Source: a virus
Strand: one strand, 5' to 3'
DNA: 64,000 nucleotides
IMG/VR virus record: IMGVR_UViG_3300042375_000763
Coordinates: 1-64,000 of that record
Part shown: piece by piece, positions 1 to 64,000 of the stretch
Layout of the letters: every line of letters starts with the position of its first letter
Position numbering within the stretch: position 1 is the stretch's first letter
Notes under the pieces: generated by a model
What the model was told of the DNA's origin: nothing
The model's database searches: none
What the model saw: only the letters and a program-made list of their open reading frames with translations
Program-made: the position numbers and the translations under genes

Positions 1-2334
1 GTATCTTTACTTTTGAGAGCATGTTGTATCATTTGCTTTAGATTAAGACCAACACCAAGGTGGTGCTGATTGTGCTTTGAAACTAGAGCTGAAATATCAG
101 GTGTTGCTGGTTCTACAAAGTCTGGTACAGTAGTCTTAGAGTGCTTGAGTGGTGGAACATATTTTATTTCATCTAATTCACCTGGTGTATCACTTTTTAG
201 TATTCTAACAAGACTATCAGTACCATCTTCTCTATTAGTAGCTTTTGATTTGTCAATGTTTATCTTGAATGATTCCCAAGCATCAACATTACTATATGCC
301 TTTTCATAATGTTTTGCATTTTTAATTCTATGGTAAAGTTTTACAAGATCGGCTGAAGTCATTGCCATATTATGAGACTTGACTACTTTTTCCGCATGAT
401 GCGTGTGATCACCCGGACCTGCATTTTTAACAAGTTCAGAGAAATCTTTAAGAGCTTTTGCCATCTCTCTATGCTTCTTCTCACGTGCAATAATCTTATT
501 AATGATTTCAGATGATTCTGTATTCAATGAACGGCGGGTTGAATCAACCTTACGAGCATTATCAAGCATATTCTTGTGCTTTTCAGCATCAGCATCTTTT
601 TCTCTCGATATAGAAGCCCTTACCATATCCAGCGCATTACCTTCTTGGACACAGTTTGGAACCATTCTATTACCTTTTTTCTTTAGACCGATTTGTTTAT
701 AACCGTCCCAGCAATCTTCCTCTACCGATTCTTTGCGAACTTTTGCTGCTAGATCAGCGTCAGCTTTGCCCCAGGTTCCAGGTCCTTTTGTTGCAAAGCT
801 ATTGACTCTGGCATAACCCCATTGTTCTGGAGTTGTTCCTGGTCTGTGACCTGTTCTCCAAGCAGCAACCCCGCGATCAAATACCTTCTTTAGAATACCA
901 TATGAAATACCAGTTTTCTCTGCCTTTTTCTTTAAACCCTCTTTTGGTTCTTCGAATATCATTTCTACTGAATTAATAAGATCATCTAATTCTTCAAAAT
1001 ATACTTCGGTTGATTCATAGATATTGACTTTTGGTTTATATCGCTTAAATCTCATGTCGTGTTTGACAGTACCTTCTTTATTAAAGATTTGGTGAAATCT
1101 TTTTGTGTGCATAGAAGGTTTTGTTTTAGCACGAGCATCACCCGGTGCTGGTTTATATGCAGCAGGATTATTATCATCCATTGCGGCACCTTTATTAAAA
1201 TGTGCTTGTCTTTTTGCTATCGTTGATTTTGAGAGTCCGGCATGATAGTCTTTATTTAGATTGGCGGACTCCAGCATAAAATTTTCAAGAAATATCTCGA
1301 ATTGATCATCAACACTTTCAGTTTTAGATCTGGACATCGCGCTTATACGGTCTGATTCTGCTTTGCGTACAATTGGTAATTGTTTGGTTGCAATTCTATT
1401 AATAACTGACTGTGGTATTCTAGATAATCTTTGATCTAGTGATAATTTTTCAGCAGATGACATGTCACCATACGATTTAGTTTTTGAAATTTTAGCACGA
1501 AGAATTGCTAGTGCTTTCTTTTGTGCCCGATCTTTGATTTTTTCTGGTGATGCTCTTCTCTTTTGTGCTCTCTTTCTTGCAGCTTCAATCTTACCATGAT
1601 ATCGTTTCATGACCATCGAGCGCTTGAGTCTTTGCATAAATGTAAGAGGAGTTACCTTTTCTTCTAAGGTTTCATCTTCAAAGTCTTCCATTAATTTCAT
1701 TCCCTTTAAAATTGCTTTATATACTTCTTCGGCATGTGATTTTAATTTAGAAGGAAGTCCCTTCTTGAATGTTTCAAAGTCACCTTCTACTGCAAGTGAT
1801 CTTAATTTTGAAGCAGACATTCCAGAAACATCATCTGCATCAGGATCTCTTTCACCTGCTGAGACAACATCTATAGTTTTAAAGTCAAATTCTTTGCCAT
1901 TATATTTGTCAAGTAATGTCTGAAATTCTAATACTCGATCAGATCCTACTACAGCAATAAGTGTATCATATTTGCCAGACAGTTCTTTTGCTACTTCAAT
2001 AATTGTTCTTGCAGTTGTCCTTTTAACTAATGACCCAAACGCAGTTTGAAGAAAGTTTATCTTTTCATCATATGTAAGTGGATTTTTCTTCTTATCATAT
2101 GTATGTGATGTAAATACCATAGGATCTGCTTTACGAGAAACAGCAACATCTTTTATCTTATTTACAAGTTTTTCGTGCCCTACTGTTGGGGGTGAAAATC
2201 TTCCAAAGGTCAATACAACTGATTTATTTTTAGCTTCAGACATTGTTCTGTCACTCAATGTTGGCTCAATGTCTATATATTTCTTTGGATCAAAGCCTTT
2301 AGGATTTATTTTTTTTACTGATTTCTTTTCCATT
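1..2334 (-). CDS. Nucleotidyltransferase-domain virion-type protein (partial)
   Basis: The frame is open from the ATG at 2334 to the window edge, about 778 codons without a stop, so the C-terminus lies outside. The N-terminal ~190 residues form a cytidylyltransferase/NMN-adenylyltransferase-like domain: TFGRFSPPTVGHEKL carries the GH motif, VVGSDRVLEF follows, and MSASKLRSLA matches the ISxTxIR-type motif. The remaining ~580 residues are Lys/Glu-rich and unrecognised. A TATAAATA late promoter sits 33 bases upstream, which suits a late structural or head-packaged protein; T4-like cyanophages carry similar long nucleotidyltransferase-domain proteins. The substrate is unknown. Confidence 0.75.
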
Positions 2335-2366
2335 TAAAACTCTAATATGAGGGATAATATTGTGAA

Positions 2367-2374
2367 TATTTATA
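2367..2374 (-). promoter_or_regulatory. T4-type late promoter
   Basis: TATAAATA on the minus strand, 33 bases before the ATG at 2334. Confidence 0.65.
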
Positions 2375-2391
2375 ATGCATTAACTTTACAT

Positions 2392-2952
2392 TTATGATCT
2401 TAATCTTACATTTGATAATGATAAAAATTCTGTAGTAATATATGCCTTTTCTGTAGCAAAATCGTGTGGACAACCTCTATCTTTAATTCGTTTTGGATCT
2501 GTATATGTTGGAGTTTCTTTCCAGTCAAATCCATATATATCTAAAGATGCAGGGCTAGAACTCATTATCCAATCTAATGCAATTAAACCAGTAGTTGGAT
2601 TATTATGTTGTCCTGATTTTTTTCTTAGTTCTGTATAATTTGGTATCATTGGATAAACAAAATCAGTTTGTTTTGTATTTGCGTCAAATCTTGCCTGGTG
2701 GCCTGCGTGCATTTTCTTTACTTTTGGATATTTGGAAAATTGATTCTTGTATTCACTAGTATTCCAAAATATCCAAACATCTGTCTTTTTACCATGACTT
2801 TTTTCAACATCCATTCTATCATATAGCATTGCAGCTTTATTTAGTCTTACTACTACATCATGTGAATCAATTTCTTTGCCATAATTTTTATCAAAGAGAG
2901 ACATTGCGTTGCCGATAATGGCAACTGTTTTACCTTCAAACCATTCTTTCAT
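2392..2952 (-). CDS. GT29 sialyltransferase-like glycosyltransferase, paralogue A
   Basis: 186 aa. It has the sialyltransferase-fold motifs in order. Motif-L-like VAIIGNAMSLFDKNYGKEID with VVVRLN is at residues ~9-38, motif-S-like NPTTGLIALDWI with LDIYGFDW at ~115-145, and the HX4E motif VS is HDFATE at ~163. Family GT29 enzymes transfer sialic acid or a related nonulosonate/Kdo-like sugar from a CMP donor; the true donor here is unknown. It is the last gene of the glycan cassette, overlaps its neighbour by 4 nt (ATGA) and is one of three paralogues. Confidence 0.75.
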   Translation of the reverse strand: MKEWFEGKTVAIIGNAMSLFDKNYGKEIDSHDVVVRLNKAAMLYDRMDVEKSHGKKTDVWIFWNTSEYKNQFSKYPKVKKMHAGHQARFDANTKQTDFVYPMIPNYTELRKKSGQHNNPTTGLIALDWIMSSSPASLDIYGFDWKETPTYTDPKRIKDRGCPHDFATEKAYITTEFLSLSNVRLRS

Positions 2953-3452
2953 TTTCTTAACTCAAAAATATTAGTATTAAAAAATTTATTTGCACAATAT
3001 TTATTTTCTAATTGAAAATCGTGCCTATTGTCGTGTAGCTTAGTATCATGAAAAGATGGAGTAGCTTTCCAATCAAATCCATATACACAAACCTTTTTAG
3101 GATTATAAAGAGAAATTAAATGTAAAATTCGCAAACCGGTTGAGGGTCTGTGGTGACCTAAATCACTTTTTAGCCATTCTATATCTATTAAAGGGCTATT
3201 TAATATTTCTATAGTATGATTACAAGTTTTTGTTGTGACCTTTTTCGGGTTCATTGTTTTAAACCAATTTAGAAACCAAACATCAGTTCTTTGGCCATGT
3301 GATTTTACATCACTTGGTTTTAACATGAAAAATCCCCGTTTAATTCTACAGACAACTTCCGAAGAGTCTATTTCGGCTCCATAATTGGTATTGAATAGAC
3401 TTTTAGCATTACCAACTAGAGAGATTGTTTTACCTTCAAATAGTTCTTTCAT
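2949..3452 (-). CDS. GT29 sialyltransferase-like glycosyltransferase, paralogue B
   Basis: 167 aa. It keeps the same motif order: ISLVGNAKSLFNTNYGAEID, then RPSTGLRILHLI with VCVYGFDW, then HDFQLE (HX4E). All three motifs needed for CMP-sugar transfer in GT29 are recognisable. It overlaps the genes on both sides by 4 nt, so the cassette is translationally coupled. N-termini of the three paralogues start alike (MKE[WL]FEGKT), pointing to duplication within the phage lineage. The acceptor is unknown. Confidence 0.73.
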   Translation of the reverse strand: MKELFEGKTISLVGNAKSLFNTNYGAEIDSSEVVCRIKRGFFMLKPSDVKSHGQRTDVWFLNWFKTMNPKKVTTKTCNHTIEILNSPLIDIEWLKSDLGHHRPSTGLRILHLISLYNPKKVCVYGFDWKATPSFHDTKLHDNRHDFQLENKYCANKFFNTNIFELRK

Positions 3453-4126
3453 AGTCCTCTCTGTAAACTATAATCCATATAAATTCGTTCTCTGTGCCAT
3501 TCATCTGCCATAGGTGTTGTCGCAAAATCATGGAAACAAGGGGTGCCTAGTGTATAGTGAAGCAATTTTGCACTTTTATTTTCACCGAACTCATCTGGTA
3601 ACCAGTTCCATTCAATAGGAAGTTCACCTATTAAACTATCATCTAACCAAGAAAATCTATGTACTTGTGCACCTGTTGCATTCTGAACAAACTCCGGTGT
3701 TACTACTTTGTTTGATTCGTGTCCACAGTTCCATAATATCACACTTGACCAATTTTTTCTAGGATAATTTTCATTTTTTGCACCAAGATATTTCTCTGCC
3801 ATTCGTGTTTTATAATCATGTTTCACCACCATTGCGGCTTTCGACTCATCTCGCATGTTCCATAGTTCTGTAATATCCCCACGGAGAATCATATCACCAT
3901 CTAAGAATACAGCCCACCCTTTGTAACCCATTAAATGTGGTATTAGAAAACGACTGTATATAAAATGATTACTTCCATCTGTATGCTTTTCTTCATAACC
4001 ATTCAAAAGATTTAATGAAAGTGGGTTTAAACTTATTGGACTGGATGATAGTCTTATAATTGAATTGCTGCAAACGTGGTATGCTGTTGCTTCTCTCTTA
4101 TCAAATCCTATAAAAATTGGTATCAT
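3449..4126 (-). CDS. GT-A glycosyltransferase (GT8-like)
   Basis: 225 aa. FIGFDKREATAYHVC opens the protein, and VFLDGDMILRGDITELW (~90-107) contains the DxD-type metal/nucleotide-sugar site DGD. NWSSVILWNC and LLHYTLGTPCF follow, as in small GT8-like transferases. It is probably a cytoplasmic transferase using a nucleotide sugar. It is coupled by 4-nt overlaps to the GT29-like gene downstream and to another transferase-like gene upstream. Confidence 0.7.
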   Translation of the reverse strand: MIPIFIGFDKREATAYHVCSNSIIRLSSSPISLNPLSLNLLNGYEEKHTDGSNHFIYSRFLIPHLMGYKGWAVFLDGDMILRGDITELWNMRDESKAAMVVKHDYKTRMAEKYLGAKNENYPRKNWSSVILWNCGHESNKVVTPEFVQNATGAQVHRFSWLDDSLIGELPIEWNWLPDEFGENKSAKLLHYTLGTPCFHDFATTPMADEWHRERIYMDYSLQRGL

Positions 4127-4899
4127 TTAGGTTTCCTTCTCATTAATTCTTCATATGCTTTAGTAAAAAATCTTTTTCTATAAGCACCACCTTTGACATC
4201 TATGACTATATCTAAGCTTTTAACAACTAAACGGCCAGTAGCATCTAATGGTTTTACATATGCAGAACCATCATAGTCCATAATTTTTACTTTTAGGCCA
4301 TCATAATCAAAGAAGTGATTATTTTTATTTTCAAAATACTTTGTAATTAAGCCTTTGCTTTCGAGTGCTCTATTAATACTATACATATCAGCACCCCATT
4401 TCTTTTCTTCCTCGGTAGATTTGTAATAAAATTCTTCTCTAGTTTGAAAGAACTTGTCAATTCTATCTTTATTGTTTTCATTTGAATTGACTAAAACTAC
4501 AGAGTTTCTTACATACCTTTTTTTAGGGTGCACAAAGAAACAAAGATCAAATTCATCTTTAAAGAAAGCTTCAACACTACCACATATTAAATGATCAGCA
4601 CCTGTTAGGATTAATTTACCCATATGATTTTTTACAAAATTAGTATTTGCTTTTACTATTGCACCCATTAATGGAACATCAGATAAATTACTTCTAAAGC
4701 AATCTATACCATTAGTTTCAGTAAATTCATCAGTTTGTATTACGAATTTATGGTCTTTAGAGTTATATGCATAGAATGTATTCTTTAACTTTTCTATTGC
4801 ATCCATATAATCAAAGAAATTTACTCTTTCTCTTAATTCTGTAGACATATTTTCGGAAGATTTTTTTAAATTTTTATAGAACGGTGCAAAGGTTATCAT
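4123..4899 (-). CDS. Putative glycosyltransferase of the glycan cassette
   Basis: 258 aa, not firmly recognised. GKLILTGADHLICGSVEAFF (~93-112) resembles the DxD segment of GT-A enzymes with one Asp replaced, and KKWGADMYSINRAL resembles the catalytic loop of some GT-A folds. A good ribosome site (AAGGAAAC) precedes the ATG, which lies 26 nt inside the aminotransferase gene. Position in the cassette supports a glycan role; the specific function is unknown. Confidence 0.5.
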   Translation of the reverse strand: MITFAPFYKNLKKSSENMSTELRERVNFFDYMDAIEKLKNTFYAYNSKDHKFVIQTDEFTETNGIDCFRSNLSDVPLMGAIVKANTNFVKNHMGKLILTGADHLICGSVEAFFKDEFDLCFFVHPKKRYVRNSVVLVNSNENNKDRIDKFFQTREEFYYKSTEEEKKWGADMYSINRALESKGLITKYFENKNNHFFDYDGLKVKIMDYDGSAYVKPLDATGRLVVKSLDIVIDVKGGAYRKRFFTKAYEELMRRKPK

Positions 4900-5941
4900 C
4901 TATGGTTTCCTTAATTATTTCAATAACTGTATTTACATCAAGATTTGGATATATCGGAAGACTAAGTTGTTTCTTTGCGAGTTTATTTGTGTTTTCTAAG
5001 CCGCTTGTATTAAATATGTAAGGACTTTGTGAACTTACGGGAATATCATAATATACTCTAGTCTGTAATTTACTACTAATTTTACTTATAACATCTTCTC
5101 TATTATTTACTAAAATAGTATAAATGTTATAAGAATGATTTACGCCAGGTTTAGTTTTTATATTACTAAAATATTTGCTATATTCTCCTGCAATATCTTT
5201 CTTTGCAGACATGACGCGACTATAATGTTTAAGTTTTACGGATAGAAATTCTGCTTGAATATTATCCATTCTATAGTTATAACCAATATCTCCAACTTCC
5301 CAATTCCGTAATCGTTTGACTTTATCATAATGTTTTTCATTATTTGTGATTATGCATCCTGCATCTCCAAGTGCACCTATATTTTTACTTGGATAAAAAC
5401 TAAAAGTACCTATATCACCGAATGTTCCAACGTGTTTATCATTTATAGTAGTACCATGTGCCTGACTGCAATCTTCTATTACAGGTATACCATACTTATC
5501 TGCTATTTTCATAAGTTCTGGCATATCTACCGCATTACCAAATAAATGCACTGGTATGATACACTTGGTCTTCTCTGTGATTTTTTCTTCAACCTTTGAA
5601 ACATCCATGCAAAATGTTTCTGGATCTATATCTACATATACTGGTATTGCACCTTCATACATTATTGCAGAAACAGTTGCTCTGAATGTATATCCAACTG
5701 TAATTATTTCATCACCTGGTTTTATGTTTAATGCTTTGATTGCAAGATGAAGTGCTGCAGTACCACTAGCAACACATGCAGAATATGATGAACCTACAAA
5801 ATTTGCAAATTCTTCTTCAAACTTTGATGTACCTAAAATGTAGTTACCACTTTGTATTATTGTTTCTGCACTAGCATTTAATTCATTAATACAATCTTTA
5901 TGTATTGCTTGTAGATTAAAGAATGGTATTATTCCAGCCAT
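4874..5941 (-). CDS. DegT/DnrJ/EryC1 sugar aminotransferase
   Basis: 355 aa, the usual length for PLP-dependent nucleotide-sugar aminotransferases. FFNLQAIHKDCINELNA starts it, GTAALHLAIKALNIKPGDEIITV is the cofactor-binding turn, EDCSQAHG holds the PLP Asp region, and FSFYPSKNIGALGDAG carries the Schiff-base lysine. Beside a Gfo/Idh/MocA dehydrogenase and an LpxA-like acyltransferase it resembles the WbpE or GnnB step, which aminates the 3-keto group of UDP-GlcNAc. It overlaps the dehydrogenase gene by 13 nt. Confidence 0.85.
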   Translation of the reverse strand: MAGIIPFFNLQAIHKDCINELNASAETIIQSGNYILGTSKFEEEFANFVGSSYSACVASGTAALHLAIKALNIKPGDEIITVGYTFRATVSAIMYEGAIPVYVDIDPETFCMDVSKVEEKITEKTKCIIPVHLFGNAVDMPELMKIADKYGIPVIEDCSQAHGTTINDKHVGTFGDIGTFSFYPSKNIGALGDAGCIITNNEKHYDKVKRLRNWEVGDIGYNYRMDNIQAEFLSVKLKHYSRVMSAKKDIAGEYSKYFSNIKTKPGVNHSYNIYTILVNNREDVISKISSKLQTRVYYDIPVSSQSPYIFNTSGLENTNKLAKKQLSLPIYPNLDVNTVIEIIKETIDDNLCTVL

Positions 5942-6831
5942 TTTTGTATCCTTCTTGCCTGATAGATATCACTAATCATATTGTCATTATTAGCAATACC
6001 ATTTATAAATGCTTGTTTAGCCATTTCTAAACCAGGCATTTGTTTAATTTTTAATTCAATTCCATTTTTACAATTTTCAAATGAAAAGTTTTCATCTATT
6101 GGTTTATCAATATTTAAAACATTACAGCGACCATCTAGATAATTTAAAAGCAATTTTGAACCAGCAATAAAAATTTGTCGTTGTTTAATCGGAGATACCC
6201 AACTACATGTAATAGTTGCTCTAAAACCACTTTCAAATTTTAAATTTATTATAGCGTGATCTGATAATATATTTACATGATAATTCTTTATTTCAGTCTT
6301 AGAAATAAGTTTTTGATTTGGAAAAAGAAAATCAATGATACTCAAATCATGAATTGCTAAATCATATAGTACATCAACATCCGGTTGAAATAGACCTTGG
6401 TGTAATCTATAACTTTCAAAATATAAAGGTTCACCAAAATCAATATTTTCTTTTATGTGTTGTATTGTAGAGTCATGGCACATAATATGATCAACAAAAA
6501 CTTTTACTCCCATGTTCTCAGATAGAACAATAAGTTCATTTATTTCAGTTAAAGATGTGCACGCAGGTTTTTCAATCCACACATGTTTGCCTGTTACTAT
6601 TGCCTTTTTAGCAAAATCAAAGTGTGTAGCAGCTTTTGTCGCTATAAGTACTGCTTTGATATTAACATCATTTAATGCTAAATCAAAATTATCATAAATG
6701 ATTGCATGTGGATATAATTCTTTTAATTGTGGATGTATTGAGTGATTAGATTCACATATAGCATATAATTCTTTATTGAATGTTCTTGCTATATTTTTAC
6801 CCCAATAACCATGACCTAATAATAAAAACAT
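5929..6831 (-). CDS. Gfo/Idh/MocA-family dehydrogenase
   Basis: 300 aa. An N-terminal Rossmann strand (FLLLGHGYWGKNIARTF) is followed by the family signature WIEKPACT at ~90-97. The C-terminal half carries the predicted open beta-sheet with HDLSIIDFLFP. The family oxidises nucleotide sugars with NAD(P). Next to the aminotransferase it would supply a keto-sugar (WbpB- or GnnA-like role); this is inferred from context. Confidence 0.82.
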   Translation of the reverse strand: MFLLLGHGYWGKNIARTFNKELYAICESNHSIHPQLKELYPHAIIYDNFDLALNDVNIKAVLIATKAATHFDFAKKAIVTGKHVWIEKPACTSLTEINELIVLSENMGVKVFVDHIMCHDSTIQHIKENIDFGEPLYFESYRLHQGLFQPDVDVLYDLAIHDLSIIDFLFPNQKLISKTEIKNYHVNILSDHAIINLKFESGFRATITCSWVSPIKQRQIFIAGSKLLLNYLDGRCNVLNIDKPIDENFSFENCKNGIELKIKQMPGLEMAKQAFINGIANNDNMISDIYQARRIQKWLE

Positions 6832-7419
6832 TTAATTTAACTTTCGAAGTTGTTGATATCTATTTATTTCAACGTCTAACATTGCTTCATCTATACTATT
6901 TCTAGTCAATGCAATTGTATTTTTCTTTAAATATTTTGCAGGTGAACCAACGTATGTATTTCCTGGTAATATTGTACTCTTTTTAGTAACAATTGTTCCC
7001 ATACCTAACATTGAATAAGATCCAATCACTTGAAATTGGTGTATCATACAACCAAAACCTATATTAGCATTTTTCATTATTCTACAATGCCCGCCGATCT
7101 GCACGGAATTTGATATAGTAGTATTATCTTCTACTATGCAATCATGTGCTACATATGAATACATCATTAAATAATTATTAGAACCTATTTCAGTTACTTT
7201 AGATAAAACAGTTGGTTTATTTATTGAACAATACTCTCTAATAACATTGTTATTTCCTATCTTTACAATGCCGTCAGATTTCTCTCGCATATGAACAGCA
7301 TCAAACCCAATTGTAACATAGGGGTATATTATATTACCTTTACCTATGTCAACTACATCCCATTCAATTATTGCAGTTTCATGAATTAGATTACCATTTA
7401 TCTCTTTAAACCCTTGCAT
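6832..7419 (-). CDS. LpxA-like left-handed beta-helix acyltransferase
   Basis: About 195 aa of hexapeptide repeats. LpxA-like features are IREYCSIN, YSYVAHDCIVED with the catalytic His context, and MIHQFQVIG. LpxA-type enzymes move an acyl chain from acyl-ACP to UDP-GlcNAc or its 3-amino analogue. I chose the ATG at 7419 because a GAGG ribosome site lies 7 nt upstream; it overlaps the preceding gene by 14 nt. With the dehydrogenase and aminotransferase it matches a GnnA-GnnB-LpxA-like or WbpB/E/D-like route to an acylated amino sugar. Confidence 0.8.
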   Translation of the reverse strand: MQGFKEINGNLIHETAIIEWDVVDIGKGNIIYPYVTIGFDAVHMREKSDGIVKIGNNNVIREYCSINKPTVLSKVTEIGSNNYLMMYSYVAHDCIVEDNTTISNSVQIGGHCRIMKNANIGFGCMIHQFQVIGSYSMLGMGTIVTKKSTILPGNTYVGSPAKYLKKNTIALTRNSIDEAMLDVEINRYQQLRKLN

Positions 7420-8374
7420 TTTTTTCCTCAAAAAATTTATATGCTGCTTTATATAATAAACCTTTTCCAATATCATCATAACTAAAATGCGACATTGCTA
7501 AACGCTCTAACCATTCTTGTCTATTATCTGGCATATCTGGATTTTCAATTAAACCAAGATTTATATTTGACATAGGATATGCTTGACTCTTTTTTGGATC
7601 AAGATCTAATAAAAATACAGGTATACCTTCAATAGTACTAACAACTGAAGGTGAACTATTATATACTATACAGCACCATGCATCTTTTAGATCTTCTTCT
7701 ATTCTAGTATTTGATGTTGCACGAATCATATTTTTAATTTTTGTTTTGTAACTTGCCATCACATGTTCAACTGCAGTATGTAACCGCCCATCACCTGGGT
7801 GTTTTCTTATTACTATTTTTCTATCTGTGACTTTAGATATATCCAAAATAGTTTGTGTTAACCAGTTAATAATACCTTTTTCATAATTAAATGAAAATCC
7901 ATTTGTTCTTTGTAAACACAAAAGAACATGATTACCTGATTTTCTCCAAGGCTTTACCTCGATAGATAAATCTTTCTTTATTGTTTCCCATCTAGTTTTA
8001 TCAACATCTCTATCAAAATAGTAACCGGTATTTGCATACACACCATCCATACTATATCTTAGATAATTATATCTATATGATTGATCTTTATAGACAAAAA
8101 GACTATTATCAATAGCCATAACATGATTTGAAGATTTTAATTGCTTATTTATTATTTCCTTTTTAAACATTTTTATACTGGTTTTAGCAGGTTTTTCACC
8201 TGCAATAGATTTTCTTTCTGTCATCCAACTATATATTATTGCTAAATCGGATTCACTGTAATTTATTTCTTTTATTAATCTACTATTTGGAAATGTTTTA
8301 ATAATATCATCATATTTTTTAAATTTACCATTTCTATCAGTTGATGAATATACATTAGTACTAAAATGTTGCAT
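7406..8374 (-). CDS. Capsule-type (KpsC/KpsS-like) glycosyltransferase
   Basis: 322 aa from the ATG at 8374, which shares a base with the preceding stop (TAATG). The C-terminal half carries IVIRKHPGDGR and VYNSSPSVVSTIEGIPVFLLD, the HP motif and the S/E-rich nucleotide-sugar loop of capsular polysaccharide biosynthesis proteins of the KpsC/KpsS kind, which add beta-Kdo. A kdsA gene elsewhere in this window fits a Kdo link. The family call is by motif only. Confidence 0.6.
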   Translation of the reverse strand: MQHFSTNVYSSTDRNGKFKKYDDIIKTFPNSRLIKEINYSESDLAIIYSWMTERKSIAGEKPAKTSIKMFKKEIINKQLKSSNHVMAIDNSLFVYKDQSYRYNYLRYSMDGVYANTGYYFDRDVDKTRWETIKKDLSIEVKPWRKSGNHVLLCLQRTNGFSFNYEKGIINWLTQTILDISKVTDRKIVIRKHPGDGRLHTAVEHVMASYKTKIKNMIRATSNTRIEEDLKDAWCCIVYNSSPSVVSTIEGIPVFLLDLDPKKSQAYPMSNINLGLIENPDMPDNRQEWLERLAMSHFSYDDIGKGLLYKAAYKFFEEKNARV

Positions 8375-8904
8375 TATTTTCTCACTATAAACCAAGATTT
8401 TGCAAAAAAAACTTTTTCACAGTAATCTTTTTCTTCTTTAAAACTGTGTGCTACACACACTCTTTTTTCGTGCCATGAAAATGTTTCTTTCCAATCAAAT
8501 CCATAAACCTTTACTTCTTTTGGATCCGAACGATATACATAATCCAGAACTCTTAATCCAGTCGAAGGTTTTTTACTTAAATTAGATGAAAGTTCTTTAC
8601 ACATTTCTTTGGTATATACCAAATCTACCAAATCTATAAAATGCGGAGATACATCGATTGTATCCATCTGCATTTTATGTGCTTTAGTTCTGGTTACAAA
8701 TGGCTTATTTTGTCTGCCATTCTGCATACACCAGACATCAAGTTTAGTGCCCATTTGTACCGGAAAATCTGAGAACCTATAACCGCCTCTGTTAATACGA
8801 ACTACTACTTCGGCTTGATCTATTTCTTGACCATATCGCTGTCTTATAAGAGATTCAGCATTCCCAACAATAGCAACTGTTTTACCTTCAAACCATTCTT
8901 TCAT
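8374..8904 (-). CDS. GT29 sialyltransferase-like glycosyltransferase, paralogue C
   Basis: 176 aa, first gene of the cassette. Motifs: VAIVGNAESLIRQRYGQEID with VVRINRG, KPSTGLRVLDYVY with VKVYGFDW, and HSFKEE (HX4E). Cys is more frequent near the C-terminus than in the other copies. It lies directly downstream of a terminator at 8931-8957, so cassette transcription probably starts in the short gap before its ATG. Confidence 0.74.
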   Translation of the reverse strand: MKEWFEGKTVAIVGNAESLIRQRYGQEIDQAEVVVRINRGGYRFSDFPVQMGTKLDVWCMQNGRQNKPFVTRTKAHKMQMDTIDVSPHFIDLVDLVYTKEMCKELSSNLSKKPSTGLRVLDYVYRSDPKEVKVYGFDWKETFSWHEKRVCVAHSFKEEKDYCEKVFFAKSWFIVRK

Positions 8905-8930
8905 GTATAATTAATCTCATCAGTAAAATA

Positions 8931-8957
8931 AAAAAAAGGTGGAGTTTATCCCACCTT
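8931..8957 (-). terminator. Rho-independent terminator
   Basis: Stem AAGGTGG/CCACCTT with a run of T on the minus strand; ends the DUF1127 micro-operon before the glycan cassette. Confidence 0.8.
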
Positions 8958-8981
8958 ATATTTATTCTTTTGTGTATAGTA

Positions 8982-9110
8982 TTACTTTATTCCAAGTCTG
9001 TCTCTAATATCTTTAGCGGTTAATTTGATACCATTTTGCCAGGCACCGTACCATTCTCTATGATACTCTATTTTATAGTATTCTATAATACCTATATCTG
9101 AAATGCTCAT
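8982..9110 (-). CDS. 42-aa micro-protein
   Basis: A short frame rich in Trp and Tyr (EYHREWYGAWQNG) with a plausible helical C-terminus. Its ATG overlaps the preceding 18-codon frame by ATGA. Function unknown; real translation is supported by the coupling chain and the terminator just after it. Confidence 0.5.
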   Translation of the reverse strand: MSISDIGIIEYYKIEYHREWYGAWQNGIKLTAKDIRDRLGIK

Positions 9111-9163
9111 TTCTTCTTTTTCTCTTCTTTTTCATCTTCGCCGTAATAAGGAATGTGTGACAT
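9107..9163 (-). CDS. 18-aa micro-peptide
   Basis: Begins MSHIPYYGEDEK and ends in a Lys run. A good ribosome site (AAGGTGG) precedes the ATG, and the stop overlaps the next start (ATGA). Too short to assign; may be a coupling leader. Confidence 0.4.
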   Translation of the reverse strand: MSHIPYYGEDEKEEKKKK

Positions 9164-9225
9164 TATTTACCACCTTTTTTCTTTTCACACGGTGTGCGAA
9201 ATACTGAGTGATCTGGATCTATCAT
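9163..9225 (-). CDS. 20-aa micro-peptide
   Basis: Begins MIDPDHSVFRTP. Its ATG overlaps the DUF1127 stop (ATGA) and its TAA overlaps the next ATG (TAATG), making an unbroken coupled chain. Function unknown. Confidence 0.38.
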   Translation of the reverse strand: MIDPDHSVFRTPCEKKKGGK

Positions 9226-9563
9226 TGTGCCCAACCATGTGAAAGGTTTCTAGCTCTTACTTGCCATGGTGCAAGACCTCTATCTAGATCTTTAAGTCTA
9301 TTTTCAAGATCTACTACATTTGCGGATTCTGCTAGATATTCATCAATTTTATTCTTTTCGGTCTTTACTTTAAAAAAGTCACGAAAAGGTTTAAACTCAA
9401 ATTTAATTTCTTCGCCATCTGTTGCATCGTGTGCAACAGATTGAATATCTGATCTTGTAATACCTAGATCATGTAATTCTCTGTCGGAAAGTACTGATAA
9501 CTCTTTAAGAGTTCTAGTATACATTAAGTGTTTTTTATAAGCAGCAATTATTGCTCTTAGCAT
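9222..9563 (-). CDS. DUF1127-domain protein
   Basis: 113 aa. Residues ~15-45 carry the DUF1127 signature TRTLKELSVLSDRELHDLGITRSDI. The family is concentrated in Alphaproteobacteria; the Rhodobacter member CcaF1 is reported to bind RNA and influence RNA turnover. The phage version adds ~60 charged residues, longer than typical 45-70 aa members. A late promoter (TATAAATA) lies 33 nt upstream. A role in changing host RNA metabolism late in infection is inference. Confidence 0.75.
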   Translation of the reverse strand: MLRAIIAAYKKHLMYTRTLKELSVLSDRELHDLGITRSDIQSVAHDATDGEEIKFEFKPFRDFFKVKTEKNKIDEYLAESANVVDLENRLKDLDRGLAPWQVRARNLSHGWAQ

Positions 9564-9595
9564 GTCTGTCTCCTACTCTGTGTGTCATACGCCCT

Positions 9596-9603
9596 TATTT
9601 ATA
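9596..9603 (-). promoter_or_regulatory. T4-type late promoter
   Basis: TATAAATA, 33 nt before the DUF1127 gene. Confidence 0.65.
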
Positions 9604-9667
9604 GACATTATAACACAAGAATAGGTAATGAGTATTGACATTCCTGAAAGGCAGGTATTCGGTTATG

Positions 9668-9937
9668 TTATGGCAGGATCGGATCACTTACATCAGCAAG
9701 ATAATAATTACATCCTTCATATTTAGGAAATGATACTAATGACATCACATCTGGATATCTTCGACAACCTTCTGGCCTAGTTTCATATATATTACAACGA
9801 ATGGTTTCTTGATTGAAATGTTCACACCATCTTAGAGTAAACTTTGTTTTGTCTACATCATCATAGACACGAAATTTGCAACATACTGCACCACACTTGT
9901 CAGTAACACAGCTGCCTCTTACTTCTAATTCTCCCAT
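9668..9937 (-). CDS. YkgJ-type Cys-rich metal-cluster protein
   Basis: 89 aa with CVTDKCGAVCCKF, a second Cys in RWCEH, then CNIYETRPEGCRRYP. Spacing matches the YkgJ/UPF0153 family of putative zinc/iron-binding proteins. It lies 5 nt after the fibre-like gene. Role unknown. Confidence 0.65.
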   Translation of the reverse strand: MGELEVRGSCVTDKCGAVCCKFRVYDDVDKTKFTLRWCEHFNQETIRCNIYETRPEGCRRYPDVMSLVSFPKYEGCNYYLADVSDPILP

Positions 9938-9942
9938 TTAAA

Positions 9943-11769
9943 TTATACCCAGGCAAAATACTGTATAGTAGTTGCGCCTTGGTCAACGTTGCCGCCATAG
10001 TTATGAAACTCTATACTAAGTGTATCTGCAGCAGAAACCCATGCTCCTGCGATCATTAATCCATAAGGTAATGCAGTTCCAGAAGTTATCACAATTTTGT
10101 GATTAGTTGTTAATCCGCTTACAGTAAACGTTAATGTACTAGCTGATGTTTTATTAATTGAAGCAGGGTCTATTGATACAGAACCAGCAAGTATACTAGT
10201 GGCAGCAGAAAGATTTGTAGAAGTAGTAGCAGTGTTTGCATTACCATTAATTGAACCAGAAATAGTATTTGTGACTGTTAGATTAGTCAATGTACCTACT
10301 GTGGTTAGACTACTTGTAACTACATTGCTTGCTAGTGTCGTTCCAGTAATATTAGCAGCTGCTACTGAACCGGCAGTTCCTGACACATTCCCAGTAACAT
10401 TACCCGATAATACCTTACCCGATTCGAGTGTAATCCCTATGCTGTCTACTGTTGCAATTTTGGCAAGTGTAGTAGAGTTTAATGGGGTAGTCCACAACTC
10501 AATGGCACCGCCGTGATTAGTCAATGTTTGATTTCCAATTGCCTTGTAAATAATCCGAGTATTTCCAGCGCCTGGGATAGATGTACCGTCATGCGCTGTT
10601 CCACTGATACGCATGATCTCTTCGTCAGCCAATACTGCTGTAGGAGCGGCAACTGTACCGTTAAACCGACGAGCAACAAATGCTGCAAACGCATTTTGAC
10701 TATCATTGTAAATTCTTGATGGGATGCCAGGAGTATCATACTGTCCTGTTATGTGTAGCATAACTCCAGTGTTGAGAGGAGATATAAATGCGCCAGTTGC
10801 ACTACCTACTATACTCACGGCACCTTCGATACTATCAATAGTTGGCACCAACATCTTAACTTGACCATCTGATTTGACTGCAAACACTGGCTCTTCTTCT
10901 AAAATCTCGGTAAGTGATCCATTAGTTGGGTGTACATGAAATTGTCCAACTACGTTAATACTGCCAATGCCATTGGATGCAATAACTACATCTTCATCAT
11001 CATTTATTGCTTTTAGAATGGCATATTCGGTATTAGATGTATATGTACCTACTGTGGCTGCAAAATCACCGAATGAGAAATCTAATCCAGTAGAATCAAT
11101 AATAATTTGATCTTGATCATTAACTGTAACACCTGGGCCCAGTTTAACACCGCCAAGATCTGTATTAGTTGCTACTATAATCTGTAACGCGTTAGAACCG
11201 TCAATCTCAAATGCTTGTCCTATTTTTATTCCACCGAGTACTGTTGGTGATGCAACAGAAAGAGTAACTTCATTATCTGTATTCAGGTAAAGACCATCGC
11301 TGATTCCTACAGTATCAAAATAGAATTTTCTAGTATTTTGATCATATGTTAAATATTTGTTTAATCCAACAGATGCTGAATTAATATCATCTAATCTAGC
11401 AAATTTAACTTCACCGCCACCACCCATGGTTGACATCTGCTGTTGGATTCGCTGCAGGAATAGACCATAATGGTCGTCCATTTCCTTAAATGTTATAAAC
11501 TTTTCAGTAGAACTTTTACGAAGTGGGTCATCCCATCTTTGCTTTTCAATATTTGCAGGTGTTGCAGGAATATCATCACTCTTTTTAGTAAGATATTTTG
11601 CAGTTTTTTGTGCAATTGTTTCTTCTTCATTCACTTGAATATTAGTTTGCGGAGTTAAACTAATACTAGTTTCTTTTGATTCTTTAACTTCTTTAATCTC
11701 TTTATTTTGAAGTTTATTAGCTTCAGCAAGAAGTTTTTTAAATTCGTTTAGTGCGCTCATCTTTGCCAT
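9943..11769 (-). CDS. Fibre/structural repeat protein
   Basis: 608 aa. The N-terminal ~90 residues are Lys/Glu-rich and coiled-coil-like. The rest is Thr/Ser/Gly/Val-rich beta-repeat sequence (LYLNTDNEVTLSVASP, GTLTNLTVTN) as in phage tail-fibre shafts, closing with a compact C-terminal tip (WVSAADTLSIEFHNYGG...TTIQYFAWV). No chaperone domain seen. Probably a virion fibre or head decoration; the exact position is unknown. Confidence 0.65.
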   Translation of the reverse strand: MAKMSALNEFKKLLAEANKLQNKEIKEVKESKETSISLTPQTNIQVNEEETIAQKTAKYLTKKSDDIPATPANIEKQRWDDPLRKSSTEKFITFKEMDDHYGLFLQRIQQQMSTMGGGGEVKFARLDDINSASVGLNKYLTYDQNTRKFYFDTVGISDGLYLNTDNEVTLSVASPTVLGGIKIGQAFEIDGSNALQIIVATNTDLGGVKLGPGVTVNDQDQIIIDSTGLDFSFGDFAATVGTYTSNTEYAILKAINDDEDVVIASNGIGSINVVGQFHVHPTNGSLTEILEEEPVFAVKSDGQVKMLVPTIDSIEGAVSIVGSATGAFISPLNTGVMLHITGQYDTPGIPSRIYNDSQNAFAAFVARRFNGTVAAPTAVLADEEIMRISGTAHDGTSIPGAGNTRIIYKAIGNQTLTNHGGAIELWTTPLNSTTLAKIATVDSIGITLESGKVLSGNVTGNVSGTAGSVAAANITGTTLASNVVTSSLTTVGTLTNLTVTNTISGSINGNANTATTSTNLSAATSILAGSVSIDPASINKTSASTLTFTVSGLTTNHKIVITSGTALPYGLMIAGAWVSAADTLSIEFHNYGGNVDQGATTIQYFAWV

Positions 11770-12983
11770 CCTTTGATATATTCAGGTGAGAAGTTTGCTT
11801 TGCTAAATTGCAATCTATCTACTAATTTCAGTGCATTTTTACCGAGATGATCAATAGCAACAAAACCTTCTTGACCTGTTACTTCATAGCCATCCTTGGT
11901 TTTAAGAAATGTTCTCATATTATTTACTCTATTGAGTTTATCCAATAGTATGTACTTAACTTCGTCTACAATATTATAGATACGGAAAACATCGACAACA
12001 TCAGACCCATGTTCCTTGAAGTATGAAAGTATCTCATCACGCTTTTTAAATGAAGATTCTTTACCAGCATCTGACTTCTTTTTGTCTGCGTCTTTCTGAT
12101 AATAATCTTCTATATATTTAATCATATCAGCGATAAATTTCTTGGGGTCACCGATTCTCTGGCCTTCTCTCACTTTGACATTAATGAAAGCATTAACACG
12201 GATTCTACGCTCTTCATTATCTGAAAGTCCATCCAATACTGGTCTTTTTATCTTTGCAAATATTTTTCCTGCATCTGAAAGAAGAGCAGTTACGTGCTTT
12301 GTTTCTTCAGCAGTCATTGTAGCACTACCAGAAACATCCTTAAATACAGCATCAACAGACCAGACAGTTTTTACTTTTTTGAGATTTGTTGCAATCTCCT
12401 GTCCAAAACTCGCTGACATTGATTCAAAAGAGTCTCCTCCGTATGTTGTGTGCCATACCACACCGATTTTGGATCCAAGTATTTGTTTAGCAAGATCGCT
12501 TGTTTTTGGTACCGCATAAACAATCGTGTTAGGATGAAAAGTAATATACGATTCTCCATCAATGTTAACTTCTTTAATATCTTCGCGCGCATAAAGAAAA
12601 TCACCCTGTATCACGCCCTTAATACCAAGTTTTGGCAACTCAGCAAGAGCTAATTTCAATTTTGTGTTTAAATCACCTGATGTATCTGCATCAACGTCTG
12701 CATTAGTTTTATAGACTTTTGGGTTCTTGTTAAAGATACCTTTCTTTGCCACAAAGAATTTACCATCAGTTGGATCAATACCTGCAAAAACTGCAGGGGC
12801 ACCATCCCACTTAGTAGAAATATTCATTGGGGTTTTAGTATGACCGGCAAGTGTATCTCTTAGAACTCTCAAATGATTAATTGCTTGACGAGTACCTTCA
12901 ACACCGCCATCAATGATTGCATCAGCAAGATGCACCATATGTGAATTTTTTTCTTCTTCTAGATACTGTTTGAATGATAGCAT
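11757..12983 (-). CDS. KxDG ligase/nucleotidyltransferase-like protein (DUF6267-like)
   Basis: 408 aa. ISTKWDGAPAVFAG (~56-69) has the KxDG motif I of the DNA/RNA ligase superfamily, and GVIQGDFLYAR with FHPNTIVYAV resembles motifs III/IIIa. The C-terminal half is unique to this protein type, which is common in T4-like cyanophages as an uncharacterised protein. The N-terminus MLSFKQYLEEE matches its two neighbours and resembles the T4 capsid-targeting sequence. It overlaps the HAD gene by one base. Ligase activity is inferred from motif I only. Confidence 0.6.
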   Translation of the reverse strand: MLSFKQYLEEEKNSHMVHLADAIIDGGVEGTRQAINHLRVLRDTLAGHTKTPMNISTKWDGAPAVFAGIDPTDGKFFVAKKGIFNKNPKVYKTNADVDADTSGDLNTKLKLALAELPKLGIKGVIQGDFLYAREDIKEVNIDGESYITFHPNTIVYAVPKTSDLAKQILGSKIGVVWHTTYGGDSFESMSASFGQEIATNLKKVKTVWSVDAVFKDVSGSATMTAEETKHVTALLSDAGKIFAKIKRPVLDGLSDNEERRIRVNAFINVKVREGQRIGDPKKFIADMIKYIEDYYQKDADKKKSDAGKESSFKKRDEILSYFKEHGSDVVDVFRIYNIVDEVKYILLDKLNRVNNMRTFLKTKDGYEVTGQEGFVAIDHLGKNALKLVDRLQFSKANFSPEYIKGWQR

Positions 12984-13588
12984 TATACTTTCCTTACCGA
13001 TCCATCATGTTGGACATGATATGCTTCGAATGTTATATTAGGATAATTTTTTGCAAGAGCCTTAAACATAGTAATATTGGGCATTGCATCATCAAAGAAC
13101 CTGACTCTTTCATATTTACCACCACGCAAGTATTTATGGAAAATAAACCTCTTGTTTTTAGCAGATGAACCAAGGTTTAGATTACCTGATCGTTCGACAT
13201 AAACTTTGTCAATGTCAATTCCATATCTACGGAATGTATCAAGGAACTTGTTCTTGTTATCAAAATCTGGTCTTGCAGTGACAATAATAACCTTTGATCC
13301 CACATTGACTGCATTCTTAATAATTGCCTTTGCTTTTTTGATCATAGACCAAATTGGAATTGAAGTATCGTGAAAAATTTCGGCACTTCTAAATTCACCA
13401 TAGTCGTATGTTTCACCTGGTTTTATTTTATATTCATTGTATTGTTGATTGTCAAGGGTTCTTACTAGTTTTCCGTCTTTCATTATCTTGACGAGTGCTT
13501 TAGTACGAAATAGAGTCTCATCAATATCAAATATTGTGAGACCCTTTCCATTAGATTGCTCAGTAATGAATTGTTTAAATGATTGCAT
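12983..13588 (-). CDS. HAD-superfamily phosphatase
   Basis: 201 aa. FDIDETLF is the catalytic DxDxT motif, VIIVTARPDF is motif II, and VRFFDDAMPN is the acidic motif IV, as in polynucleotide 3'-phosphatases of the HAD fold. N-terminus MQSFKQFITEQ is capsid-targeting-like. It abuts the KxDG protein, so an end-healing plus sealing pair is plausible but unproven. Confidence 0.75.
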   Translation of the reverse strand: MQSFKQFITEQSNGKGLTIFDIDETLFRTKALVKIMKDGKLVRTLDNQQYNEYKIKPGETYDYGEFRSAEIFHDTSIPIWSMIKKAKAIIKNAVNVGSKVIIVTARPDFDNKNKFLDTFRRYGIDIDKVYVERSGNLNLGSSAKNKRFIFHKYLRGGKYERVRFFDDAMPNITMFKALAKNYPNITFEAYHVQHDGSVRKV

Positions 13589-13605
13589 TTATTTACTACT
13601 TTAAA

Positions 13606-14616
13606 TTATACTAATTTACCAGTTTGGAGGCAAGTACTCCCTATAGAAGAAAGTGGATCACTTTGAGACTGAAATTTATGGGTCTGTGTTGCAAATTTCT
13701 TATCGTTGTGATAAAAACTAGTAATAGAACCATTTGTTTTTACTGTAATATTTTTAGGATCATTAAGAATGTGTTCATGTTCTGATTCTGGGTGTGAGGT
13801 ATGATGTTGGATACCTTTGGCAGTTTTATATGTAGTATGTTTTATAAAATTATGACCTGCATTTTGTAAAGGTGTATTTCTTGCCTTTAAAACATCACGA
13901 ATGTGATTAACCACTTCTTTATGTTGTCCGCTATCTAATTTTTGTTGTAATTCAGCGCCGTGTTCACCTGCAATAGTACGTAATAATTTTTTATTGCGGC
14001 TTATGATATCAGCTTTTACTGCCGGATTTGAATTTAATTCTGCTTTTCTATCATCTCTATTATTTTTATTTAAGTTAGGATAGTCTTTAAGAATATCACT
14101 TTTATGTTTTTCGTGCATTTCTTTAGCTTTGGAACCAGCAGATTCAATACCTAAATTAGAAGTTGTTATATTTTTATTAGAATTATCAGATACTTTTAGA
14201 CTAACTCCGTGATATGTCGGTTTATCTGAAGATTTCTTTTTAGTATGAATCATAAGATCAGAAGGATCTTCTTTTTGAGTAGAATGAATACCAGTAGATC
14301 TATGTATGTCACCAGGTTTTGAAGTCCATTGAACTTGGTGTATTGTATGGCCCGCAGGTAATTTTGTTTTTATGTTGTCTGCTGCCGCTTTAGCTCTATC
14401 ATTTGCTTTTTTATAATCATCAGGGTGCATTGAAGCTTTTAATTTATCATGTGCTTCTTCTGGACTATAACCATTTGAATCTTTATGGTGAGTCATGTGT
14501 TTACCACCGTTTAAATGATATCCAGTTAATAATTCATGCATGACACCTTTAGTATTATTAGAAACAGAATTTTTAGTTTCCTCATCAAGATGCATAAAAG
14601 ATTTAAATCTCAACAT
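13606..14616 (-). CDS. Head-type protein with possible PD-(D/E)xK nuclease core
   Basis: 336 aa, His-rich. N-terminus MLRFKSFMHLDEE matches the two following genes. Residues ~115-150 contain DPSDLMIHT...YHGVSLKVSD, the spacing expected of a D...(S/E)xK nuclease core, preceded by a conserved Glu region. A late promoter lies 24-31 nt upstream. Nuclease activity is a guess; expression late and packaging are better supported. Confidence 0.5.
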   Translation of the reverse strand: MLRFKSFMHLDEETKNSVSNNTKGVMHELLTGYHLNGGKHMTHHKDSNGYSPEEAHDKLKASMHPDDYKKANDRAKAAADNIKTKLPAGHTIHQVQWTSKPGDIHRSTGIHSTQKEDPSDLMIHTKKKSSDKPTYHGVSLKVSDNSNKNITTSNLGIESAGSKAKEMHEKHKSDILKDYPNLNKNNRDDRKAELNSNPAVKADIISRNKKLLRTIAGEHGAELQQKLDSGQHKEVVNHIRDVLKARNTPLQNAGHNFIKHTTYKTAKGIQHHTSHPESEHEHILNDPKNITVKTNGSITSFYHNDKKFATQTHKFQSQSDPLSSIGSTCLQTGKLV

Positions 14617-14639
14617 TAGATAAACTCCTATTTTTTACT

Positions 14640-14647
14640 TATTTATA
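14640..14647 (-). promoter_or_regulatory. T4-type late promoter
   Basis: TATAAATA upstream of the 13606-14616 gene. Confidence 0.65.
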
Positions 14648-14659
14648 AAGTAAAAAAAA

Positions 14660-14857
14660 TTAAGTTCCTTGATGAAACTCATGTTTTACTGCAAAGAACA
14701 TTGGAGTCCAGCCATTAAAGCCAGAGCCAAGATTTAGTTTTCGGCAAAGATCTTTTGCTTTCTTTTCCTCAAATGATAATTCAATAAGTACATCACCACC
14801 TTTTTCATAGATGTTATATGCGGCGGCTGCATTAGTCTTTTTTACAATATAACTCAC
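14660..14857 (-). CDS. Conserved small protein after gp41
   Basis: 65 aa, IVKKTNAAAAYNIYEKGGDVLIELSFEEKKAKDLCRKLN. Overlaps the helicase stop by 4 nt, so it is co-translated with it. No known motif. Confidence 0.6.
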   Translation of the reverse strand: MSYIVKKTNAAAAYNIYEKGGDVLIELSFEEKKAKDLCRKLNLGSGFNGWTPMFFAVKHEFHQGT

Positions 14858-16278
14858 AATATATCCTCTGCTTCTTTCAATTTCTTTTTCCGTTTACTTG
14901 ACACATCAGCCCATTCATCATTAAATGCACTTTTGTCAAATACAGGTTTATCTTCATCTTTGGTAGTTTTACTTTCAGACATTACTTTGTTTTGTGCATC
15001 TTCCTCCAGATCAAAGATTTTCATTTTTGCACGGTCGATACCAACCATGAATCTCTTGTAATATGATAAATCACCCCATCGGTTTTTCAATTGTTTTATC
15101 ATCAATTGTTTACGTTCTTCAAGTTCCTCATTACTGATTAAACCAAAAATAGCATCAGCTGTATGAGCTATACCCATGGATTCTGATGTATTGGACAAGT
15201 CAACATCAGAACTGTCATACGCGCTACGGTTAAATTGTGATGATGTGACAATAGCAACACCAAATTCCATTGCAAGACCACGAACTTCTTCGGCAATAGA
15301 TTTAACCAATGTGTATGAATTTGCAGAAGCAGCACCTTTGACACGAGATGACGAACAGATATTTAAATAGTCAATAAAGATGATATCCGGCGTAAAATTT
15401 TTCTTGAGTCTAAGTTCGTTTAATAGATGTCGAAAATGTCCAGAATGTGCAGAACCAGTTGGATATTCTTTGATGATTAATTTACCAGGTGTTTTACTTT
15501 TGATTTTATTGACACGAGATTGGTATACTTCCTTTGGTAATACCAATAAATCATCAAGTCTAGTATCTAATAAATTAGCATCTATTCGGCGGGCAACTTC
15601 TTCCTCGGGTAGTTCCATTGTAATATATAAAACATTTCTTCCGAACATCAAACTTGTCGCTGCCAAGTGACATTTAATAAGTGATTTACCACCACCAGTC
15701 GTAGCAAGTAAAACTGTCATTGACTTTCTTGGAAGGCCACCTTTTGTAATTTTATTGAAGATATCAATGTCAAATGATAGACGCTCTTCTTTTCTGTGAT
15801 AATATTCATACCGATCATCAAAATCCTCAAGAAAATCGTGACCTACACTGCTGTCAAAACTGATACCCAATGAATCTGATAATAGTTTAGGTAGAGCACC
15901 TTTATCAAAATCTTTATCTTGACCATCTAGAATTAGAATTGCTTTGCGGATTGAGTTATAAAGATCTTTGTCTTGACAGAATTTTTCTGTTTCACTTAAG
16001 AGCCATTCTTGATTTGTATTATTATCAATAGCAAGTTCATCAATAGATTTGCATACCTCTTTATATGCATCTTCATTCAAGTCTTTTCGATTGTCAATGG
16101 AAATTTTAAGTGCTTCAATCGACGGAGGTTCTTTATACTTTTCTACATACTCCGAATAAGTAGAAAAGATCTTTTTGTGCGTATTTTCATCGAAATACTC
16201 ATCTTTAATATAAGGGAAAACCTTGCGGGAAAATTCTTCATTAAATAAAAGATTCGAAATAATTGTCTTTTCTATCAT
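14854..16278 (-). CDS. 41: Replicative DNA helicase gp41
   Basis: About 474 aa, the length of T4 gp41. The RecA-fold motor shows Walker A LLATTGGGKSL, MELPEEEVARR, Walker B PDIIFIDYLNI and VTSSQFNRSA (motif H3/H4). It unwinds ahead of the fork and is loaded by gp59. The ATG at 16278 is chosen because AGAGGTGG lies 6 nt upstream. The C-terminal tail is Lys/Asp-rich. It follows uvsX-C as in T4-like phages. Confidence 0.93.
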   Translation of the reverse strand: MIEKTIISNLLFNEEFSRKVFPYIKDEYFDENTHKKIFSTYSEYVEKYKEPPSIEALKISIDNRKDLNEDAYKEVCKSIDELAIDNNTNQEWLLSETEKFCQDKDLYNSIRKAILILDGQDKDFDKGALPKLLSDSLGISFDSSVGHDFLEDFDDRYEYYHRKEERLSFDIDIFNKITKGGLPRKSMTVLLATTGGGKSLIKCHLAATSLMFGRNVLYITMELPEEEVARRIDANLLDTRLDDLLVLPKEVYQSRVNKIKSKTPGKLIIKEYPTGSAHSGHFRHLLNELRLKKNFTPDIIFIDYLNICSSSRVKGAASANSYTLVKSIAEEVRGLAMEFGVAIVTSSQFNRSAYDSSDVDLSNTSESMGIAHTADAIFGLISNEELEERKQLMIKQLKNRWGDLSYYKRFMVGIDRAKMKIFDLEEDAQNKVMSESKTTKDEDKPVFDKSAFNDEWADVSSKRKKKLKEAEDIL

Positions 16279-16351
16279 AAACCACCTCTTTGGAAACAAA
16301 TTATGCTCTGATCATTGCTGATCAGAGCAGTCTTAAATCATAATAACATAC

Positions 16352-16903
16352 TTATTCGTCGATGTCAACATCTTCTTCATCATCGTCAATACGTGTTTGT
16401 GATCCACCAGATCCACCACCAGTCAATTTAAACTTACGTTCAACATAGTCTTTAAAAACTTTGTCTTTGATTAGATTTTCAAAGTATGCATCATTATTCT
16501 CAATGTCTTTTGCACGATAACTCTTTTCAGAGATTTCACCGGTTTCCATATCCACAGTCTGATACCAACCAACTTTTGGTTTAATAATGTGTCCAGATTC
16601 TTGAGCAAGCTCAAATAGTGAGGACCATTTATAGATACCGCTGTCAAAGAATACACTGAATGGAAGCTTTGACTTTTCCTTGACATAACGAGACTTTTCA
16701 ATGTTGATAGTAAATTTGAAACCCGCGAGTTCAGTTCCATCTTTCTCCTGTGATTTGGAGATGATAAAGATTTGGTTGGCCGAGTAATAGATACCAGTAT
16801 TATGTGTTACTACTCCATTTCTTAGAATATAATGTTCGACTTCGTTTACAGATAAATCGTAAACAGGCTTTTTACCTACACTTTTAATTTGCGATATTTT
16901 CAT
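16352..16903 (-). CDS. uvsX: UvsX recombinase C-terminal part with split-intein C half
   Basis: 183 aa. Residues 1-35 form the intein C fragment: VYDLSVNEVEHY (block F) and NGVVTHN (block G, penultimate His and terminal Asn). The extein starts with Thr, TGIYYSANQIFIISK, exactly where T4 UvsX reads VSGGTAVMYSAN. The rest is the UvsX C-terminus, ending in the usual acidic tail. A ribosome site (AAAGGA) precedes its own ATG, so this half is translated separately and must be trans-spliced to the N half at 17834-18739. Confidence 0.9.
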   Translation of the reverse strand: MKISQIKSVGKKPVYDLSVNEVEHYILRNGVVTHNTGIYYSANQIFIISKSQEKDGTELAGFKFTINIEKSRYVKEKSKLPFSVFFDSGIYKWSSLFELAQESGHIIKPKVGWYQTVDMETGEISEKSYRAKDIENNDAYFENLIKDKVFKDYVERKFKLTGGGSGGSQTRIDDDEEDVDIDE

Positions 16904-17786
16904 CTTTTTTCCTTTTGTTGTTATTCCAACCCTGATAAAGTCTACCGAACTTCCACCCTTCTGGCAATTCTTTTTCTGACTTTATCTTTATGTTTTCTAT
17001 ACCATTATTAATCCATTTGCTACCAGTGGATTTTTTTTCTGATAATGTGTAAGGATTAACCCACAGTTTTTTGTCATATGAATCTGATAAATCTTTATGG
17101 ATTCTTACAGTTGCACCTGTTTCTTTATTTTTTAACATAATAAGATTTTTTCTTCCTATTTTCTTTTTATGTTCTTCAGATTTAGGTTTTTTTGCTATAT
17201 TTTCAATCCATTCTTGAACTTTCTCAGGAGACCTAGTTTCTCTGCTATTGGCGATTGCAATTTTACTTCTAGTTTCGTCAGAATGAGTTTTTCCATAAAA
17301 TCCATTTTTATCACCCGAAGATCCTCTTTTCTTTCTTTCCTCTGAGGTTAAAATAGTACCTTTAGAAACACCTACATATTCACCGTTTAGAACTTTTTTA
17401 TGATTTCTTGGCAACCTTACTGTTTTACCTGTTCTGGTATTTTTATATGTTGCGTAATCTGAATCACTAAAAGTATTTACTGATGCTAATGATAAATTAA
17501 AATATTCTGTATCTGCAACAACATCTAAGTGTTTTTGTATTTCATACTCATACTTTAATGTTTCTTTATAATCTTCAAACGTGGCTAAAATTTCAGTTTC
17601 AATAATATCTTCATTTATGTAATCTTTAAAAAATTTATAAGTCGAAGAACCATAGTATGGTTTATTTCTTTTATCATAAATAACACCCTCAAATAGTGTT
17701 GAATTTGATTTAGAACCTATATACATATATGGTTCTTCGCCTCTTTCTTTGCGTTTTGTAAAAGTAAGTTTATATACACAGTGCAT
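16884..17786 (-). CDS. GIY-YIG homing endonuclease inside the fractured uvsX
   Basis: 300 aa. The GIY-YIG domain is CVYKLTFTKR...YMYIGSKS at 3-30 with YYGSSTYKFFKDY. NUMOD-type DNA-binding segments (GKTHSDETRSKIA, KPKSEEHKKKIGRKN) follow. It sits between the two intein halves and overlaps the IntC gene by 20 nt. A late promoter at 17823-17830 drives it, as for T4 homing nucleases. It presumably spreads the split-intein arrangement to intein-free uvsX alleles (inference). Confidence 0.9.
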   Translation of the reverse strand: MHCVYKLTFTKRKERGEEPYMYIGSKSNSTLFEGVIYDKRNKPYYGSSTYKFFKDYINEDIIETEILATFEDYKETLKYEYEIQKHLDVVADTEYFNLSLASVNTFSDSDYATYKNTRTGKTVRLPRNHKKVLNGEYVGVSKGTILTSEERKKRGSSGDKNGFYGKTHSDETRSKIAIANSRETRSPEKVQEWIENIAKKPKSEEHKKKIGRKNLIMLKNKETGATVRIHKDLSDSYDKKLWVNPYTLSEKKSTGSKWINNGIENIKIKSEKELPEGWKFGRLYQGWNNNKRKKDENIAN

Positions 17787-17822
17787 TTTGGTATCCTTAG
17801 TTAACAGTATAGTAGATACCTG

Positions 17823-17830
17823 TATTTATA
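17823..17830 (-). promoter_or_regulatory. T4-type late promoter
   Basis: TATAAATA 37 nt before the GIY-YIG gene that separates the uvsX halves. Confidence 0.65.
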
Positions 17831-17833
17831 AAT

Positions 17834-18739
17834 TTAAAGAACTGTGCAATCAATTCCTACTGTTAGATCTTTGGCTTCTACCCATTTACCATTAACTAAA
17901 AACTTATGCTTATCGGAAACAGTAACTGTATAACCATCCTCAAATGTAATTTCATAACACTCTGGCATACCATCTTCTAGAGTATCTGGGTTCCACACGT
18001 GAGTCACAATTTGCTCGCCACTGAGTGTAATAACTTTTTCACCCACATTAAAATCTTCTACCTTTTTCAACCCGTCTGGTGTTTGTATTTCAGTACCCGC
18101 AACAACACAACCACCAGAAACAATAGCCTTTGGATAAAGACCCATTTCCTGATAGATATGATTGACGGCAAGACATGGGATATTCTTTGTAGTCAAGTGC
18201 GGAGTGATAATGCGGAACAAAGATTTTAGACTCTTTGCACGTGACATATCAGCAACTGACTTTTCATTTTCTGCATCTTCTACTTCTTTCTTGGAAGCAA
18301 GGTTACCGATAGAGTCAATCATAATAAAGACATTATCCTTTTTATCTACTTCTTGTAGACGTTGGACAATATCAAATTTAAGCTGTTCAACATTTTCAAG
18401 TGGTATGTGAATAACGCGGTTACTATCAATATTAAAACTTTCAAGATAATCGGGCGTGATACCAAATTCTGAGTCATAAAGAATAGCAACACCTTCTTTA
18501 TACTTATCAAGATATGCTTTCATACAATATAGTGATAGCATGGTTTTAAAGCTCTTCGAAGCACCAGCAACTACTGTTAGACCTGGTAGCAAACCACCTT
18601 CAAGTGAACCACTGAATGCAATGTTTAAGATCGGAAGATCTGTAGGGATTATATCTTTAGCGTTAAAGAATGTTGATTTGGAAAGTACTGATGCAGCTTT
18701 GATATTACCTGCTTTTAACATTTTTTCTAATAGACTCAT
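17834..18739 (-). CDS. uvsX: UvsX recombinase N-terminal part with split-intein N half
   Basis: 301 aa. Residues 1-~210 are UvsX/RecA: Walker A-like GASKSFKTMLSL, VAILYDSEFG, VFIMIDSIGN and IPCLAVNHIYQEMG. After IVSGG a 91-residue intein N fragment starts with Cys (CVVAGTEIQTPDG, block A) and holds block B, VTVSDKHKFLVNG. It ends with a stop, with no endonuclease domain fused. The break is within the L2 DNA-binding loop region of the recombinase, so active UvsX requires trans-splicing. ATGA overlap with the upstream gene. Confidence 0.93.
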   Translation of the reverse strand: MSLLEKMLKAGNIKAASVLSKSTFFNAKDIIPTDLPILNIAFSGSLEGGLLPGLTVVAGASKSFKTMLSLYCMKAYLDKYKEGVAILYDSEFGITPDYLESFNIDSNRVIHIPLENVEQLKFDIVQRLQEVDKKDNVFIMIDSIGNLASKKEVEDAENEKSVADMSRAKSLKSLFRIITPHLTTKNIPCLAVNHIYQEMGLYPKAIVSGGCVVAGTEIQTPDGLKKVEDFNVGEKVITLSGEQIVTHVWNPDTLEDGMPECYEITFEDGYTVTVSDKHKFLVNGKWVEAKDLTVGIDCTVL

Positions 18740-19020
18740 CTATGAATTCCTTCTACAATTCGTTTTAATTTTTCTTTATATTCTTGGATTTTTTCAACTC
18801 TGTTTGGCCAATGTATTGTTGATTTTTCTGGATTTTTACAAAGATTATCCAAGAAAGGAATAATTGATGAATATAGAAGTTTGAGTCTATCTTCTAAATC
18901 TTCTATTTTTTCTTTATCACCGCGGATAACTGCCCCTAGGCTTTCCTTGACCTCATGTACTTCTTCATCAGCAAAACTAAAACCAAAATCAAAGTCTTCT
19001 ATTTTAGCCTCTTTTTTCAT
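18736..19020 (-). CDS. Conserved phage protein upstream of uvsX
   Basis: 94 aa, acidic N-terminus then a helical stretch (EKIEDLEDRLKLLYSSIIPFLDNLCKNPE). Small proteins of this kind precede uvsX in marine T4-like phages. Coupled to uvsX-N by ATGA. No activity known. Confidence 0.65.
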   Translation of the reverse strand: MKKEAKIEDFDFGFSFADEEVHEVKESLGAVIRGDKEKIEDLEDRLKLLYSSIIPFLDNLCKNPEKSTIHWPNRVEKIQEYKEKLKRIVEGIHR

Positions 19021-19072
19021 GTGTATATCCTCTCATTAAAGTATACAATAAACTCGATTGAATCGAGTGAAT

Positions 19073-19101
19073 GTTAATTGGAGAGGGAATTAACCCTCTC
19101 C
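19073..19101 (-). terminator. Terminator hairpin after gene 32
   Basis: Stem GGAGAGGG/CCCTCTCC; the T-run is short, so a partial terminator or mRNA-end hairpin. Confidence 0.6.
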
Positions 19102-19118
19102 ATCTTTAAGTTGTGATT

Positions 19119-20060
19119 TTAGGTCTTTGAAAGGTTTCTGAAGAACTCTAGATCATCTTCATCTTCGTCAGTTGAAGCGGCTTGTTCTTTCATTGGAGCT
19201 GCAGGTGTCTCTTTTTTAGGGGCCTGTGCTTTACTCATATCGAGTTCACCATATAGATCTTCCTCTGCTGAAGACGCAGCATTGGAGCGAAGATCGGCAT
19301 CAGCACCAACAATGCCAAGTACACGATGAAGTTTTGCCTTTAGTTCATCATATGGTTTGAAGTTCTTTGGATCAATGACATCCTTGAGAGAATGTGATTG
19401 TTTCCATACTCTTTCAATTTCAGAATCATCTTCGAAGAAAGCAGACGATGAATCAAATTCAGATTTATCATAGTTTGGATAACCTTCAAACACCCGGATT
19501 TTCAATCGGAAGTTAGCACCTTCCCATAGATCGAATGGGTTAACAGGCTTTTCATCTTCGAATGAAGGATTCATAAGATCATTGAGTTTGTCCCAGATCT
19601 TCTTGCCATATTTAAACAAGAATACCTTGCCATCATTTTCTGGGTTGCCAGAATCCTTAACGATATATACGTTAGAGATGTAATGAAGTCTGCGTTTCTG
19701 GTCACGTGCTTGTTTACGTTCTGGAGCACTATCGTCAGTACTCACATTCCATAGTTTGGTATTTAGTTCAGATACTGGGTCTGGTTGACCAACTGTCGTA
19801 AGTGAATTTTCGATATACCAACCACCAGGACCTTTAAACCCGTGGTCCCATAGACGTACGAATGGCATATCCTCGCCTTCTGGTGAGTCTAGAAAGCGAA
19901 TAATCGCAAAACCATTACCTGCTGAGTCTCGAGTCGGTTTCCAATATTTACCTTCATTTGGATCGGCATATGATTTGGAACTGATTTTTGTGAGCTGTTG
20001 GTTCAGTTTCTCGAGTGAATTTGAACGGTTCTTCTTTAGTGCTTGAAAATCTACAGCCAT
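19119..20060 (-). CDS. 32: Single-stranded DNA-binding protein gp32
   Basis: 313 aa, as T4 gp32. The N-terminus is a basic self-assembly segment (FQALKKNRSNSLEKLNQQL); the core has GKYWKPTRDSAGNGFAIIRFL; the C-terminal acidic tail (STDEDEDDLEFFRNL) binds partner proteins. Canonical T4 zinc-ligand Cys/His spacing is not evident, as in other marine T4-like phages. It coats ssDNA in replication and recombination with UvsX, gp59 and gp41. Confidence 0.92.
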   Translation of the reverse strand: MAVDFQALKKNRSNSLEKLNQQLTKISSKSYADPNEGKYWKPTRDSAGNGFAIIRFLDSPEGEDMPFVRLWDHGFKGPGGWYIENSLTTVGQPDPVSELNTKLWNVSTDDSAPERKQARDQKRRLHYISNVYIVKDSGNPENDGKVFLFKYGKKIWDKLNDLMNPSFEDEKPVNPFDLWEGANFRLKIRVFEGYPNYDKSEFDSSSAFFEDDSEIERVWKQSHSLKDVIDPKNFKPYDELKAKLHRVLGIVGADADLRSNAASSAEEDLYGELDMSKAQAPKKETPAAPMKEQAASTDEDEDDLEFFRNLSKT

Positions 20061-20140
20061 AGTGTTTCTCCTTATATAGCATTATATGCAATTGTTTACA
20101 ATGTATCGTAATGTTTATTTTATCATTACGAGTTTATTTA

Positions 20141-20737
20141 TTACTCGAAAAAGTGTTCTTTGACAATATCTGAAAATTTTTTTCGATTTATTTCCAAAAA
20201 TGGATAATATTTTTTGGATAGTCTAATAATATCACCTGCCACGATTTTGTCAACTACTTCCTTTGACCATCGTTCATAAACATTTGAAATGTTTGCTAAA
20301 ATTGTAAACGTTTCAATGGATATTTTGTTTTGTAAATATAGTGATATTACATATGGGTGCTGACCATTAACAGGGATAAAATTCTCTGCATAATTCTCTT
20401 TTAATCTAGAGAGATCATTTTTGAATATGTATGTTATTGAGTCAATTCTGCCTTCCCATTCAGCAAAAATAGTTTCGGCATTTTCTTCTAATATTTCTCT
20501 TACCCAGATGTTTGGGTTTTTAAGTATATTAGCCAATATCATATTATGCCAATCTTTTTTCTTTGATAGTTTATAGAAAAAGAAAACATCATTTCTAGTG
20601 GAAAAACTATCAAATGATGCTCTTACTTTTCCATTATATTTTTGGTAATCGTAACTATCAGTAGTAAAATGTCGCTTCAGTGCCAGATAATCGACATAAA
20701 CACGAAACGATTCATCAGTCGCATAGTTTATTGTCAT
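20141..20737 (-). CDS. 59: Helicase loader gp59
   Basis: 198 aa; T4 gp59 is 217. DESFRVYVDYLALKRHFT opens it, and the helical C-domain (NGQHPYVISLYLQNKISIETFTIL) is typical. Order 33-59-32 is as in T4. It recruits gp41 onto gp32-coated forks. Confidence 0.82.
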   Translation of the reverse strand: MTINYATDESFRVYVDYLALKRHFTTDSYDYQKYNGKVRASFDSFSTRNDVFFFYKLSKKKDWHNMILANILKNPNIWVREILEENAETIFAEWEGRIDSITYIFKNDLSRLKENYAENFIPVNGQHPYVISLYLQNKISIETFTILANISNVYERWSKEVVDKIVAGDIIRLSKKYYPFLEINRKKFSDIVKEHFFE

Positions 20738-20948
20738 TTTTATCTTTTTTCACCAATTTCATATTAATAGCTTCGGATCTAATCTTTTCTTTCATTACAG
20801 TTGATTTTTTCACAATTTCTGCAATTGTTTCTATTTCAACATTTCGTGTTTTGGCATATTCAACCAATGCATCAATATAGGGAACTCCCATTGAAAGCAT
20901 TCTTGCAATTTCAAAATGAATCTTTTCAGGAGTTTGTGTTTCTATCAT
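20715..20948 (-). CDS. 33: Late transcription coactivator gp33
   Basis: 77 aa. IHFEIARMLSMGVPYIDALVEYAKTRNVEIETIAEIV is the gp33 core of marine T4-like phages. gp33 bridges the host polymerase flap to the sliding clamp and gp55 at TATAAATA promoters, which are present in this window. It overlaps gene 59 by 23 nt. Confidence 0.82.
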   Translation of the reverse strand: MIETQTPEKIHFEIARMLSMGVPYIDALVEYAKTRNVEIETIAEIVKKSTVMKEKIRSEAINMKLVKKDKNDNKLCD

Positions 20949-21148
20949 CCGTTAAGAACCTGAATTGAGCCTAACCAATTAGATGCCATACTTTCGACAA
21001 ACAAGACTGAAGAATTTTTATATGGTACTTTTTTAATACTTCCGGCTGGACTATAATACTCTATGTAATAGTCTGTTTCGGTTTCTTGATGAATTTCTGC
21101 ACGATATTGACCGTGATCGCTTTCTTTAAATATAGTTTTTAATAGCAT
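20945..21148 (-). CDS. Small conserved protein before gene 33
   Basis: 67 aa, MLLKTIFKESDHGQYRAEIHQETETDYYIEYYSPAGSIKK; predicted compact beta protein. Coupled by ATGA to gene 33. Function unknown. Confidence 0.6.
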   Translation of the reverse strand: MLLKTIFKESDHGQYRAEIHQETETDYYIEYYSPAGSIKKVPYKNSSVLFVESMASNWLGSIQVLNG

Positions 21149-21161
21149 AACTTTCCTTCCA

Positions 21162-21800
21162 TTAATTTTTAACTAAAAAACCGATCCTGGGAAGATCTAA
21201 AAACCCGGCGGCACCATCGTAGTTAATAATATAACTATAACCTAATTTTGTATATTTGTCAACTACTTCCTCATCGCCCTTCCAAACAGGTATCAGTTCA
21301 TTGTAGTCTGGATCAGGTGATGTTCTTAAATGTACTTCGATTATTTTATCATCAATATATTCTATATTAATCTTATCAAGATCTGCTAGTTCATGAAACA
21401 TTATTCCAATATTAGGGTAAAAATCTGTTCTAATCCACTTTGTAAATTTTGAAAGGTTTTCATCTTCCTTAATACCTTGCCAGCACGATATTGGCTCCCA
21501 TCCACCAGGATAGTCCTTCCATTGATATGTCACTGAATACTGATTACCATAAAACCATTCACACCAAAAATAACCAGGTGGTACTTTAGTGCAATCATCA
21601 GTGTCAATCCATATTTTCTTCGCTCCGACACCCATACCCAATAAATTTATCATGGGTCGAGTGATATAAAATCCAGAAGTTTTTGGTGCTATGCCCGCAG
21701 GCCCGCAATTATAACCAAGTTGTTCAGATAACCAAAGTTTATTGTACCAATGTCTTAAATGCGAATAAGACTGATAGGCATCAACATCAGTATCTACCAT
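21162..21800 (-). CDS. Unrecognised protein downstream of the bilin reductase
   Basis: 212 aa, rich in Trp, Tyr and Gly (GYFWCEWFYGNQYSVTYQW). No known motif, no signal peptide or membrane helix. Its ATG immediately follows the bilin reductase stop, so it belongs to the heme-oxygenase/bilin operon; whether it acts on bilins is unknown. Confidence 0.6.
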   Translation of the reverse strand: MVDTDVDAYQSYSHLRHWYNKLWLSEQLGYNCGPAGIAPKTSGFYITRPMINLLGMGVGAKKIWIDTDDCTKVPPGYFWCEWFYGNQYSVTYQWKDYPGGWEPISCWQGIKEDENLSKFTKWIRTDFYPNIGIMFHELADLDKINIEYIDDKIIEVHLRTSPDPDYNELIPVWKGDEEVVDKYTKLGYSYIINYDGAAGFLDLPRIGFLVKN

Positions 21801-22469
21801 TTAAATAATCTCGGGAAATAAACACTTGCTTACAAAGAAATCAACGTCTTGCTCGTCAAGACCTAATGCCTTCATAGTTCGAGGTGTATGGGGATTTTGT
21901 TTTTGATAGTGGGCATATTTATTATGTGCATACGACGAAGGCATATCATCTATCACCTGCATATTCTCAACATACCATTTCGTGTTTGCTATGACTAGTG
22001 ATGTAAGACGATACAACTCTTCGTCCGTTTGGATGTTGCCAGCTGCTACCATATTCCCTGAGAAGATTGCTCTCGCCCAATCTGGCAACTCTCGCTGTTT
22101 ACCCCATGTATACTGAGACACTTCATCGGCAAAGTATGTGAGTGCAGGGTCATTAAGGTTTGCTGGGGAAAAATCGTGAAATGCGCCGGTGATCTTTGTC
22201 GGCCCCGATATAATATCGAAACCATATATAGGAGCTCCGGACTGCAGTTGTGGGAATACACACACGTGCATCATCCACAACTTTTTGGTTTCTCGCGCAT
22301 CCACAACATCGATGTGTGCTCGTCTAAACTTTTCAGACTTCCATGTTCGATTAATCCATCCTGCTTGATTAAACCGCTGGGTGTGTTCTTCATCATATCG
22401 AACCATATTTTTGTCGAATATGTCTTCGATATCACGTTGCAGCGTTATTAGGTGGTCCCATATCGGCAA
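21801..22469 (-). CDS. pcyX: Ferredoxin-dependent bilin reductase (PcyX/PcyA/PebS family)
   Basis: 222 aa, typical for the family. The signature YGFDIISGPTKITGAFHDFSPA (~78-99) holds the substrate-protonating Asp of FDBRs, and a C-terminal helical segment (YVENMQVIDDMPSSYAHNKYAHYQKQN) lines the bilin pocket. These enzymes reduce biliverdin IXa using ferredoxin. PcyX is reported from oceanic phages thought to infect alphaproteobacteria. It overlaps heme oxygenase by 38 nt, which supplies its substrate. PcyX rather than PebS/PcyA is inferred from the non-cyanophage context. Confidence 0.85.
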   Translation of the reverse strand: MPIWDHLITLQRDIEDIFDKNMVRYDEEHTQRFNQAGWINRTWKSEKFRRAHIDVVDARETKKLWMMHVCVFPQLQSGAPIYGFDIISGPTKITGAFHDFSPANLNDPALTYFADEVSQYTWGKQRELPDWARAIFSGNMVAAGNIQTDEELYRLTSLVIANTKWYVENMQVIDDMPSSYAHNKYAHYQKQNPHTPRTMKALGLDEQDVDFFVSKCLFPEII

Positions 22470-23010
22470 AGCTATTCTCCAATTCTTCCATGAATGTTTT
22501 AATCATATTAAAGCAGACTTTTGCTTCATCGGCAAGCCCATCATGTAACTTTGCCCGAACTTTTTCTTTTAATTCACTAACATCGGTCTCAAATTGATAG
22601 TGTTGACCAGAACCGTGTATAAATTTTTTTATAATCTGACCACCAGAAAGATCACCCATATGTCGAACATATATATGTGCCAAAAGTTTTTCTGGCTCTT
22701 CGTGTATCTTGTAAATATAGCGCATATAGTCACTAGTACTTTTCAAATGAATAGGAATCTCAAATCCATATTCCTTTTCGAGTTCCTTTAGATCTTTTGC
22801 AATGGCATTTCCACGCTTGATATCTTCAATACCTATTAGAACACCGGCATCAGTTGCATGTGTCTCTAAAGTAGTATACATGAGGAACTGATTACAAAGA
22901 TAGATATAATATTGATATGGTGTTATCTCTTTTTTGAGTAATTTCTTTACAAAAAGAGACCTTTCAGCATTCTTGTGCTGTTCATGTGTCAATTCTTTTA
23001 AATTATTCAT
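22432..23010 (-). CDS. ho1: Heme oxygenase
   Basis: About 192 aa from the ATG at 23010 (ATGA overlap with the preceding stop); a TTG nine codons upstream is an alternative. ELTHEQHKNAERSLFVKKLL holds the proximal His, and HMGDLSGGQIIKKF is the heme-oxygenase signature over the distal helix. It opens heme to biliverdin, iron and CO with ferredoxin. Paired with the bilin reductase in one operon. Confidence 0.92.
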   Translation of the reverse strand: MNNLKELTHEQHKNAERSLFVKKLLKKEITPYQYYIYLCNQFLMYTTLETHATDAGVLIGIEDIKRGNAIAKDLKELEKEYGFEIPIHLKSTSDYMRYIYKIHEEPEKLLAHIYVRHMGDLSGGQIIKKFIHGSGQHYQFETDVSELKEKVRAKLHDGLADEAKVCFNMIKTFMEELENSFADMGPPNNAAT

Positions 23011-23216
23011 GGCTTGCAAATATTTGAAACCTTGCAACCATCGAGTGTAATTTTGGTAAAATCTTCAAAATTCTTAGTTATTATTTTACACAATTCTGAT
23101 TGTTTGTCAACAAAATTGTAAAGACCTTGCTTTATTCTTTCATCAGTCACAGTTGCATTTACAAATTGTTTTTTGGTGGATTGTATAAAGTCAATCATGA
23201 AGTTTACATTATTCAT
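23007..23216 (-). CDS. Small helical (phasin-like?) protein
   Basis: 69 aa, amphipathic helix FIQSTKKQFVNATVTDERIKQGLYNFVDKQSEL. The pattern recalls short phasin-type proteins, but this is weak. First gene of the heme-oxygenase operon, with a good ribosome site (CAAGGAGAC). Confidence 0.5.
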   Translation of the reverse strand: MNNVNFMIDFIQSTKKQFVNATVTDERIKQGLYNFVDKQSELCKIITKNFEDFTKITLDGCKVSNICKP

Positions 23217-23223
23217 GTTAGTC

Positions 23224-23254
23224 TCCTTGTATAAAGAGGGAACTTAATTGATCC
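23224..23254. terminator. Symmetric hairpin between two genes
   Basis: Stem AAGAGGGA/TCCCTCTT. The T-run (ATTTTTTT) follows it on the plus strand, so it terminates rightward reading best and may only be a processing hairpin for leftward mRNA. Confidence 0.45.
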
Positions 23255-23265
23255 CTCTTATTTTT

Positions 23266-24159
23266 TTACCAGAATTTCAGTTTCTTTACTACGTTTTTAG
23301 CACCATCTGAAATAGTATTTACAACAGTAGTTCCGGTATTCACTACAGTTGTTGCAGCTTGAGTAGTTACATTAGCAGTATCATTTGCTACATTTACTAC
23401 TGCTACTTGTGCTGGTTTAGTATCAACACTGACACTAGTATTAACTTCAACACCCGCTAGTAATGCAACTTCACCACTTACACCAACGGTAGCAACACCA
23501 TGATCCATAGTGGCACCGCCGCCGACTTCAGCACCTACTTGAACCCCTATACTAGCACCAGCGCCCGCACTGGCTCCATTACCATTACTGTCATATGCAC
23601 TGGTTGTATTTTCTACACCAACACTTGCACCTGCGACAGCACCAGCATGACCCGCAACACCATCTTTACCAACTTGTACGTCAGCTCCAGCACTTGCTCC
23701 TGCCTCTGCTTTAACAGTTGTTTCATTTTTTACCGTAACATCACCAACTTGTTGACTAATGCTAGCACTCGCTTCTGCGCTTACACCCGCTTCAACACCG
23801 ACTTGTGCATATGCATTACCATCTGTAAATCCTGCTTGAGCTCCTGCTGTCGCATGTGCTTCGGCACCTGCATGTGCTTCTACTGATGTGTCACCATAAG
23901 TTGCACTTGCTCCTGCTTCTGCACTTACACCTACTTCGGCAGATGCAGCAGCACTTGTATTAGTTATTTCTGTTCCTGCTGTCGCATGTGCTTCGGCACC
24001 TGCATGAGCTTCTAAATTAACTCCGCCGACCGTAGTTTCAGTAGTTACCTCTTTGTTTACACTTGCACTTGCTCGTGGATTAATATCCGTACCAGCTGTG
24101 AAGTCACTAGATGCTTTAGTTTTAAGACCTTTTTTATCTTTTTTTGTTTTATTTGCCAT
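23266..24159 (-). CDS. Ala/Gly-rich beta-repeat protein
   Basis: 297 aa, very low complexity: Ala, Gly, Val, Thr, Ser and Glu dominate. It has a basic N-terminus (KTKKDKKGLKTK), imperfect repeats such as VEAHAGAEAHATAG appearing twice, and a C-terminal amphipathic tail (AKNVVKKLKFW). No Cys. Repeats alternate small and polar residues like silk-, amyloid- or membrane-sheet-forming proteins. A late promoter (24220-24227) lies upstream. Could be a head, decoration or membrane-active protein; unknown. Confidence 0.6.
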   Translation of the reverse strand: MANKTKKDKKGLKTKASSDFTAGTDINPRASASVNKEVTTETTVGGVNLEAHAGAEAHATAGTEITNTSAAASAEVGVSAEAGASATYGDTSVEAHAGAEAHATAGAQAGFTDGNAYAQVGVEAGVSAEASASISQQVGDVTVKNETTVKAEAGASAGADVQVGKDGVAGHAGAVAGASVGVENTTSAYDSNGNGASAGAGASIGVQVGAEVGGGATMDHGVATVGVSGEVALLAGVEVNTSVSVDTKPAQVAVVNVANDTANVTTQAATTVVNTGTTVVNTISDGAKNVVKKLKFW

Positions 24160-24192
24160 TATTTAATTTTTCCCAGTTGTATAAATGTAATA

Positions 24193-24220
24193 AGAAGAGG
24201 AGACATTCATCCCCTCTTCT
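24193..24220 (-). terminator. Terminator-like hairpin after pstS
   Basis: Stem AGAAGAGG/CCTCTTCT downstream of pstS, abutting the next late promoter. Confidence 0.55.
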
Positions 24221-24227
24221 ATTTATA
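24220..24227 (-). promoter_or_regulatory. T4-type late promoter
   Basis: TATAAATA 61 nt before the Ala/Gly-rich gene. Confidence 0.5.
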
Positions 24228-24240
24228 ATTTACAGTGAAA

Positions 24241-25203
24241 TTATTTTAAATCAGCAACTGCTGCTTGTGTTGCAGCAAGTTCTGGATCAGGAACTAAACC
24301 GTATGCAACAAGCGCTCCATTTGGTCCTGCCATTTCATCACTGACAAAAAATGCAATGTATTCTTTGAGGCCTGGGATTACTTGGAGGTGTGCATTCTTT
24401 ACATAGAAATACAATGGGCGACTGATAGGATAATCACCACTTGCGATTGTTTCTACGTCTGGAAATATACCATTAATAGTTGCTACCTCAAGCTTGCTTG
24501 TATTGTTTTGATAAAAACTTAGGCCGAATACACCAAGCGCGGCTGGATTAGCATCTAGACGAGCAAGAGTTTCGGTATAGTCACCGTCAATATCAACTGC
24601 AGCGCCATCTGTGCGAGTTTTAGTGCAGGATTTCTTTTGGTCATCGTCTAATTTTTCAACTCCAAGAGCTGCTTTACACCCTTGTTCCATAACTTTAACA
24701 TCAAATACTTCTCGTGTTCCATGTTTTGTTCCTGGAATAAATGCAAGAATTTTAGCATCCGGTAAAGCTGGATCAACTTCATTCCACCTTTGCGCAGTAC
24801 TAGAAGCATGTAAAGCATTGTATAGTTGCAGTGGAGTTAAATCATCAATATTTAGTTTATCAATATTTGATGCAAATACAATTCCATCATACCCAATGCG
24901 AACTTCAGTAATTTTACCTACTTTTGCTTCACATGCAGCCCATTCTTCATCTTTCATCTTAGAAGAACTATTTGCAATATCTACCGTATTTTCACCGGTC
25001 CCTTCACATAGTTTCTTTCTACCTGCACCTGAACCACCCCCTTCGACAACCGGTGATGGAAATTCAAAGTTTTCTCCAAATGCTTCGGCAGCAATGGTTG
25101 CATAAGGTAGAACAGTTGATGAACCTGTTACTTGGATATTGTCTCTTGCAAATGCAGTAGACGCTGCTATAATTAATGCTGCACTTAGTATTACTGTTTT
25201 CAT
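24241..25203 (-). CDS. pstS: Phosphate-binding protein PstS
   Basis: 320 aa. Signal peptide MKTVILSAALIIAASTAFA, then the PstS core: VTGSSTVLPYATIAAEAFGE and VEGGGSGAGRKKLCEG for phosphate binding, IANSSSKM, FIPGTKHGTREVFD. It would be exported to the periplasm and feed the host PstCAB transporter. A frequent auxiliary metabolic gene of marine T4-like phages. No Pho box found upstream by eye. Confidence 0.92.
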   Translation of the reverse strand: MKTVILSAALIIAASTAFARDNIQVTGSSTVLPYATIAAEAFGENFEFPSPVVEGGGSGAGRKKLCEGTGENTVDIANSSSKMKDEEWAACEAKVGKITEVRIGYDGIVFASNIDKLNIDDLTPLQLYNALHASSTAQRWNEVDPALPDAKILAFIPGTKHGTREVFDVKVMEQGCKAALGVEKLDDDQKKSCTKTRTDGAAVDIDGDYTETLARLDANPAALGVFGLSFYQNNTSKLEVATINGIFPDVETIASGDYPISRPLYFYVKNAHLQVIPGLKEYIAFFVSDEMAGPNGALVAYGLVPDPELAATQAAVADLK

Positions 25204-25311
25204 TCAATATCTCCATATTAAGAGGCCTGCATTTTGCTTCCCCTGTAGGACTAATTTATACTACAATTGTAACAGCCGTATAAATTCTATATTATAGTTT
25301 TGTAAAATTAA

Positions 25312-25333
25312 TGAAGGCCCTTACGAGCCTTCA
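25312..25333 (-). terminator. Terminator overlapping a stop codon
   Basis: Stem TGAAGGC/GCCTTCA with following T-rich sequence on the minus strand; covers the stop at 25321. Confidence 0.65.
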
Positions 25334-25578
25334 CCTTTTCTTGTTGACGATGACACAAAGTTATAAAGTGCAGAAGCACGAGTTATGACTTCTTCTGGTG
25401 TATACATTGTAGGAGAGTTTTGTTCAACAAAATTATTTACTCCGCCAATGTCTGTAGTTCGCAATGTCTCAACTTGTTGATTGAATTTTTGCTCTTTCAA
25501 AAACATTTCTCTGTCTAGCATTTCTTGTGCCATTTTCAAAACATCAAGTCGAACTTCGAAGGGATTCTTATTATTCAT
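25321..25578 (-). CDS. Conserved small protein coupled to the vWA gene
   Basis: About 85 aa from the ATG at 25578, which overlaps the vWA stop by 8 nt. NPFEVRLDVLKMAQEMLDREMFLKEQKFNQQVETL is a strongly helical segment seen in similar marine-phage proteins. Function unknown. Confidence 0.6.
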   Translation of the reverse strand: MNNKNPFEVRLDVLKMAQEMLDREMFLKEQKFNQQVETLRTTDIGGVNNFVEQNSPTMYTPEEVITRASALYNFVSSSTRKGEGS

Positions 25579-26380
25579 CTTTTGATACTGAAGCAGTTCG
25601 TTCTTGGTCAGTAAAAGCAGTTGCCACATAAAGAGCTGCCACGCCGTCGTGGCCACTATATTCACCAGTCGCATAAGCTGATTTCATACGAGACGTCATA
25701 GCAGATGCAGAACGCATTGTGTTACCCATTGAAGCGGTATCATATTGCATAGTATTATTGGAATTGAAACCAAGTGCAGAACCTGCAGCAAATGCATTGA
25801 TATTTGCACCGAGGAACATAAAGCCCCAGTTTTTACCTTCTGCTTTTTCCACCATTTGTTTGACTGTAGTATTATTGAAAGTTCTGGAAGCATTTTCTGC
25901 ACCATCAGTCAAGATAGTGATAATGATAGAGTCACGATCTGCTTTCTTGTTTGCAGAAAGTTGACTATTGATCTGCATCATGACACCACCAATGGCATCA
26001 TAAAGGTTTGTGGTACCTTGTGGATCATATGTTTTTTCATTAAGATCTTGAACTTCATCTACAGTAACACGACTGAAAACACTGTTGACAGACGAACCGT
26101 CAAATTTATAAAGGGAAACAAAGGTTGGAATCCCCGTCTCCACTGCGTCTTTCTTTTGTGCTTGTAGGTACTCGTTATAGCCAGAGATCGTTGCAGCACG
26201 ACAGGACTGCATTGAGCCAGAATCGTCTAGAACAAAGATAATATGAGAGGTTTTTGTACCCGCGCGTTTCGGCTTGAACGCATCAGCAAGTGATACAGTT
26301 GGTTTTGAAACAGTAAGTGTTGTATGCGGGAGAATATTTACTTGTTGGTTTGGGAGTTTTGGAAAATTTACATATGTCAT
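25571..26380 (-). CDS. von Willebrand factor A-domain protein
   Basis: About 269 aa from the ATG at 26380, with AAAGG upstream. HIIFVLDDSGSMQSC (~40-54) is the metal-binding MIDAS DxSxS motif, with a Thr (DPQGTTNLYDAI) and Asp (ILTDGAEN) completing it. vWA domains mediate protein contacts or metal-dependent assembly. It is the first gene after the tmRNA. Confidence 0.82.
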   Translation of the reverse strand: MTYVNFPKLPNQQVNILPHTTLTVSKPTVSLADAFKPKRAGTKTSHIIFVLDDSGSMQSCRAATISGYNEYLQAQKKDAVETGIPTFVSLYKFDGSSVNSVFSRVTVDEVQDLNEKTYDPQGTTNLYDAIGGVMMQINSQLSANKKADRDSIIITILTDGAENASRTFNNTTVKQMVEKAEGKNWGFMFLGANINAFAAGSALGFNSNNTMQYDTASMGNTMRSASAMTSRMKSAYATGEYSGHDGVAALYVATAFTDQERTASVSKDE

Positions 26381-26453
26381 AATAGACCTTTCTATGTTGT
26401 GTGATGTGTGATGCAACTTTTCTGTTTCTAGGTAAGTTGCCAACCCACAGTAC

Positions 26454-26498
26454 TTATGCTGCTAGAGCAAAAGCCTTAGGTGCGAAATTTTCATTTGC
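26454..26498 (-). other. tmRNA proteolysis-tag reading frame
   Basis: Fourteen codons from GCA to GCA then TAA: ANENFAPKAFALAA. Ends -ALAA as in known ssrA tags. Confidence 0.92.
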
Positions 26499-26581
26499 AT
26501 TTCTTATTTTATTGCGTTAACCGAGCTTTCGCCGGGTAGCTCCATCCTGCCTAGTGCGCCTGTCGATCCTATTTATCGCCC

Positions 26582-26678
26582 AGCAAAGATACCGATCGTC
26601 TTGTTTACATAAACTTATCTCGCCATATGATAGCAATGCTTCATACATCCAAGGGTTCCATAAACTGACCGGTATCTG
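26582..26678 (-). other. Structured intervening segment of the permuted tmRNA
   Basis: Closed by AGATACCG/CGGTATCT. Homologous in sequence and predicted helices to the intervening segment of the permuted tRNA-Phe (41037-41134), including ATGGCGAGA and the GTTTA/TAAAC pairing. Confidence 0.8.
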
Positions 26679-26743
26679 TGGTGGACGATTCGGGTACCGC
26701 CCCCGAGTCCAGAACGTGTTCAGTGAATATCATCACTACATAG

Positions 26744-26968
26744 TTATTTATTACATCTTTTTAAATATGCTTCTTCAAAATCATATTCATGTACACAATT
26801 TTCGTGATTACCCCAGATACGATCAAAGTAACCATTATATACACTCATGATTTCTTTTTCGCGCCAAGAGTCCGGGATAAGATGACCTTTCACAATCCAG
26901 AAGTATCTATTGGCTTCTTTTAATTCAACCTCTGTCATATCTTCTTTGTTTTTCTTCTTCTGAATCAT
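26744..26968 (-). CDS. Small protein upstream of the tmRNA
   Basis: 74 aa, charged N-terminus then EANRYFWIVKGHLIPDSWREKEIMSVYNGYFDRIWGNHEN. No known motif. Its stop abuts the tmRNA 5' end, so it may be co-transcribed with the tmRNA. Confidence 0.6.
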   Translation of the reverse strand: MIQKKKNKEDMTEVELKEANRYFWIVKGHLIPDSWREKEIMSVYNGYFDRIWGNHENCVHEYDFEEAYLKRCNK

Positions 26969-27030
26969 GTCTAGGTTTATCAGCCATTTAATCCTCCAAC
27001 AATTTTGGAGTATTTATCTATCCAAGAAGT

Positions 27031-27798
27031 TTATAATTTCTCGTAGTGAAATTGTAAAATTTGTTGAACTATACTTTCAAAGTTATCTAGATGTAACATA
27101 TTAGGACCATCAGAAGGTGCATTATCAGGGTCGGGGTGTACTTCTAAAAAGAAATTAGAAACACCTATAGCGCTAGCAGCTCTACATAGACCTGGTACAT
27201 AATTACGATTACCAGAACTTGAATCTCCAGCGCCACCAGGTCTTTGAACAGAATGTGTAGCATCAAATACGAGTTTAGTATTAAAATTATCTAATATGTA
27301 TTGCATACCAGTAAAGTCAACTACTAGATTATTATAACCAAAACTAGTACCTCTTTCAGTTATCCAGACTTCTTTTGCAGATGCTGTTTTTGAAAGTATT
27401 CCTGAGATATCCCAAGGTGCCAGAAATTGACCTTTCTTGATATTTACTATTTTACCTGTTTCACAAGCAGCAAGTATTAAATCCGTTTGTCGACATAAAA
27501 ATGCAGGTATTTGTATTACATCAACAACATCTTTAATATAAGAAATATGATCTTGTTCATGAATATCTGTAACTATTTTAATATCTTGTAAATCTTGCTT
27601 TATTTTCTTAAAATCATCAATAGTCCTAGAAATACCTAGTCCTCTTTTACCATTTATACTTGTTCTATTTGCTTTATCAAAACTTGCTTTGAAATAATAA
27701 TCTATATTGTACTTACGGCATATATCAGAACAATGTTTTGCTATTTCTAATGATTGTTTTAAACTTTCGTGTTGACAAGGTCCTGCTATAATAATCAT
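27031..27798 (-). CDS. kdsA: 3-deoxy-8-phosphooctulonate (Kdo-8-P) synthase
   Basis: About 255 aa. IIIAGPCQHES, YFKASFDKANRTS, VDVIQIPAFLCRQTDL, ERGTSFGYNNLVVDF and HPDPDNAPSDGPNML are the KdsA active-site blocks. It condenses PEP with arabinose-5-phosphate, the first committed step to Kdo for LPS or capsule. The ATG at 27798 starts 2 nt after the cupin stop; a GTG at 27813 is possible. It may support the Kdo-transferase-like gene at 7406-8374. Confidence 0.9.
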   Translation of the reverse strand: MIIIAGPCQHESLKQSLEIAKHCSDICRKYNIDYYFKASFDKANRTSINGKRGLGISRTIDDFKKIKQDLQDIKIVTDIHEQDHISYIKDVVDVIQIPAFLCRQTDLILAACETGKIVNIKKGQFLAPWDISGILSKTASAKEVWITERGTSFGYNNLVVDFTGMQYILDNFNTKLVFDATHSVQRPGGAGDSSSGNRNYVPGLCRAASAIGVSNFFLEVHPDPDNAPSDGPNMLHLDNFESIVQQILQFHYEKL

Positions 27799-27802
27799 TA
27801 AT

Positions 27803-28159
27803 TTAAATTTCACTTCCTATACTTCGGCGGACAATATCATCATGATTAAATTCAGCCCAATATAATTCAAATGCAACACCATCTTCAAGTCCTTCAAATT
27901 GATGAATCTTGCCGGGTTTGACTTGTGTAAAATCACCTGGACCAAGAATAGTTTCATCAACCAAGCCTTTTTGATCAGCATCTTGCCATACACGAACTAG
28001 CATTTTACCAGATTCAACAAAGAATCCATTCCATTTAAATCTGTGTTCGTGTTCACTGCATTTAAATCCTGATTTAAATTCAATTCTATGAAACTCAAGA
28101 ACACCGTTTGCGTGTATTAATTCGGTATTTCCCCAAATTTTTCCAGCTTTTATACCCAT
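27803..28159 (-). CDS. Cupin-domain protein
   Basis: About 118 aa from the ATG at 28159, with a strong GGAGG site. FKCSEHEHRFKWNGFFVESG and LGPGDFTQVKPGKIHQFEGLEDG are the two cupin motifs with metal-binding His/Glu. Adjacent to kdsA; possibly a sugar isomerase or sensor. Substrate unknown. Confidence 0.72.
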   Translation of the reverse strand: MGIKAGKIWGNTELIHANGVLEFHRIEFKSGFKCSEHEHRFKWNGFFVESGKMLVRVWQDADQKGLVDETILGPGDFTQVKPGKIHQFEGLEDGVAFELYWAEFNHDDIVRRSIGSEI

Positions 28160-28171
28160 AAGAACCTCCAT

Positions 28172-28205
28172 ATAAAAATGAGAGGCTAACCATAGGCCTC
28201 TCACG
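28172..28205 (-). terminator. Rho-independent terminator
   Basis: Stem GAGAGGC/GCCTCTC followed by ATTTTTAT on the minus strand; ends the outer-membrane-protein operon before the cupin/kdsA pair. Confidence 0.8.
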
Positions 28206-28239
28206 GGTTTATTTATGGGAACCAAACCTTGTTATAGAA

Positions 28240-28827
28240 TCAGAATTGAAGGGCAAGCTTAAGATTTAGATTGGTTTCATCTGCACCAGTATCAAAGCTA
28301 TGTGCTACACTTGGTGTAAGTGCAATATTGTCACTAAGTGCGTAACGTGCGCCAGCTTCTACAGAACCACCTTCTTGTGTCCAATCGGTACTCGCATTCC
28401 AAGTATATGACACTTGACTGTAAGCAGAAAGTTTATCATTTACACGATAACCGACACCAACGGTAGGAGTGGCATCCCATGCACCTTCATTAGCGCCAGA
28501 TGCAATGGTATATTCAGCTTCAGCGGTACCGTATACATTCAATTGGCCGAAATTTTTGGAAAGGCCATATGCTGCGGTGAGTGTAATATCTTCTGATTGG
28601 ATACCATACTTTGCACCAAAAGTTAGATCAGCATCTGCACCCATTACGGAATATGGAAGTACGGTTACAGTAACTGAAAGATCATTAGCTTGACCAGCAG
28701 TCGAAGAAATTCCAAAAGTCATATTGTCGCGCTCAAGTACAAGATCGACGCTGTTATTTTCAAAATCGGCAGCAAATACAGCGGTAGAAGCTAGAACTAG
28801 CGCGGCGGTAAGGATAATAGTTTTCAT
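28240..28827 (-). CDS. Outer-membrane beta-barrel protein
   Basis: About 195 aa. Signal peptide MKTIILTAALVLASTAVFA, then alternating amphipathic strands (VGVGYRVNDKLSAYSQVSYTW, VEAGARYALSDNIALTPSV) ending in Phe, the C-terminal signal for barrel insertion. Start at 28827 follows GGAGAG. Porin-like barrels in phages are unusual; it could alter the host surface or receptor use. Confidence 0.72.
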   Translation of the reverse strand: MKTIILTAALVLASTAVFAADFENNSVDLVLERDNMTFGISSTAGQANDLSVTVTVLPYSVMGADADLTFGAKYGIQSEDITLTAAYGLSKNFGQLNVYGTAEAEYTIASGANEGAWDATPTVGVGYRVNDKLSAYSQVSYTWNASTDWTQEGGSVEAGARYALSDNIALTPSVAHSFDTGADETNLNLKLALQF

Positions 28828-29291
28828 TTTATTTCTCTCCATTGTTTATTTTCTTCACGTGTAATACCAAAGACATATTGATCTTTGAGATCACCTTCTT
28901 TTGTCATAAAGGATTTCGTGATAGTACCTTCATGTTTCCATCCGATTCTCTCGGAAACTTTTACCATAGATTTTAGTGGTGTGATACCATATAATTTCAT
29001 TACCTTAGAATTATTAAAGATTAAATCAGTCAAGAATATACCTGCCTTTAGTGATTTTATAGGGCTATTGTTTTTTGCAAACATGTGTACTCTTGCAAGC
29101 CATTTTGTTTCCGGAACAATGTATAAGATAAAACCATCTTTTTCTAGAGGTAGTGATTTTCCACTCTTAATATCTTGTTCAATATCAACAAAAATATCAT
29201 CTTTTGTTTTTTCGGGTGCTTGAAATATCCATGGGTCAATTTGCTCGTAAATAATTTGAGCAACTTCTTTATTCAAAATTGTATTATTCAT
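28824..29291 (-). CDS. GNAT-like acetyltransferase
   Basis: 155 aa. MKLYGITPLKSMVKVSERIGWKHEGTITKSFMTKEGDLKDQYVFGITREE resembles the C-terminal half of GNAT folds (strand-helix-strand with IGWKHEG). The acetyl-CoA loop is not clear, so the activity is uncertain. ATGA overlaps on both sides place it in one operon with the two envelope proteins. Confidence 0.6.
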   Translation of the reverse strand: MNNTILNKEVAQIIYEQIDPWIFQAPEKTKDDIFVDIEQDIKSGKSLPLEKDGFILYIVPETKWLARVHMFAKNNSPIKSLKAGIFLTDLIFNNSKVMKLYGITPLKSMVKVSERIGWKHEGTITKSFMTKEGDLKDQYVFGITREENKQWREIK

Positions 29292-29773
29292 TCTACTGTA
29301 ATTCGTTGACCAATTTCAAAGATTCTATCGGTATTTACTCGATAATAGTTACCATCAACTTCATATGTTATTTGATAGTGGTGAAACATTCGAGTTTCTT
29401 GGGGAATTTCCACAAGTTCACACCGCCATTCATAGACATAATCTACAACAGCCCGGCGATTACGACCGGCAGTATCAGCACCAACAATTGCACCAAGAAC
29501 AGTCATGGCATCTTTACCGTCACCTGATCCAAATTGATTTCCGATAGCACCACCAATAAGTGCACCCGCAAGAACATCTCCAGTCGAACCTTGTGTGTTT
29601 CCATAAATTGGAATTCGTTGTTCAAAACATTGTTCTTGAGTTTTATATGTATAGTCTGTGCTATATACGGCTTCTACATCAACTACAATACCTTGACGAG
29701 AATTATAACCATCTGCACAGGCGGTGGAAGCACCACACAAAATAGCTGTGGTAGCAAGAATGGTTTTGATCAT
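29288..29773 (-). CDS. Glycine-zipper envelope protein (Rickettsia 17-kDa-antigen-like)
   Basis: 161 aa. Signal peptide MIKTILATTAILCGASTACA, then a glycine zipper GALIGGAIGNQFGSGDGKDAMTVLGAIVGAD and a beta-rich C-terminal domain. The zipper matches SlyB/17-kDa surface antigens, common in alphaproteobacteria. The signal end lacks a clear lipobox. Likely envelope-located, with the barrel protein. Confidence 0.68.
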   Translation of the reverse strand: MIKTILATTAILCGASTACADGYNSRQGIVVDVEAVYSTDYTYKTQEQCFEQRIPIYGNTQGSTGDVLAGALIGGAIGNQFGSGDGKDAMTVLGAIVGADTAGRNRRAVVDYVYEWRCELVEIPQETRMFHHYQITYEVDGNYYRVNTDRIFEIGQRITVE

Positions 29774-29875
29774 TGTATAGCCTTTATTTCACCTATATGT
29801 ACTATATATTACATTTTTAGAAAAAGTAAATAGTACATTTTAAATATAGAAGTAAGTGTTACAATAAAGCAACAC

Positions 29876-30067
29876 TTACTTGTGTTGAAGATAGAACTGA
29901 ACCACCTTCATGTCGATTTCATCAAGTTCAGGTGCGAACTTTGTGGTTCCGATAGACTCAATTTTACGAGATACCCGAGCAAGGGCATTCGAGATCTTGT
30001 CATTCGAGTGGGTGGCAGCCATATTGGACATGCCGTCGCAGAGAGACAGGAGCTTCATAGTTGTCAT
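29876..30067 (-). CDS. Small early protein
   Basis: 63 aa, MTTMKLLSLCDGMSNMAATHSNDKISNALARVSRKIESIG; helical. Directly behind an early promoter, with an AAGGAA-type ribosome site. Function unknown. Confidence 0.6.
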   Translation of the reverse strand: MTTMKLLSLCDGMSNMAATHSNDKISNALARVSRKIESIGTTKFAPELDEIDMKVVQFYLQHK

Positions 30068-30097
30068 TTTCGGTTCCTTTATTCACCTTATAGAATC

Positions 30098-30126
30098 AGT
30101 ATATACTATCCATCCGAATATGTCAA
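30098..30126 (-). promoter_or_regulatory. Early sigma70-type promoter
   Basis: TTGACA-N17-TATACT followed by GATTCTATAAGG; drives the 63-aa gene at 29876. Confidence 0.8.
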
Positions 30127-30129
30127 CCA

Positions 30130-30606
30130 TTAATTTACATTAAAATTGTTAACATAGTGATCTGCACCAAAACTTGCGCACCAAGCGTCAGGTTTCATCT
30201 TTGCTTCCACACCAGTCACTCCAAGAACATATCCTGCTGCCTGTGTAGCAACACAATTTGAACCATGCTTGGGATCAGTATTTACGTCGACGTGAATTTC
30301 GACATCAAATTCATCAATAAAAGGTGCGAGTTGATTGTAAAGTTCACAAGATTTGTAGACTTCATTCATCAGTCGTAATGAAGGACGATTCTTCTTTAAG
30401 TCATAGTCTGGTTCAATCGAACGGTATGTAAAGACTCTACAGCCCTTATTACCGTTCTTGTGGACGACACAAACACTTGCAAACTTTGCATACCAACGAC
30501 CTTCTTTTCTAAAACGAACAGAGTCAGTACCAATGTAAATTTTTGTATCGGCAGTAAGACCATATAAAAGATTAACTAATTCTTCGATTTGTTTTTGTTT
30601 AAACAT
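30130..30606 (-). CDS. YkuK-like (DUF458) RNase H-fold protein
   Basis: 158 aa. KIYIGTDSVRFR opens an RNase H-like sheet with the first Asp; FDVEIHVDVNTDPKHGSN and PDAWCASFGADH supply further acidic/His residues in the YkuK pattern. The family's nuclease activity is not established. Confidence 0.72.
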   Translation of the reverse strand: MFKQKQIEELVNLLYGLTADTKIYIGTDSVRFRKEGRWYAKFASVCVVHKNGNKGCRVFTYRSIEPDYDLKKNRPSLRLMNEVYKSCELYNQLAPFIDEFDVEIHVDVNTDPKHGSNCVATQAAGYVLGVTGVEAKMKPDAWCASFGADHYVNNFNVN

Positions 30607-30721
30607 TGCGTCACCTCATTATCTCCCTTCAGTTATAATAGTGATTGATTTGCTACGCTGGCTCAATCACCAAAACCTCGATTGAGTCTCTACCGATAGG
30701 TGGAAACTTCGAATTTATTTA

Positions 30722-31018
30722 TTACATAAAGCCGAATAGATCACTTTGATTTGCTACTTCCAAAATTATATCACAGTGACATGACTTTGGCGCACACCAG
30801 CAGATTAAATTTGTTCCTCGCAATTCATTCTTTGCTTGGTCTATTAACGGTTGGTTTGATAAAAACCATATTCGGTGCTTTTCTATAACTTCAGTTCTAT
30901 TACCGTCTATTCCTGTCTTAAATGGATTTCCATACTTAGATGGTCTTCCACAATATACAGAACCTTCTAGTTTTGTACCAACTTCTCTTGCATTCAAAAT
31001 TTTAGGTTGTAAATTCAT
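30722..31018 (-). CDS. DUF4326 protein
   Basis: 98 aa. VYCGRPSKYGNPFKTG and LICWCAPKSCHCDIILE are the two DUF4326 blocks, with a probable metal-binding Cys/His cluster. Common in phages, function unknown. Overlaps the phosphatase gene by 17 nt. Confidence 0.8.
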   Translation of the reverse strand: MNLQPKILNAREVGTKLEGSVYCGRPSKYGNPFKTGIDGNRTEVIEKHRIWFLSNQPLIDQAKNELRGTNLICWCAPKSCHCDIILEVANQSDLFGFM

Positions 31019-31676
31019 GGAATGCTACAGGTCCTTGAACATCTTTGTAATATTCAGCTATCACCAACCGTCCATAGAAAACAACACCACAGTCAAGGTT
31101 GGTTCTATTTGGAGACTTCACAGGACCATGCTTACGTGGAGTGTGCCCGTGAGTCAAATAGAGTCCTTGTTTATTGTTAGGGAACTTCATCCAATCATCC
31201 ATACGGGTCCAAACACATTTGCTAGAGACTTGATCTTCTGGGCTAATAGTATCATCATAGAATGCATGTGCAAAGACATTTTTATCTTCGATGTGACATA
31301 TCTTTAAATTATACATCCACTCCATAATAGCCCGATCAATACCTTGACGGACGTGTTCATAAATCACAAATTCATCTTGTTTAAAGCCTGCAATATCTTT
31401 AGCAGCTCTAGGATCATAGAATGGTGTGCCATGAAAATAAGAATCAATGAACATTTCCTCGTGGTTTCCGAGTAATGTTACAAATTCCCAGCCTTCTGGT
31501 GGATTCATAATAGTTGTAATAACACCAAGATTATCTGGTCCACGGTCAATATAGTCACCGAGAAAGATAATCTTACCACCATTTGGATTTTGCTTGTAAA
31601 CAAATGAAAGCGCATCTCTCAGAAGATCACTACAACCGTGAATATCTGGAAAGCAATAATAGCGCTGTTCATTCAT
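31002..31676 (-). CDS. Serine/threonine protein phosphatase (metallophosphoesterase)
   Basis: 224 aa, like lambda phosphatase. PDIHGCSDLL, FLGDYIDRGPDN and LLGNHEEMF are the three metal-binding motifs; LTHGHTPRKHG and DCGVVFYG complete the site. It dephosphorylates proteins; the target in host or phage is unknown. Early promoter upstream. Confidence 0.9.
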   Translation of the reverse strand: MNEQRYYCFPDIHGCSDLLRDALSFVYKQNPNGGKIIFLGDYIDRGPDNLGVITTIMNPPEGWEFVTLLGNHEEMFIDSYFHGTPFYDPRAAKDIAGFKQDEFVIYEHVRQGIDRAIMEWMYNLKICHIEDKNVFAHAFYDDTISPEDQVSSKCVWTRMDDWMKFPNNKQGLYLTHGHTPRKHGPVKSPNRTNLDCGVVFYGRLVIAEYYKDVQGPVAFHEFTT

Positions 31677-31701
31677 AATTTACTCCTTGTTTGTTAGAAT
31701 C

Positions 31702-31730
31702 AGTATATATTAACTATACTGAATTGTCAA
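31702..31730 (-). promoter_or_regulatory. Early sigma70-type promoter
   Basis: TTGACA-N17-TATACT-GATTC, directly before the phosphatase gene. Confidence 0.75.
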
Positions 31731-31738
31731 CTAGAAAA

Positions 31739-31815
31739 TGGTGCCCCTGGCAGGATTCGAACCCACAACCTGCCGCTTCGAAGGCGGAAGCTCTATCCAG
31801 TTGAGCTACAGAGGC
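31739..31815 (-). tRNA. tRNA-Arg (TCG)
   Basis: Full cloverleaf with encoded CCA, acceptor GCCTCTG/CAGGGGC, loop CTTCGAA. Confidence 0.93.
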
Positions 31816-31822
31816 ACTATTC

Positions 31823-32953
31823 TTAAATTACAATTACTTCAAGCGGTGGAAACCCATTAAATGCTACAGTGCTGTATGTAGTAGTATAAGCACCTGTATT
31901 ATCAATGATGATTTTATCACCACATTTTAAGTTTTCTGATAATAGAACTTTATGTTCTTCATAAAGCACATCAGCACTATCACAGGTAGGTCCTGCAATA
32001 ATGTATTCAATTTTCTCATCCGCATCTTTACCAGGAATAAAGAACCTATACTTGATAGCTTCCTTTTCTGTTTCTGCAAGACCAGAAAATCTTCCGATAT
32101 TTAGATACAACCATCTTACTGGATCACCAGGTGTCTTTGTAGAGACTAGAAGTACTTCAGATGCAATAGATCCTAGATTTGCAACCATTCCACGACCTGG
32201 TTCGATCATCAGATATTTCAGTCCAGCAAACCGATCATAGATTTCTTTGTTTAGTGTTTCACAATATTCTACCGAATCTGTTATGTCAACCCCATAATAA
32301 CTAGGGAAACCACCACCTGCATTTAATAGCCAAAGATCAAAGCCTTGTTCCTTGCTGTAATTCCAGATACTTTCAACAAAATCCAAAGTATCAAGCCACA
32401 TATGAGGATGTCTAGTTTGACTTCCAACATGAAAACTTAAACCAGCAACTTCTAGACCAGCATCTCTTGCAGCTTCCATAACTTGAGGAACCATACTTGA
32501 ACTGCAACCAAACTTGCGACTTAGAGGCCATTCTGCTTCAGTACTTCTGACAAGAACTCTGACAAAGACTTGAGAACCAGGTGCGTGTTCAGCAACCTTT
32601 TCTACTTCTTCTATAGAATCAACTGCGAATAGTTTGATACCTTTTGAATATGCATATTTAATGTCTTGAGGTCTTTTAACTGTATTACCGAAACTGATAT
32701 TGGATGGAGATGCACCTGCTGTTAGGCACATGTCTATTTCACCTGCAGATGCTGCATCAAATTTTGAACCAAGACTATGCAATTTAGAAAGGATTTCTGG
32801 ATGAGGATTTGCTTTCACTGCATAATGTACATGACACGAAGGCATTCCAGCTTTAAAACCGTTGTAATTAGTTTCTAAATTTTCAAGTGACATAATTAAA
32901 GTAGGACGATCAAAGTTATTATTTTTTATATAATCGTGTACTAAATTTTCCAT
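31823..32953 (-). CDS. Ornithine decarboxylase (PLP fold type III)
   Basis: 376 aa. HYAVKANPHPEIL carries the PLP lysine, FHVGSQT and LNAGGGFPSYYG bind phosphate, EPGRGMVA follows, and GPTCDSADVL contains the catalytic Cys/Asp typical of ornithine decarboxylases. It makes putrescine, useful for DNA packing and translation. Lysine or arginine specificity cannot be excluded. Confidence 0.88.
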   Translation of the reverse strand: MENLVHDYIKNNNFDRPTLIMSLENLETNYNGFKAGMPSCHVHYAVKANPHPEILSKLHSLGSKFDAASAGEIDMCLTAGASPSNISFGNTVKRPQDIKYAYSKGIKLFAVDSIEEVEKVAEHAPGSQVFVRVLVRSTEAEWPLSRKFGCSSSMVPQVMEAARDAGLEVAGLSFHVGSQTRHPHMWLDTLDFVESIWNYSKEQGFDLWLLNAGGGFPSYYGVDITDSVEYCETLNKEIYDRFAGLKYLMIEPGRGMVANLGSIASEVLLVSTKTPGDPVRWLYLNIGRFSGLAETEKEAIKYRFFIPGKDADEKIEYIIAGPTCDSADVLYEEHKVLLSENLKCGDKIIIDNTGAYTTTYSTVAFNGFPPLEVIVI

Positions 32954-32998
32954 CCAGTATTGGATTCCTTTCTTGATTAAATTAATGTGATAAATTTT

Positions 32999-33352
32999 TT
33001 AGCAGAGAGTTGACACATTGAAAAGACCTTTGATGAACTTACCAGTAGCTTTGGCCTCTTTGTAGAGAGCAGCTTTGGCGCCGCCTTTGCCATATTTTGG
33101 AAGTTGCGAGAATGGAAGTTGAACATCGACATGTCGCCCATTCAGGAGACCATGACAATAGGAAACATCCCATGCAGGAAACCCAGGATCTGAAAGAAGG
33201 CGGAGACGAGTGATTTCAAGACCAGGTTCGGTCCAATCAACTGTATCAACTCCGCCTTTTTGTTCATGTCGAGTATTATGATATGCAATACCGTTTACAA
33301 GTCCATTGACTTCGCCGACGGCAGGGCGTTCAGTAGTAGCAAAAGCAGTCAT
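32999..33352 (-). CDS. Unrecognised early protein
   Basis: 117 aa, VGEVNGLVNGIAYHNTRHEQKGGVDTVDWTEPGLEITRLRLLSDPGFPAWDVSYCHG; mixed alpha/beta, no motif known. Driven by an adjacent early promoter. Confidence 0.6.
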   Translation of the reverse strand: MTAFATTERPAVGEVNGLVNGIAYHNTRHEQKGGVDTVDWTEPGLEITRLRLLSDPGFPAWDVSYCHGLLNGRHVDVQLPFSQLPKYGKGGAKAALYKEAKATGKFIKGLFNVSTLC

Positions 33353-33379
33353 TTCAGTTCCTCATTCGGTTATAGTATT

Positions 33380-33408
33380 AATATAAACTGATTCGGGGTA
33401 TTTGTCAA
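33380..33408 (-). promoter_or_regulatory. Early sigma70-type promoter
   Basis: TTGACA-N17-TATATT; drives the 117-aa gene. Confidence 0.7.
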
Positions 33409-33413
33409 CTGAA

Positions 33414-33440
33414 AGTTTAACGGGCGCTCTTGGCGCCCGT
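33414..33440 (-). terminator. Rho-independent terminator after dps
   Basis: GC-rich stem ACGGGCGC/GCGCCCGT with T-rich tail on the minus strand. Confidence 0.8.
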
Positions 33441-33444
33441 GTTA

Positions 33445-33885
33445 TTATTCTGCAAATGCGGTTAGTTGCCACTGCATTTTTTCATGGAATTGGATTTGTG
33501 TCTCTAGTGTAGCAGAGATACCAATTTCATTCATAGAATCTGCCATGGCATGTGCTGATCTTAATTCATCCAATACAAGGCCATTATCAGATGCAAGTCT
33601 TACAAACATAAATCTTGGACTTGGGATTGCAATTTCATCTGAAATTATTGTAAGTTCAGAAAATCTTTTCAAAGAACCTGGTGCAAATGAACTCATTGTA
33701 CGGATCAATTCTGCATAAACATCAACTGAATCGTGAACTGATTCATAATAACCAGCAAAGAAAGCATGATATTCACTAAAATTTGGTCCAGTGACATTCC
33801 AGTGATAATTATGTGCTTTAAGATAGAGTGAAAATGATGATGCAAGTATCATTTTTAGCTTTTCAACTAATTCAGTTTTATCCAT
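33445..33885 (-). CDS. Dps-like ferritin-fold protein
   Basis: About 146 aa from the ATG at 33885 (GGAG 8 nt upstream). KAHNYHWNVTGPNFSEYHAFFAGYYESVHDSVDVYAELIR is the Dps ferroxidase helix pair with the His and acidic iron ligands. Dps oxidises iron and protects DNA. A late promoter at 33920 suggests late expression, perhaps for packaging or iron handling together with heme breakdown. Confidence 0.82.
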   Translation of the reverse strand: MDKTELVEKLKMILASSFSLYLKAHNYHWNVTGPNFSEYHAFFAGYYESVHDSVDVYAELIRTMSSFAPGSLKRFSELTIISDEIAIPSPRFMFVRLASDNGLVLDELRSAHAMADSMNEIGISATLETQIQFHEKMQWQLTAFAE

Positions 33886-33919
33886 TGTAGTCTCCATTAT
33901 GAGGGTGATTGTTATGGGC

Positions 33920-33927
33920 TATTTATA
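33920..33927 (-). promoter_or_regulatory. T4-type late promoter
   Basis: TATAAATA before the dps-like gene. Confidence 0.6.
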
Positions 33928-33933
33928 ATTAGA

Positions 33934-34007
33934 TGGTTTCCCTGGAAGGAATCGAGCCTTCTCCTCCGTCGAGTCAGGACGGTGCACTGCCATTATACTA
34001 CAGGGAA
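33934..34007 (-). tRNA. tRNA-Val (GAC)-like
   Basis: Acceptor TTCCCTG/CAGGGAA with CCA; anticodon stem CCGTC/GACGG, loop CTGACTC. T-loop CTCGATT and position 37 U are unusual. Confidence 0.72.
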
Positions 34008-34195
34008 AAATAGACTAGTTTTGTTGTGTGTCTTGACGGGCCGCTTACTGGCGATCCACAATGAATGTGTTTTGGGTATTCCAGGGTTTCAGAATTTCGG
34101 CCTATAGTACAAACCCTTTTTATATAAATATAATTGTAGCTCGCGGATTTCTTGGCGGTCATCCCAACTACACTAGAAACATAAGGAGTTCCAGC
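34008..34195. other. Non-coding leader between tRNA-Val and the plus-strand endonuclease
   Basis: No gene seen apart from the plus-strand late promoter at 34123. Confidence 0.5.
34123..34130 (+). promoter_or_regulatory. T4-type late promoter, plus strand
   Basis: TATAAATA upstream of the plus-strand GIY-YIG gene. Confidence 0.7.
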
Positions 34196-34831
34196 ATGAT
34201 ATATTTATACGTCAAAACACACAACAAAACTGGTCTAAAATATTTAGGCAAAACAATCAATGAAGATCCATACAAATATACGGGATCAGGTAAATATTGG
34301 TTGAGACATCTTAAAAAGTATGGTACTGATTACACTACGCAAATACTTCTAGTAACTGAAGATAAAGATGAGCTAAAACAAACTGGATTATTTTTTAGTA
34401 AAATTTGGAATATTGTTAAATCTAAAGAGTGGGCAAATTTAATGCCAGAATCTGGCAATGGCGGAAAACAAGAAAAACTTTTAAACGAAGGTAAACATAA
34501 TTTTCAAAATTCTGAAGTTCAAAGAAAAATTCAATTAAATAGAGTTAAAAAAGGAACTCATAATTTACAATCTAAAAATAGAAATTCTACTAGAATAAGT
34601 AGAAAGGGTATTCCCCATCCTGTTACACTTCAGAGAAACCTTACCGATGATAATCCGTTTCGAGGTAACATTCCATGTATTGATAAAAATGGTAATTCAA
34701 TAATGATTGAAAAAAGCTTTTATTATGCACAAAATGGAAATAAAGAAGATTGGAATTATGTTCATACAAAATCTAAAGAAGCAAAGAAAAGAAAATTATT
34801 AACTGCTACTACAAACCTTTTTTCGCTTTAA
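34196..34831 (+). CDS. GIY-YIG homing endonuclease, free-standing
   Basis: 211 aa. YLYVKTHNKTGLKYLGKTINEDPYKYTGSG is the GIY-YIG core; WLRHLKKYGTDY follows, then a basic DNA-binding tail. ATG at 34196 follows AAGGAG. It is inserted against transcription between tRNA-Val and tRNA-Ser, has its own late promoter and converges with the 34809-35063 gene, overlapping by 23 nt. Confidence 0.85.
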   Translation: MIYLYVKTHNKTGLKYLGKTINEDPYKYTGSGKYWLRHLKKYGTDYTTQILLVTEDKDELKQTGLFFSKIWNIVKSKEWANLMPESGNGGKQEKLLNEGKHNFQNSEVQRKIQLNRVKKGTHNLQSKNRNSTRISRKGIPHPVTLQRNLTDDNPFRGNIPCIDKNGNSIMIEKSFYYAQNGNKEDWNYVHTKSKEAKKRKLLTATTNLFSL

Positions 34832-35063
34832 TCTTTTGTGATAGTTCAACAATAAATAAACCCACGGGGTGCTTCATTGCTTCCTGCAGTTCAAAATACA
34901 TCTTTGGACTCATACAGATAATTTCATATTTTTCTCTATCATCATCCCATTGTCTAATAAAAACTTGGTCGTCTGTTATCATAACCTGGACATCTTCATA
35001 ATCGGCACCTTCGTCCATTATGGTTGTCACAGTTTCATCAAAGTCAAATTCGTTTGTAAACAT
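34809..35063 (-). CDS. Small acidic early protein
   Basis: 84 aa from the ATG at 35063 (GGAG site). FDFDETVTTIMDEGADYEDVQVMITDDQVFIRQWDDDREKYEIICMS; very acidic, possible DNA mimic or polymerase-binding peptide, but no evidence beyond charge. Confidence 0.6.
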   Translation of the reverse strand: MFTNEFDFDETVTTIMDEGADYEDVQVMITDDQVFIRQWDDDREKYEIICMSPKMYFELQEAMKHPVGLFIVELSQKIKAKKGL

Positions 35064-35080
35064 CGAATATCTCCAAAGTT

Positions 35081-35172
35081 TGGCGGGGGCGGGGGAGTAC
35101 GATTCCCATACCAGTATTAGTGGCACGATCCGCTTAGCAGGCGGTCCTAGAGCCCCTCTAGTTCTCACCCCC
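35081..35172 (-). tRNA. tRNA-Ser (GCT)
   Basis: Acceptor GGGGGTG/CGCCCCC, G73, CCA; loop CTGCTAA; long variable arm. T-loop ATCGTAC has A54 and U58 exchanged relative to the usual pair. Confidence 0.85.
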
Positions 35173-35201
35173 CAAATTAACCTTCAGATATATTTATCCT
35201 T

Positions 35202-35405
35202 TTACCAGGCAGCTCGATCTTTTCTTGTATATCCGCGGTCAAAAAACCACGCATCTTTTACTAAACTTTTAACCGCTGAAGCTGCTTCATCATATGTCTT
35301 ATATGTGCCATATGGTTTACCAGCATAGATAATTTGAAACTTTTCAACAGTTGGTGCAAGAGTGCTGTAATACGACGTAATTTTGTAGTCGGATGCTTTA
35401 CCCAA
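35202..35405 (-). CDS. Small early protein
   Basis: 67 aa, EKFQIIYAGKPYGTYKTYDEAASAVKSLVKD; alpha/beta fold likely. Behind an early promoter. Function unknown. Confidence 0.6.
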   Translation of the reverse strand: MGKASDYKITSYYSTLAPTVEKFQIIYAGKPYGTYKTYDEAASAVKSLVKDAWFFDRGYTRKDRAAW

Positions 35406-35442
35406 TGTATTTCCTTTAGGTTATATTGTTTATCACTTATTT

Positions 35443-35470
35443 AGTATATACTACCACGTGGATATGTCAA
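35443..35470 (-). promoter_or_regulatory. Early sigma70-type promoter
   Basis: TTGACA-N16-TATACT before the 67-aa gene. Confidence 0.7.
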
Positions 35471-35478
35471 CATAAAAG

Positions 35479-35603
35479 TTTGAGGCAGGTGCGGTATCTC
35501 CACAAAGTGTGGTGCCCATGCTCCTTTTGCAGATTGGCCGATCTGCTCTGAACCTATGCCTACGGGTACCAATCCGGCGTATTCAGACTTTACTTACCTC
35601 AAA
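35479..35603 (-). ncRNA. Closed-stem structured RNA S1
   Basis: Ends pair TTTGAGG/CCTCAAA. Internal hairpins GCAGAT/ATCTGC and CCACA/TGTGG. Lies just 3' of tRNA-Thr (CGT). Not a tRNA; function unknown. Confidence 0.5.
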
Positions 35604-35605
35604 TT

Positions 35606-35680
35606 TGGTGCTAGTGGTGAGAATTGAACTCACGACCTACTGTTTACGAGACAGTTGCACTACCTCTATGCTACACTAGC
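35606..35680 (-). tRNA. tRNA-Thr (CGT)
   Basis: Complete cloverleaf with CCA; acceptor GCTAGTG/CACTAGC; loop CTCGTAA. Confidence 0.93.
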
Positions 35681-35688
35681 AAAAACTA

Positions 35689-35716
35689 TAAATGGGCAGT
35701 TTTACTTCATGCCCAG
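35689..35716 (-). terminator. Hairpin before tRNA-Thr
   Basis: Stem TGGGCA/TGCCCA then TTTAT. A second hairpin (CTTACTG/CAGTAAG) precedes it. Weak terminator or tRNA remnant. Confidence 0.45.
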
Positions 35717-35761
35717 GAATCTCGCTCCGACCACTTACTGATTTAAGAGCAGTAAGACTCT

Positions 35762-36136
35762 TTAGTCTACATCAACCCAAGCAGTGATATGCTTTAGATC
35801 GAGATTAGGGTTAGAGTATTTCTTTACAAGTGTGAGAACTCGAGGAAGTATGTTTTGGTAAAACAAATTTTCACGATCATATTTTCTCTTCTGTTCTACA
35901 TTCTTGTATGCTTTACCAGCGATGTAAGCTCGGGCAAGAAATGTTGCTCTATTCTCATTACGTACGTTCCATCGACGGTGTTCGTTTAGAGAGAACCATT
36001 GGCTTCGTTCAGCTTCTTGGTCTTGCTCATTCTGCTTTTTCCATTCAATTTGTCGCTTGAGTTTGTTCTCTTCGTGACGAATGATACGTGCTTCAACACT
36101 GAGGTGCTTTGATTTTACTTTTAGTTCAATAGACAT
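35762..36136 (-). CDS. Basic, highly charged protein
   Basis: 124 aa; EARIIRHEENKLKRQIEWKKQNEQDQEAERSQW is a long charged helix, followed by RENLFYQNILPRVLTLVKKYSNPN. Possible nucleic-acid binder; unrecognised. Confidence 0.6.
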   Translation of the reverse strand: MSIELKVKSKHLSVEARIIRHEENKLKRQIEWKKQNEQDQEAERSQWFSLNEHRRWNVRNENRATFLARAYIAGKAYKNVEQKRKYDRENLFYQNILPRVLTLVKKYSNPNLDLKHITAWVDVD

Positions 36137-36196
36137 TATGTTCTCCTAACATTGATTTGATTTGTAACATTGGTAGTGTTAATATTCAAACTACTG

Positions 36197-36427
36197 TTAG
36201 GGAGGTGCCCAATCTTCAATGATCGCATTATGATCACCGTCAATTTTCAGAATACACTTTTTAACCTTGATAGCACCTTTGGTACTTGGGTTATCAGGTG
36301 ATTCCTTTGTGCTCCAGGACTTGTTACAGTCAACATGATTGACATAGTAGGTTTGTCCTTTTGCTTTTAGCACCCACATCGGTATGCTAGAATCTTCGAG
36401 GTGTTTCTTGTTGAAGTGGAAAACCAC
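36197..36427 (-). CDS. Unrecognised small protein
   Basis: 76 aa, PMWVLKAKGQTYYVNHVDCNKSWSTKESPDNPSTKGAIKVKKC; likely beta fold. No motif. Confidence 0.55.
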   Translation of the reverse strand: MVFHFNKKHLEDSSIPMWVLKAKGQTYYVNHVDCNKSWSTKESPDNPSTKGAIKVKKCILKIDGDHNAIIEDWAPP

Positions 36428-36590
36428 ATCATCACACCTCAGTTCAACCTATAAAGACATTGTATTACCCTTTCGTTTAGTGTTAAGTTTCGGGTATGTG
36501 AACACTCCCCGCTCGCGTTTCAGCACTTAATATCAGAGACTCTCTGAGAGCTAATATTAAGTTGGCCGTCACATTCAGCACTGAAATTTA

Positions 36591-36666
36591 TGGTGACCCC
36601 AGTGGGACTCGAACCCACGACATTTGCTTTTAGAGAGCATGCTCTAACCATCTGAGCTACGGGATC
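36591..36666 (-). tRNA. tRNA with anticodon CTA (amber-reading)
   Basis: 76 nt with CCA; acceptor GATCCCG/TGGGGTC, T-arm GTGGG/CCCAC. Best anticodon arm is TGCT-CTCTAAA-AGCA, giving CUA with canonical U33 and A37A38 but only 4 stem pairs. Confidence 0.75.
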
Positions 36667-36672
36667 ATTAAC

Positions 36673-36778
36673 AGTTTGTGTGTCTACTTTTTTGGACAGA
36701 AAATCGAAAACTGTTGTGATCTTGTTGCCGAAGCTTACGACCTATGCTATGATTTTAATTGATTGCTGTACACAAACT
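36673..36778 (-). ncRNA. Closed-stem structured RNA S2
   Basis: Ends pair AGTTTGTGT/ACACAAACT (9 bp) between tRNA-Thr and the CTA tRNA. Interior unassigned. Confidence 0.45.
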
Positions 36779-36791
36779 TGAAATTTTGTTT

Positions 36792-36866
36792 TGGTGCTGA
36801 TGATGAGGATCGAACTCATGACCTCTTCATTACCAATGAAGTGCACTACCGCTGTGCTACATCAGC
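36792..36866 (-). tRNA. tRNA-Thr (GGT)
   Basis: Cloverleaf with CCA; acceptor GCTGATG/CATCAGC; loop TTGGTAA. Confidence 0.94.
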
Positions 36867-36874
36867 ATTATTGT

Positions 36875-36991
36875 TTACTTCAAACGAAGCAACCATTTAA
36901 CAATATGTGTTACACCAAGATCCATATTAGGTTGAGGTGCAAGACGACCCGCCTTTGGAGTATCAATGTAACGCTGAATTGGATTAGTCAT
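36875..36991 (-). CDS. 38-aa small protein
   Basis: MTNPIQRYIDTPKAGRLAPQPNMDLGVTHIVKWLLRLK. Basic, ends 9 nt before tRNA-Thr. Codon pattern looks coding; function unknown. Confidence 0.5.
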   Translation of the reverse strand: MTNPIQRYIDTPKAGRLAPQPNMDLGVTHIVKWLLRLK

Positions 36992-37013
36992 GATTATGTC
37001 TTTCAATTATTTA

Positions 37014-37322
37014 TTACCACTTGAACTTCGGGTTGTTTGTGAATGTAGTTGTAGTACTATTGATTTGTGAATCAATCTTGAAGTTTGTACTACCAGTAAT
37101 ATTAAAACTTCGGTTGAAATTGGTCACACCGTTGTTATATGAAAATGTTTGTAAAAAATTTCCACGACTTGAAGAAGGAGTATCAGACCTAAGTTGAATT
37201 GTAACCTTTGATCCAATGTTTGATGCAAATTGTGAAACACTATTTGAAGTGCTAAATGATGTCTGTGCAGGTGCTTGCATTGGAAATAGTGTGACTGCAA
37301 GCACCAAAAATACTTTTTTCAT
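37014..37322 (-). CDS. Secreted small protein
   Basis: About 102 aa from the ATG at 37322. Signal peptide MKKVFLVLAVTLFPMQAPAQ, then an Asn/Ser/Thr/Phe-rich beta-sheet-like body ending FKW. Probably periplasmic or outer-membrane. Function unknown. Confidence 0.62.
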   Translation of the reverse strand: MKKVFLVLAVTLFPMQAPAQTSFSTSNSVSQFASNIGSKVTIQLRSDTPSSSRGNFLQTFSYNNGVTNFNRSFNITGSTNFKIDSQINSTTTTFTNNPKFKW

Positions 37323-37323
37323 T

Positions 37324-37497
37324 TCATTTACTCGGCACTGTCGCAAGTTGCATCCAGAGAGGCATCAACTGCGGAAGGAACGTGGTCAAAATACAGATAG
37401 AAAGAGTCGATAGAACCATTGAAGGGACTAGAAGAGTTTTCTCGTGCATGGAGACAAAAACTGCTGGAACTTTAAAAGCAACTGCGAGATTTTTCAT
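37324..37497 (-). CDS. 57-aa membrane-associated early protein
   Basis: Starts at the ATG at 37497 with AAAGGAAACC upstream and an early promoter just before. TLLVPSMVLSTLSICILTTFLPQLMPLWM is a likely membrane segment. Ends where the secreted protein gene begins. Confidence 0.58.
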   Translation of the reverse strand: MKNLAVAFKVPAVFVSMHEKTLLVPSMVLSTLSICILTTFLPQLMPLWMQLATVPSK

Positions 37498-37527
37498 TTG
37501 GTTTCCTTTGTTTGTGTTTATATTATT

Positions 37528-37555
37528 AATATATACCAAAATTGTGAAATGTCAA
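37528..37555 (-). promoter_or_regulatory. Early sigma70-type promoter
   Basis: TTGACA-N16-TATATT before the membrane-peptide gene. Confidence 0.65.
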
Positions 37556-37800
37556 CCGATTCTTTTCAGATATTCGTATGTTTCTTCGTATGTTTTAAAC
37601 AATTTAGTTCCATGTTTACTTACCACTCTCACAGAAGAACCGAAACATTGGACTAGACCGAAACCTGGGTAACGGCCATTACCAAGAAACCTCGTGTTCC
37701 ATCTTGTTCTTCTAGGAACAGGATCATGGTAATTATGATCTATTTTTAGTATTTCAGCACAGTTCTCGTAGAACTCACGCTTTTCATCTAGTGTTTTCAC
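37552..37800 (-). CDS. Unrecognised small protein
   Basis: 82 aa, KREFYENCAEILKIDHNYHDPVPRRTRWNTRFLGNGRYPGFGLVQCFG; C-terminal KTYEETYEYLKRIG resembles a short helix common to several small genes here. Unknown. Confidence 0.6.
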   Translation of the reverse strand: MKTLDEKREFYENCAEILKIDHNYHDPVPRRTRWNTRFLGNGRYPGFGLVQCFGSSVRVVSKHGTKLFKTYEETYEYLKRIG

Positions 37801-37990
37801 TTTTTACTTTCAATTTATTTTGCTTGATGAAGGTTGCAATGTCACTCGGGCGGACGCGAACTTCGCGGTCCGATATTACGTATCCAACCTCGTTGTTTTG
37901 ATATGCACCAACACCTCTGATCTTCGTGTGAGTTTTTCCAATGGAATACTCGAACACATTGCCGTCTACTTCAAGTTTACGGTAACTCAT
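37784..37990 (-). CDS. Small protein with KOW-like fold?
   Basis: 68 aa from the ATG at 37990 (AAGGAG site): MSYRKLEVDGNVFEYSIGKTHTKIRGVGAYQNNEVGYVISDREVRVRPSDIATFIKQN. Compact beta protein, no sure family. Confidence 0.6.
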   Translation of the reverse strand: MSYRKLEVDGNVFEYSIGKTHTKIRGVGAYQNNEVGYVISDREVRVRPSDIATFIKQNKLKVKSENTR

Positions 37991-38027
37991 TTTTAATTCT
38001 CCTTGCGGGTTGCTAGCATTATTGCTA

Positions 38028-38133
38028 TGGGGTTTCTGGTGGGATTCGAACCCACGTCCCGCAGAGCCAGTTCTTTTTCGGTGTATCTTACCATCATAGC
38101 TGGGGTGCCCTTCTACCGCTGAATTACAGAAAC
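38028..38133 (-). tRNA. Aberrant tRNA with ~30-nt extension
   Basis: Acceptor GTTTCTG/CAGAAAC, C73 and CCA, canonical T-arm (GTGGG TTCGAAT CCCAC) and a D-arm-like TTCAGCGGTAGAA. The anticodon/variable region is ~30 nt too long, with CCAG/CTGG closing part of it. No anticodon can be assigned. Confidence 0.55.
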
Positions 38134-38143
38134 ATGTATTTGG

Positions 38144-38228
38144 TGGTGCCCCTACCCGGACTCGAACCGGGACTCCTTTCGGAAACAAATTTTGAGTCTG
38201 CCGCGACTGCCAATTTCACCATAGGGGC
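38144..38228 (-). tRNA. tRNA-Leu (CAA)
   Basis: Acceptor GCCCCTA/TAGGGGC with CCA, loop CTCAAAA, leucine-type variable arm. Confidence 0.92.
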
Positions 38229-38238
38229 ATTAGTCAGG

Positions 38239-38300
38239 ATGGTTTTTGAGCGTTTACAAATTAAATGTTTGTTGCTTTCTTTTTTGCTGAACCCATCCTT
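38239..38300 (-). repeat. GGATCA-family element F2 (empty)
   Basis: Arms GGATGG/CCATCC, with the family's TTCAGCAA and CAAAAA segments near the ends and no tRNA halves inside. Confidence 0.5.
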
Positions 38301-38310
38301 GGGTCTTTAC

Positions 38311-38388
38311 AGGATCAATTGTGGAATTGAACCACTTATTCAAATTTTGAAGATTTGTTTTTATCCAGATTGTTTACTGAACTGATCC
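38311..38388 (-). tRNA. tRNA-like element with UCA loop (GGATCA family, F1)
   Basis: Arms GGATCAG/TTGATCC act as acceptor; T-arm GTGG TTCAATT CCAC; hairpin CAAAT-CTTCAAA-ATTTG gives a UCA anticodon. D-arm lacks GG and is separated from the anticodon stem by extra bases; no CCA. Shares its 5' end with the permuted-tRNA repeat family. Confidence 0.45.
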
Positions 38389-38461
38389 TTTTATTTAATA
38401 TGAACCAATACCTCTTTTGACTTTGCCCACAATATTTTCAAAATGTCAACAATTCTTTTAC

Positions 38462-38728
38462 TTATGCTTCTGGATCTTCATCAAGTTTTTTACAAAACCC
38501 TTCAGCATAAATTTGTTCAGGGAAACCAAGCACGAAGAATGTTGTCTCATTTAATGAACCTTCTGTCACTTCCAAAACCATCTGTCTAGCTCGAATACCA
38601 CAATTTTCTTCTGTTTTATATGGACCCCATGTATCATTTGAAAAAAAACACATGTCTTCGTATATTTGAAATGTAGTACTTGCAGCACAGATAATCACAA
38701 AAGCTTGAAACATTAAACTATCTTTCAT
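38462..38728 (-). CDS. Cys-containing exported protein
   Basis: 88 aa. MFQAFVIICAASTTFQ is a probable signal/membrane segment, followed by EDMCFFSNDTWGPYKTEENCGIRARQMVLEV with paired Cys. A late promoter is close upstream. Unknown. Confidence 0.58.
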   Translation of the reverse strand: MKDSLMFQAFVIICAASTTFQIYEDMCFFSNDTWGPYKTEENCGIRARQMVLEVTEGSLNETTFFVLGFPEQIYAEGFCKKLDEDPEA

Positions 38729-38740
38729 GTTGGATAGAAT

Positions 38741-38748
38741 TATTTATA
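38741..38748 (-). promoter_or_regulatory. T4-type late promoter
   Basis: TATAAATA 13 nt before the 88-aa gene; the implied leader is very short. Confidence 0.45.
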
Positions 38749-38838
38749 TTTGGTCGGTCTCTCCCTGGTGTCACACCTTTGCAGAGCGGTCTCTACAACC
38801 GTAAAGGATGCTTCGATGTTTGCAGAGCCTTTGGATTT

Positions 38839-38920
38839 TGGTACTCGCGATAGGACTCGAACCTACATCTTACCTCCAGTTAGCTTTGGCACCGTTCGTA
38901 GCGGTGGGGCGTACGCGAGC
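38839..38920 (-). tRNA. tRNA-Arg (ACG)-like lacking a normal D-arm
   Basis: Acceptor GCTCGCG/CGCGAGT, CCA, T-arm GTAGG/CCTAT. A perfect anticodon arm CACCG-CTACGAA-CGGTG follows the acceptor after only six bases; a D-loop-like AACTGGAGGTA lies after it instead of before. 82 nt. Confidence 0.6.
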
Positions 38921-38933
38921 ATTATAAGCAGGA

Positions 38934-38990
38934 TCATTTGTTTTTCAAACCAAAATTGAAATTTTCGCTTGTTTGCGGAACTGATCCTTT
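38934..38990 (-). repeat. GGATCA-family element D (empty)
   Basis: Arms GGATCA/TGATCC, CGCAAACAA and GAAAAACAAA segments as in the permuted-tRNA elements, but only ~45 nt inside. Confidence 0.6.
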
Positions 38991-38996
38991 TAGAAT

Positions 38997-39004
38997 TATT
39001 TATA
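38997..39004 (-). promoter_or_regulatory. T4-type late promoter within the tRNA cluster
   Basis: TATAAATA upstream of element D and the ACG tRNA. Confidence 0.5.
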
Positions 39005-39005
39005 T

Positions 39006-39088
39006 CGGTTTGTCGCAGACACCGTAAAACTGCTTCCGATTGACTAGACGCAGAGCATCACCTCTGTAGGACCGGTGTCCCGAAACCG
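39006..39088 (-). ncRNA. Closed-stem structured RNA S3
   Basis: CGGTTT/AAACCG outer stem, GACACCG/CGGTGTC inner stem, and CAGAG/CTCTG hairpin. Sits 3' of tRNA-His. Confidence 0.55.
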
Positions 39089-39110
39089 CCATTGTACAAT
39101 CTTCTAAATT

Positions 39111-39185
39111 TGGTCCTAGGTAGAGGATTCGAACCTCATCTTCCTCAGTCACAGTGAGGAGTGCAACCATTACACCTTACCTAGG
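39111..39185 (-). tRNA. tRNA-His (GTG)
   Basis: Acceptor CCTAGGT/ACCTAGG, A73 and no G at -1, CCA; loop CTGTGAC. Loss of G-1 with A73 is a feature of many alphaproteobacterial tRNA-His. Confidence 0.9.
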
Positions 39186-39194
39186 ATAAAAATA

Positions 39195-39410
39195 TTACTC
39201 TTTGCTATTAACAGCAGAAGCAACTCGTGTTGCAATTTCAATCTGCTTCTCTTCTGTTTTACCAAGAATTAGTAGTAAAATTGTAGATAGCAGTCCAAAA
39301 ATTGCACCACCTACAGCCCATCCAATTGCATTACGGCCACGTTCGGTAGCAAGATAGTGATTCAACCATGCCATAAGAGCAGCTGTAATTAGAATTACTA
39401 AAAGTTCCAT
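39195..39410 (-). CDS. Small membrane protein
   Basis: 71 aa: MELLVILITAALMAWLNHYL is one membrane helix, NAIGWAVGGAIFGLLSTILLLILG a second, with a charged C-terminal tail. Possible inner-membrane or superinfection protein; unknown. Confidence 0.62.
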   Translation of the reverse strand: MELLVILITAALMAWLNHYLATERGRNAIGWAVGGAIFGLLSTILLLILGKTEEKQIEIATRVASAVNSKE

Positions 39411-39442
39411 ATATTTTCTTTCTATTCATGATCATATAAATT

Positions 39443-39517
39443 TGGCTGGGGGAGGAGGGCTCGAACCTCCGACATCCTGATTCAAAGTCAGGCGCTCTAC
39501 CACTGAACTATCCCCCA
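39443..39517 (-). tRNA. tRNA-Gln (TTG)
   Basis: Acceptor TGGGGGA/TCCCCCA, G73, CCA; loop CTTTGAA. Confidence 0.94.
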
Positions 39518-39543
39518 ACGAATTGGTACTCGGTTATATTATT

Positions 39544-39572
39544 AGTATAAACCGATTCTATAGAAATGTCAA
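39544..39572 (-). promoter_or_regulatory. Early sigma70-type promoter
   Basis: TTGACA-N17-TATACT; fires the tRNA-Gln/39195 unit. Confidence 0.75.
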
Positions 39573-39823
39573 TCGTTAATCCAATTCTTCATCCAACCTT
39601 TACCTTCAGGTCGTTCTACAACGGCAAACACCGAGTCTTTATGAACTGACCAATTGGTACCTGGTGTGTATGAACCTTTTTCTTCAACACCTTTAAAAGA
39701 CATTTTATTCACCTTTGTCACTTTAACCCAAGCACCGTGACCACCACGATTGCGGCATGGAACAAATACTTCGGTTCCTACAGTAATATCAAATTCTTTA
39801 CCGTAGATTGAAGTGACTTTCAT
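39569..39823 (-). CDS. Small early protein
   Basis: 84 aa, MKVTSIYGKEFDITVGTEVFVPCRNRGGHGAWVKVTKVNKMSFKG; SH3/KOW-like beta barrel possible. Early promoter upstream. Unknown. Confidence 0.6.
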   Translation of the reverse strand: MKVTSIYGKEFDITVGTEVFVPCRNRGGHGAWVKVTKVNKMSFKGVEEKGSYTPGTNWSVHKDSVFAVVERPEGKGWMKNWIND

Positions 39824-39852
39824 CGTGTTTCCTTTTCATTCCGTATATTATT

Positions 39853-39881
39853 AGTATAAACTGATTCTATACGAATGTCAA
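39853..39881 (-). promoter_or_regulatory. Early sigma70-type promoter
   Basis: TTGACA-N17-TATACT before the 84-aa gene. Confidence 0.78.
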
Positions 39882-39994
39882 CAGAAAATGTTTGTCTGTC
39901 ACTCTCCAGACTGCCACCCATAAAATAATATTGCATCACAGTTTCAGGGTCACGATGCAAGGGTATCGTCTCTCTTTAAGAGACTCTAATATCA

Positions 39995-40105
39995 GGATCA
40001 TTTATTTGCCGGTTGCCTTTACCATTTGGCCACAAAGATCTTGTGTGATCTAAGGTAGGACTTGAACCTACAATCTACTGGTTGTTAAAATTGCTGTATT
40101 GATCC
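39995..40105 (-). tRNA. GGATCA-family element C: probable permuted tRNA
   Basis: Arms GGATCA/TGATCC. First part has the T-arm GTAGG TTCAAGT CCTAC and acceptor 3' strand; second part restarts with GATCTTTG and a D-arm (GCC...GGC) then ACCGG, which pairs with CCAGT in the first part. Acceptor has two U-U mismatches and no CCA, so it may be decayed. Anticodon not assignable. Confidence 0.5.
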
Positions 40106-40112
40106 TTAAACT

Positions 40113-40187
40113 TGGAGCGGACGATGAGATTCGAACTCACGACCTGATGCTTGGCAAGCATCTGCTCTACCACTGAGCTACGTCCGC
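40113..40187 (-). tRNA. tRNA-Gly (GCC)
   Basis: Acceptor GCGGACG/CGTCCGC with CCA; loop TTGCCAA. Confidence 0.95.
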
Positions 40188-40286
40188 AATATAAAATACA
40201 ATGGAATAATGAGTGAGGTAGCGAACCATCATCTTGTTAATTTCCGTATCTAGACTTCTAAAACTCAGATACAACCATTGTAATCT

Positions 40287-40363
<77 letters not shown>

Positions 40364-40375
40364 ATAAACTTTATA

Positions 40376-40529
40376 ATTGAAAGAACGCTATAGGGTAATT
40401 AATCCTATTCGAGGACGCTGTTTGCAACCAACGTTTGATCCTAACTTTTGTGTTACAGATTCGAACTGTCCCTGCCAGCAAAGGCCGTGCATCCATTTAC
40501 ACCTTACGCTACTTGTCTGTTCCTTCAAT
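40376..40529 (-). ncRNA. Closed-stem RNA S13 containing a tRNA-like core
   Basis: Outer stem ATTGAAGGAAC/GTTCTTTCAAT. Inside are a D-arm (GTGT...GCAC), a hairpin GCC-TTTGCT-GGC and a T-arm (ACAG TTCGAAT CTGT), but no acceptor stem. First RNA after promoter and boxA. Confidence 0.5.
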
Positions 40530-40560
40530 AATAAAGTCTGTAATTTATTATGTTTATTTT

Positions 40561-40580
40561 TCTAAATTGTCAAAGAGCGG
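40561..40580 (-). promoter_or_regulatory. rrn-like boxA antitermination element
   Basis: GCTCTTTGACAATTTAG on the minus strand, just downstream of an early promoter and upstream of tRNAs; resembles rrn boxA (TGCTCTTTAACA). Confidence 0.6.
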
Positions 40581-40591
40581 TTATTAAGTTT

Positions 40592-40620
40592 ACCATATAC
40601 TGATTCTGTGTGTTTGTCAA
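40592..40620 (-). promoter_or_regulatory. Early sigma70-type promoter for a tRNA block
   Basis: TTGACA-N17-TATGGT preceded by AGAATCAG; followed by boxA and no ORF. Confidence 0.7.
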
Positions 40621-40922
40621 CCGAAAAGTTGTTCGGTAATCACGTTAATTTCCTTCGAAGATTGCTTACGAGCTTTACCTTCAAGAGAAGCATCATAGTC
40701 TTTGTAAGCAACTTCAACCTTATAACCAAGTTCATCACCTGATTGTTCACCGATAAACATCATTTCATAAAGACATTTGACGGTGACTTTCAGACTTTCT
40801 TTAGAACCATCATGAGACATTTCCATGATATTGGCGACCGATCTACGACCGTCTTCATCAGACTCAATCCAAAGTACACGGATTGCAGTATCGGAAGCTT
40901 TTTCGAAGATGTATTGGTTCAT
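40617..40922 (-). CDS. Small early protein
   Basis: 101 aa, FEKASDTAIRVLWIESDEDGRRSVANIMEMSHDGSKESLKVTVKCLYEMMFIGEQSGDEL; alpha/beta. Strong early promoter directly upstream. Unknown. Confidence 0.62.
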   Translation of the reverse strand: MNQYIFEKASDTAIRVLWIESDEDGRRSVANIMEMSHDGSKESLKVTVKCLYEMMFIGEQSGDELGYKVEVAYKDYDASLEGKARKQSSKEINVITEQLFG

Positions 40923-40947
40923 GTTCGGTTCCTTTCCTTATATAATC

Positions 40948-40976
40948 AATATATACTGATTCTGTAAGGATGTCAA
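40948..40976 (-). promoter_or_regulatory. Early sigma70-type promoter
   Basis: TTGACA-N17-TATATT-GATTATATAAGG before the 101-aa gene. Confidence 0.8.
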
Positions 40977-40989
40977 CCATTATTTTTCT

Positions 40990-41207
40990 GGATCAACTTT
41001 TTGCGTAACCTGCTCTACTACCTGAGCTACTCTCCCATCAAAGATACTGCACGCTAGTTTATACCCAATTGTCTCGCCATATAAGCCTATTAATATCTTA
41101 TACAAGAAAGGTTGTCATAAACTAACAGTATCCGTGGTGGGAGAGGAAGGATTTGAACCTCCGACACGGCCCATTTCAAGGATGCTAATTTGTTGCTGTA
41201 ATGATCC
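40990..41207 (-). tRNA. Circularly permuted tRNA-Phe (GAA)
   Basis: The 3' half (nt 29-76, CCA at 41135-41137) precedes a 98-nt intervening RNA and then the 5' half (nt 1-28, G1 at 41036). Joined, they give a perfect 76-nt tRNA-Phe: acceptor GGGAGAG/CTCTCCC, D-stem GCTC/GAGC, anticodon stem GGTCC/GGGCC with loop TTGAAAT, variable GTGTC, T-arm GGAGG TTCAAAT CCTTC. The junction falls between nt 28 and 29. Outer flanks pair GGATCA/TGATCC. Confidence 0.9.
41037..41134 (-). other. Structured intervening RNA of permuted tRNA-Phe
   Basis: Closed by GATACTG/CAGTATC; TAGTTTAT/ATAAACTA and GTATAAG/CTTATAT helices. Homologous to the tmRNA intervening segment with compensatory changes. Confidence 0.82.
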
Positions 41208-41316
41208 ATTTTGTATTTGTCAAGCCAGAGCGTCACCAGTGTCGTGGATAGAATGTCTATAGTCACCTATATAAACTCAATCCATGATACCTGGCTATCA
41301 TCTGGCTGTCAGGAAT

Positions 41317-41389
41317 TGGAGCGGGTAGCCGGAATCGAACCGGTCTCCTGCAGATTGGAAATCTGATTGGTTGCCATAACCTTACCCGC
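41317..41389 (-). tRNA. tRNA-Gly (TCC), copy 1
   Basis: Acceptor GCGGGTA/TACCCGC with CCA; loop TTTCCAA. Confidence 0.9.
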
Positions 41390-41395
41390 ATTGAT

Positions 41396-41470
41396 TGGTC
41401 AGTGTGACAAGGATTGAACTTGCGACTTCTAGTTTCCAAAACTAGCACTCTACCACTGAGCTACACACTG
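41396..41470 (-). tRNA. tRNA-Pro (TGG), copy 2
   Basis: Acceptor CAGTGTG/CACACTG with CCA; loop TTTGGAA. Confidence 0.92.
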
Positions 41471-41507
41471 ATATTCGTACTCCGAGGGTCTGAATCTCGG
41501 GAGCCGA

Positions 41508-41572
41508 GGAAGAGAGGGATAACCTTCAAAGCCAATACAGACAATAGGCTCGGGTCAGTGCGCTTTTCTTCC
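41508..41572 (-). ncRNA. Closed-stem structured RNA S5
   Basis: Ends GGAAGA/TCTTCC with inner AGCC/GGCT hairpin, immediately 3' of tRNA-Leu (GAG). Confidence 0.45.
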
Positions 41573-41579
41573 TAATAAT

Positions 41580-41663
41580 TGGTGCCCAGAGAGGGATTTG
41601 AACCCTCACGCAATTAAGCGCCACCTACTCAAGATGGTGTGTCTACCGTTTCACCACCTGGGC
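41580..41663 (-). tRNA. tRNA-Leu (GAG)
   Basis: Acceptor GCCCAGG/CTGGGC with CCA; CCATC-TTGAGTA-GGTGG anticodon arm; variable arm present. Confidence 0.92.
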
Positions 41664-41665
41664 AT

Positions 41666-41911
41666 TTAAATTATGCGCGGCGATGGCCATAGACCACGCA
41701 TACAAATAATGTAGTGCAGTCCGTCCATCGGTGCTTGTAGTTTGGGAAGAGCAAAATTGTGGCCGACGGTGCCACCATAAGTATTCCCAACTAAAGCATA
41801 AATTGCTTGTTCTTCATTTACATTTAAAAGTCTACCATCACATGGTAGATAACCTTCTGGTGCATAATTAAATGCTACAAGTTTAACAGTACCTAATAGT
41901 TCTTCGTCCAT
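41666..41911 (-). CDS. Phage tail-collar-domain protein
   Basis: 81 aa. LGTVKLVAFNYAPEGYLPCDGRLLNVNEEQAIYALVGNTYGGTVGHNFALPKLQAP with the closing YIICMRGLWP is the Tail Collar fold found in short phage and microcin-like proteins. It is an isolated single domain inside the tRNA cluster; probably a small tail or host-contact protein. Confidence 0.8.
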   Translation of the reverse strand: MDEELLGTVKLVAFNYAPEGYLPCDGRLLNVNEEQAIYALVGNTYGGTVGHNFALPKLQAPMDGLHYIICMRGLWPSPRII

Positions 41912-41937
41912 ATTTTTTCCTTCATATCAAAGTATAA

Positions 41938-42012
41938 TGGTAGTCCGTAAAGGGATCAAACCTTTGACCTTCTCCGTGTAAAGGAGTTGCTCTATCGCTG
42001 AGCTAACGGACC
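41938..42012 (-). tRNA. tRNA-Val (TAC)
   Basis: Acceptor GGTCCGT/ACGGACT with CCA; loop TTTACAC. Confidence 0.92.
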
Positions 42013-42019
42013 GTTATTT

Positions 42020-42103
42020 TGGTGCGCCTGGAGGGACTTGAACCCCCACGCCCGAAGGCACTGCATTCTAAGTGCAGCGTGGCTGCCATTACACCACAAG
42101 CGC
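42020..42103 (-). tRNA. tRNA-Leu (TAG)
   Basis: Acceptor GCGCTTG/CAGGCGC with CCA; loop CTTAGAA; leucine variable arm. Confidence 0.94.
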
Positions 42104-42111
42104 ATAAACTT

Positions 42112-42187
42112 TGGCTGCCCCTCGTGGACTCGAACCACGGTTTCCTGATTCAGAGTCAGGCGTCCTACCGGCATAGACGAAGGGGCA
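42112..42187 (-). tRNA. tRNA-Gln (CTG)
   Basis: Acceptor TGCCCCT/AGGGGCA, G73, CCA; loop CTCTGAA. Confidence 0.93.
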
Positions 42188-42236
42188 AAAATTTCAGCCG
42201 GAAATTCTTTAGTCAGGCGCCGGATCGCCTCGTTAA

Positions 42237-42318
42237 TGGTGTCAATCAAGGAATTGAACCTTGTCATAGCGTGACATGACGCCTGTGATATCTGTGCTGT
42301 TAGCAAACCTGCATTGAC
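42237..42318 (-). tRNA. Aberrant tRNA-like RNA
   Basis: Acceptor GTCAAT/ATTGAC then ACCA; T-arm CAAGG TTCAATT CCTTG. The middle forms GTCAT/ATGAC and no normal D or anticodon arm is seen. Confidence 0.45.
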
Positions 42319-42326
42319 ATGTTTAT

Positions 42327-42402
42327 TGGTGGACCATGACGGTAACGATCCGTCTCTTCCGCATTGCAAGTGCGGTGTGCTACCCTCTATCACTAATGGC
42401 CC
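42327..42402 (-). tRNA. tRNA-Ala (TGC)
   Basis: Acceptor GGGCCAT/ATGGTCC with G3:U70, CCA; loop CTTGCAA. T-loop ATCGTTA shows the same A54/U58 exchange as tRNA-Ser. Confidence 0.92.
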
Positions 42403-42480
42403 ATAAATTCTGCTGGTTCTCACGTTGTCGAACCGAATGCTGTCTAGAATTTCGACCCGTGCTGGATTTACAGCATCTAA

Positions 42481-42620
42481 GGTATCTAGATCAAACTCAA
42501 ATTGGACAAGGAGCGGGAAGTTGAACCCACCAGCACGAACCGATATTACCAGTATCATTATCATGCATGCCTGACGCCACCTTTCTTGCAAACTCTGGTA
42601 AAGTCTGCGGTACTTGGATC
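42481..42620. other. tRNA remnant region
   Basis: Minus strand holds a T-arm-like GGTGGGTTCAACTTCCC followed by CGCTCC but no matching acceptor; probably a decayed glycine-type tRNA. No gene seen. Confidence 0.35.
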
Positions 42621-42684
42621 ATCACCCCGTTGGTGCCTACGTTTGCCTCGACCAAATGGGAAGCGAGCATAGGACTTAGTTGAT

Positions 42685-42758
42685 ATAGACTGGGCTGGTT
42701 TGCCGACTTGACCTATCTCTAGGGTCACACTCATAAGGGGTGACTATATCCAGTCTAT
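42685..42758 (-). ncRNA. Closed-stem structured RNA S6
   Basis: ATAGACTG/CAGTCTAT outer stem; hairpins GTCAC/GTGAC and CCTA-GAGA-TAGG (GNRA loop). tRNA-sized, no T-arm. Confidence 0.55.
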
Positions 42759-42760
42759 TT

Positions 42761-42836
42761 TGGTGGATCTTATCAGTCTCGAACTGATTACCACGGACTT
42801 CCGCCCAGTGCTTTACCCATCTTAAGCTAAAGACCC
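42761..42836 (-). tRNA. tRNA-like RNA with GNRA-capped anticodon arm
   Basis: 76 nt with CCA; acceptor GGGTCTT/AAGATCC (G3:U70), D-stem GCTT/AAGC, T-arm ATCAG/CTGAT. The anticodon position folds as GGGC-GGAA-GTCC, so no usable anticodon is evident. Confidence 0.55.
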
Positions 42837-42842
42837 AATGTT

Positions 42843-42919
42843 TGGTTGCGGGAGAAGGATTTGAACCTTCGACCTCTTGGTTATGAGCCAAGCGAGCTAC
42901 CGGACTGCTCTATCCCGCA
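42843..42919 (-). tRNA. tRNA-Met (CAT), initiator-like
   Basis: Acceptor TGCGGGA/TCCCGCA with CCA; loop CTCATAA; D-stem GAGC/GCTC has initiator A11:U24, but the anticodon stem lacks three G:C pairs. Confidence 0.85.
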
Positions 42920-42963
42920 AAAATCTATTTGTTACCTAGTCCTTTCGATTGACAGCCGCTAAA

Positions 42964-43067
42964 CCAATCAATCTGGGTTCTGTCCGATTTTGACTCAAGT
43001 TGAAAGTTGCCATGGCAACCGCTCTCTATTGTCCCAGTAACACGTCCACCCAAAGTCCATTGATTGG
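42964..43067 (-). ncRNA. Closed-stem structured RNA S7
   Basis: CCAATCAAT/ATTGATTGG outer stem, CTGGG/CCCAG, and palindromic GTTGCCATGGCAAC. Its 5' arm overlaps the CCA end of tRNA-Asp. Confidence 0.5.
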
Positions 43068-43138
43068 CGCACCTGACGGGACTCGAACCCGCCTTCACGG
43101 TTAGACAGACCGCGGCCTTCCCTGACGGCAACAGGTGC
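43065..43138 (-). tRNA. tRNA-Asp (GTC)
   Basis: Acceptor GCACCTG/CAGGTGC, G73, CCA; loop CTGTCTA. Confidence 0.9.
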
Positions 43139-43147
43139 ATTGTATTT

Positions 43148-43222
43148 TGGCTCCTCAGACAGGATTCGAACCTATATTGAACAGATTAACAATCTGGAGC
43201 CTTACCTATCGGCCACTGAGGA
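43148..43222 (-). tRNA. tRNA-Asn (GTT), copy 1
   Basis: Acceptor TCCTCAG/CTGAGGA, G73, CCA; loop TTGTTAA. Its 5' end overlaps the end of the T5orf172 gene. Confidence 0.92.
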
Positions 43223-43721
43223 ACAATTCTTTTATATTTTCTTTATAAACCCATTCACCTTTTGCAATGTTAATTTTATAATGAGTTAGATAATATCTTT
43301 CTTCTTCTCTTGCATTTTCAACAACACGGTAATGTTCAACTTTATATCTTTTCATCGGATCATATGTTTGATAAGATCTTAAACGATTTACGAGATTTTT
43401 GGTCATACCAATTTTAATAAAACCATCAAAAGCAGGATTACTAATTAAATAAACAATTCCACTTTTTGTTTTTGTCTTTGATTTATTAGTTTTTACTTCT
43501 TCTATTTCTTCTCTTTGTAAATTTAATTTCAACAAAGATAAACCAGCTAATTTTAAAGCATAATTTTTATTAGAATTTGTTTTTGTATCACCATTGCCAG
43601 AATATTTTGAATATAAAGATACATAGTCTTCTTTCATACTATGGGTAATATCAAATATACCATTCGGTGGCAATGCATCTGTTTCAATCATCTCATAAAA
43701 AATAAAACTATCAAACTTCAC
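43206..43721 (-). CDS. T5orf172/GIY-YIG-domain protein
   Basis: 171 aa. The C-terminal half, SGIVYLISNPAFDGFIKIGMTKNLVNRLRSYQTYDPMKRYKVEHY...EERYYLTHYKI, is the T5orf172 (GIY-YIG) nuclease domain. The N-terminus is unrecognised. It lies in the tRNA cluster and its last codons and TAG stop are inside tRNA-Asn, so it may be a tRNA-associated mobile nuclease. Confidence 0.82.
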   Translation of the reverse strand: MKFDSFIFYEMIETDALPPNGIFDITHSMKEDYVSLYSKYSGNGDTKTNSNKNYALKLAGLSLLKLNLQREEIEEVKTNKSKTKTKSGIVYLISNPAFDGFIKIGMTKNLVNRLRSYQTYDPMKRYKVEHYRVVENAREEERYYLTHYKINIAKGEWVYKENIKELFLSGR

Positions 43722-43738
43722 AATATACTTTCTATATT

Positions 43739-43813
43739 TGGCAGGGGCCGCGAGAGTCGAACTCGCTTCTCAAGGTTTTGGAGGCCCGCGGATTACCGGT
43801 TTCCCTGACCCCT
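43739..43813 (-). tRNA. tRNA-Trp (CCA)
   Basis: Acceptor AGGGGTC/GGCCCCT, G73, CCA; loop CTCCAAA. Confidence 0.9.
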
Positions 43814-43824
43814 GCATTTAATTT

Positions 43825-43900
43825 TGGCTCCCAGTGACGGGCTCGAACCGCCGACCCAAGGATTAACAATCCTTTGCTCTACCAACTGAGCTAACTGGGA
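43825..43900 (-). tRNA. tRNA-Asn (GTT), copy 2
   Basis: Acceptor TCCCAGT/ACTGGGA, G73, CCA; loop TTGTTAA. Confidence 0.94.
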
Positions 43901-43907
43901 ACATTAT

Positions 43908-44030
43908 CTCTGTTTTCAGCTAAGGGTCACCAAGGAATTGAACCTTGCGTTCACTTTGTCGGAAGCTGCCGAAATCGCCGACACGATTAGGGCACTCACG
44001 GACCATCATGACCCTCATGTGAAAACAGAG
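43908..44030 (-). ncRNA. Closed-stem RNA S11 with tRNA-like core
   Basis: CTCTGTTTTCA/TGAAAACAGAG outer stem (11 bp). Core has acceptor-like GGGTCAT/GTGACCC and T-arm CAAGG TTCAATT CCTTG, plus GTCGG/CCGAC hairpin; no clear anticodon or CCA. Confidence 0.55.
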
Positions 44031-44130
44031 AGTATTCAATCTGGTCTTATCGGTTTGTCCGAGCCAGATAATCTCTGTTTTGTTTTTGTAAATCACGGTT
44101 TACAGTTTCATCAACTAACGTGATCAGATT

Positions 44131-44149
44131 TCTAAATTGTCAAAGAGCA
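44131..44149 (-). promoter_or_regulatory. rrn-like boxA element
   Basis: TTGCTCTTTGACAATTTAG after the 53-aa gene and before S11 and downstream tRNAs. Confidence 0.55.
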
Positions 44150-44152
44150 AGA

Positions 44153-44314
44153 TTAACATTCATCAACAAGACACTCATCACCCAGATTAGCATAGTCAAA
44201 GTCTGGGATATATTCCACTTCGATCCAACCTTTTTGGCGAAGCGAGAGCGCCTCATACCAATAGCAAGTAACTTTTTCCTTAGTAATTACATTTTGCATT
44301 ACGTAGGTTTCCAT
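44153..44314 (-). CDS. 53-aa early protein
   Basis: METYVMQNVITKEKVTCYWYEALSLRQKGWIEVEYIPDFDYANLGDECLVDEC. AAAGGA ribosome site and early promoter upstream; ends at a boxA. Acidic C-terminus; unknown. Confidence 0.65.
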   Translation of the reverse strand: METYVMQNVITKEKVTCYWYEALSLRQKGWIEVEYIPDFDYANLGDECLVDEC

Positions 44315-44342
44315 ATTATTTCCTTTGGTTGGTTATAAGTTT

Positions 44343-44371
44343 AGTATAAACTGATTCTTACAGATTGTCAA
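44343..44371 (-). promoter_or_regulatory. Early sigma70-type promoter
   Basis: TTGACA-N17-TATACT; drives the 53-aa gene and, through boxA, the tRNA-Asn/Trp block. Confidence 0.78.
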
Positions 44372-44516
44372 CCAATTTTCCGCGGATATTTTCAAGACCT
44401 TTATCTTTGATAACGGTCAACAGTTCCATGCAAGCATTGGATTTTTCAATCTCACCTGCAAGGAGAAAATCAGCAGCATTACGAGCAAGACGTTCAATCA
44501 GTTTGGTCATTGTCAT
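44358..44516 (-). CDS. 52-aa early protein
   Basis: MTMTKLIERLARNAADFLLAGEIEKSNACMELLTVIKDKG; all-helical, AAAGGAAACC ribosome site. Its stop overlaps the next promoter. Unknown. Confidence 0.62.
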   Translation of the reverse strand: MTMTKLIERLARNAADFLLAGEIEKSNACMELLTVIKDKGLENIRGKLVDNL

Positions 44517-44551
44517 GTTTCGGTTTCCTTTGTGTTACCTTATATATTTAA

Positions 44552-44578
44552 ACTATACCGATTCCATACGATTGTCAA
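44552..44578 (-). promoter_or_regulatory. Early sigma70-type promoter (weaker)
   Basis: TTGACA with a shorter spacer to TATAGT; before the 52-aa gene. Confidence 0.55.
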
Positions 44579-44789
44579 CCACTTTGTTGCGTCTTTGCTT
44601 CTTTTGTTTTTCAAGAAGTTTCTTGGCACGGATACGAGCCAAAGCATCTTCTTCGTCTTTTTGGAGATGCGCTGTTTTTGCAAACCTTGATACTTGACGG
44701 CGAAGTCGAGCAGCAATAGATCGTTTCCAGCGGGTTGCACGTGAAGGTTTTTCGAGTTTGATGTCGACATCTTCTTCTACAGTATCCAT
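44553..44789 (-). CDS. Basic small protein
   Basis: 78 aa with a GGAG ribosome site: MDTVEEDVDIKLEKPSRATRWKRSIAARLRRQVSRFAK, then a Lys/Arg-rich helix. Likely nucleic-acid or ribosome binder; unknown. Confidence 0.6.
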   Translation of the reverse strand: MDTVEEDVDIKLEKPSRATRWKRSIAARLRRQVSRFAKTAHLQKDEEDALARIRAKKLLEKQKKQRRNKVVDNRMESV

Positions 44790-44815
44790 GGTATATTCTC
44801 CATTTTAAATTATGA

Positions 44816-44906
44816 TGGCAGATGGTGGAGGTATCGAACCCCTGACGGGTATCAGCCGTCACGCTAGTTTTCAAGACTAGTCGAAGCACCTGCTTCCGCA
44901 CCATCC
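44816..44906 (-). tRNA. tRNA-Ser (TGA)
   Basis: Acceptor GGATGGT/ACCATCT, G73, CCA; loop CTTGAAA; long variable arm. Confidence 0.92.
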
Positions 44907-44912
44907 ATAATT

Positions 44913-44997
44913 TGGTACCCCCTGCCGGACTCGAACCGGCACGCCATAACAGCTAGAGATTTTAAGTCTCTTGTGTCTACCATTCCACCAAGGAGGC
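44913..44997 (-). tRNA. tRNA-Leu (TAA)
   Basis: Acceptor GCCTCCT/AGGGGGT with CCA; loop CTTAAAA; leucine variable arm. Confidence 0.94.
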
Positions 44998-45009
44998 ATT
45001 ATTTAATCA

Positions 45010-45134
45010 GGATCAACTTTTTGCTACGCGTTTTACTACTAAACTAACCCCTGTCAGTGTATGGTCAGGGGTGTAGGAATTGCACCTACGACTCGATCTC
45101 CGAATGATATGCATATTTGTTGCTGAAATGATCC
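45010..45134 (-). tRNA. Circularly permuted tRNA, anticodon TCG (Arg-like)
   Basis: 3' half first (CCA at 45062-45064), only 8 nt between, then the 5' half from 45053. Joined: acceptor CAGGGGT/ACCCCTG, D-stem GTTT/AAAC, anticodon arm CGATC-ATTCGGA-GATCG, T-arm GTAGG TGCAATT CCTAC. Junction again between nt 28 and 29. Flanks GGATCA...GCAACAAAT and GCAAAAAGTTGATCC match those of permuted tRNA-Phe. Confidence 0.82.
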
Positions 45135-45141
45135 TTTAATT

Positions 45142-45771
45142 TTATTTTTGTATTAGATAGTGTGTGTCATATGTAAATGCTACAACTTCATTATTTTTGG
45201 TATCTAGAATTGAAAACCCCAAATCCTTGAAGTATTTAAATAATTTGTCACGTTTAACTTGGTCACTTTTTATGTCAGATACTTGATGTGTTTCTAAGAC
45301 AATTGTAGGATAATCTCTAGTAAGAATTTCTTGTCCATGGTAAAATATTTCATATTCACCACCTTCAATATCACATTTAATAAAATCAACTTTGATATCT
45401 TTACAAAATGTATCAAGTGTTATTGATTGTACTTGTATAGTATTGTTTACTGAATGTCCCCATTTCTTGAGTTTTGCCAAACCTTCCATAATAGTGTGAC
45501 CACCATCATTTGCAGAACAAACAAAAAGATCAATAACACCATCTGATGTTCCAATTACTTTTTGTTCTATTTGAACATTTTGTTCAGTAACTTTAGCTTT
45601 AATCTTTGTTACATTGTCTGGGTGTGGTTCAAATGAATAAACTTTCCCAAATTTTGATGCAAGTAATTTTGAGTAAATTCCATGATTTGCTCCTATATCT
45701 AGTGCAATTCCATTTTCATTTACTTCTAAATTTGCTATTACGGTTGCAACCCAATCTTCATTTCTAGACAT
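45142..45771 (-). CDS. FkbM-family methyltransferase
   Basis: 209 aa. GIALDIGANHGIYSKLLASKFGKVYSFEPHPDNV is the SAM-binding core; VDFIKCDIEGGEYEIFYHGQEIL is the FkbM acidic motif. Usually methylates sugar hydroxyls, so it may serve the glycan cassette, although it sits alone in the tRNA cluster. Confidence 0.85.
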   Translation of the reverse strand: MSRNEDWVATVIANLEVNENGIALDIGANHGIYSKLLASKFGKVYSFEPHPDNVTKIKAKVTEQNVQIEQKVIGTSDGVIDLFVCSANDGGHTIMEGLAKLKKWGHSVNNTIQVQSITLDTFCKDIKVDFIKCDIEGGEYEIFYHGQEILTRDYPTIVLETHQVSDIKSDQVKRDKLFKYFKDLGFSILDTKNNEVVAFTYDTHYLIQK

Positions 45772-45799
45772 AAATTGCCCTCTTAAAATACTATAATTA

Positions 45800-45916
45800 A
45801 CACCATCTTACTTCTCTGACCTTGGCTCGGGCTGCCTTGGATCAGTTCATCGCAGTATTCCGCTAAGAACCTATCAACCTCATCCCTCTTTTACTCTTGG
45901 TGATAGGCGATGGTGT
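45800..45916 (-). ncRNA. Closed-stem structured RNA S8
   Basis: ACACCATC/GATGGTGT outer stem and CCTATCA/TGATAGG inner stem; lies 3' of tRNA-Gly (TCC). Confidence 0.5.
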
Positions 45917-45921
45917 GTATT

Positions 45922-45996
45922 TGGAGCGGGTAGCCGGCATCGAACCGGTCCTCTCTAGCTTGGAAGGCTAGGGCACATCCTCTATACCATACCCGC
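45922..45996 (-). tRNA. tRNA-Gly (TCC), copy 2
   Basis: Acceptor GCGGGTA/TACCCGC with CCA; loop CTTCCAA. Confidence 0.93.
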
Positions 45997-46076
45997 AATG
46001 TTTTTGGCTCTGCTCAGGCTATGTTGAGCGACTTAGTTGCTTCTTCGATCAGGCCGAAGCAATACCGATAAGTTTA

Positions 46077-46257
46077 TTAGACCTCATAATTGAAGAAATA
46101 TTGTTGGTTAGCTACTCCAAACTAGGGAACTGTTTCGAACCAGTGATCCCAGCTTTTCATGGTAAGGATTCGAACCTTGTCTCCCGCTTCACGCGGGCGT
46201 GCTATCCGGGTTGCACCATTCCACTACTTTACCTATTTCCTCAATGATGAGGTCTAA
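46077..46257 (-). ncRNA. Closed-stem RNA S9 with two tRNA-like cores
   Basis: A ~20-bp imperfect outer stem (TTAGACCTCAT/ATGAGGTCTAA and beyond). Inside: D-arm GTGC/GCAC, CCCGC-GTGAA-GCGGG hairpin and T-arm AAGG TTCGAAT CCTT without acceptor, then ACTG-GTTCGAAA-CAGT. Confidence 0.5.
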
Positions 46258-46262
46258 AAATT

Positions 46263-46339
46263 TGGTGGTCCCTGTAGGATTCGAACCTACGACATTCCGC
46301 TTAGAAGGCGGATGCTCTATCCAACTGAGCTAAGGAACC
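46263..46339 (-). tRNA. tRNA-Arg (TCT)
   Basis: Acceptor GGTTCCT/AGGGACC with CCA; loop CTTCTAA. Confidence 0.94.
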
Positions 46340-46416
46340 AATGTGTTTGGCTCTACCCATCCGCTCTTGGGCGATTTAACTGGTGGTGATTTGATTAACA
46401 CCAGTACCGATATGTT

Positions 46417-46493
46417 TGGTAGGGGATGACGGACTCGAACCGCCAACCGTCTTCTTATGAGGAAGCTGAACTAACCAATTGTTCTAATCCCCC
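46417..46493 (-). tRNA. tRNA-Met or tRNA-Ile2 (CAT)
   Basis: Acceptor GGGGGAT/ATCCCCT with CCA; loop CTCATAA. Elongator Met and Ile2 (lysidine-modified) cannot be separated by eye. Confidence 0.88.
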
Positions 46494-46497
46494 AAAC

Positions 46498-46616
46498 TCT
46501 GTTTTGAGCGATATACATTGCCACGATGTTCTCTGCTGTGTTTCAAGCAACACTGTCATGTCTACCCGCTTACATCTTTCGACTGGTGCACGCCATGTAT
46601 ATCTGTCAAAACAGAA
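46498..46616 (-). ncRNA. Closed-stem structured RNA S10
   Basis: Outer stem TTCTGTTTTGA/TCAAAACAGAG, second stem GATATACAT/ATGTATATC, hairpin GTGTT/AACAC. First RNA after a promoter and boxA. Confidence 0.55.
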
Positions 46617-46632
46617 TTTAATCTGTTTTAGT

Positions 46633-46652
46633 TCTAAATTGTCAAAGAGCGG
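46633..46652 (-). promoter_or_regulatory. rrn-like boxA element
   Basis: CCGCTCTTTGACAATTTAG between an early promoter and the tRNA block. Confidence 0.62.
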
Positions 46653-46702
46653 TTTGTCATTCAGGGTTTACAGTTTCATCAACTAACCTGATTTATAAGT
46701 TT

Positions 46703-46731
46703 ATATTATACTGATTCTGTGGTTTTGTCAA
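46703..46731 (-). promoter_or_regulatory. Early sigma70-type promoter for a tRNA block
   Basis: TTGACA-N17-TAATAT; followed by boxA, no ORF. Confidence 0.75.
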
Positions 46732-46736
46732 CCGTT

Positions 46737-46859
46737 TTATGCAAAACCACCAGATTTCAAGCGAGAATAAACAGTCCCATCTTCAACACGAATGAAGAAA
46801 CCATCATCTTCAATGATCTTCTGACCTTTGTAGAAGCTGCCGACGAGATTTTGTTTCAT
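46737..46859 (-). CDS. 40-aa early protein
   Basis: MKQNLVGSFYKGQKIIEDDGFFIRVEDGTVYSRLKSGGFA; AAAGGAAACC ribosome site behind a strong early promoter. Small beta protein, unknown. Confidence 0.65.
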   Translation of the reverse strand: MKQNLVGSFYKGQKIIEDDGFFIRVEDGTVYSRLKSGGFA

Positions 46860-46884
46860 TTGGTTTCCTTTACCTTATATAATC

Positions 46885-46913
46885 AATATATACTGATTCT
46901 ATAGTAATGTCAA
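46885..46913 (-). promoter_or_regulatory. Early sigma70-type promoter
   Basis: TTGACA-N17-TATATT-GATTATATAAGG before the 40-aa gene. Confidence 0.8.
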
Positions 46914-46922
46914 CCATTATTT

Positions 46923-47012
46923 TGGCGGAGTCGGGGGAGCACGATTCCCATGGTATTTCTACCACGTTCTGCTTTCCAAGCAGACCTGCCAACCTTGACA
47001 GCTCTCAACTCC
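46923..47012 (-). tRNA. tRNA-Ser (GGA)
   Basis: Acceptor GGAGTTG/CGACTCC, G73, CCA; loop TTGGAAA; long variable arm; A54/U58-exchanged T-loop ATCGTGC. Confidence 0.9.
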
Positions 47013-47019
47013 ATAATTT

Positions 47020-47095
<76 letters not shown>

Positions 47096-47101
47096 ATTAT
47101 T

Positions 47102-47202
47102 TCTGTTTTCAGCTGCTCTTTTTGGATTCGAACCAGTCCAACCAACTAAATGGGCGAGGTTAACCGTACTACATTACGGACTAAAGAGCATGTGAAAACA
47201 GA
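47102..47202 (-). ncRNA. Closed-stem RNA S12 with tRNA-like core
   Basis: TCTGTTTTCA/TGAAAACAGA outer stem around acceptor-like TGCTCTT/AAGAGCA, a CCGTA/TACGG hairpin and a TTCGAAT loop; no canonical anticodon arm. Confidence 0.52.
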
Positions 47203-47321
47203 ATTTTCAGTATTCCGAAGAATACCTCTAACAAAGGAACATTCAGACACATTCGTCAGTTTGTTCTTCTGTTTTTCAGATCTATTATCGAGTTTCCTCT
47301 AAGACCACAAGGAGTAATTAG

Positions 47322-47335
47322 TTTCAAAGAGCGGT
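47322..47335 (-). promoter_or_regulatory. boxA-like element
   Basis: CCGCTCTTTGAAAC just after the promoter of the first tRNA block; diverges at the 3' end from the other copies. Confidence 0.45.
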
Positions 47336-47355
47336 TTGATTTCCTTTATAAGTCA

Positions 47356-47384
47356 GTTATAAACCGATTCTCTTATATTGTCAA
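47356..47384 (-). promoter_or_regulatory. Early sigma70-type promoter for a tRNA block
   Basis: TTGACA-N17-TATAAC; starts the rightmost tRNA operon. Confidence 0.72.
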
Positions 47385-47390
47385 CCAAAA

Positions 47391-47426
47391 TAAAAAGGCC
47401 CAGGGTTTTATTCCTGGGCCTTTTTG
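47391..47426. terminator. Bidirectional rho-independent terminator
   Basis: GGCCCAGG/CCTGGGCC stem with T-runs on both sides; separates the early-gene field from the tRNA cluster. Confidence 0.88.
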
Positions 47427-47575
47427 AGATAGAATTTTTATCGAATTTCTATGTCAAAACAGCCCACTTCCTCTGCCTATGAGCACTTGGCGACCAGGAT
47501 TATTATCCTGTGTCCATTGCGCTGATAATGAGGAGACGTGTAGGGAAGTCATGATACTCTCGGTTGGTTAAATTG
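47427..47575 (-). ncRNA. Candidate discrete phage sRNA
   Basis: A late promoter lies at 47582 and the terminator at 47391. Between them ACTTCC/GGAAGT ends close a structure with hairpin CAGGAT-AATA-ATCCTG; no ORF. Confidence 0.55.
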
Positions 47576-47581
47576 TAATTT

Positions 47582-47589
47582 TATTTATA
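47582..47589 (-). promoter_or_regulatory. T4-type late promoter before the sRNA
   Basis: TATAAATA with no gene between it and the terminator. Confidence 0.6.
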
Positions 47590-47618
47590 ACACGCTTTCG
47601 TTGACTTCGTAAAAAAGA

Positions 47619-48005
47619 TCAAACTTTTTCAACTTTTTCAAAATAAAATTTCTTTAGAAGCCATTTTACTTTCATTGGCACCACGAACCATTCTTCATAC
47701 TTTGCCTGTTTCCAAGGCACGGTAGAAACAATCCAAGACGGACCATCGAAGTACAGAATAGTATGCATATCTGCAAGTCCTTTTACTTGTTGTTTTAGTG
47801 TATTCCAACGAATACTTTTTGTAGTCCACAACAGTCTGGCATATTCTTGAACTGAAGGGTGCATGAACTCGTAGTAAAAATCTTTTGCTTTCTGATTGTC
47901 GGCAGTGATATATTCATCGCCGATATCAATTGGTTCTGATTTGAACAATTGCCTTTCTACTCGCATTTGAGTAGGACCTACGATAAGTTTATATTTTGGT
48001 TTCAT
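47619..48005 (-). CDS. Unrecognised protein
   Basis: 128 aa, DMHTILYFDGPSWIVSTVPWKQAKYEEWFVVPMKVKWLLKKFYF; Trp/Lys-rich. Coupled by ATGA to the metallopeptidase-like gene. Unknown. Confidence 0.6.
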   Translation of the reverse strand: MKPKYKLIVGPTQMRVERQLFKSEPIDIGDEYITADNQKAKDFYYEFMHPSVQEYARLLWTTKSIRWNTLKQQVKGLADMHTILYFDGPSWIVSTVPWKQAKYEEWFVVPMKVKWLLKKFYFEKVEKV

Positions 48006-48382
48006 TTACCAAGTGTCCCAGCATATTTTACAACTAGTGGAATCGAGTCAGTATATGCCTCTTGTTCCCACCAACGGTCATCATATGGAGTATCCCAGCA
48101 GGTGTGAATCCAGTGGTTCAAGTTATCTTTCAGAAATTGTTTCACGTGGATCATTTCATGTGCAATGGTCGTGCACATACAACCGATATCTCGATCTTTT
48201 TCCTTGACGAATACAAGAAATTCATCTTCGGTTACATCAAGACAAAGACCAAGAGTTCCATCATTCATTTCATAGGGAACAATAGTAACTTTTGCGGGTC
48301 TAATATCAAGTTCAACACACAAAAACTGTGCAAACTTTTCAAAAAACTTAGGATAGCTAGTTTCTGCTTTGATAACGGTCAT
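48002..48382 (-). CDS. HExxH zinc metallopeptidase-like protein 1
   Basis: About 126 aa from the ATG at 48382 (ATGA). TTIAHEMIHVKQFLKDNLNHW has HExxH plus a downstream Glu region (WWEQEAY), as in SprT-like small metalloproteins. Substrate unknown; similar to the protein at 51467. Confidence 0.68.
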   Translation of the reverse strand: MTVIKAETSYPKFFEKFAQFLCVELDIRPAKVTIVPYEMNDGTLGLCLDVTEDEFLVFVKEKDRDIGCMCTTIAHEMIHVKQFLKDNLNHWIHTCWDTPYDDRWWEQEAYTDSIPLVVKYAGTLGK

Positions 48383-48960
48383 TGGGTCAAGGTATCCAGA
48401 TTTTCTTGAATGAAGAACCAAATTTGACGGCGAGTTTGCAGTTGATCTTTGATATACTGCATGTAAATGGTGTTTCGGGTCTTGTTGATGTTTAGACCTT
48501 CGATCCCGACAGTCAACTTGCCGACAATATCAAAGATACGACCCTGAGTCGCATTCTTGATAATGAAATTCGTGATACCTTTGATTCCGGTGTTGCGGAT
48601 ACTTTTGCCGCGGAAACAACCGGTGACATCATAACCTTCAGCCTCGAGAGTTTCACGAAGTTCACGTGCAAGCCGAAGTGCAGGGTTCATATTCAGGTTT
48701 TCAACACGATCGGTTTCCGACCATTCAGAGATACCGGTATTCATCAAGCGAGTCACAAAGGCCGAACCGAACTGATATTCAGTAGAAGGGTTGTTTGCGG
48801 CACCTCGAACTGCATACTTTGCACTGTTATATGCACCGTTCAAGGTTGCAGAGTAGTTCCTCTGACCTTTGTTCGTGAACATATTGTTTACAGCAATGTG
48901 AGCAAGCTTCAGTCGCTTGTTGCGGTAGATGATGACTTGTTGCAGGTCAAGATTTGTCAT
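48379..48960 (-). CDS. Unrecognised early protein
   Basis: 193 aa, KRLKLAHIAVNNMFTNKGQRNYSATLNGAYNSAKYAVRGAANNP; mostly helical, basic. Behind an early promoter; heads a three-gene coupled unit. Confidence 0.62.
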   Translation of the reverse strand: MTNLDLQQVIIYRNKRLKLAHIAVNNMFTNKGQRNYSATLNGAYNSAKYAVRGAANNPSTEYQFGSAFVTRLMNTGISEWSETDRVENLNMNPALRLARELRETLEAEGYDVTGCFRGKSIRNTGIKGITNFIIKNATQGRIFDIVGKLTVGIEGLNINKTRNTIYMQYIKDQLQTRRQIWFFIQENLDTLTQ

Positions 48961-48988
48961 TGGTTCCTCAGTGTTACCTTATAGAATC

Positions 48989-49017
48989 AGTATAAACAAT
49001 TTAAACCTGTTTGTCAA
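48989..49017 (-). promoter_or_regulatory. Early sigma70-type promoter
   Basis: TTGACA-N17-TATACT-GATTCTATAAGG before the 193-aa gene. Confidence 0.82.
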
Positions 49018-49019
49018 CA

Positions 49020-49229
49020 CTAATTTTCAAGTTCTTCCGTTGTAATTTCAAAAATTCTATCGGCACGATATACGATCATACAGTTTTCATCCGATATATT
49101 TGTGTGAAAAATGACGTGCTGTGGTGCCCATGTGATCTTCCAAAATGGAACTGTCTCAATATATTGCTTTGCAAGAATTGTCGCAGTCGCATGATCATCT
49201 CGGGCAAGAGTGATATTTGCAAGTTTCAT
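49020..49229 (-). CDS. Unrecognised small protein
   Basis: About 69 aa from the ATG at 49229: KLANITLARDDHATATILAKQYIETVPFWKITWAPQHVIFHT. Coupled to 49226 by a 4-nt overlap. Confidence 0.58.
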   Translation of the reverse strand: MKLANITLARDDHATATILAKQYIETVPFWKITWAPQHVIFHTNISDENCMIVYRADRIFEITTEELEN

Positions 49230-49513
49230 TTGGCATATTTCCTGTGATTTTTGATGTTCCATTTTTCAATCGTATATCCATTATCGGTTTCATCGGTGAC
49301 AACATGAACTACGGAACCTTTGACTAGAGCTCGACGAGTTTCTTGACCAAAAGGTCCGACAAAGATCAAGTGAGGAAAATGTACATTTTTGCCACCATGT
49401 GCAGGAGTATGGAGTACATATTCAGGATTTTCAATATACTCGAATGTGTGACCACAATAACGCTCGACAAAGGAGCCAGAAATAGAAATAACACCGAGAG
49501 GCGCGTAAGCCAT
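49226..49513 (-). CDS. Unrecognised small protein
   Basis: 95 aa, GVISISGSFVERYCGHTFEYIENPEYVLHTPAHGGKNVHFPH; probable beta barrel. Unknown. Confidence 0.6.
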   Translation of the reverse strand: MAYAPLGVISISGSFVERYCGHTFEYIENPEYVLHTPAHGGKNVHFPHLIFVGPFGQETRRALVKGSVVHVVTDETDNGYTIEKWNIKNHRKYAK

Positions 49514-49523
49514 TGTTTTCTCC

Positions 49524-49733
49524 TCAGAGAGTTTCGAGACGGAAGTACCAAGTTTTCAGATTCTGTGAAAACCCGGAATCTGCTCGTTCACCGCAATGTC
49601 GATATGCTTTTGCAAGACGAAGACAAGCAAGTTCAGAACCAAATGCATATAGTGCACCACCTAGTGATTGAACATCGAGAGTTTCTTTAGTGTGATTCTC
49701 AAATTCAGTCTTTGCACGGTTTATGTTTATCAT
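49524..49733 (-). CDS. Unrecognised small protein
   Basis: 69 aa, NRAKTEFENHTKETLDVQSLGGALYAFGSELACLRLAKAYRHCG; helical. Coupled to the 34-aa frame by ATGA. Confidence 0.58.
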   Translation of the reverse strand: MININRAKTEFENHTKETLDVQSLGGALYAFGSELACLRLAKAYRHCGERADSGFSQNLKTWYFRLETL

Positions 49734-49834
49734 GCAGTTTCCTCTTCTTCTGCGTCAGTATTATCACCGTCAGGGAAATGAATTGCATACCAGTCATGCT
49801 CATCGTAGACATCATACTCGTAATCTTCGTTCAT
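49730..49834 (-). CDS. 34-aa acidic micro-protein
   Basis: MNEDYEYDVYDEHDWYAIHFPDGDNTDAEEEETA: strongly acidic, DNA-mimic-like charge. GAGGAAACC ribosome site directly behind an early promoter. Confidence 0.6.
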   Translation of the reverse strand: MNEDYEYDVYDEHDWYAIHFPDGDNTDAEEEETA

Positions 49835-49859
49835 CTGGTTTCCTCTACCTTATAGAATC

Positions 49860-49888
49860 AGTATAAACTATTTAAAAGCATTTGTCAA
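49860..49888 (-). promoter_or_regulatory. Early sigma70-type promoter
   Basis: TTGACA-N17-TATACT-GATTCTATAAGG before the acidic micro-protein. Confidence 0.82.
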
Positions 49889-50078
49889 CAATATTTTTGT
49901 ACCATTTACTCTCTTGAGGGTCTATTCCACTGGATAGTTCATGAATATATTGATGAACTGCTACATTCATATGTTTCTCAATAAGGTTTTCTATATTCAA
50001 TACATGAGTTGTAAGTCTCATACTTGGGAGCAGTGGAAGTTTTTTGTAGGTAAATGGGTCTCTATAACCTAATTCCAT
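49872..50078 (-). CDS. Unrecognised small protein
   Basis: 68 aa, TYKKLPLLPSMRLTTHVLNIENLIEKHMNVAVHQYIHELSSGIDPQ; follows the RlaP-like gene immediately. Unknown. Confidence 0.55.
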   Translation of the reverse strand: MELGYRDPFTYKKLPLLPSMRLTTHVLNIENLIEKHMNVAVHQYIHELSSGIDPQESKWYKNIVDKCF

Positions 50079-50975
50079 TTACCTACCTTCATACTTTTCA
50101 AGGACGGACTTTAGTTCAGCAACAAGCCGTTCTACCGGAACATCGCGTTTGACAGCTTGATCCAGAGAACCATAGTGCTGTTCTAGACAAGTCATAAGAA
50201 GATCCTTGATAGCATCTTCGTCCGGCACATGCCGAAGGGTTGACTTGGTATAAAGTTCTTCAAGATGTTTCTCCTTAGCATCAAACCAGCTCCGGAGTTT
50301 CTCTTCACTCCAGTCACCACGACGAACTGCTTTCAGGACTTCAGCATTTCGTTCAATGTCAAGATCATGCTCCATCAAGATCTGTTCACCCTCAAGAGCA
50401 AGACGAATAACATGATAAGCAAACTTAAGATCCATGCCGTGTTTTTCGATGTCAGCTTGGCGCTTAGGATTGGAACTATTTGACTTCGTGCCGATCTTGT
50501 GCAATTGAGCATAAGCATATCCGCGGAACTTGTGATACGAATTCTTTGTCAAGAATAGTTTGCGGTTATCACGGACAATCTGAGCAACAGTAGAGCAATA
50601 CAAAACACACCGTTGTGGAGTAAACAGAATGTCAACCATATTCGGATTATTTTCCATTGCAAGTTGAAAAAACTTCACGATTGAATAGATACTGAAGTCG
50701 TATTCTTGACGAGATTCATTATCCATGATGTGATGTTCCTGCCATAATTCAAATCGTTTGTGTTGTAAACCAAAACCAGGAATCTCACCACGAAGGTGCG
50801 GGAAGATGTCATCTTTTGGTGGCATACAAAAACCAACAACATCCATATCAGAAGTGTCTGAACTTACAGCATAGCTGACAGAACCGGTGATCACTTCATA
50901 GTGAATGTTTTGAGGTAGCCACCTTGGCGGACTGATAAGTCCCTTCTGTTTCATTAGTTGTACACGTGATGCCAT
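50079..50975 (-). CDS. RlaP-like nucleotidyltransferase (pol-beta superfamily)
   Basis: 298 aa. YEVITGSVSYAVSSDTSDMDVVGFCMP (~26-53) has the GS...DxD site of the pol-beta/MNT fold, with a third acidic residue in QEYDFSIYSIVKFFQ. The C-terminal half is helical. This family (Pfam 10127, RlaP) is linked by gene context in other genomes to RNA repair. Activity here is inferred. Confidence 0.72.
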   Translation of the reverse strand: MASRVQLMKQKGLISPPRWLPQNIHYEVITGSVSYAVSSDTSDMDVVGFCMPPKDDIFPHLRGEIPGFGLQHKRFELWQEHHIMDNESRQEYDFSIYSIVKFFQLAMENNPNMVDILFTPQRCVLYCSTVAQIVRDNRKLFLTKNSYHKFRGYAYAQLHKIGTKSNSSNPKRQADIEKHGMDLKFAYHVIRLALEGEQILMEHDLDIERNAEVLKAVRRGDWSEEKLRSWFDAKEKHLEELYTKSTLRHVPDEDAIKDLLMTCLEQHYGSLDQAVKRDVPVERLVAELKSVLEKYEGR

Positions 50976-50986
50976 TTTATATTCCT

Positions 50987-51073
50987 TTAGAGACTAAGTA
51001 CGTAGATGATCATGCCGAAAGCAAAAGCAGTAGCTGCAATCAAAGCAATGTCAGAAAGATCAATCTTAAGCAT
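50987..51073 (-). CDS. 28-aa membrane micro-protein
   Basis: MLKIDLSDIALIAATAFAFGMIIYVLSL: a single membrane helix. AAAGGAACC ribosome site and early promoter immediately upstream. Confidence 0.6.
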   Translation of the reverse strand: MLKIDLSDIALIAATAFAFGMIIYVLSL

Positions 51074-51100
51074 ATTAGGTTCCTTTCACCTTATAGAATC

Positions 51101-51129
51101 AGTATATACTATTAAGATCACAAAGTCAA
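51101..51129 (-). promoter_or_regulatory. Early sigma70-type promoter
   Basis: TTGACT-N17-TATACT-GATTCTATAAGG before the membrane micro-protein. Confidence 0.75.
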
Positions 51130-51480
51130 CTGTATTTTTATCAAAATATTTTGGCCGAGTTCATCATTTGCACCAAATAGTCGATCTGCAAGATATTTCA
51201 GTTCTTCCTCGGTAAAATCAAGTTTTGGTTTACTTGGTTTCATAGGATATATTTTTGACATAATTTTCTGTCGATCACCAAATGACGGAAAATGACTCAT
51301 ATACTTCGAGTATTCACGGGAGGCAGCAAAAGACAAATTGGGTTCTTCGGTAATTCCTGTTTCTATAGCACGCCGTCGACATTCATCTTGAATGCGATGT
51401 GTGTCTTTCCAATTCCACGGAAGACCCGGCCATATATCTCGATCACAAAGTCTTTTGTCGGTTGATTTAATTGATACCAT
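51118..51480 (-). CDS. Unrecognised protein
   Basis: 120 aa, DIWPGLPWNWKDTHRIQDECRRRAIETGITEEPNLSFAASREYSKYMSHFPSF; coupled to the 51467 gene. Unknown. Confidence 0.58.
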   Translation of the reverse strand: MVSIKSTDKRLCDRDIWPGLPWNWKDTHRIQDECRRRAIETGITEEPNLSFAASREYSKYMSHFPSFGDRQKIMSKIYPMKPSKPKLDFTEEELKYLADRLFGANDELGQNILIKIQLTL

Positions 51481-51850
51481 AAAACACCTTCATCATCTTT
51501 TCTTCGAGTTCATATGCTTCAATTTCCCACGGGAGTTTGTCATAGTCATCTTTATAGACTACACCAAACCACTTGCGACCGTGATCTAGTCGACCATCCA
51601 CGTATTGTTTGACATGCACTAGTTCATGAAACAGTGTCCGAATAATATCTTTCTGTGACAGTCTTTTTGCAATGGTGACTATAACTTCATCTTCATCATA
51701 ATCACAGAAACCATACTGGTGTTTTTCAAGTCTCTCGAACTCAATCACGATGTCGTTATTCAAGTCAAGATAAGAACAAGCAAAAGAGACCGCGGTGTCT
51801 AGCAACACGGTCTCGATTCGTTTGGATTTGTTTACTACTTCGTAAAACAT
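51467..51850 (-). CDS. HExxH zinc metallopeptidase-like protein 2
   Basis: About 127 aa from the ATG at 51850. RTLFHELVHVKQYVDGRLDHG with a later Glu (EIEAYELEEK) mirrors the protein at 48002: two SprT-like paralogues in one early region. Substrate unknown. Ribosome site is weak, so the start is uncertain. Confidence 0.66.
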   Translation of the reverse strand: MFYEVVNKSKRIETVLLDTAVSFACSYLDLNNDIVIEFERLEKHQYGFCDYDEDEVIVTIAKRLSQKDIIRTLFHELVHVKQYVDGRLDHGRKWFGVVYKDDYDKLPWEIEAYELEEKMMKVFYGIN

Positions 51851-51857
51851 AGTTTTG

Positions 51858-52283
51858 TTATAAACTGATTTTACTTTCAACTTCTTGTTTGCCGCGAGTT
51901 GCCCACTCAAGAATTTGCTCAGTAGTACCACCTAGAATTGCTTTCACAAGAAGAAAGTTAAGTCCCGCGTCTAGAACTTTATCTTTCATACCAGGTCCCA
52001 TTTCTACTTCAATATCAGCAGAACCGTCAATATTTTCATTGACACAAGTTATAGTAAACGTGTTGGCTGGCAAATTCTTGGTACCTAGCACCGTATCAAT
52101 TCGAGCCTTGTTTTCTGCATAGTAGTTTTCATATTCACTTGGTACACTGTAATATTCAATCACTCGAAGTATCGAAAGAATCATATCACTATCTTTATCT
52201 TTTTCGTCGAGTCTAAGAAGTGTTTCGACTCCCTCTTTAAGTACAGTAATTACTAGTCTGTCGAGTGCAAGTTCTCTATTCAT
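51858..52283 (-). CDS. Unrecognised early protein
   Basis: 141 aa, LDRLVITVLKEGVETLLRLDEKDKDSDMILSILRVIEYYSV; alpha/beta. Directly upstream of the metallopeptidase-like gene. Confidence 0.6.
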   Translation of the reverse strand: MNRELALDRLVITVLKEGVETLLRLDEKDKDSDMILSILRVIEYYSVPSEYENYYAENKARIDTVLGTKNLPANTFTITCVNENIDGSADIEVEMGPGMKDKVLDAGLNFLLVKAILGGTTEQILEWATRGKQEVESKISL

Positions 52284-52362
52284 GATATAGTCTCCATTAG
52301 TCAGTTGATACTTGGTTCACTTAGTATGATTTTATCTAAAACCCATAACGGGCTTTGTGCTA

Positions 52363-53751
52363 TCAGGCGGCTGTCAACTCAGTAAGGTCCTTGGTGAATT
52401 GATCCTTGGGTGTTGTTTTTGACCAATACACAAGTTCCTTTTGAGCATCTTTGATTTCAGTTTCAAGTTGCTTGACCATTTCAGCAGTCAAACTCAGAAT
52501 GTTGATCCGAAGCAGTCGATCAATATCATCTTGAATTGCATCGGTGGTTTCAAAGATCTGTTTTGCAACTTCATCCTTTTTCTTGTTCTTGAACTTGATT
52601 TTATCCTCAAGAACAGCTTGGATAAATTGCATTTTGACAGTCAACCAACGGGCAAGTTCTGTTGTTTCAACCTTCCGTAGGTCAATCCGTTTTTGAAGAA
52701 TAGTTGTGCGATAATCGCAGAAGTCACGGACCAGATTTCGTTCATCGTCATATTCTTTCAGTTTACCACGACTATCAATAACAGTCAAGTTTTCACTGAA
52801 TGGTTTTGCCAGTTTGAAAGCAGAGATGATTTTTTGGTCGTCCCAGTTTGCAGATGTATTCTGTTTCAGTTTGACTTCGAACTTGAAGCCAGTCTTGTCA
52901 CAGAGATCATCATATCCGACAATGTCGCCTTTTTCTTCTAGTTTATCCAGAACCTCGACATACCCTTCACGATCATAACCGTATGGGACCTCAGTGATTA
53001 GCAGAACTGTCTTGCCCTTCCGTTCGAAGATACCATTACAATAGTAACGGTTTTCGTCGGCATTATATGTCACGGTTCCTTTGAAGTCTGGAAACTTGAT
53101 CTTGACTTTGGATTTGATGTCTCCAGTTTTAATGTATTCTTGGCATGCACGGACAAGATCATCTGGATCACGCGGTAGAATATTTGTTGCAAAACCAGTG
53201 GCAATACCTTTGACACCATTGGCAAGAACCAGAGGGATCACAGGAACATAGAACGAAGGTGGTTCGTGTTCAGGATCGTCGTGCACAGGAGCAAGATCAA
53301 TGTCCTTGATATACCGATTGAAGTTCTTGTGGAGACGTGTGTAGGTATAGCGGGCCGCGGCTGCAGACTGAACTAGACGAGTTCCAAATGATCCTCGACC
53401 TTCGACAAGACAGATGTTGTTAGACCAATCAGCTGCCATTAGTTGACCGGCACCAGCAGCAGAACTTTCACCGTGTGCATACCCGTAATCGCTTAACACA
53501 CCTGAAACAGCACTGACTTTTTTAAATTCGGTCTTGCTATTCTTGATAGATGAATACAGATAAAAGCGATTTACGGGTTTCATACCGTCAATCATACTTG
53601 GAATAGCTCTAGCCTCTACTGTATAAAGAGCAAATTGTAACCACTCGTTACGAGCAACCTTGGAGATAGGATATTCCCGAATCATTGATTTAGCCTTTTT
53701 ACCATTTGATTCTACTGTATCACCATCAAAGAAATTTGTCAACCCACTCAT
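52363..53751 (-). CDS. 52: Type II DNA topoisomerase medium subunit (gp52)
   Basis: 462 aa, as T4 gp52. GyrA/ParC-like: RAIPSMIDGMKPVNRFYLY, GHGESS-like AHGESSAAGAGQLMA, and LVQSAAAARYTYTRL with the active-site Tyr. The C-terminal coiled coil is present. It cuts and rejoins DNA with gp39, whose gene lies just upstream. Confidence 0.93.
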   Translation of the reverse strand: MSGLTNFFDGDTVESNGKKAKSMIREYPISKVARNEWLQFALYTVEARAIPSMIDGMKPVNRFYLYSSIKNSKTEFKKVSAVSGVLSDYGYAHGESSAAGAGQLMAADWSNNICLVEGRGSFGTRLVQSAAAARYTYTRLHKNFNRYIKDIDLAPVHDDPEHEPPSFYVPVIPLVLANGVKGIATGFATNILPRDPDDLVRACQEYIKTGDIKSKVKIKFPDFKGTVTYNADENRYYCNGIFERKGKTVLLITEVPYGYDREGYVEVLDKLEEKGDIVGYDDLCDKTGFKFEVKLKQNTSANWDDQKIISAFKLAKPFSENLTVIDSRGKLKEYDDERNLVRDFCDYRTTILQKRIDLRKVETTELARWLTVKMQFIQAVLEDKIKFKNKKKDEVAKQIFETTDAIQDDIDRLLRINILSLTAEMVKQLETEIKDAQKELVYWSKTTPKDQFTKDLTELTAA

Positions 53752-53963
53752 TTATTCTTTTCCTTTCGGTCATAGTAATAATTAACGGCAATCTTGGTTG
53801 TAAACTCAAGCAACAATGACATCGATGTTGCAAAACCGTAAACAATGGCCGCTACAATAAACAATAGATGAATCGGAATTGCAGGATGGACAATAATGAC
53901 TACACCCAAGGTAAGTGCATACATTAATAGCTCAGATAGAATAAAGATAATTGACTTTTTCAT
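53748..53963 (-). CDS. Small two-helix membrane protein
   Basis: 71 aa: IIFILSELLMYALTLGVVIIV and LLFIVAAIVYGFATSMSLLL are two membrane segments. Wedged between the topoisomerase genes with ATGA overlaps on both sides. May tether or be fortuitous; unknown. Confidence 0.68.
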   Translation of the reverse strand: MKKSIIFILSELLMYALTLGVVIIVHPAIPIHLLFIVAAIVYGFATSMSLLLEFTTKIAVNYYYDRKEKNK

Positions 53964-55792
53964 TTTGTCATGATTTCCTTTCGAAGAGATACGTCATTAC
54001 CAAACATGATCTGAAAGTAATTTGCATCATCAATTGTTACAGTATCAAGGACCGGATCATTGATAACACGGTCATATTCTGATTCGGTCAATGATCCCAA
54101 GCCTTTGATATATCGGTGTGTGTAACCTTTGCAATCAGATTTAAATTCTGTTGCATCATCATATGTAAAGAACCACTTGACATCTTTACCATTTGTTGAG
54201 ATCATGATCGGTGAACGGGTAATATGAATACGCTTTTCGGTCAAGAGACGTGGCCAAAACTTGTAAAAGAAGGCCACAATCAATGGTGAAATATGTCCAG
54301 CGCCGTCGTGATCCGCATCAGTCAATGTTGCCACACCACGATACGTCATGTTGTCTACACTGTTCGGATCATTGATATCAAGACCAAGGATTGCAACAAG
54401 TTCACCTAGTTCCTTGTTTTTAAGAACATCGGACGGTTTCATATCCCAAGTGTTCATGATAACACCACGAAGTGGATATGCGCCGATCTTTGAAGCATCA
54501 CGAACTTTCAGAAGGAACCCCATAGCAGAGTCACCCTCGACAAGGGCAAGAAGTGCATTGACATTATTTGCCGAGATATGTTTGGCAACCTTGACCTTTT
54601 TGAGTTTCTTCTGAGCAACAATAGAGTCGCGCCGATCATCTGCCATCTTTTTGGCAAGTTGTGCAGCAATAATTGGTTCAATAATATCCGTTGCAGCAAA
54701 GATCCGCTTGGCAATATGCTTGAAGTCATGAACATCGGTAGTCTCATGATGTTCTTTGATGTTTGACAGTGGATTGGTCAGACGTTCCTTGGTCTGGCTA
54801 TCAAACTTTGGATTGACAAAATTCTTTGCAAACAGAACAAATGTCAAACCATTCTTGATAACACTCTTGGAAACCTCGACCTTGTGCTTTTTCTTGATAA
54901 GTGCTAGAACCTCATCAATCACGTTATTCACGAGGTATTCTACATAGGTTCCACCTTGGCGTGTATTCACGCCATTAATGAAACTATTGGTGCGGAAACC
55001 ATCAACAGACGATGCAAAGAAGAAGGACAGATTTTCTGATTTCTCAATGATAACCGAAGCACCTTCTTCTGAAAACATTTCAGCATAGCGCTTCATGTCA
55101 CGGACTTGAATCCGCTTCTTGTTAAACGAGAATGTGATTTCAGGGAAAGCCATTTGAAGGCTGATCAGTCGATCCTCGACTAGCTGGATGGTGTCAAGGT
55201 CGCTGATCGAGTCAACTTCAAATAGTAAAAAATCAGGAATGAAAGACACTTCAGTTCCAGAGCCAGTTTTGGCTTTGTGTTTGACTTTGGTTTTAAGACC
55301 ACCTTCAGTGCAAAGCACCTCTAGCATATTTCCATTCTGCCATGTTCGCCCCACGAACTCTGTTGACAGGAAGTTGGTCGCAGAGGAACCTACACCATTT
55401 GTGCCGATGGTCACTCGGCTATCATCAAACGATGTGCCAGCATTGACTCGGGTCCAAGCGGCGACCGGCCGGAGAATTTTCTCGTTGGTAACAGAGTCAT
55501 GAATTTCCTCTTGAGGAATACCACGACCATTATCAGTCACCATCACCCAGTTTCCGTCAATGGAAACATCAATCTTGTTTGCATATTGGAAATTGGTACG
55601 GATTGCTTCATCAATCGAGTTGTCGAGGATTTCATCAATCATCTTGGAAAGTGCAGGAACATAAACTGCAGTCTTCCATTTACCAAGTACAAAACGGTCA
55701 ACATCTTCCCGAGCTGCCGACCCCATGTACATACCGATTCGTTCGCGCACGTGTTCACGCGGCGTAAGAATTTTGAATTGTTCTTTTGCCAT
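53960..55792 (-). CDS. 39: Type II DNA topoisomerase large subunit (gp39/60)
   Basis: 610 aa. GHKL ATPase: EILDNSIDEAIR, VTDNGRGIP, GTNGVGSSATNFLS. TOPRIM part: VEGDSAMGFLL and TDADHDGAGHISPL. It is one chain, without the T4 39/60 split. Pairs with gp52 to form the phage topoisomerase. Confidence 0.94.
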   Translation of the reverse strand: MAKEQFKILTPREHVRERIGMYMGSAAREDVDRFVLGKWKTAVYVPALSKMIDEILDNSIDEAIRTNFQYANKIDVSIDGNWVMVTDNGRGIPQEEIHDSVTNEKILRPVAAWTRVNAGTSFDDSRVTIGTNGVGSSATNFLSTEFVGRTWQNGNMLEVLCTEGGLKTKVKHKAKTGSGTEVSFIPDFLLFEVDSISDLDTIQLVEDRLISLQMAFPEITFSFNKKRIQVRDMKRYAEMFSEEGASVIIEKSENLSFFFASSVDGFRTNSFINGVNTRQGGTYVEYLVNNVIDEVLALIKKKHKVEVSKSVIKNGLTFVLFAKNFVNPKFDSQTKERLTNPLSNIKEHHETTDVHDFKHIAKRIFAATDIIEPIIAAQLAKKMADDRRDSIVAQKKLKKVKVAKHISANNVNALLALVEGDSAMGFLLKVRDASKIGAYPLRGVIMNTWDMKPSDVLKNKELGELVAILGLDINDPNSVDNMTYRGVATLTDADHDGAGHISPLIVAFFYKFWPRLLTEKRIHITRSPIMISTNGKDVKWFFTYDDATEFKSDCKGYTHRYIKGLGSLTESEYDRVINDPVLDTVTIDDANYFQIMFGNDVSLRKEIMTK

Positions 55793-55802
55793 TCAGGTTC
55801 TC

Positions 55803-56015
55803 TTACTTGTTTTTATTTTTCTGTGTATTACGAAAGTCACTGCGAGCCTGCGCAAGGCGCTCTCGACTTCCGCTTGCTGCCTCATTGGCATCAGCACCAG
55901 CTGGTTCGATAGTGTGAACACCTTTGGTACGGATAAATTCGTTAATTAGAGCACGATCTTCAGGAGGAAGAGCATCTCCGCGAGATGTGGAGAATCCGCC
56001 ATTCAATGTAGTCAT
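55803..56015 (-). CDS. Unrecognised small early protein
   Basis: 70 aa, MTTLNGGFSTSRGDALPPEDRALINEFIRTKGVHTIEPAGADANEA; Ala/Arg-rich C-terminus. First gene of the topoisomerase operon, behind an early promoter. Confidence 0.62.
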   Translation of the reverse strand: MTTLNGGFSTSRGDALPPEDRALINEFIRTKGVHTIEPAGADANEAASGSRERLAQARSDFRNTQKNKNK

Positions 56016-56044
56016 AATTTAGTTCCTTTCCATTTCATAGAATC

Positions 56045-56073
56045 AGTATAAACCATTCCGTATGATATGTCAA
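56045..56073 (-). promoter_or_regulatory. Early sigma70-type promoter
   Basis: TTGACA-N17-TATACT-GATTCTATG; drives the topoisomerase operon. Confidence 0.8.
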
Positions 56074-56095
56074 CCAGAATGTTTTGGTAAAATAG

Positions 56096-56257
56096 TCAAA
56101 TAATGACCACTTGACCAAAACATTCTTTACGAAGTTGGGCTTTTTCATCACGACGGACGGCTTTCTTGGTTCTGCCGTGTGCACCCTGCTTTTTACCAAT
56201 AAGGTGCTGAACGAAAGGATTTCGTTCTTTTTTGAGTTTTACTTGTTTAGTCTTCAT
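56096..56257 (-). CDS. 53-aa basic protein
   Basis: MKTKQVKLKKERNPFVQHLIGKKQGAHGRTKKAVRRDEKAQLRKECFGQVVII, preceded by AGGAGG. Strongly basic; similar in type to the protein at 61479. Possible nucleic-acid binder. Confidence 0.65.
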   Translation of the reverse strand: MKTKQVKLKKERNPFVQHLIGKKQGAHGRTKKAVRRDEKAQLRKECFGQVVII

Positions 56258-56281
56258 AACTTCCTCCTACAAAAGAATTAT

Positions 56282-56479
56282 TTATTTACACCACGAAATG
56301 CCCATATGATGAAGAATATCACGAGCCAACATCACTTCGCCAGCATGTTCGCCTTGTTCGAATGCGTCATCTACATTTCCACCAGCATAGTCATTAATAC
56401 ACTTGTCTTCATCTTCTACGTCATAGTAGCATTCTTTGCGGGCAAACTTTTTCAACCGCTCAATAATTTTACTATCCAT
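56282..56479 (-). CDS. Acidic small protein
   Basis: 65 aa from the ATG at 56479 (GGAG site): ERLKKFARKECYYDVEDEDKCINDYAGGNVDDAFEQGEHAGEVMLARDIL. Unknown. Confidence 0.6.
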   Translation of the reverse strand: MDSKIIERLKKFARKECYYDVEDEDKCINDYAGGNVDDAFEQGEHAGEVMLARDILHHMGISWCK

Positions 56480-56697
56480 TACCATTCTCCACGATTTAGT
56501 TCTTCTTCCGTAAATTGGCCGCCCGAGCGATCAGGATTTATTTGCCACCCCATATCGCTGTTGCTTTCACGAAGGCGTTTAATTTCACCGACTGCTCGTG
56601 ACAGTAAAAGATAAAGTTCGGCGCCAGACATCGTGTTACGGATGCCGCCCTCGATCTCAGCAACGGCACTAGAAAGATCTTGTAGAATATCAGGCAT
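56479..56697 (-). CDS. Unrecognised small protein
   Basis: 72 aa, LQDLSSAVAEIEGGIRNTMSGAELYLLLSRAVGEIKRLRESNSD; helical, coupled on both sides. Confidence 0.58.
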   Translation of the reverse strand: MPDILQDLSSAVAEIEGGIRNTMSGAELYLLLSRAVGEIKRLRESNSDMGWQINPDRSGGQFTEEELNRGEW

Positions 56698-57086
56698 TAG
56701 ATCAACTCCTTGAACTTTTCTTTCAACCGCAAGAACTCAGCATATTCAGCGTCAGCCTTCAACTTCTTAGCTTCAGCAGTAGCTTTACGTTTGGCAGAGG
56801 CAGCCTCTTTGCGTTTGGCTTCAGCATTTTCACGAGCAAAGGTTTCCTTTTCGGTTTCAACACGCTCAAATTCGTAAGTGATAACCAACTCATAATCATT
56901 ACTATAATAGATGGCGCAGCTTTCAAAATCAAAGCGGCCTTCACCGACCATACCTTTGGCATTTGCAGCTTCAACTACTGAGTCGATATATGCTTTCACA
57001 CCATCGGCGGTAGTTTCAAAACTGTACCGATCACAGTTGATTTTGTCATAGTTCACATAGATACCGTTTTCGTTCTTGCGGCTCAT
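56697..57086 (-). CDS. Coiled-coil protein
   Basis: 129 aa. N-terminal beta region (SCAIYYSNDYELVITYEFERV) then a ~55-residue Glu/Lys/Ala coiled coil to the end. Function unknown. Confidence 0.62.
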   Translation of the reverse strand: MSRKNENGIYVNYDKINCDRYSFETTADGVKAYIDSVVEAANAKGMVGEGRFDFESCAIYYSNDYELVITYEFERVETEKETFARENAEAKRKEAASAKRKATAEAKKLKADAEYAEFLRLKEKFKELI

Positions 57087-57101
57087 TTTATATTTCCTCT
57101 A

Positions 57102-57419
57102 TCAGCGATTACGAACAAACGAAGTCATGCGAGTGAAAGCCCCATCATAATACAAGTCACCACCAGTAAGATAGTCCATTTCAGTGTATCCATAGCGGTC
57201 GACACCGTCGCCGCAGCCGACATATTCACCATCGGCATCAAAGCAGGAGTATCCGTAAGAGTCAAATCCTTCGTCGTCGTAGTTGTCATACATTGTTTTT
57301 TCGTTATACGAGTCTTTGTTCCACTCGGTCGGGACTTCCCCATAGCAGTTGAACTTGAACATATCATATCCAGGTTCATTAGCGTGAGGGCAAAGAGGTG
57401 AGTATTTTCCAGTGCTCAT
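57102..57419 (-). CDS. Tyr/Asp/Gly-rich protein
   Basis: 105 aa, NYDDEGFDSYGYSCFDADGEYVGCGDGVDRYGYTEMDYLTGGDLYYDG; low-complexity, acidic and Tyr-rich, possibly metal-binding or phase-separating. Early promoter immediately upstream. Confidence 0.62.
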   Translation of the reverse strand: MSTGKYSPLCPHANEPGYDMFKFNCYGEVPTEWNKDSYNEKTMYDNYDDEGFDSYGYSCFDADGEYVGCGDGVDRYGYTEMDYLTGGDLYYDGAFTRMTSFVRNR

Positions 57420-57448
57420 GTCGATATTCCTTTATACCTTATAGAATC

Positions 57449-57477
57449 AGTATAAACTATTTGAAAGCATTTGTCAA
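57449..57477 (-). promoter_or_regulatory. Early sigma70-type promoter
   Basis: TTGACA-N17-TATACT-GATTCTATAAGG before the Tyr/Asp-rich gene. Confidence 0.82.
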
Positions 57478-57480
57478 CAA

Positions 57481-57717
57481 TTATTCTGCAATCGTTCCAA
57501 TGCGAAGGAGACTGACATTGCTTACACCCTCTGTATCAGAACTCAATGTTCCCATGATACGATTAGTAAATAGTCCACGATCTTTATTGCTATAGGTGCC
57601 TTCCATGATAAACTTATCAGTCCCGCCGCCATGCCAATGGACTTCAATCTCAAGAATACCAAACACTTTCTTGTCGGTGTAGTTCCAATCTTCCCAAACT
57701 ATATGTTCAATTTTCAT
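57481..57717 (-). CDS. Unrecognised small protein
   Basis: 78 aa, GILEIEVHWHGGGTDKFIMEGTYSNKDRGLFTNRIMG; beta-rich. Its ATG adjoins the stop of the gene before it. Confidence 0.6.
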   Translation of the reverse strand: MKIEHIVWEDWNYTDKKVFGILEIEVHWHGGGTDKFIMEGTYSNKDRGLFTNRIMGTLSSDTEGVSNVSLLRIGTIAE

Positions 57718-57980
57718 TATTTTACAGTCTCCAAAGGATAGTTTGATCCGTAGGTTTTCATTGCAGATTCACGAGAAATTCGGTGAAGTGTTTCTTTCAA
57801 CCACATACCTTGTCGAAACAATTTCTCATGCCCTGGTTTGATTGACACGTTGTAGTTTGCATCTCGAAGGATTGCTCGGATTTCAGGAGAAAATGAATCA
57901 AACAAGTCCATTGACTCTTGTCTTGTACGTTTGACTTCGGGTTTGTCAACTGCGATGTAACCGTTGCTATTGATTGTCAT
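57717..57980 (-). CDS. Unrecognised small protein
   Basis: 87 aa, RTRQESMDLFDSFSPEIRAILRDANYNVSIKPGHEKLFRQG; helical. Early promoter upstream. Confidence 0.6.
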   Translation of the reverse strand: MTINSNGYIAVDKPEVKRTRQESMDLFDSFSPEIRAILRDANYNVSIKPGHEKLFRQGMWLKETLHRISRESAMKTYGSNYPLETVK

Positions 57981-58003
57981 CTGTTCCTCTACCTTATAGA
58001 ATC

Positions 58004-58032
58004 AGTATATACTATTTGAAAGCAAATGTCAA
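58004..58032 (-). promoter_or_regulatory. Early sigma70-type promoter
   Basis: TTGACA-N17-TATACT-GATTCTATAAGG before the 87-aa gene. Confidence 0.82.
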
Positions 58033-58064
58033 CCAACAAAAGTCTCTTTATAACGACATTAATG

Positions 58065-58092
58065 GTTGACATTATCTTAACACGTGGTATAA
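58065..58092 (+). promoter_or_regulatory. Consensus sigma70 promoter on the opposite strand
   Basis: TTGACA-N16-TATAAT, a full consensus match pointing right, antisense to the pth2-like gene. No plus-strand gene follows. Confidence 0.6.
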
Positions 58093-58128
58093 TTGGATTA
58101 TCATCCATAATATAAAAGAGTACTGATT

Positions 58129-58473
58129 CTATAGTAGTTTCAGAGAACCAGTAATAGGAAGTAGTTCCTCATGAGAGGCAGGACCTACTGCGATGCAAGT
58201 ATTCGTCGGCACATTATTAAATTCGGTTCTTCCTGCATCAGTGATGAGTGCAGTAATAAGACCTGCTTCTTTAGCTTTATTCATAATTTCAAATAGTTCT
58301 TCTTCTGAATTTACCGAAACGGCAATTTTGGTGAATGGACCTGATAGCCATTCCTTCACGTTCGGATGTTCAAGATTTTCAAGCGTAGCTTTCATGCTTG
58401 CATGAGCACCTTGTGCTATTTGTTTTCCCAAACGCATATTCAGGTCTTTTCTCATTACAATAATTTGTTTCAT
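58129..58473 (-). CDS. Peptidyl-tRNA hydrolase, Pth2 family
   Basis: 114 aa, full Pth2 length. KQIIVMRKDLNMRLGKQIAQGAHASMKA and LITALITDAGRTEFNNVPTNTCIAVGPA are the Pth2 blocks with the catalytic Lys/His/Asp region. It frees tRNA from dropped-off peptidyl-tRNA. Pth2 is typical of archaea and eukaryotes, uncommon in bacteria. With the tmRNA it suggests phage-run translation rescue. Ends in TAG. Confidence 0.88.
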   Translation of the reverse strand: MKQIIVMRKDLNMRLGKQIAQGAHASMKATLENLEHPNVKEWLSGPFTKIAVSVNSEEELFEIMNKAKEAGLITALITDAGRTEFNNVPTNTCIAVGPASHEELLPITGSLKLL

Positions 58474-58724
58474 TTCTTTTCAAACCTATTTGGTAAAAGT
58501 TCAAACGTATCGGTATCAAACATATATGATTTAACATCGACTGGTACTGCATATTTTATTGCTGTTCTATGAATAACCATAGGATGAGTCAAATGTTCTT
58601 TCAACTTTTTATGAAGAAAGTTCAAATTTTGTAAATCATCTGTATAGTTTGATGATGAAATGGTTCCTTCGGATACAAACTTACCGTCTTTGTCTAGGAA
58701 CCTAAAATCTAATCTTAGTGACAT
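58470..58724 (-). CDS. Unrecognised small protein
   Basis: 84 aa, DFRFLDKDGKFVSEGTISSSNYTDDLQNLNFLHKKLKEHLTHP; coupled between thymidine kinase and Pth2 genes. Unknown. Confidence 0.6.
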   Translation of the reverse strand: MSLRLDFRFLDKDGKFVSEGTISSSNYTDDLQNLNFLHKKLKEHLTHPMVIHRTAIKYAVPVDVKSYMFDTDTFELLPNRFEKK

Positions 58725-59290
58725 TATTTTCTATTCTTCTCCTTCCAAATGCGGCGCGATACCGTCTTATACAAGTCTTCATAACCAGTCTCTACTGCAT
58801 TATCAGATCCGCCTAATTTATGATGAAACAGAGCAGGGTTTCCTGTTTCTTTGCAGAACGAATCCATCTGTTGAAGTTCATCTGCTATTTCCATCAACAC
58901 TTTACTACCATCAAAAAACTCACCTTTCCAAGTAAGTTTTAGACCATAGCAGATGATATTTACATCATGGTAATCAACGAGATCGGATAAATCCCAGACT
59001 TGTTTTTTTGTGAGAAATTGTGCTTCGTCTACTAAAATATAATCTATATTGCAATATTCTGATAGACTAGTCTTTTCATATATTTGACTGAGTATTGGAT
59101 ATTTATCATCTACCATTATACATTCTGCTTCAAGACCAATACGACTTGATATAGTTGTTGTTCTATCATCGACTGCAGGTTTAATTAGCAATGTACGATA
59201 GCCCTTCTCCTTTAACATAAAGTTTTTGGTGAGAAGGGCGAGTGTCTTGCCGGAGTTCATTGATGAAAAGATGAAGGTGAGTTTAGCCAT
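58724..59290 (-). CDS. tdk: Thymidine kinase
   Basis: 188 aa. P-loop FIFSSMNSGKTLALL, YILVDEAQFLTKKQV and the lid region CYGLKLTWKGEFFDGS are type II thymidine kinase motifs. The usual zinc-binding Cys cluster is reduced (only CKETGN remains), as in several phage enzymes. Salvages thymidine for DNA synthesis. Confidence 0.92.
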   Translation of the reverse strand: MAKLTFIFSSMNSGKTLALLTKNFMLKEKGYRTLLIKPAVDDRTTTISSRIGLEAECIMVDDKYPILSQIYEKTSLSEYCNIDYILVDEAQFLTKKQVWDLSDLVDYHDVNIICYGLKLTWKGEFFDGSKVLMEIADELQQMDSFCKETGNPALFHHKLGGSDNAVETGYEDLYKTVSRRIWKEKNRK

Positions 59291-59485
59291 TCAGTCTTTC
59301 CTCATCCAAATACCGGATCCTGCTTCCGGCATGGAATACTCTCTGTCTTTCAATTTAAGGGCAGTATCCCATGCGAGCTTCATCATTTTCTTTTCATTCT
59401 CGTAATGCTTTGGATACAAAACGGCATCAACCATCTTCCTTGTATTTCTTGCAAAAAATTCTTCAAACTCTCTATCGTAGTTCAT
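59291..59485 (-). CDS. Unrecognised small protein
   Basis: 64 aa, EFEEFFARNTRKMVDAVLYPKHYENEKKMMKLAWDTALKLK; helical, abuts thymidine kinase. Unknown. Confidence 0.6.
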   Translation of the reverse strand: MNYDREFEEFFARNTRKMVDAVLYPKHYENEKKMMKLAWDTALKLKDREYSMPEAGSGIWMRKD

Positions 59486-59673
59486 TTGCTAACCTTATGT
59501 TTAATAAATGTGATTGCACCCATAATGTATGCTATCGGCATTACACCAGATATTAGTATTTTGTCTAGTAATGTATCTTTGTGATTTTTGTGACCCAAAA
59601 GGCTTATAACTCGACAAACTCCTGCCGCGGCCCATACAAGATAAGCAAGAATAATCCACCAGAATATACTCAT
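59482..59673 (-). CDS. Small membrane protein
   Basis: 63 aa: SIFWWIILAYLVWAAAGVCRVISLL and ILISGVMPIAYIMGAITFI are two membrane helices. Coupled by ATGA. Unknown. Confidence 0.62.
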   Translation of the reverse strand: MSIFWWIILAYLVWAAAGVCRVISLLGHKNHKDTLLDKILISGVMPIAYIMGAITFIKHKVSK

Positions 59674-59874
59674 TTACGTTTCTCCTAAAAATACTGTTTC
59701 GACAAAAACGCGGCACTGCTCAAATACTGATGGCCCAAAAACAACTTTGCTCGGCTTGTTATCATTGCCTTTGTCAATAACAAACCAATTTAATGAATCG
59801 ACTGAATTTATAATAGCAAGACCTACATCTTCACATAGATAACAAGTCTCAGATAACTTTGTAATTTCAAACAT
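59674..59874 (-). CDS. Unrecognised small protein
   Basis: 66 aa, LSETCYLCEDVGLAIINSVDSLNWFVIDKGNDNKPSKVVFGP; CxxC pair near the N-terminus. Unknown. Confidence 0.58.
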   Translation of the reverse strand: MFEITKLSETCYLCEDVGLAIINSVDSLNWFVIDKGNDNKPSKVVFGPSVFEQCRVFVETVFLGET

Positions 59875-60382
59875 TCTTTTTCTCCCAAGTACCCATCAGA
59901 CTAACAGCGTTAAGCATGTGTTTATGCAATAATCCATTATCTGCATCAGTCTGAACAAGCCGCCTCTTACCAAGGATTTCATTAAACCGATACCGATTAT
60001 CATCGAACAGAACAAAATCGTCTACATCAGTAGCGTATGTTTCGAGGTAATCTTTGACTTCATTACCTCGATCCCACTTTTTTACTGGCGCAAAATTATC
60101 AGGGTCTGTTTTCCAAGGACTTGCAAACTCGCCCCGGAACCCAGAATTTGCAAATGCTGACCGAACCCAATGTTCCGTCATTTGATCATCATTCCGAAGT
60201 CCATTTTTCCAAGTCGACATGAGAACAAACTCAACTGGATATGTGTCATGGATCCAATTAAAAAATTGAACTGCTATGGGATCGAATTGACACCACATTC
60301 CATATTCGCCTTGATAGGTCTTATGCACTCTCTGTGATGTGAGGACTCCATCAATATCAAGGAAGCACAAATATTTTCTCAT
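59867..60382 (-). CDS. HAD phosphatase of the Swiss-army-knife RNA-repair type
   Basis: 171 aa. CFLDIDGVLTSQRVHKT is motif I, FVLMSTWKNGLR is motif II, DDFVLFDDNRYRF is motif IV and LVQTDADNGLL the C-terminal signature of HAD_SAK domains, which occur in RNA-repair proteins. A homing endonuclease gene is inserted just upstream, and a fragment of a second copy of this N-terminus lies beyond it. Confidence 0.78.
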   Translation of the reverse strand: MRKYLCFLDIDGVLTSQRVHKTYQGEYGMWCQFDPIAVQFFNWIHDTYPVEFVLMSTWKNGLRNDDQMTEHWVRSAFANSGFRGEFASPWKTDPDNFAPVKKWDRGNEVKDYLETYATDVDDFVLFDDNRYRFNEILGKRRLVQTDADNGLLHKHMLNAVSLMGTWEKKNV

Positions 60383-60399
60383 CTCAAATCCTTTTCATT

Positions 60400-60407
60400 A
60401 TAAATAG
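60400..60407 (+). promoter_or_regulatory. T4-type late promoter, plus strand
   Basis: TATAAATA upstream of the plus-strand GIY-YIG gene at 60477. Confidence 0.7.
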
Positions 60408-60476
60408 AAGTGTCAGTCGCGGATTGCCGTCCCACTGACTCTATGTTTGAACACTTTACAGGAAAGGAACACAGCC

Positions 60477-61412
60477 ATGACAAATGGTATTTATATCCCT
60501 TATTTCTACATCATTCAAGAAGTTTCTACTGGTATGTATTACGCTGGTGCTAAATGGGCACAAGGATGTCATCCAGGTCAGCTTTTGAAAGAAGGCGGAT
60601 ACGAGACTTCATCGGAAACCATCAAAAAACTTATTAGAAAACATGGATTTGAAAATTTTATCATCCGAAAAATAAGAACATTTGAAACAGCAGAAAAAGC
60701 TCAAAACTATGAAACTAGGTTTTTAGTAAAAGTAGATGCAAGGAACCATCCAAAATTTTATAATGGTCATAATAATGATCATCTGATTAGTTTCAATACA
60801 AAAAGATATGAAGATATGATGCTAAGTTATTACGGCGTAACTCATCCTATTTATTCCGAAGAAATACAAATGAGAAAGAAGAATACGGTGTTGCAAAGAT
60901 ATGGTGTTGATCATTATTCAAAAACAGAAGAATACAGAGATAAATTTTTAGAAACTTCTCTAGATAGATACGGTGTTCAACATCCAATGCAAAACGATAT
61001 GATTAAGGATCGTATGTTTATATCTAAGTTAGAAAAGTATGGCAACCCCGTTTTTGTAAATCATGAAAAGTCAAAATTGACAAAACTGGAGAAATATGGC
61101 AGTCCTACCTATAATAATACCGAAAAGTCAAAGAAAACAAAATTAGAAAAGTATGGTAACTCTTCGTATGTAAACAAGGAAAAAGCAGAAAAAACTAACA
61201 TAGAAAAATATGGAGCAGATAATCCATTTAAATCGCCTGAGATAATAGAAAAAATTTCAGATCACAGAAATAAAATGCTTTTAAGAAAGAACGTTGAAGA
61301 ACTGAAAACATTGTCCAAAAAATACAAAATCAGTCTTGGCAGAAATTGGAATAGAAGAAATGATGAATGGATAGACAATAAAATAGAATCAATAAAGAAT
61401 GAATATGAATAG
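60477..61412 (+). CDS. GIY-YIG homing endonuclease with repeat DNA-binding tail
   Basis: 311 aa from the ATG at 60477 (GGAAAGGAA upstream). FYIIQEVSTGMYYAGAKWAQG is the GIY-YIG core. The C-terminal half has at least six repeats around [LR]xKYGxxxxxN/H (YGVTHPIYS, YGVDHYSK, YGNPVFVNH), probable minor-groove DNA-binding units. It runs against the operon, has its own late promoter and interrupts the HAD_SAK locus. Confidence 0.86.
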   Translation: MTNGIYIPYFYIIQEVSTGMYYAGAKWAQGCHPGQLLKEGGYETSSETIKKLIRKHGFENFIIRKIRTFETAEKAQNYETRFLVKVDARNHPKFYNGHNNDHLISFNTKRYEDMMLSYYGVTHPIYSEEIQMRKKNTVLQRYGVDHYSKTEEYRDKFLETSLDRYGVQHPMQNDMIKDRMFISKLEKYGNPVFVNHEKSKLTKLEKYGSPTYNNTEKSKKTKLEKYGNSSYVNKEKAEKTNIEKYGADNPFKSPEIIEKISDHRNKMLLRKNVEELKTLSKKYKISLGRNWNRRNDEWIDNKIESIKNEYE

Positions 61413-61497
61413 ATTTCATTGCATTGTGTGCATAGTGAACCCGATTCGACGTAAATACACCGTCGATGTCAAGAAAGATTAGATATTTCCGTTGCAT
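61413..61497 (-). pseudogene. N-terminal fragment of a HAD_SAK gene
   Basis: From the ATG at 61497 the frame reads RKYLIFLDIDGVFTSNRVH, nearly the same start as the intact gene at 60382, and is cut off by the endonuclease gene. Confidence 0.72.
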
Positions 61498-61691
61498 TGC
61501 ATATACTCTCTAATTTCTTTACGATGTTCTTTTGTTTGAATATCTTCACGCATATCAATACAGATACAGCACCAGCAATTATCGGACTTGCTTTTCTTAC
61601 CTTTCATATTAATATTTGCAGCAGCTGCGTGAAAAGGGCCTTTATTATGTTTGCGATTACGACCTCTGCCGTAAACCGGTGATTTTGCCAT
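61479..61691 (-). CDS. Basic Cys-containing small protein
   Basis: 70 aa: SPVYGRGRNRKHNKGPFHAAAANINMKGKKSKSDNCWCCICIDMRED. Basic N-terminus and a CWCCIC cluster suggest zinc-dependent nucleic-acid binding. Unknown. Confidence 0.6.
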   Translation of the reverse strand: MAKSPVYGRGRNRKHNKGPFHAAAANINMKGKKSKSDNCWCCICIDMREDIQTKEHRKEIREYMQCNGNI

Positions 61692-61761
61692 TTATTCCTC
61701 CTAGGTTAAGCCTAGAAGTCTTCATAAAACTTTCTGTAACGGATCATGTAAGTTCCTTTGT

Positions 61762-61977
61762 TCATAGTTCTGGATTTTTCATCCAATGTGTAAACGGTCC
61801 GATAACTGCTTTCGTGTTTGGACATGTCCAGTATCCGCCATCTTGATTATACTTGCCGGGTTTTGTATCGACCCATTTTGTAGTTCTAGACAAAACCGTA
61901 TCATTTATCTTAACTATACCAAGAATATAAGTTCCATCCTTTGGTGCAGTCTCAATTGGTTGAATATTATATTGCAT
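61762..61977 (-). CDS. DUF551-like protein
   Basis: 71 aa. IQPIETAPKDGTYILGI and the Trp-rich close TKWVDTKPGKYNQDGGYWTCP resemble DUF551 phage proteins. Function unknown. Confidence 0.68.
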   Translation of the reverse strand: MQYNIQPIETAPKDGTYILGIVKINDTVLSRTTKWVDTKPGKYNQDGGYWTCPNTKAVIGPFTHWMKNPEL

Positions 61978-61986
61978 TTTATTTCC

Positions 61987-62544
61987 TCAATTATAAAAGA
62001 TGTGCGAGTCAATTCGCGCAGTTTCAGTATAGCTGGAAACCCAGAATGGTTCCACGTAGTTGGCATGATACATGATCGCGCCATTGGTAGGATCAATCTC
62101 ATCCCCGTATGCGGCAAAAACCTCTTCCGCGATCTTTGCGGAAACATTCCATGCTGCCTGATCTGTAATATCATCAGACTTCCCGTCACAGAACCAGCTA
62201 AACTGGCACTTGTTCTTCAACGGGATACCGTTATCATTCAATTCTGCCTGATAAACTACATCACAGATAGTGTCAGGATATTTTTCACTTTTGGTGCGAT
62301 TCATTGTTGCCCAAGCAACGGCACGTTGACCTGTCATACCGTCATTACGAGCTTCGTGGTAGATATTTTTTGCAAGACAATCAACTTGTTTTGCATTTCT
62401 AAGATGCATAGAAACTTCAGCTATAATTAACTGAGTTTGATTAGCGCTAAATATGTCTTCGGAAACTTTTGTGTAATACATAGAACTCGCAGTTGCAATA
62501 GCTGCAATATTAACACCGATCATGATCTTCGTGATGATTTTCAT
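61987..62544 (-). CDS. SleB-type cell wall hydrolase
   Basis: 185 aa. An N-terminal membrane/signal helix (IMIGVNIAAIATASSMYY) is followed by CLAKNIYHEARNDGMTGQRAVAWATMNR, CQFSWFCDGKSD and AIMYHANYVEPFW, the hydrolase_2/SleB blocks with catalytic Glu. Candidate endolysin or peptidoglycan remodeller, but it has an early promoter. Confidence 0.85.
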   Translation of the reverse strand: MKIITKIMIGVNIAAIATASSMYYTKVSEDIFSANQTQLIIAEVSMHLRNAKQVDCLAKNIYHEARNDGMTGQRAVAWATMNRTKSEKYPDTICDVVYQAELNDNGIPLKNKCQFSWFCDGKSDDITDQAAWNVSAKIAEEVFAAYGDEIDPTNGAIMYHANYVEPFWVSSYTETARIDSHIFYN

Positions 62545-62573
62545 TTCTGCTCTCTTGTTTACCTTATAGAATC

Positions 62574-62602
62574 AGTATAAACTAACTGCAAGTAAATGTC
62601 AA
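62574..62602 (-). promoter_or_regulatory. Early sigma70-type promoter
   Basis: TTGACA-N17-TATACT-GATTCTATAAGG before the hydrolase gene. Confidence 0.82.
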
Positions 62603-62612
62603 CAATTTTCTT

Positions 62613-63116
62613 TTATTTTAGTATTTTAATATCACTTTTTGATATTCGGGTACCTTTAGAGACTAACACTTCTTTTTCTTTCGATGCACTGTCTAAGTTT
62701 GTTTCATCATACCCAAGCATCATCATTTGTTGTATTCCCATGAAAAGAACAAATGAATCTATATCTATAATTTGGCTTGATTGTGCTATGACTTTACCTA
62801 TCAAGATCTTTTTCTTTTCTATATTTGTTCTTCCAAGAGAAAAACTTTCATCTGTAACAAATTTAGTTGCTATCTTTTCATCTTTAGACCAAGATGTGTG
62901 CTTATCTAGTAACATAGAACCAGATTTTTCTATCTTTTCTAGTGCTACATCGTCAATATACATACCTCTGTATAGTTTTTGTCTGTATGATCTAAATGGG
63001 GCTGGAATCTTATTTCTGTTTATAAAGAGAAAATTTGCATTCGATTGATCATTTTTAAATAACCAATCATCTAAATTCTTTCTAAAATTTTCCGTTCCAA
63101 TTACGTAATCAACCAT
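62613..63116 (-). CDS. Mono-ADP-ribosyltransferase
   Basis: 167 aa. KLYRGMYIDD gives the R motif, HTSWSKDEKIATKF the STS motif, and KEKEVLVSKG the catalytic ExE motif of the R-S-E class. T4 Alt/Mod enzymes use this fold to modify host RNA polymerase and other proteins; the target here is unknown. A macrodomain gene lies upstream in the same operon. Confidence 0.82.
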   Translation of the reverse strand: MVDYVIGTENFRKNLDDWLFKNDQSNANFLFINRNKIPAPFRSYRQKLYRGMYIDDVALEKIEKSGSMLLDKHTSWSKDEKIATKFVTDESFSLGRTNIEKKKILIGKVIAQSSQIIDIDSFVLFMGIQQMMMLGYDETNLDSASKEKEVLVSKGTRISKSDIKILK

Positions 63117-63252
63117 TCATTTTCAACCAATTTAAAGTTCTTTTTGCCCATGCACTGGTTTTATAACCTTGGCCCCATGCACGTGTACAATCAGGCCACG
63201 TGATATACCAAAGACCATTTGTATCTTGTTCAATGTAGCACACACTATACAT
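63109..63252 (-). CDS. 47-aa Trp-rich protein
   Basis: MYSVCYIEQDTNGLWYITWPDCTRAWGQGYKTSAWAKRTLNWLKMNG. Overlaps both neighbours by 8 nt, so it is translationally coupled between the 63245 gene and the ADP-ribosyltransferase. Unknown. Confidence 0.62.
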   Translation of the reverse strand: MYSVCYIEQDTNGLWYITWPDCTRAWGQGYKTSAWAKRTLNWLKMNG

Positions 63253-63526
63253 CATTTTTCATTAACCTCGTGTAGGGGTGATCTTTGTAACTTTCAGTCA
63301 ATTTATGTCTTGCAAGATCACGTTTCCATTCATCTAGTTCTACCCATTCCAAAATTCTATTCATTGTAAAATAAACAATCTCTTTTGCCATATATTGAAA
63401 TGTACGATTCTTAAGTATTACATAAGCTTCATTTTTTCTATATGCAATTACATCTGCTTCTGCCTGACCATCAAAAGGTGCATTATCATAAATTTCTTTT
63501 GAGCCGTAAATAAGAACTTTGACCAT
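63245..63526 (-). CDS. Unrecognised protein between macrodomain and ART genes
   Basis: 93 aa, VKVLIYGSKEIYDNAPFDGQAEADVIAYRKNEAYVILKNRTFQYMAKEIVYFTMNRILEW; alpha/beta. Ends in TAG. Unknown. Confidence 0.6.
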   Translation of the reverse strand: MVKVLIYGSKEIYDNAPFDGQAEADVIAYRKNEAYVILKNRTFQYMAKEIVYFTMNRILEWVELDEWKRDLARHKLTESYKDHPYTRLMKNDV

Positions 63527-63529
63527 TTT

Positions 63530-63970
63530 TTACTCTAGTACATAGACAAAAGGTTTGGTATCAATAAGAGTATTCTCAATGATAGCGGAAATAACATTCC
63601 AATCTCCGTTGGCAAGACCTGCACCGATTTTTGGCATTGCAATCTCTTTAATACCCCATTGATTAATTTTACGGAATACTTCTGCAATTGCCCAATATGA
63701 AACATAAACACGTGATGGATCACGTCCATAATCTTTCTGGGTAATTGCATTGTGAATTACATTTCCATCTTCCTGAACAGATACGACGATTGCACCAAGT
63801 TCAAGACCATAACTATTATACGAGTCATTGTAGTCTTGAAATGCAGATGGATATTTATCTCGAAGTACATAAGCAACACCAGACCTCATCACACCATGAC
63901 TATTACAACCATGAATAATATGCTTGATATTTGTTTCAAGCAGGTCACCTTTTATATATTCAATCTGCAT
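63530..63970 (-). CDS. Macrodomain ADP-ribose-binding protein
   Basis: 146 aa, a stand-alone macro fold of the TARG1/DarG type: YIKGDLLETNIKHIIHGCNSHGVMRSGVAYVLRDKYP binds the ribose, and AMPKIGAGLANGDW the phosphate. Such domains remove ADP-ribose from proteins or DNA or process ADP-ribose-1''-phosphate. Ribosome site GCGAGAT precedes the ATG. Confidence 0.88.
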   Translation of the reverse strand: MQIEYIKGDLLETNIKHIIHGCNSHGVMRSGVAYVLRDKYPSAFQDYNDSYNSYGLELGAIVVSVQEDGNVIHNAITQKDYGRDPSRVYVSYWAIAEVFRKINQWGIKEIAMPKIGAGLANGDWNVISAIIENTLIDTKPFVYVLE

Positions 63971-64000
63971 TTATCTCGCTTTCAATAATATATCTGAGAA

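What the first reader, a model, noticed from the sequence alone, without database searches (positions are those of the whole stretch)
26408..26740. Phage-encoded permuted two-piece tmRNA
All parts are visible: G3:U70 acceptor, T-arm, conserved GGATCGACAGGC and the tag ANENFAPKAFALAA. Phage tmRNAs are known, but a permuted alphaproteobacterial-type one is rare as far as I know. It indicates host range and points to phage control of ribosome rescue.
Basis: partly seen in the sequence, partly recalled or inferred. Interest (0 to 1): 0.9.

Follow-up and report, generated by a model that had tools for sequence, protein, structure and literature searches.

The report
Phage-borne two-piece tmRNA gene
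A T4-like phage of unknown host carries a complete, apparently functional gene for a split ribosome-rescue RNA (tmRNA); this is a real find but of a kind already described in aquatic phages, with a protein tag that was not found in any of about 85,000 bacterial and archaeal species genomes searched.

Summary
On the minus strand at about 26413-26740 there is a complete circularly permuted (two-piece) alphaproteobacterial-type tmRNA gene. ARAGORN calls it, with tag ANENFAPKAFALAA, and both Rfam models pass their cut-offs (104.7 and 95.3 bits). The contig is an 80-kb fragment of a T4-like phage (gp32, gp33, gp59, UvsX, topoisomerase II). Relatives collected through the neighbouring VWA protein gene, not through the RNA, carry a tmRNA just upstream of it in 24 of 24 informative loci. 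Across 11 distinct RNAs the G3:U70 alanine determinant is constant, while the acceptor stem, T-stem, 3' pseudoknot and the helix joining the ends of the intervening sequence covary. That is strong evidence of a processed, aminoacylated RNA. No SmpB gene was found in 13 phage records searched, so the host must supply it. Phage permuted tmRNAs were reported in 2022 (Melnitz; 53 two-piece cases), and I found at least 119 IMG/VR stretches plus unannotated copies in isolate phages. The tmRNA type is a poor host marker: Melnitz infects a non-alphaproteobacterium, and the tag pattern was absent from 84,980 prokaryote genomes. New member of a known kind.

The parts
26679..26740 (-). acceptor piece (tRNA-like 3' half): P2 strand, T-arm, 3' acceptor strand AUCGUCC, A73 and encoded CCA (3' end 26679)
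26690..26706 (-). T-stem UCGGG/CCCGA with alpha-type loop GGCGGUA
   Evidence: 5/5 pairs in all relatives with a readable T-stem, swapped arms 4.1
26582..26678 (-). intervening sequence (97 nt), expected to be removed from the precursor
26667..26677 (-). 5' arm of the helix joining the two ends of the intervening sequence (AGAUACCGGUC)
   Evidence: 9-11 contiguous pairs in all 11 distinct relatives, with covariation
26587..26597 (-). 3' arm of the same helix (GAUCGGUAUCU)
26413..26581 (-). mRNA-like piece: 5' acceptor strand GGGCGAU (G1 at 26581, G3 at 26579), P2, PK1, tag frame, 3' pseudoknot
26454..26498 (-). tag reading frame ANENFAPKAFALAA + UAA
26434..26440 (-). 3' pseudoknot, 5' arm GCAACUU
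   Evidence: arm pairs GCAACUU/AAGUUGC, GUCACC/GGUGAC, GCAACC/GGUUGC, GUAACUU/AAGUUAC in relatives
26413..26419 (-). 3' pseudoknot, 3' arm AAGUUGC
26750..26778 (-). promoter-like TTGAAG-N17-TGTAAT directly before the acceptor piece; in relatives TTGACA-N17-TATAAATA, i.e. overlapping sigma70-like and T4-late-like boxes at a fixed distance
   Evidence: consensus only
25571..26380 (-). downstream gene: von Willebrand factor A-like protein (DDSGSM MIDAS-like motif), phrog_7371, constant neighbour of the tmRNA in this lineage
20715..20948 (-). gp33-like late-transcription coactivator; same downstream order gp33-gp59-gp32 as behind ssrA in phage Melnitz
20141..20737 (-). gp59-like helicase loader
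19119..20060 (-). gp32-like ssDNA-binding protein (phage identity)

Best explanation
It is a functional phage-borne ssrA gene of the permuted, two-piece, alphaproteobacterial type, kept as a stable gene of a T4-like phage lineage. It is transcribed as one precursor from a promoter directly in front of the acceptor piece. A helix joins the ends of the 97-nt intervening sequence, and host tRNA-processing enzymes cut it out, leaving an acceptor piece (26740-26679) and an mRNA-like piece (26581 to about 26413) held together by the acceptor stem and P2. Host AlaRS charges it through G3:U70, host SmpB delivers it to stalled ribosomes, and it adds the phage-specific tag ANENFAPKAFALAA, read by host ClpXP-type proteases. 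The likely benefit is keeping ribosomes free, and recycling peptides, while phage transcription and mRNA decay create many nonstop messages. Shown by sequence: anatomy, constant G3:U70, covarying helices, conserved locus, no SmpB gene found. Inferred: transcription, processing, charging, tagging, benefit.
For: ARAGORN and two Rfam models. Relatives gathered through the downstream protein and so unbiased for the RNA: 24 of the 24 loci with enough upstream sequence hold a tmRNA just upstream (3 of the 27 are cut off). Eleven distinct RNAs were read in detail: all 7/7 acceptor pairs, all G3:U70, with several different acceptor stems. Own acceptor arms pair 7.0 of 7 against 5.4 when arms are swapped between tag-family sequences. 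The helix of the intervening sequence has 9-11 contiguous pairs in all 11 with covariation (AGAUACCGGUC/GAUCGGUAUCU, AAACAUAUUGU/ACAAUAUGUUU, AAUAGCACG/CGUGCUAUU), and the 3' pseudoknot covaries. mRNA-piece stretches are 85-100% identical where flanking genes are 70-75% identical. No SmpB in the window's 80 kb or in 12 other tmRNA-bearing phage records, with positive controls. The same order tmRNA ... gp33-gp59-gp32 occurs in Melnitz.
Against: No expression, processing, charging or tagging data. The promoter evidence is consensus matching only, and the window's own box deviates from the relatives' TATAAATA. The host is unknown, so use of its SmpB is assumed. The contig is a fragment (80 kb; a >99.9% identical contig is 115.7 kb), so an SmpB gene elsewhere in the genome cannot be excluded.
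Confidence: 0.86

Rival explanations
1. A passenger copy of a host ssrA gene picked up by chance (imprecise excision or transduction) without function for the phage.
For: Such transfer is known for prophages that integrate in ssrA (discussed in PMC9004378).
Against: Conserved at one locus in diverged phages (24/24), with covariation and constant G3:U70. The tag pattern is absent from 84,980 genomes, so it is not a recent host copy. The lineage is T4-like; no integrase was seen, though not every protein was scanned.
Confidence: 0.05
2. An interfering tmRNA: the phage RNA competes with host tmRNA for SmpB/AlaRS or adds a tag that host proteases handle differently, so that rescue is redirected or blocked rather than supplemented.
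For: The tag was not found in prokaryote genomes. A tagless phage tmRNA (DS6A) inhibits host tmRNA when expressed in E. coli (cited in PMC11915505).
Against: The tag keeps the usual A-N...N start and ALAA end; no structural element is missing; phage tags vary from lineage to lineage while nearly all keep the ...AA end.
Confidence: 0.08
3. A host chromosomal fragment or assembly chimaera.
For: The window is metagenomic; one record alone could be chimaeric.
Against: Five further contigs (L114, L121, L131, L135, L139) are >99.9% identical across the locus, and diverged phages share the arrangement.
Confidence: 0.01

Closest known systems
ssrA of Methylophilales phage Melnitz (PMC9004378; MZ577097.1 45984-46436)
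   Same: phage-borne, permuted, alpha-type two-piece tmRNA; T4-like phage; 14-aa tag (ANDNYVPVDYALAA); upstream of gp33-gp59-gp32
   Different: different tag; Melnitz has a glutamine riboswitch in its 3' domain (paper), while in the window region Rfam shows none; here the next gene is a VWA-like protein
Permuted tmRNAs of isolate phages DSS3P8, RcXuper, RcRudolph (unannotated in the records) and Rhizobium phage RHph_I1_18 (SsrA mentioned in a feature note)
   Same: permuted tmRNA above the Rfam cut-offs
   Different: tags ANINNAPMEMAIAA, ANENFAPMEMRLAA, ANDNVRMDAQALAA, ANDNSVQVRLAA; other gene neighbourhoods; GOLLD RNA beside it in DSS3P8
Bacterial alpha_tmRNA, RF01849 (for example Caulobacter)
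   Same: architecture, T-loop GGCGGUA, G3:U70, UAGGAUCGAC motif, 3' pseudoknot, tag start AN and end LAA
   Different: acceptor pair 4:69 is C:G here, where the Rfam consensus is G:C; tag pattern not found in 84,980 genomes

Membership tests
permuted (two-piece) tmRNA, RF04321 / RF01849 | score above the curated Rfam cut-off | tested here: met
   95.3 bits (cut-off 47) and 104.7 bits (cut-off 50)
permuted (two-piece) tmRNA, RF04321 / RF01849 | gene order acceptor piece - intervening sequence - mRNA-like piece | tested here: met
   intervening sequence 97 nt
permuted (two-piece) tmRNA, RF04321 / RF01849 | alanine identity pair G3:U70, 7-bp acceptor stem, CCA | tested here: met
permuted (two-piece) tmRNA, RF04321 / RF01849 | tag reading frame with resume codon GCA, stop codon and hydrophobic ...AA end | tested here: met
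   ANENFAPKAFALAA*
permuted (two-piece) tmRNA, RF04321 / RF01849 | pseudoknot in the mRNA-like piece | tested here: met
   3' pseudoknot covaries; PK1 seen by eye only
permuted (two-piece) tmRNA, RF04321 / RF01849 | processing into two RNAs | not testable with these tools
   needs RNA-seq or northern blot; the end-joining helix covaries
trans-translation system | SmpB partner | tested here: not met
   no PF01668 match in the 80-kb record nor in 12 other tmRNA-bearing phage records; must come from the host. The record is a fragment, and this lowers only the claim of a self-contained system
host-derived (recent) ssrA copy | near-identical sequence or tag in a bacterial genome | tested here: inconclusive

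The most novel reading that the evidence does not exclude
A phage-lineage tag (ANENFAPKA[FY]ALAA), found in phages but in no sequenced prokaryote species searched, is maintained because phage-tagged proteins are sorted differently from host-tagged ones (different SspB/ClpX handling), with expression timed by overlapping early and T4-late promoters. The phage would then run its own branch of trans-translation on host SmpB.
Probability: 0.12. Interest if true: 0.65.

Novelty: new member of a known kind. Interest (0 to 1): 0.36.

Why it matters
It adds a well-supported lineage of phage tmRNAs with evolutionary evidence of function (covariation and locus conservation). It also shows that phage permuted tmRNAs are common and often unannotated, and warns against using tmRNA type to name a host. 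Whether phages benefit from supplying tmRNA remains open and is testable in cultured systems such as Ruegeria phage DSS3P8 or Rhodobacter phage RcXuper.

Tried and rejected
First acceptor-arm pattern had one N too many and found nothing; corrected. The similarity search of plasmids gave only short chance matches. Amber recoding of the phage (suggested by a CUA tRNA) as a reason to need tmRNA: no long reading frames interrupted by TAG, so rejected. Tags from my own scripts are partly wrong-frame; only ARAGORN tags and those are used. In one search the pattern itself fixed U70 and CC, so G3:U70 constancy is claimed only from the protein-collected sample. The pair-count tool was not used because the automatic alignment misplaced gaps in P2; arms were extracted directly instead.

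Full report
What is there. On the minus strand, ARAGORN calls a permuted tmRNA at 26363-26774 with tag ANENFAPKAFALAA. The Rfam models alpha_tmRNA (104.7 bits) and tmRNA_permuted (95.3 bits) both match far above their cut-offs. Reading the sequence: acceptor piece about 26740-26679 with T-arm UCGGG-GGCGGUA-CCCGA and encoded CCA; intervening sequence 26678-26582; mRNA-like piece from 26581 to about 26413 with GGGCGAU, UAGGAUCGACAGG, tag frame 26498-26454 and a 3' pseudoknot GCAACUU/AAGUUGC. The acceptor stem GGGCGAU/AUCGUCC contains G3:U70.

What carries it. The window is part of an 80,190-base linear IMG/VR record of a T4-like phage: DnaB-like helicase, UvsX, gp32, topoisomerase II, gp59, gp33, and 27 tRNA genes. 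gp32 is about 50% identical to those of phiN3, Melnitz, Cr30 and cyanophages, so no close named relative was found. Five other contigs are >99.9% identical across the locus, so the arrangement is not an assembly accident.

Is it functional? I collected relatives through the downstream protein, which does not select on the RNA. Three of 27 loci are cut off; in the other 24 a tmRNA lies just upstream, with tags such as ANNNFAPKSFALAA, ANDNFAPVAYALAA and ANTNAKPEVRLAA. All distinct RNAs read in detail have 7/7 acceptor pairs and G3:U70 although the stems differ. In the tag-collected family, own arms pair 7.0 of 7 and swapped arms 5.4; T-stem 5.0 against 4.1. The two ends of the intervening sequence, absent from a mature two-piece tmRNA, form 9-11 contiguous covarying pairs in all 11, which argues for one precursor that is then cut. 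The 3' pseudoknot arms covary. mRNA-piece stretches are 85-100% identical where flanking genes are 70-75%.

Expression. Directly before the acceptor piece, relatives carry TTGACA-N17-TATAAATA or TATAAATA at a fixed distance (16 of 22 loci; not independent sequences). TATAAATA is the T4 late promoter box (established knowledge). In the window it occurs 11 times on the coding strand and 2 times on the other, 5.0 expected per strand. The window itself has TTGAAG-N17-TGTAAT / AATAAATA. Early plus late transcription is thus plausible but only inferred.

Partners. No SmpB was found in the window's record nor in 12 other tmRNA-bearing phage records, with working controls. The phage must use the host's SmpB, alanyl-tRNA synthetase, processing enzymes and proteases. 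The neighbouring gene encodes a VWA-like protein of unknown function with distant relatives in many large phages; a functional link is not shown.

Is it rare, and does it name the host? Neither. PMC9004378 reports a permuted, alpha-type two-piece tmRNA in Melnitz and 53 two-piece tmRNAs in 18,146 phage genomes, 50 of them marine or aquatic. I confirmed Melnitz and found copies in DSS3P8, RcXuper, RcRudolph and RHph_I1_18 and in at least 119 IMG/VR stretches by one pattern (ARAGORN calls). Melnitz infects a methylotroph that is not an alphaproteobacterium, so the type does not prove the host. The tag pattern is in 19 viral stretches and in none of 84,980 GTDB species genomes. That suggests a phage-only tag, but both genome scans returned nothing and I could run no positive control. 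An alphaproteobacterial host is still the more likely one.

Synteny. In Melnitz ssrA is followed by gp33, gp59 and gp32; here the tmRNA lies about 6 kb upstream of the same gp33-gp59-gp32 block. This hints at an old position in this T4-like group, not proven homologous by a tree.

Verdict. A real, well-supported, functional-looking phage tmRNA; a new member of a known kind. The extra value lies in the covariation evidence, the covarying precursor helix, the conserved locus and the apparently phage-only tag.

Noticed in passing
window 36591-36666 (-): tRNA with CUA anticodon (ARAGORN calls it Pyl), i.e. a likely amber suppressor, in a 27-tRNA array. No long TAG-interrupted reading frames were found.
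   Followed up: partly
window 38031-38133 (-): Rfam tRNA match (41.3 bits) 103 nt long that ARAGORN does not call; the extra length lies around the anticodon arm, so an insertion, intron or odd variable arm.
   Followed up: no
window 34123-34209: About 70-bp stretch 88.7% identical to Rhizobium phage RHph_I1_18 and also conserved in L129, lying between two TATAAATA boxes on opposite strands: perhaps a conserved divergent late-promoter element.
   Followed up: no
L002 3351-3784 (Roseobacter phage DSS3P8): A GOLLD RNA (150.7 bits) lies about 170 bases before an unannotated permuted tmRNA.
   Followed up: no
L133 and L128, just after the tmRNA: The 3' pseudoknot region appears duplicated in tandem (GGTATGAGCTCCACC... 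repeated).
   Followed up: no
window 27031-28225 and 31823-32953 (-): Metabolic genes: DAHP synthase (PF00793), a cupin / cysteine-dioxygenase-like protein and an ornithine/DAP/arginine decarboxylase.
   Followed up: no
window 2392-3452 (-): Two adjacent frames both match glycosyltransferase family 29 (sialyltransferase-like); they overlap by four bases.
   Followed up: no
window 23842-24014: A 41-bp direct repeat about 132 bp apart inside the 297-aa frame 23266-24159 (self-matches).
   Followed up: no
window 25571-26380 (-): VWA-like protein gene that stays next to the tmRNA in this phage lineage; distant relatives occur in Streptomyces, Gordonia and Microbacterium phages.
   Followed up: partly

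What the first reader, a model, noticed from the sequence alone, without database searches (positions are those of the whole stretch)
40990..41207. Circularly permuted tRNA-Phe gene in a phage
The 3' half ending in CCA is encoded before the 5' half. Rejoining between nt 28 and 29 gives a textbook 76-nt tRNA-Phe(GAA): all four stems pair, U33 is present and the variable loop GTGTC is phenylalanine-like. Permuted tRNA genes are known from red and green algae and some archaea; I know of none in bacteria or phages. No other tRNA-Phe was found in the window.
Basis: partly seen in the sequence, partly recalled or inferred. Interest (0 to 1): 0.97.

Follow-up and report, generated by a model that had tools for sequence, protein, structure and literature searches.

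The report
Phage Y-RNA shaped like permuted tRNA
The swapped-order "tRNA" is real, but it is best read not as a tRNA gene awaiting splicing but as one of a large family of phage small RNAs, some of which mimic tRNA, that carry a handle for a phage-encoded relative of the RNA-binding protein Ro60.

Summary
On the minus strand at 41208-40988 a 3' tRNA half ending in CCA precedes a 5' half; joined, they make a full tRNA-Phe(GAA) cloverleaf, and diverged relatives keep the pairing.

The reading as a spliced tRNA gene is not favoured. The halves sit in a recurring cassette: 7-bp end stem, NNN, CAGCAA, cargo, other stem strand, G. Of 122 pattern hits in viral contigs 104 have a perfect 6-bp stem; in cellular contigs 4 of 122. 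Cargo includes permuted tRNA shapes (mostly with a 3-9 nt acceptor cap and no CCA), interrupted unpermuted tRNAs, and RNAs without tRNA shape. Several relatives match Rfam's Y RNA-like family YrlA below its cut-off; the window's do not.

The cassettes go with a DUF2828/DUF7788 protein of predicted Ro60 fold, present in 20 of 24 records, the window's included. Of 80 loci picked by that protein, 69 hold a cassette (49 of the 59 not already seen). An ordinary tRNA-Phe lies 27 kb away.

Best explanation: a Y-RNA-like tRNA mimic of a phage Ro60-type particle. Splicing is not excluded: joined anticodon arms are canonical far above chance.

The parts
41202..41208 (-). End stem P1, 5' strand TGGATCA
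   Evidence: Pairs with 40989-40995; 104 of 122 viral pattern hits have 6 of 6 P1 pairs, 26 stem types
41193..41198 (-). CAGCAA motif, 3 nt inside P1
   Evidence: It was part of the search patterns, so its conservation is partly by selection. With CAGCA only, convincing cassettes lie near the Ro-like gene in 7 of 10 cultured phages looked at; one Enterococcus phage 113 copy reads CAGCGA
41135..41182 (-). 3' tRNA half (nt 29-76 if the break is 28/29), anticodon GAA, ends in encoded CCA 41137-41135
   Evidence: CCA also in five diverged relatives, three of them found without asking for CCA
41037..41134 (-). Linker: stem GATACTG/CAGTATC then leader-like TTTGAT before G1
   Evidence: Stem covaries in L003, L004, L026, L366; ATCTTTGA(T/C)G in all, though L366 was found by that motif
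41009..41036 (-). 5' tRNA half (nt 1-28): acceptor 5' strand, D arm, A26, GG
40988..40995 (-). End stem P1, 3' strand TGATCCA, followed by conserved G
45008..45135 (-). Second cassette: permuted tRNA shape, anticodon-position TCG, encodes ACCA, 12-nt linker
39993..40106 (-). Third cassette: permuted tRNA shape with imperfect acceptor and anticodon stems, no CCA
38235..38299 (-). Fourth cassette, 65 nt, no tRNA shape seen
   Evidence: stem AGGATGG/CCATCCT, paired by eye
36672..36778 (-). Fifth cassette, 107 nt, no tRNA shape seen
   Evidence: stem AGTTTGTGT/ACACAAACT

Best explanation
The element is a phage-encoded Y-RNA-like small RNA. Its two ends pair into a short stem with a CAGCAA internal motif, which is probably the handle for a phage Ro60-like protein (DUF2828/DUF7788) encoded at 72816-74276 of the same record. 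The body between the stem strands folds as a tRNA opened at the anticodon arm, so in the gene the 3' half comes first; it mimics tRNA-Phe and need not be rejoined. Shown by sequence: cassette, pairing, tRNA shape, recurrent neighbourhood of stem and Ro-like gene in other phages, Ro60 fold prediction. Inferred: that the protein binds the stem, that the RNA stays unspliced, and what the tRNA-shaped body does. My guess is that it recruits or baits tRNA-handling factors, such as exoribonuclease or anticodon nucleases.
For: End stem and CAGCAA recur with covarying stems, while the same pattern in cellular contigs has the stem in 4 of 122 hits. DUF7788/DUF2828 protein in 20 of 24 records including the window's own; 0 of 14 cellular controls. 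Reciprocal test: of 80 loci picked by protein, 69 hold a sense cassette (141 sense, 1 antisense, 3 in reversed sequence), and 51 of the 54 with 2 kb upstream have one within 2 kb upstream. 21 of the 80 share sequence with loci fetched earlier; of the other 59, 49 hold one. Only 41 of the 141 have a T arm, so the handle is not specific to tRNA. Five TROVE-type Ro loci hold none and, by eye, carry a different motif. Predicted fold: the ten best PDB matches are all Ro60/TROVE, Z 11.8-18.3 over 381-405 residues, then a drop to vWA-only at 9.7 (Foldseek E 2.3e-9). Rfam YrlA spans whole cassettes in several relatives, e.g. L100 49.9 bits E 2e-8, Enterococcus phage 113 47.8 and 34.4 bits, LeBron 39.8 bits. 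Most permuted shapes have 3-9 nt acceptor caps (49 of 67 rows), and 10 of 65 encode CCA. Ordinary tRNA-Phe(GAA) and tRNA-Arg(TCG) duplicate the window's two best permuted shapes.
Against: Rfam YrlA does not match the window's own cassettes up to E 10 and never reached its cut-off of 69 bits in my scans. None of nine protein-picked contigs gave a YrlA match at E 0.01, though only one of their cassettes has a T loop. The window's element encodes CCA and has a leader-like linker, as a processed tRNA would. Joined anticodon arms are canonical far above chance (43 of 61 permuted; 14 of 17 interrupted), which splicing would explain simply. The own Ro-like gene is 28-36 kb from the cassettes, and no cassette was found within about 2 kb of it. 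Four of 24 records lack the protein: two of over 140 kb, one 10-kb fragment, and CcrColossus, which was added through a tRNA-like match and has the TROVE type. The 80 loci are those closest to one protein, 17 groups at 85% identity, not a random sample.
Confidence: 0.72

Rival explanations
1. A true permuted tRNA gene: the flanks (stem, CAGCAA, A-rich strands) form an intron-like handle that is cut out, the 28/29 ends are ligated, and the acceptor linker is removed to give tRNA-Phe. The Ro-like protein would be a splicing aid.
For: Joined anticodon arms are canonical: 43 of 61 permuted with 5 of 5 pairs, 32 also with U33. Interrupted, unpermuted tRNA genes carry the same element in the anticodon arm; 14 of 17 give 5 of 5 pairs and 13 also U33, shuffled means 6.1 and 5.9, maxima 11 and 10. 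Cronobacter phage S13 has two, which score as tRNA over the Rfam cut-off. CCA is encoded in the window's element.
Against: Most permuted shapes tested are capped at the acceptor without CCA; many anticodon loops are arbitrary and one class has a recurrent stem mismatch; 100 of 141 cassettes near Ro-like genes have no T arm. Ligases are not general: RtcB 2, Rnl1-type 2, Rnl2-type 9 of 20 records (one of the 20, G013, is not a true carrier), none in the window's 80-kb record. An ordinary tRNA-Phe is present.
Confidence: 0.14
2. A two-piece tRNA: processing frees CCA and G1 at the linker, and the two halves stay paired through acceptor, anticodon and P1 stems, much as two-piece tmRNA does (recalled), with or without charging.
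For: CCA and a TTTGA(T/C) leader occur in all five diverged relatives of the window's element while the rest of the linker changes; CCA was not asked for in finding L026, L366 and the second L004 copy, nor the leader in finding L003, L004 and L026. The same record encodes a permuted tmRNA.
Against: Does not apply to most of the family, which has 3-9 nt caps or no tRNA shape. No processing data.
Confidence: 0.1
3. A decayed tandem tRNA duplication that looks permuted by accident.
For: The array is dense in tRNA genes.
Against: Covarying stem and conserved halves in many diverged phages.
Confidence: 0.01

Closest known systems
YrlA, bacterial Y RNA-like RNA (Rfam RF02553)
   Same: End stem; tRNA-like domain in the order T arm, acceptor hairpin, D arm (consensus); found with a Ro-family protein; several relatives match over the whole model. 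Described in PMC8394870 (passages read) as a stem that tethers Rsr plus a tRNA-like domain that binds PNPase.
   Different: Stem motif is CAGCAA rather than the ACUUC-type motif seen by eye beside TROVE genes; an anticodon hairpin is often kept; all scores seen are below the cut-off and the window's cassettes are not matched; partner is DUF2828, not TROVE.
Permuted tRNA genes of red and green algae and archaea (recalled; the red alga case appears in passages, others in references seen)
   Same: 3' half before 5' half with a linker.
   Different: Here a covarying end stem and CAGCAA motif flank the halves, most tRNA-shaped relatives lack CCA, and a Ro-like gene accompanies them.
Putative Y RNAs of Listeria phage CKA15 (PMC12282133, passages read)
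   Same: Three strongly transcribed unannotated regions within 2 kb upstream of an Rsr-like gene; Listeria phage LP-048 has three tandem cassettes just upstream of its DUF2828 gene (one by script, two by eye).
   Different: The passages read name no permuted tRNA shape; that the two sets correspond is my inference. No tRNA shape was seen in the LP-048 cassettes.
Phage Ro60/TROVE proteins (CcrColossus gp139; Ro60 of Thermus phage phiLo, PDB 9l5y)
   Same: Predicted fold of the DUF2828 protein is nearest to a TROVE structure and to the phiLo Ro60; phrog_850 covers both kinds.
   Different: Pfam TROVE did not match the four DUF2828 proteins scanned; the five TROVE loci looked at have no CAGCAA cassette.

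Membership tests
YrlA (RF02553) | 5' and 3' ends pair in a basal stem | tested here: met
   (104 of 122), window stem
YrlA (RF02553) | tRNA-like domain in order T arm, acceptor hairpin, D arm | tested here: met
   Met for the window's element and the permuted set, consensus; not for cassettes without tRNA shape
YrlA (RF02553) | Covariance score at or above the curated cut-off (69 bits) | tested here: not met
   Best relative 49.9 bits; window cassettes not matched up to E 10. So I do not file it as YrlA; it works like one
YrlA (RF02553) | Ro-family protein in the same genome | tested here: met
   DUF2828/DUF7788 protein at G000:72816-74276; Ro60 fold predicted for its relative in L148
YrlA (RF02553) | Binds Ro/Rsr by its stem and PNPase by its tRNA-like domain | not testable with these tools
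   Needs protein-RNA binding assays
Permuted tRNA gene | 3' half encoded before 5' half, joined halves form a cloverleaf | tested here: met
Permuted tRNA gene | Mature rejoined tRNA is made | not testable with these tools
   No RNA reads available
Permuted tRNA gene | Bulge-helix-bulge splice motif and splicing endonuclease (recalled) | not tested
   PF01974 was not searched
Permuted tRNA gene | An RNA ligase available in the phage | tested here: inconclusive
   None of three families in the 80-kb fragment; 9 of 20 records have one or more; host ligases unknown
Ro60 protein family (for the partner) | Ro60 fold (helical ring plus vWA domain) | tested here: met
   on a predicted model of the relative in L148 (pLDDT 79.3), not on the window's own protein
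Ro60 protein family (for the partner) | Pfam TROVE (PF05731) | tested here: not met
   1 of 21 records, CcrColossus only; DUF2828 and DUF7788 instead

The most novel reading that the evidence does not exclude
Phages splice tRNAs: the stem-CAGCAA element is an intron-like handle held by a Ro60-like protein, cut out of both permuted and interrupted tRNA genes, and the anticodon arm is religated. To my knowledge (recalled) this would be the first protein-guided tRNA splicing in phages or bacteria, and it would give the Ro-Y RNA-RNA ligase association a function.
Probability: 0.14. Interest if true: 0.97.

Novelty: new variant of a known kind. Interest (0 to 1): 0.72.

Why it matters
It ties a very common phage protein family (a relative found in 676 of 50,697 phage records), annotated at most as Ro-like or RNA-binding in the records seen, to a defined RNA partner. 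It shows that the same RNA handle occurs on permuted, interrupted and non-tRNA bodies. It makes the open question of what Ro-Y RNA particles do, and why tRNA mimicry is involved, testable in well-studied laboratory phages such as those of E. coli K-12 and M. smegmatis.

Tried and rejected
Rejected: chance (shuffles, reversed-sequence and cellular controls). Rejected on size and sequence, by recall only: group I, group II and small self-cleaving ribozymes; cmscan of twelve related loci listed only tRNA, tRNA-Sec and GOLLD among the 150 rows shown of 158 at the cut-off. T4 stable RNAs C and D do not show the cassette by eye. A general ligase partner was not found. BLAST with the window's own element found only a 30-nt tRNA-like match in isolate phages, and one relative's 216-nt cassette found nothing. 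A conventional in-cis form with a GG..CC stem was not found at first; looser searches later found it. Printed literature: ten searches showed no permuted tRNA gene in phages or bacteria in the listings, and none in the passages I opened; the key YrlA papers are not held, so I cannot say what they already report.

Dropped rows: one search shows 91 of 197 deduplicated cassettes above a score threshold and includes two nested repeats; one search keeps 65 with distinct T arm plus acceptor, 61 testable; the linker-length list of 67 is before that removal. One search lists 20 interrupted hits; I set aside L212 and L351 as likely false and did not enter L067 (second) and L104, while the second S13 gene was added by eye, giving 17. 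The D-loop/T-loop count (GG with TTC 53, AG with TGC 7, GG with TGC 1) uses a crude label: the window's own D loop AGGTAGTA counts there as GG.

Full report
What is there. On the minus strand the element runs 41208-40988: stem strand TGGATCA, TTA, CAGCAA, ten more bases, the 3' tRNA half with CCA, a 98-nt linker, the 5' half, 13 more bases, stem strand TGATCCA, then G. Joined, the halves give acceptor GGGAGAG/CTCTCCC, D arm, anticodon arm GGTCC-TTGAAAT-GGGCC, variable loop GTGTC and T arm. The RNA folds better than 200 shuffles (z -3.49), though the minimum-energy fold does not show the anticodon arm in joined form. The record is an 80,190-base phage fragment with a dense minus-strand tRNA array. 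An ordinary tRNA-Phe(GAA) lies at 67850-67925.

Relatives show that it is real. A scan for an acceptor-CCA-linker-acceptor pattern gave L003 and L004; L026 came from a T-loop and CAGCA pattern and L366 from the leader motif. They keep the layout while acceptor, T, end and linker stems change in pairs. CCA and the leader ATCTTTGA(T/C)G are present in all five relatives, but each was asked for in finding some of them: CCA was free in L026, L366 and the second L004 copy, the leader in L003, L004 and L026.

A general cassette. Tested on a pattern that did not ask for the end stem, 104 of 122 distinct hits have 6 of 6 stem pairs against 19.7 expected from shuffled partners, with 26 stem types; the base before GG is A in 103 of the 104. 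The same pattern in genomes of cells gave 6 of 6 in only 4 of 122, all four looking like cassettes. After removing near-duplicates there were 197 cassettes.

The cargo. 91 of the 197 pass a score for a permuted cloverleaf; breaks lie mostly in the anticodon arm, often between nt 27 and 30, others at its base or in the variable loop. In 61 testable permuted shapes the broken anticodon stem pairs 5 of 5 in 43, 32 of them with U33; shuffling the 5' halves gave means 10.2 and 8.4, maxima 18 and 15. The acceptor linker is 9 nt or less in 49 of 67 rows, and NCCA follows the acceptor in 10 of 65. Near Ro-like genes only 41 of 141 cassettes have a T arm. The window has five cassettes; three are tRNA-shaped. 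The one at 45135-45008 has anticodon-position TCG, and an ordinary tRNA-Arg(TCG) is at 31739-31815.

The partner protein. Caulobacter phage CcrColossus has permuted tRNA-like RNAs next to a TROVE (Ro60-type) gene, which pointed to Y RNAs. Rfam's YrlA model then matched cassettes of several relatives over its full length, below its cut-off; of nine contigs picked by the protein none matched, but only one of their cassettes has a T loop. TROVE itself was in 1 of 21 records. Clustering ORFs beside 129 cassette loci gave as the largest cluster a ~475-aa protein in 36 loci, Pfam DUF2828 plus DUF7788, phrog_850 'RNA-binding protein'. It is in 20 of 24 records, including the window's own at G000:72816-74276, and in 0 of 14 control genomes. 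Its profile matches phage TROVE proteins over the vWA region (hhalign probability 92). A predicted model of the L148 relative (pLDDT 79.3) has Ro60/TROVE structures as its best PDB matches.

The reverse test. 69 of 80 hold a sense-strand cassette; 141 were sense, 1 antisense, and 3 appeared in reversed-sequence controls. 51 of the 54 loci with 2 kb upstream have one within 2 kb upstream of the protein match, 30 of the 51 at 74-90 nt. 21 of the 80 share sequence with loci fetched earlier, mostly through cassettes; of the remaining 59, 49 hold one. Of ten cultured DUF2828 phages looked at within about 2.5 kb of the gene, I judge cassettes convincing in seven (JH2, CP8, LeBron, LP-048, Enterococcus 113, S13, phiN3) and none in Aeh1, BF or nt-1. 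Some mycobacteriophage records annotate the protein as Ro-like.

Interrupted tRNAs. Phage S13 and others carry the same element in cis, inside the anticodon arm of tRNA genes in normal order, usually closed by a 4-nt loop such as GTTA (20 hits, 0 in reversed sequence, 2 judged false). Of 17 scored, 14 restore 5 of 5 anticodon pairs and 13 also U33; shuffled halves average 6.1 and 5.9. S13 also has an ordinary Gly-TCC; its only ordinary Thr in the 50 kb scanned is TGT, whereas the interrupted one would read GGT.

Reading. One architecture explains the tRNA-shaped forms: a tRNA-shaped body with a Ro-handle at its anticodon arm, the chain ends lying either at the handle (permuted) or at the acceptor (interrupted). 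That the ends move freely, that acceptors are mostly capped, that anticodon loops vary and that most handles near Ro-like genes carry no tRNA shape favour a scaffold or mimic in a Ro-type particle. The restored anticodon geometry and the encoded CCA in some, the window's element included, are what splicing would predict, so I keep that at 0.14. A decoy for anticodon nucleases would also need this geometry; one paper suggests such a role for YrlA (PMC7790460, passages read).

Novelty. YrlA Y RNAs, their tRNA mimicry and Ro genes in phages are known (PMC8394870, PMC12282133, PMC7765460, PMC7824862; passages read). What I did not find stated in the ten searches is the CAGCAA stem class, its pairing with DUF2828 proteins, and the permuted/interrupted duality; the original YrlA papers were not available to check.

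Noticed in passing
window 26363-26774 (-): ARAGORN calls a permuted (two-piece type) tmRNA with tag ANENFAPKAFALAA.
   Followed up: no
window 36591-36666 (-): tRNA with CTA anticodon (called Pyl): possibly an amber suppressor; L003 668-743 has one too.
   Followed up: no
L376 4395-4638 (Cronobacter phage S13) and the other loci: Unpermuted tRNA genes interrupted in the anticodon arm by the same stem-CAGCA element, intron-like.
   Followed up: partly
L005 7482-7598 and relatives: A class with acceptor linker TTGGTC that can pair with GACCA just upstream of the end stem; in L019 and L023 both sides change together (TGGTAT/ATACCA). Anticodon triplet is hypervariable.
   Followed up: no
L008 9457-9627 and 9638-9877; L025 2663-2898: Long cassettes (170-239 nt) without tRNA shape; the last two look related to each other.
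   Followed up: no
L003 2958-3395 (-), L027 5070-5488 (-): GOLLD RNAs near the same tRNA arrays.
   Followed up: no
L075 3122-3409 (-), L093 5220-5729, L060 4559-5158: Recurrent neighbours of cassettes: an Rpb6-like small protein, a DSP-type phosphatase and a calcineurin-like phosphoesterase.
   Followed up: no
L373 5328-6479 (Listeria phage LP-048), L375 819-2078 (Serratia phage BF): RtcB-like or other RNA ligase genes within about 2 kb of the DUF2828 gene.
   Followed up: no
L186, L229, L252: Cassettes in contigs filed as cellular genomes, possibly phage DNA.
   Followed up: no
L374 2050-2190 (Enterococcus phage 113): A cassette with CAGCGA in place of CAGCAA that gives the 47.8-bit YrlA match: the motif is not absolute and my searches miss such variants.
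   Followed up: no
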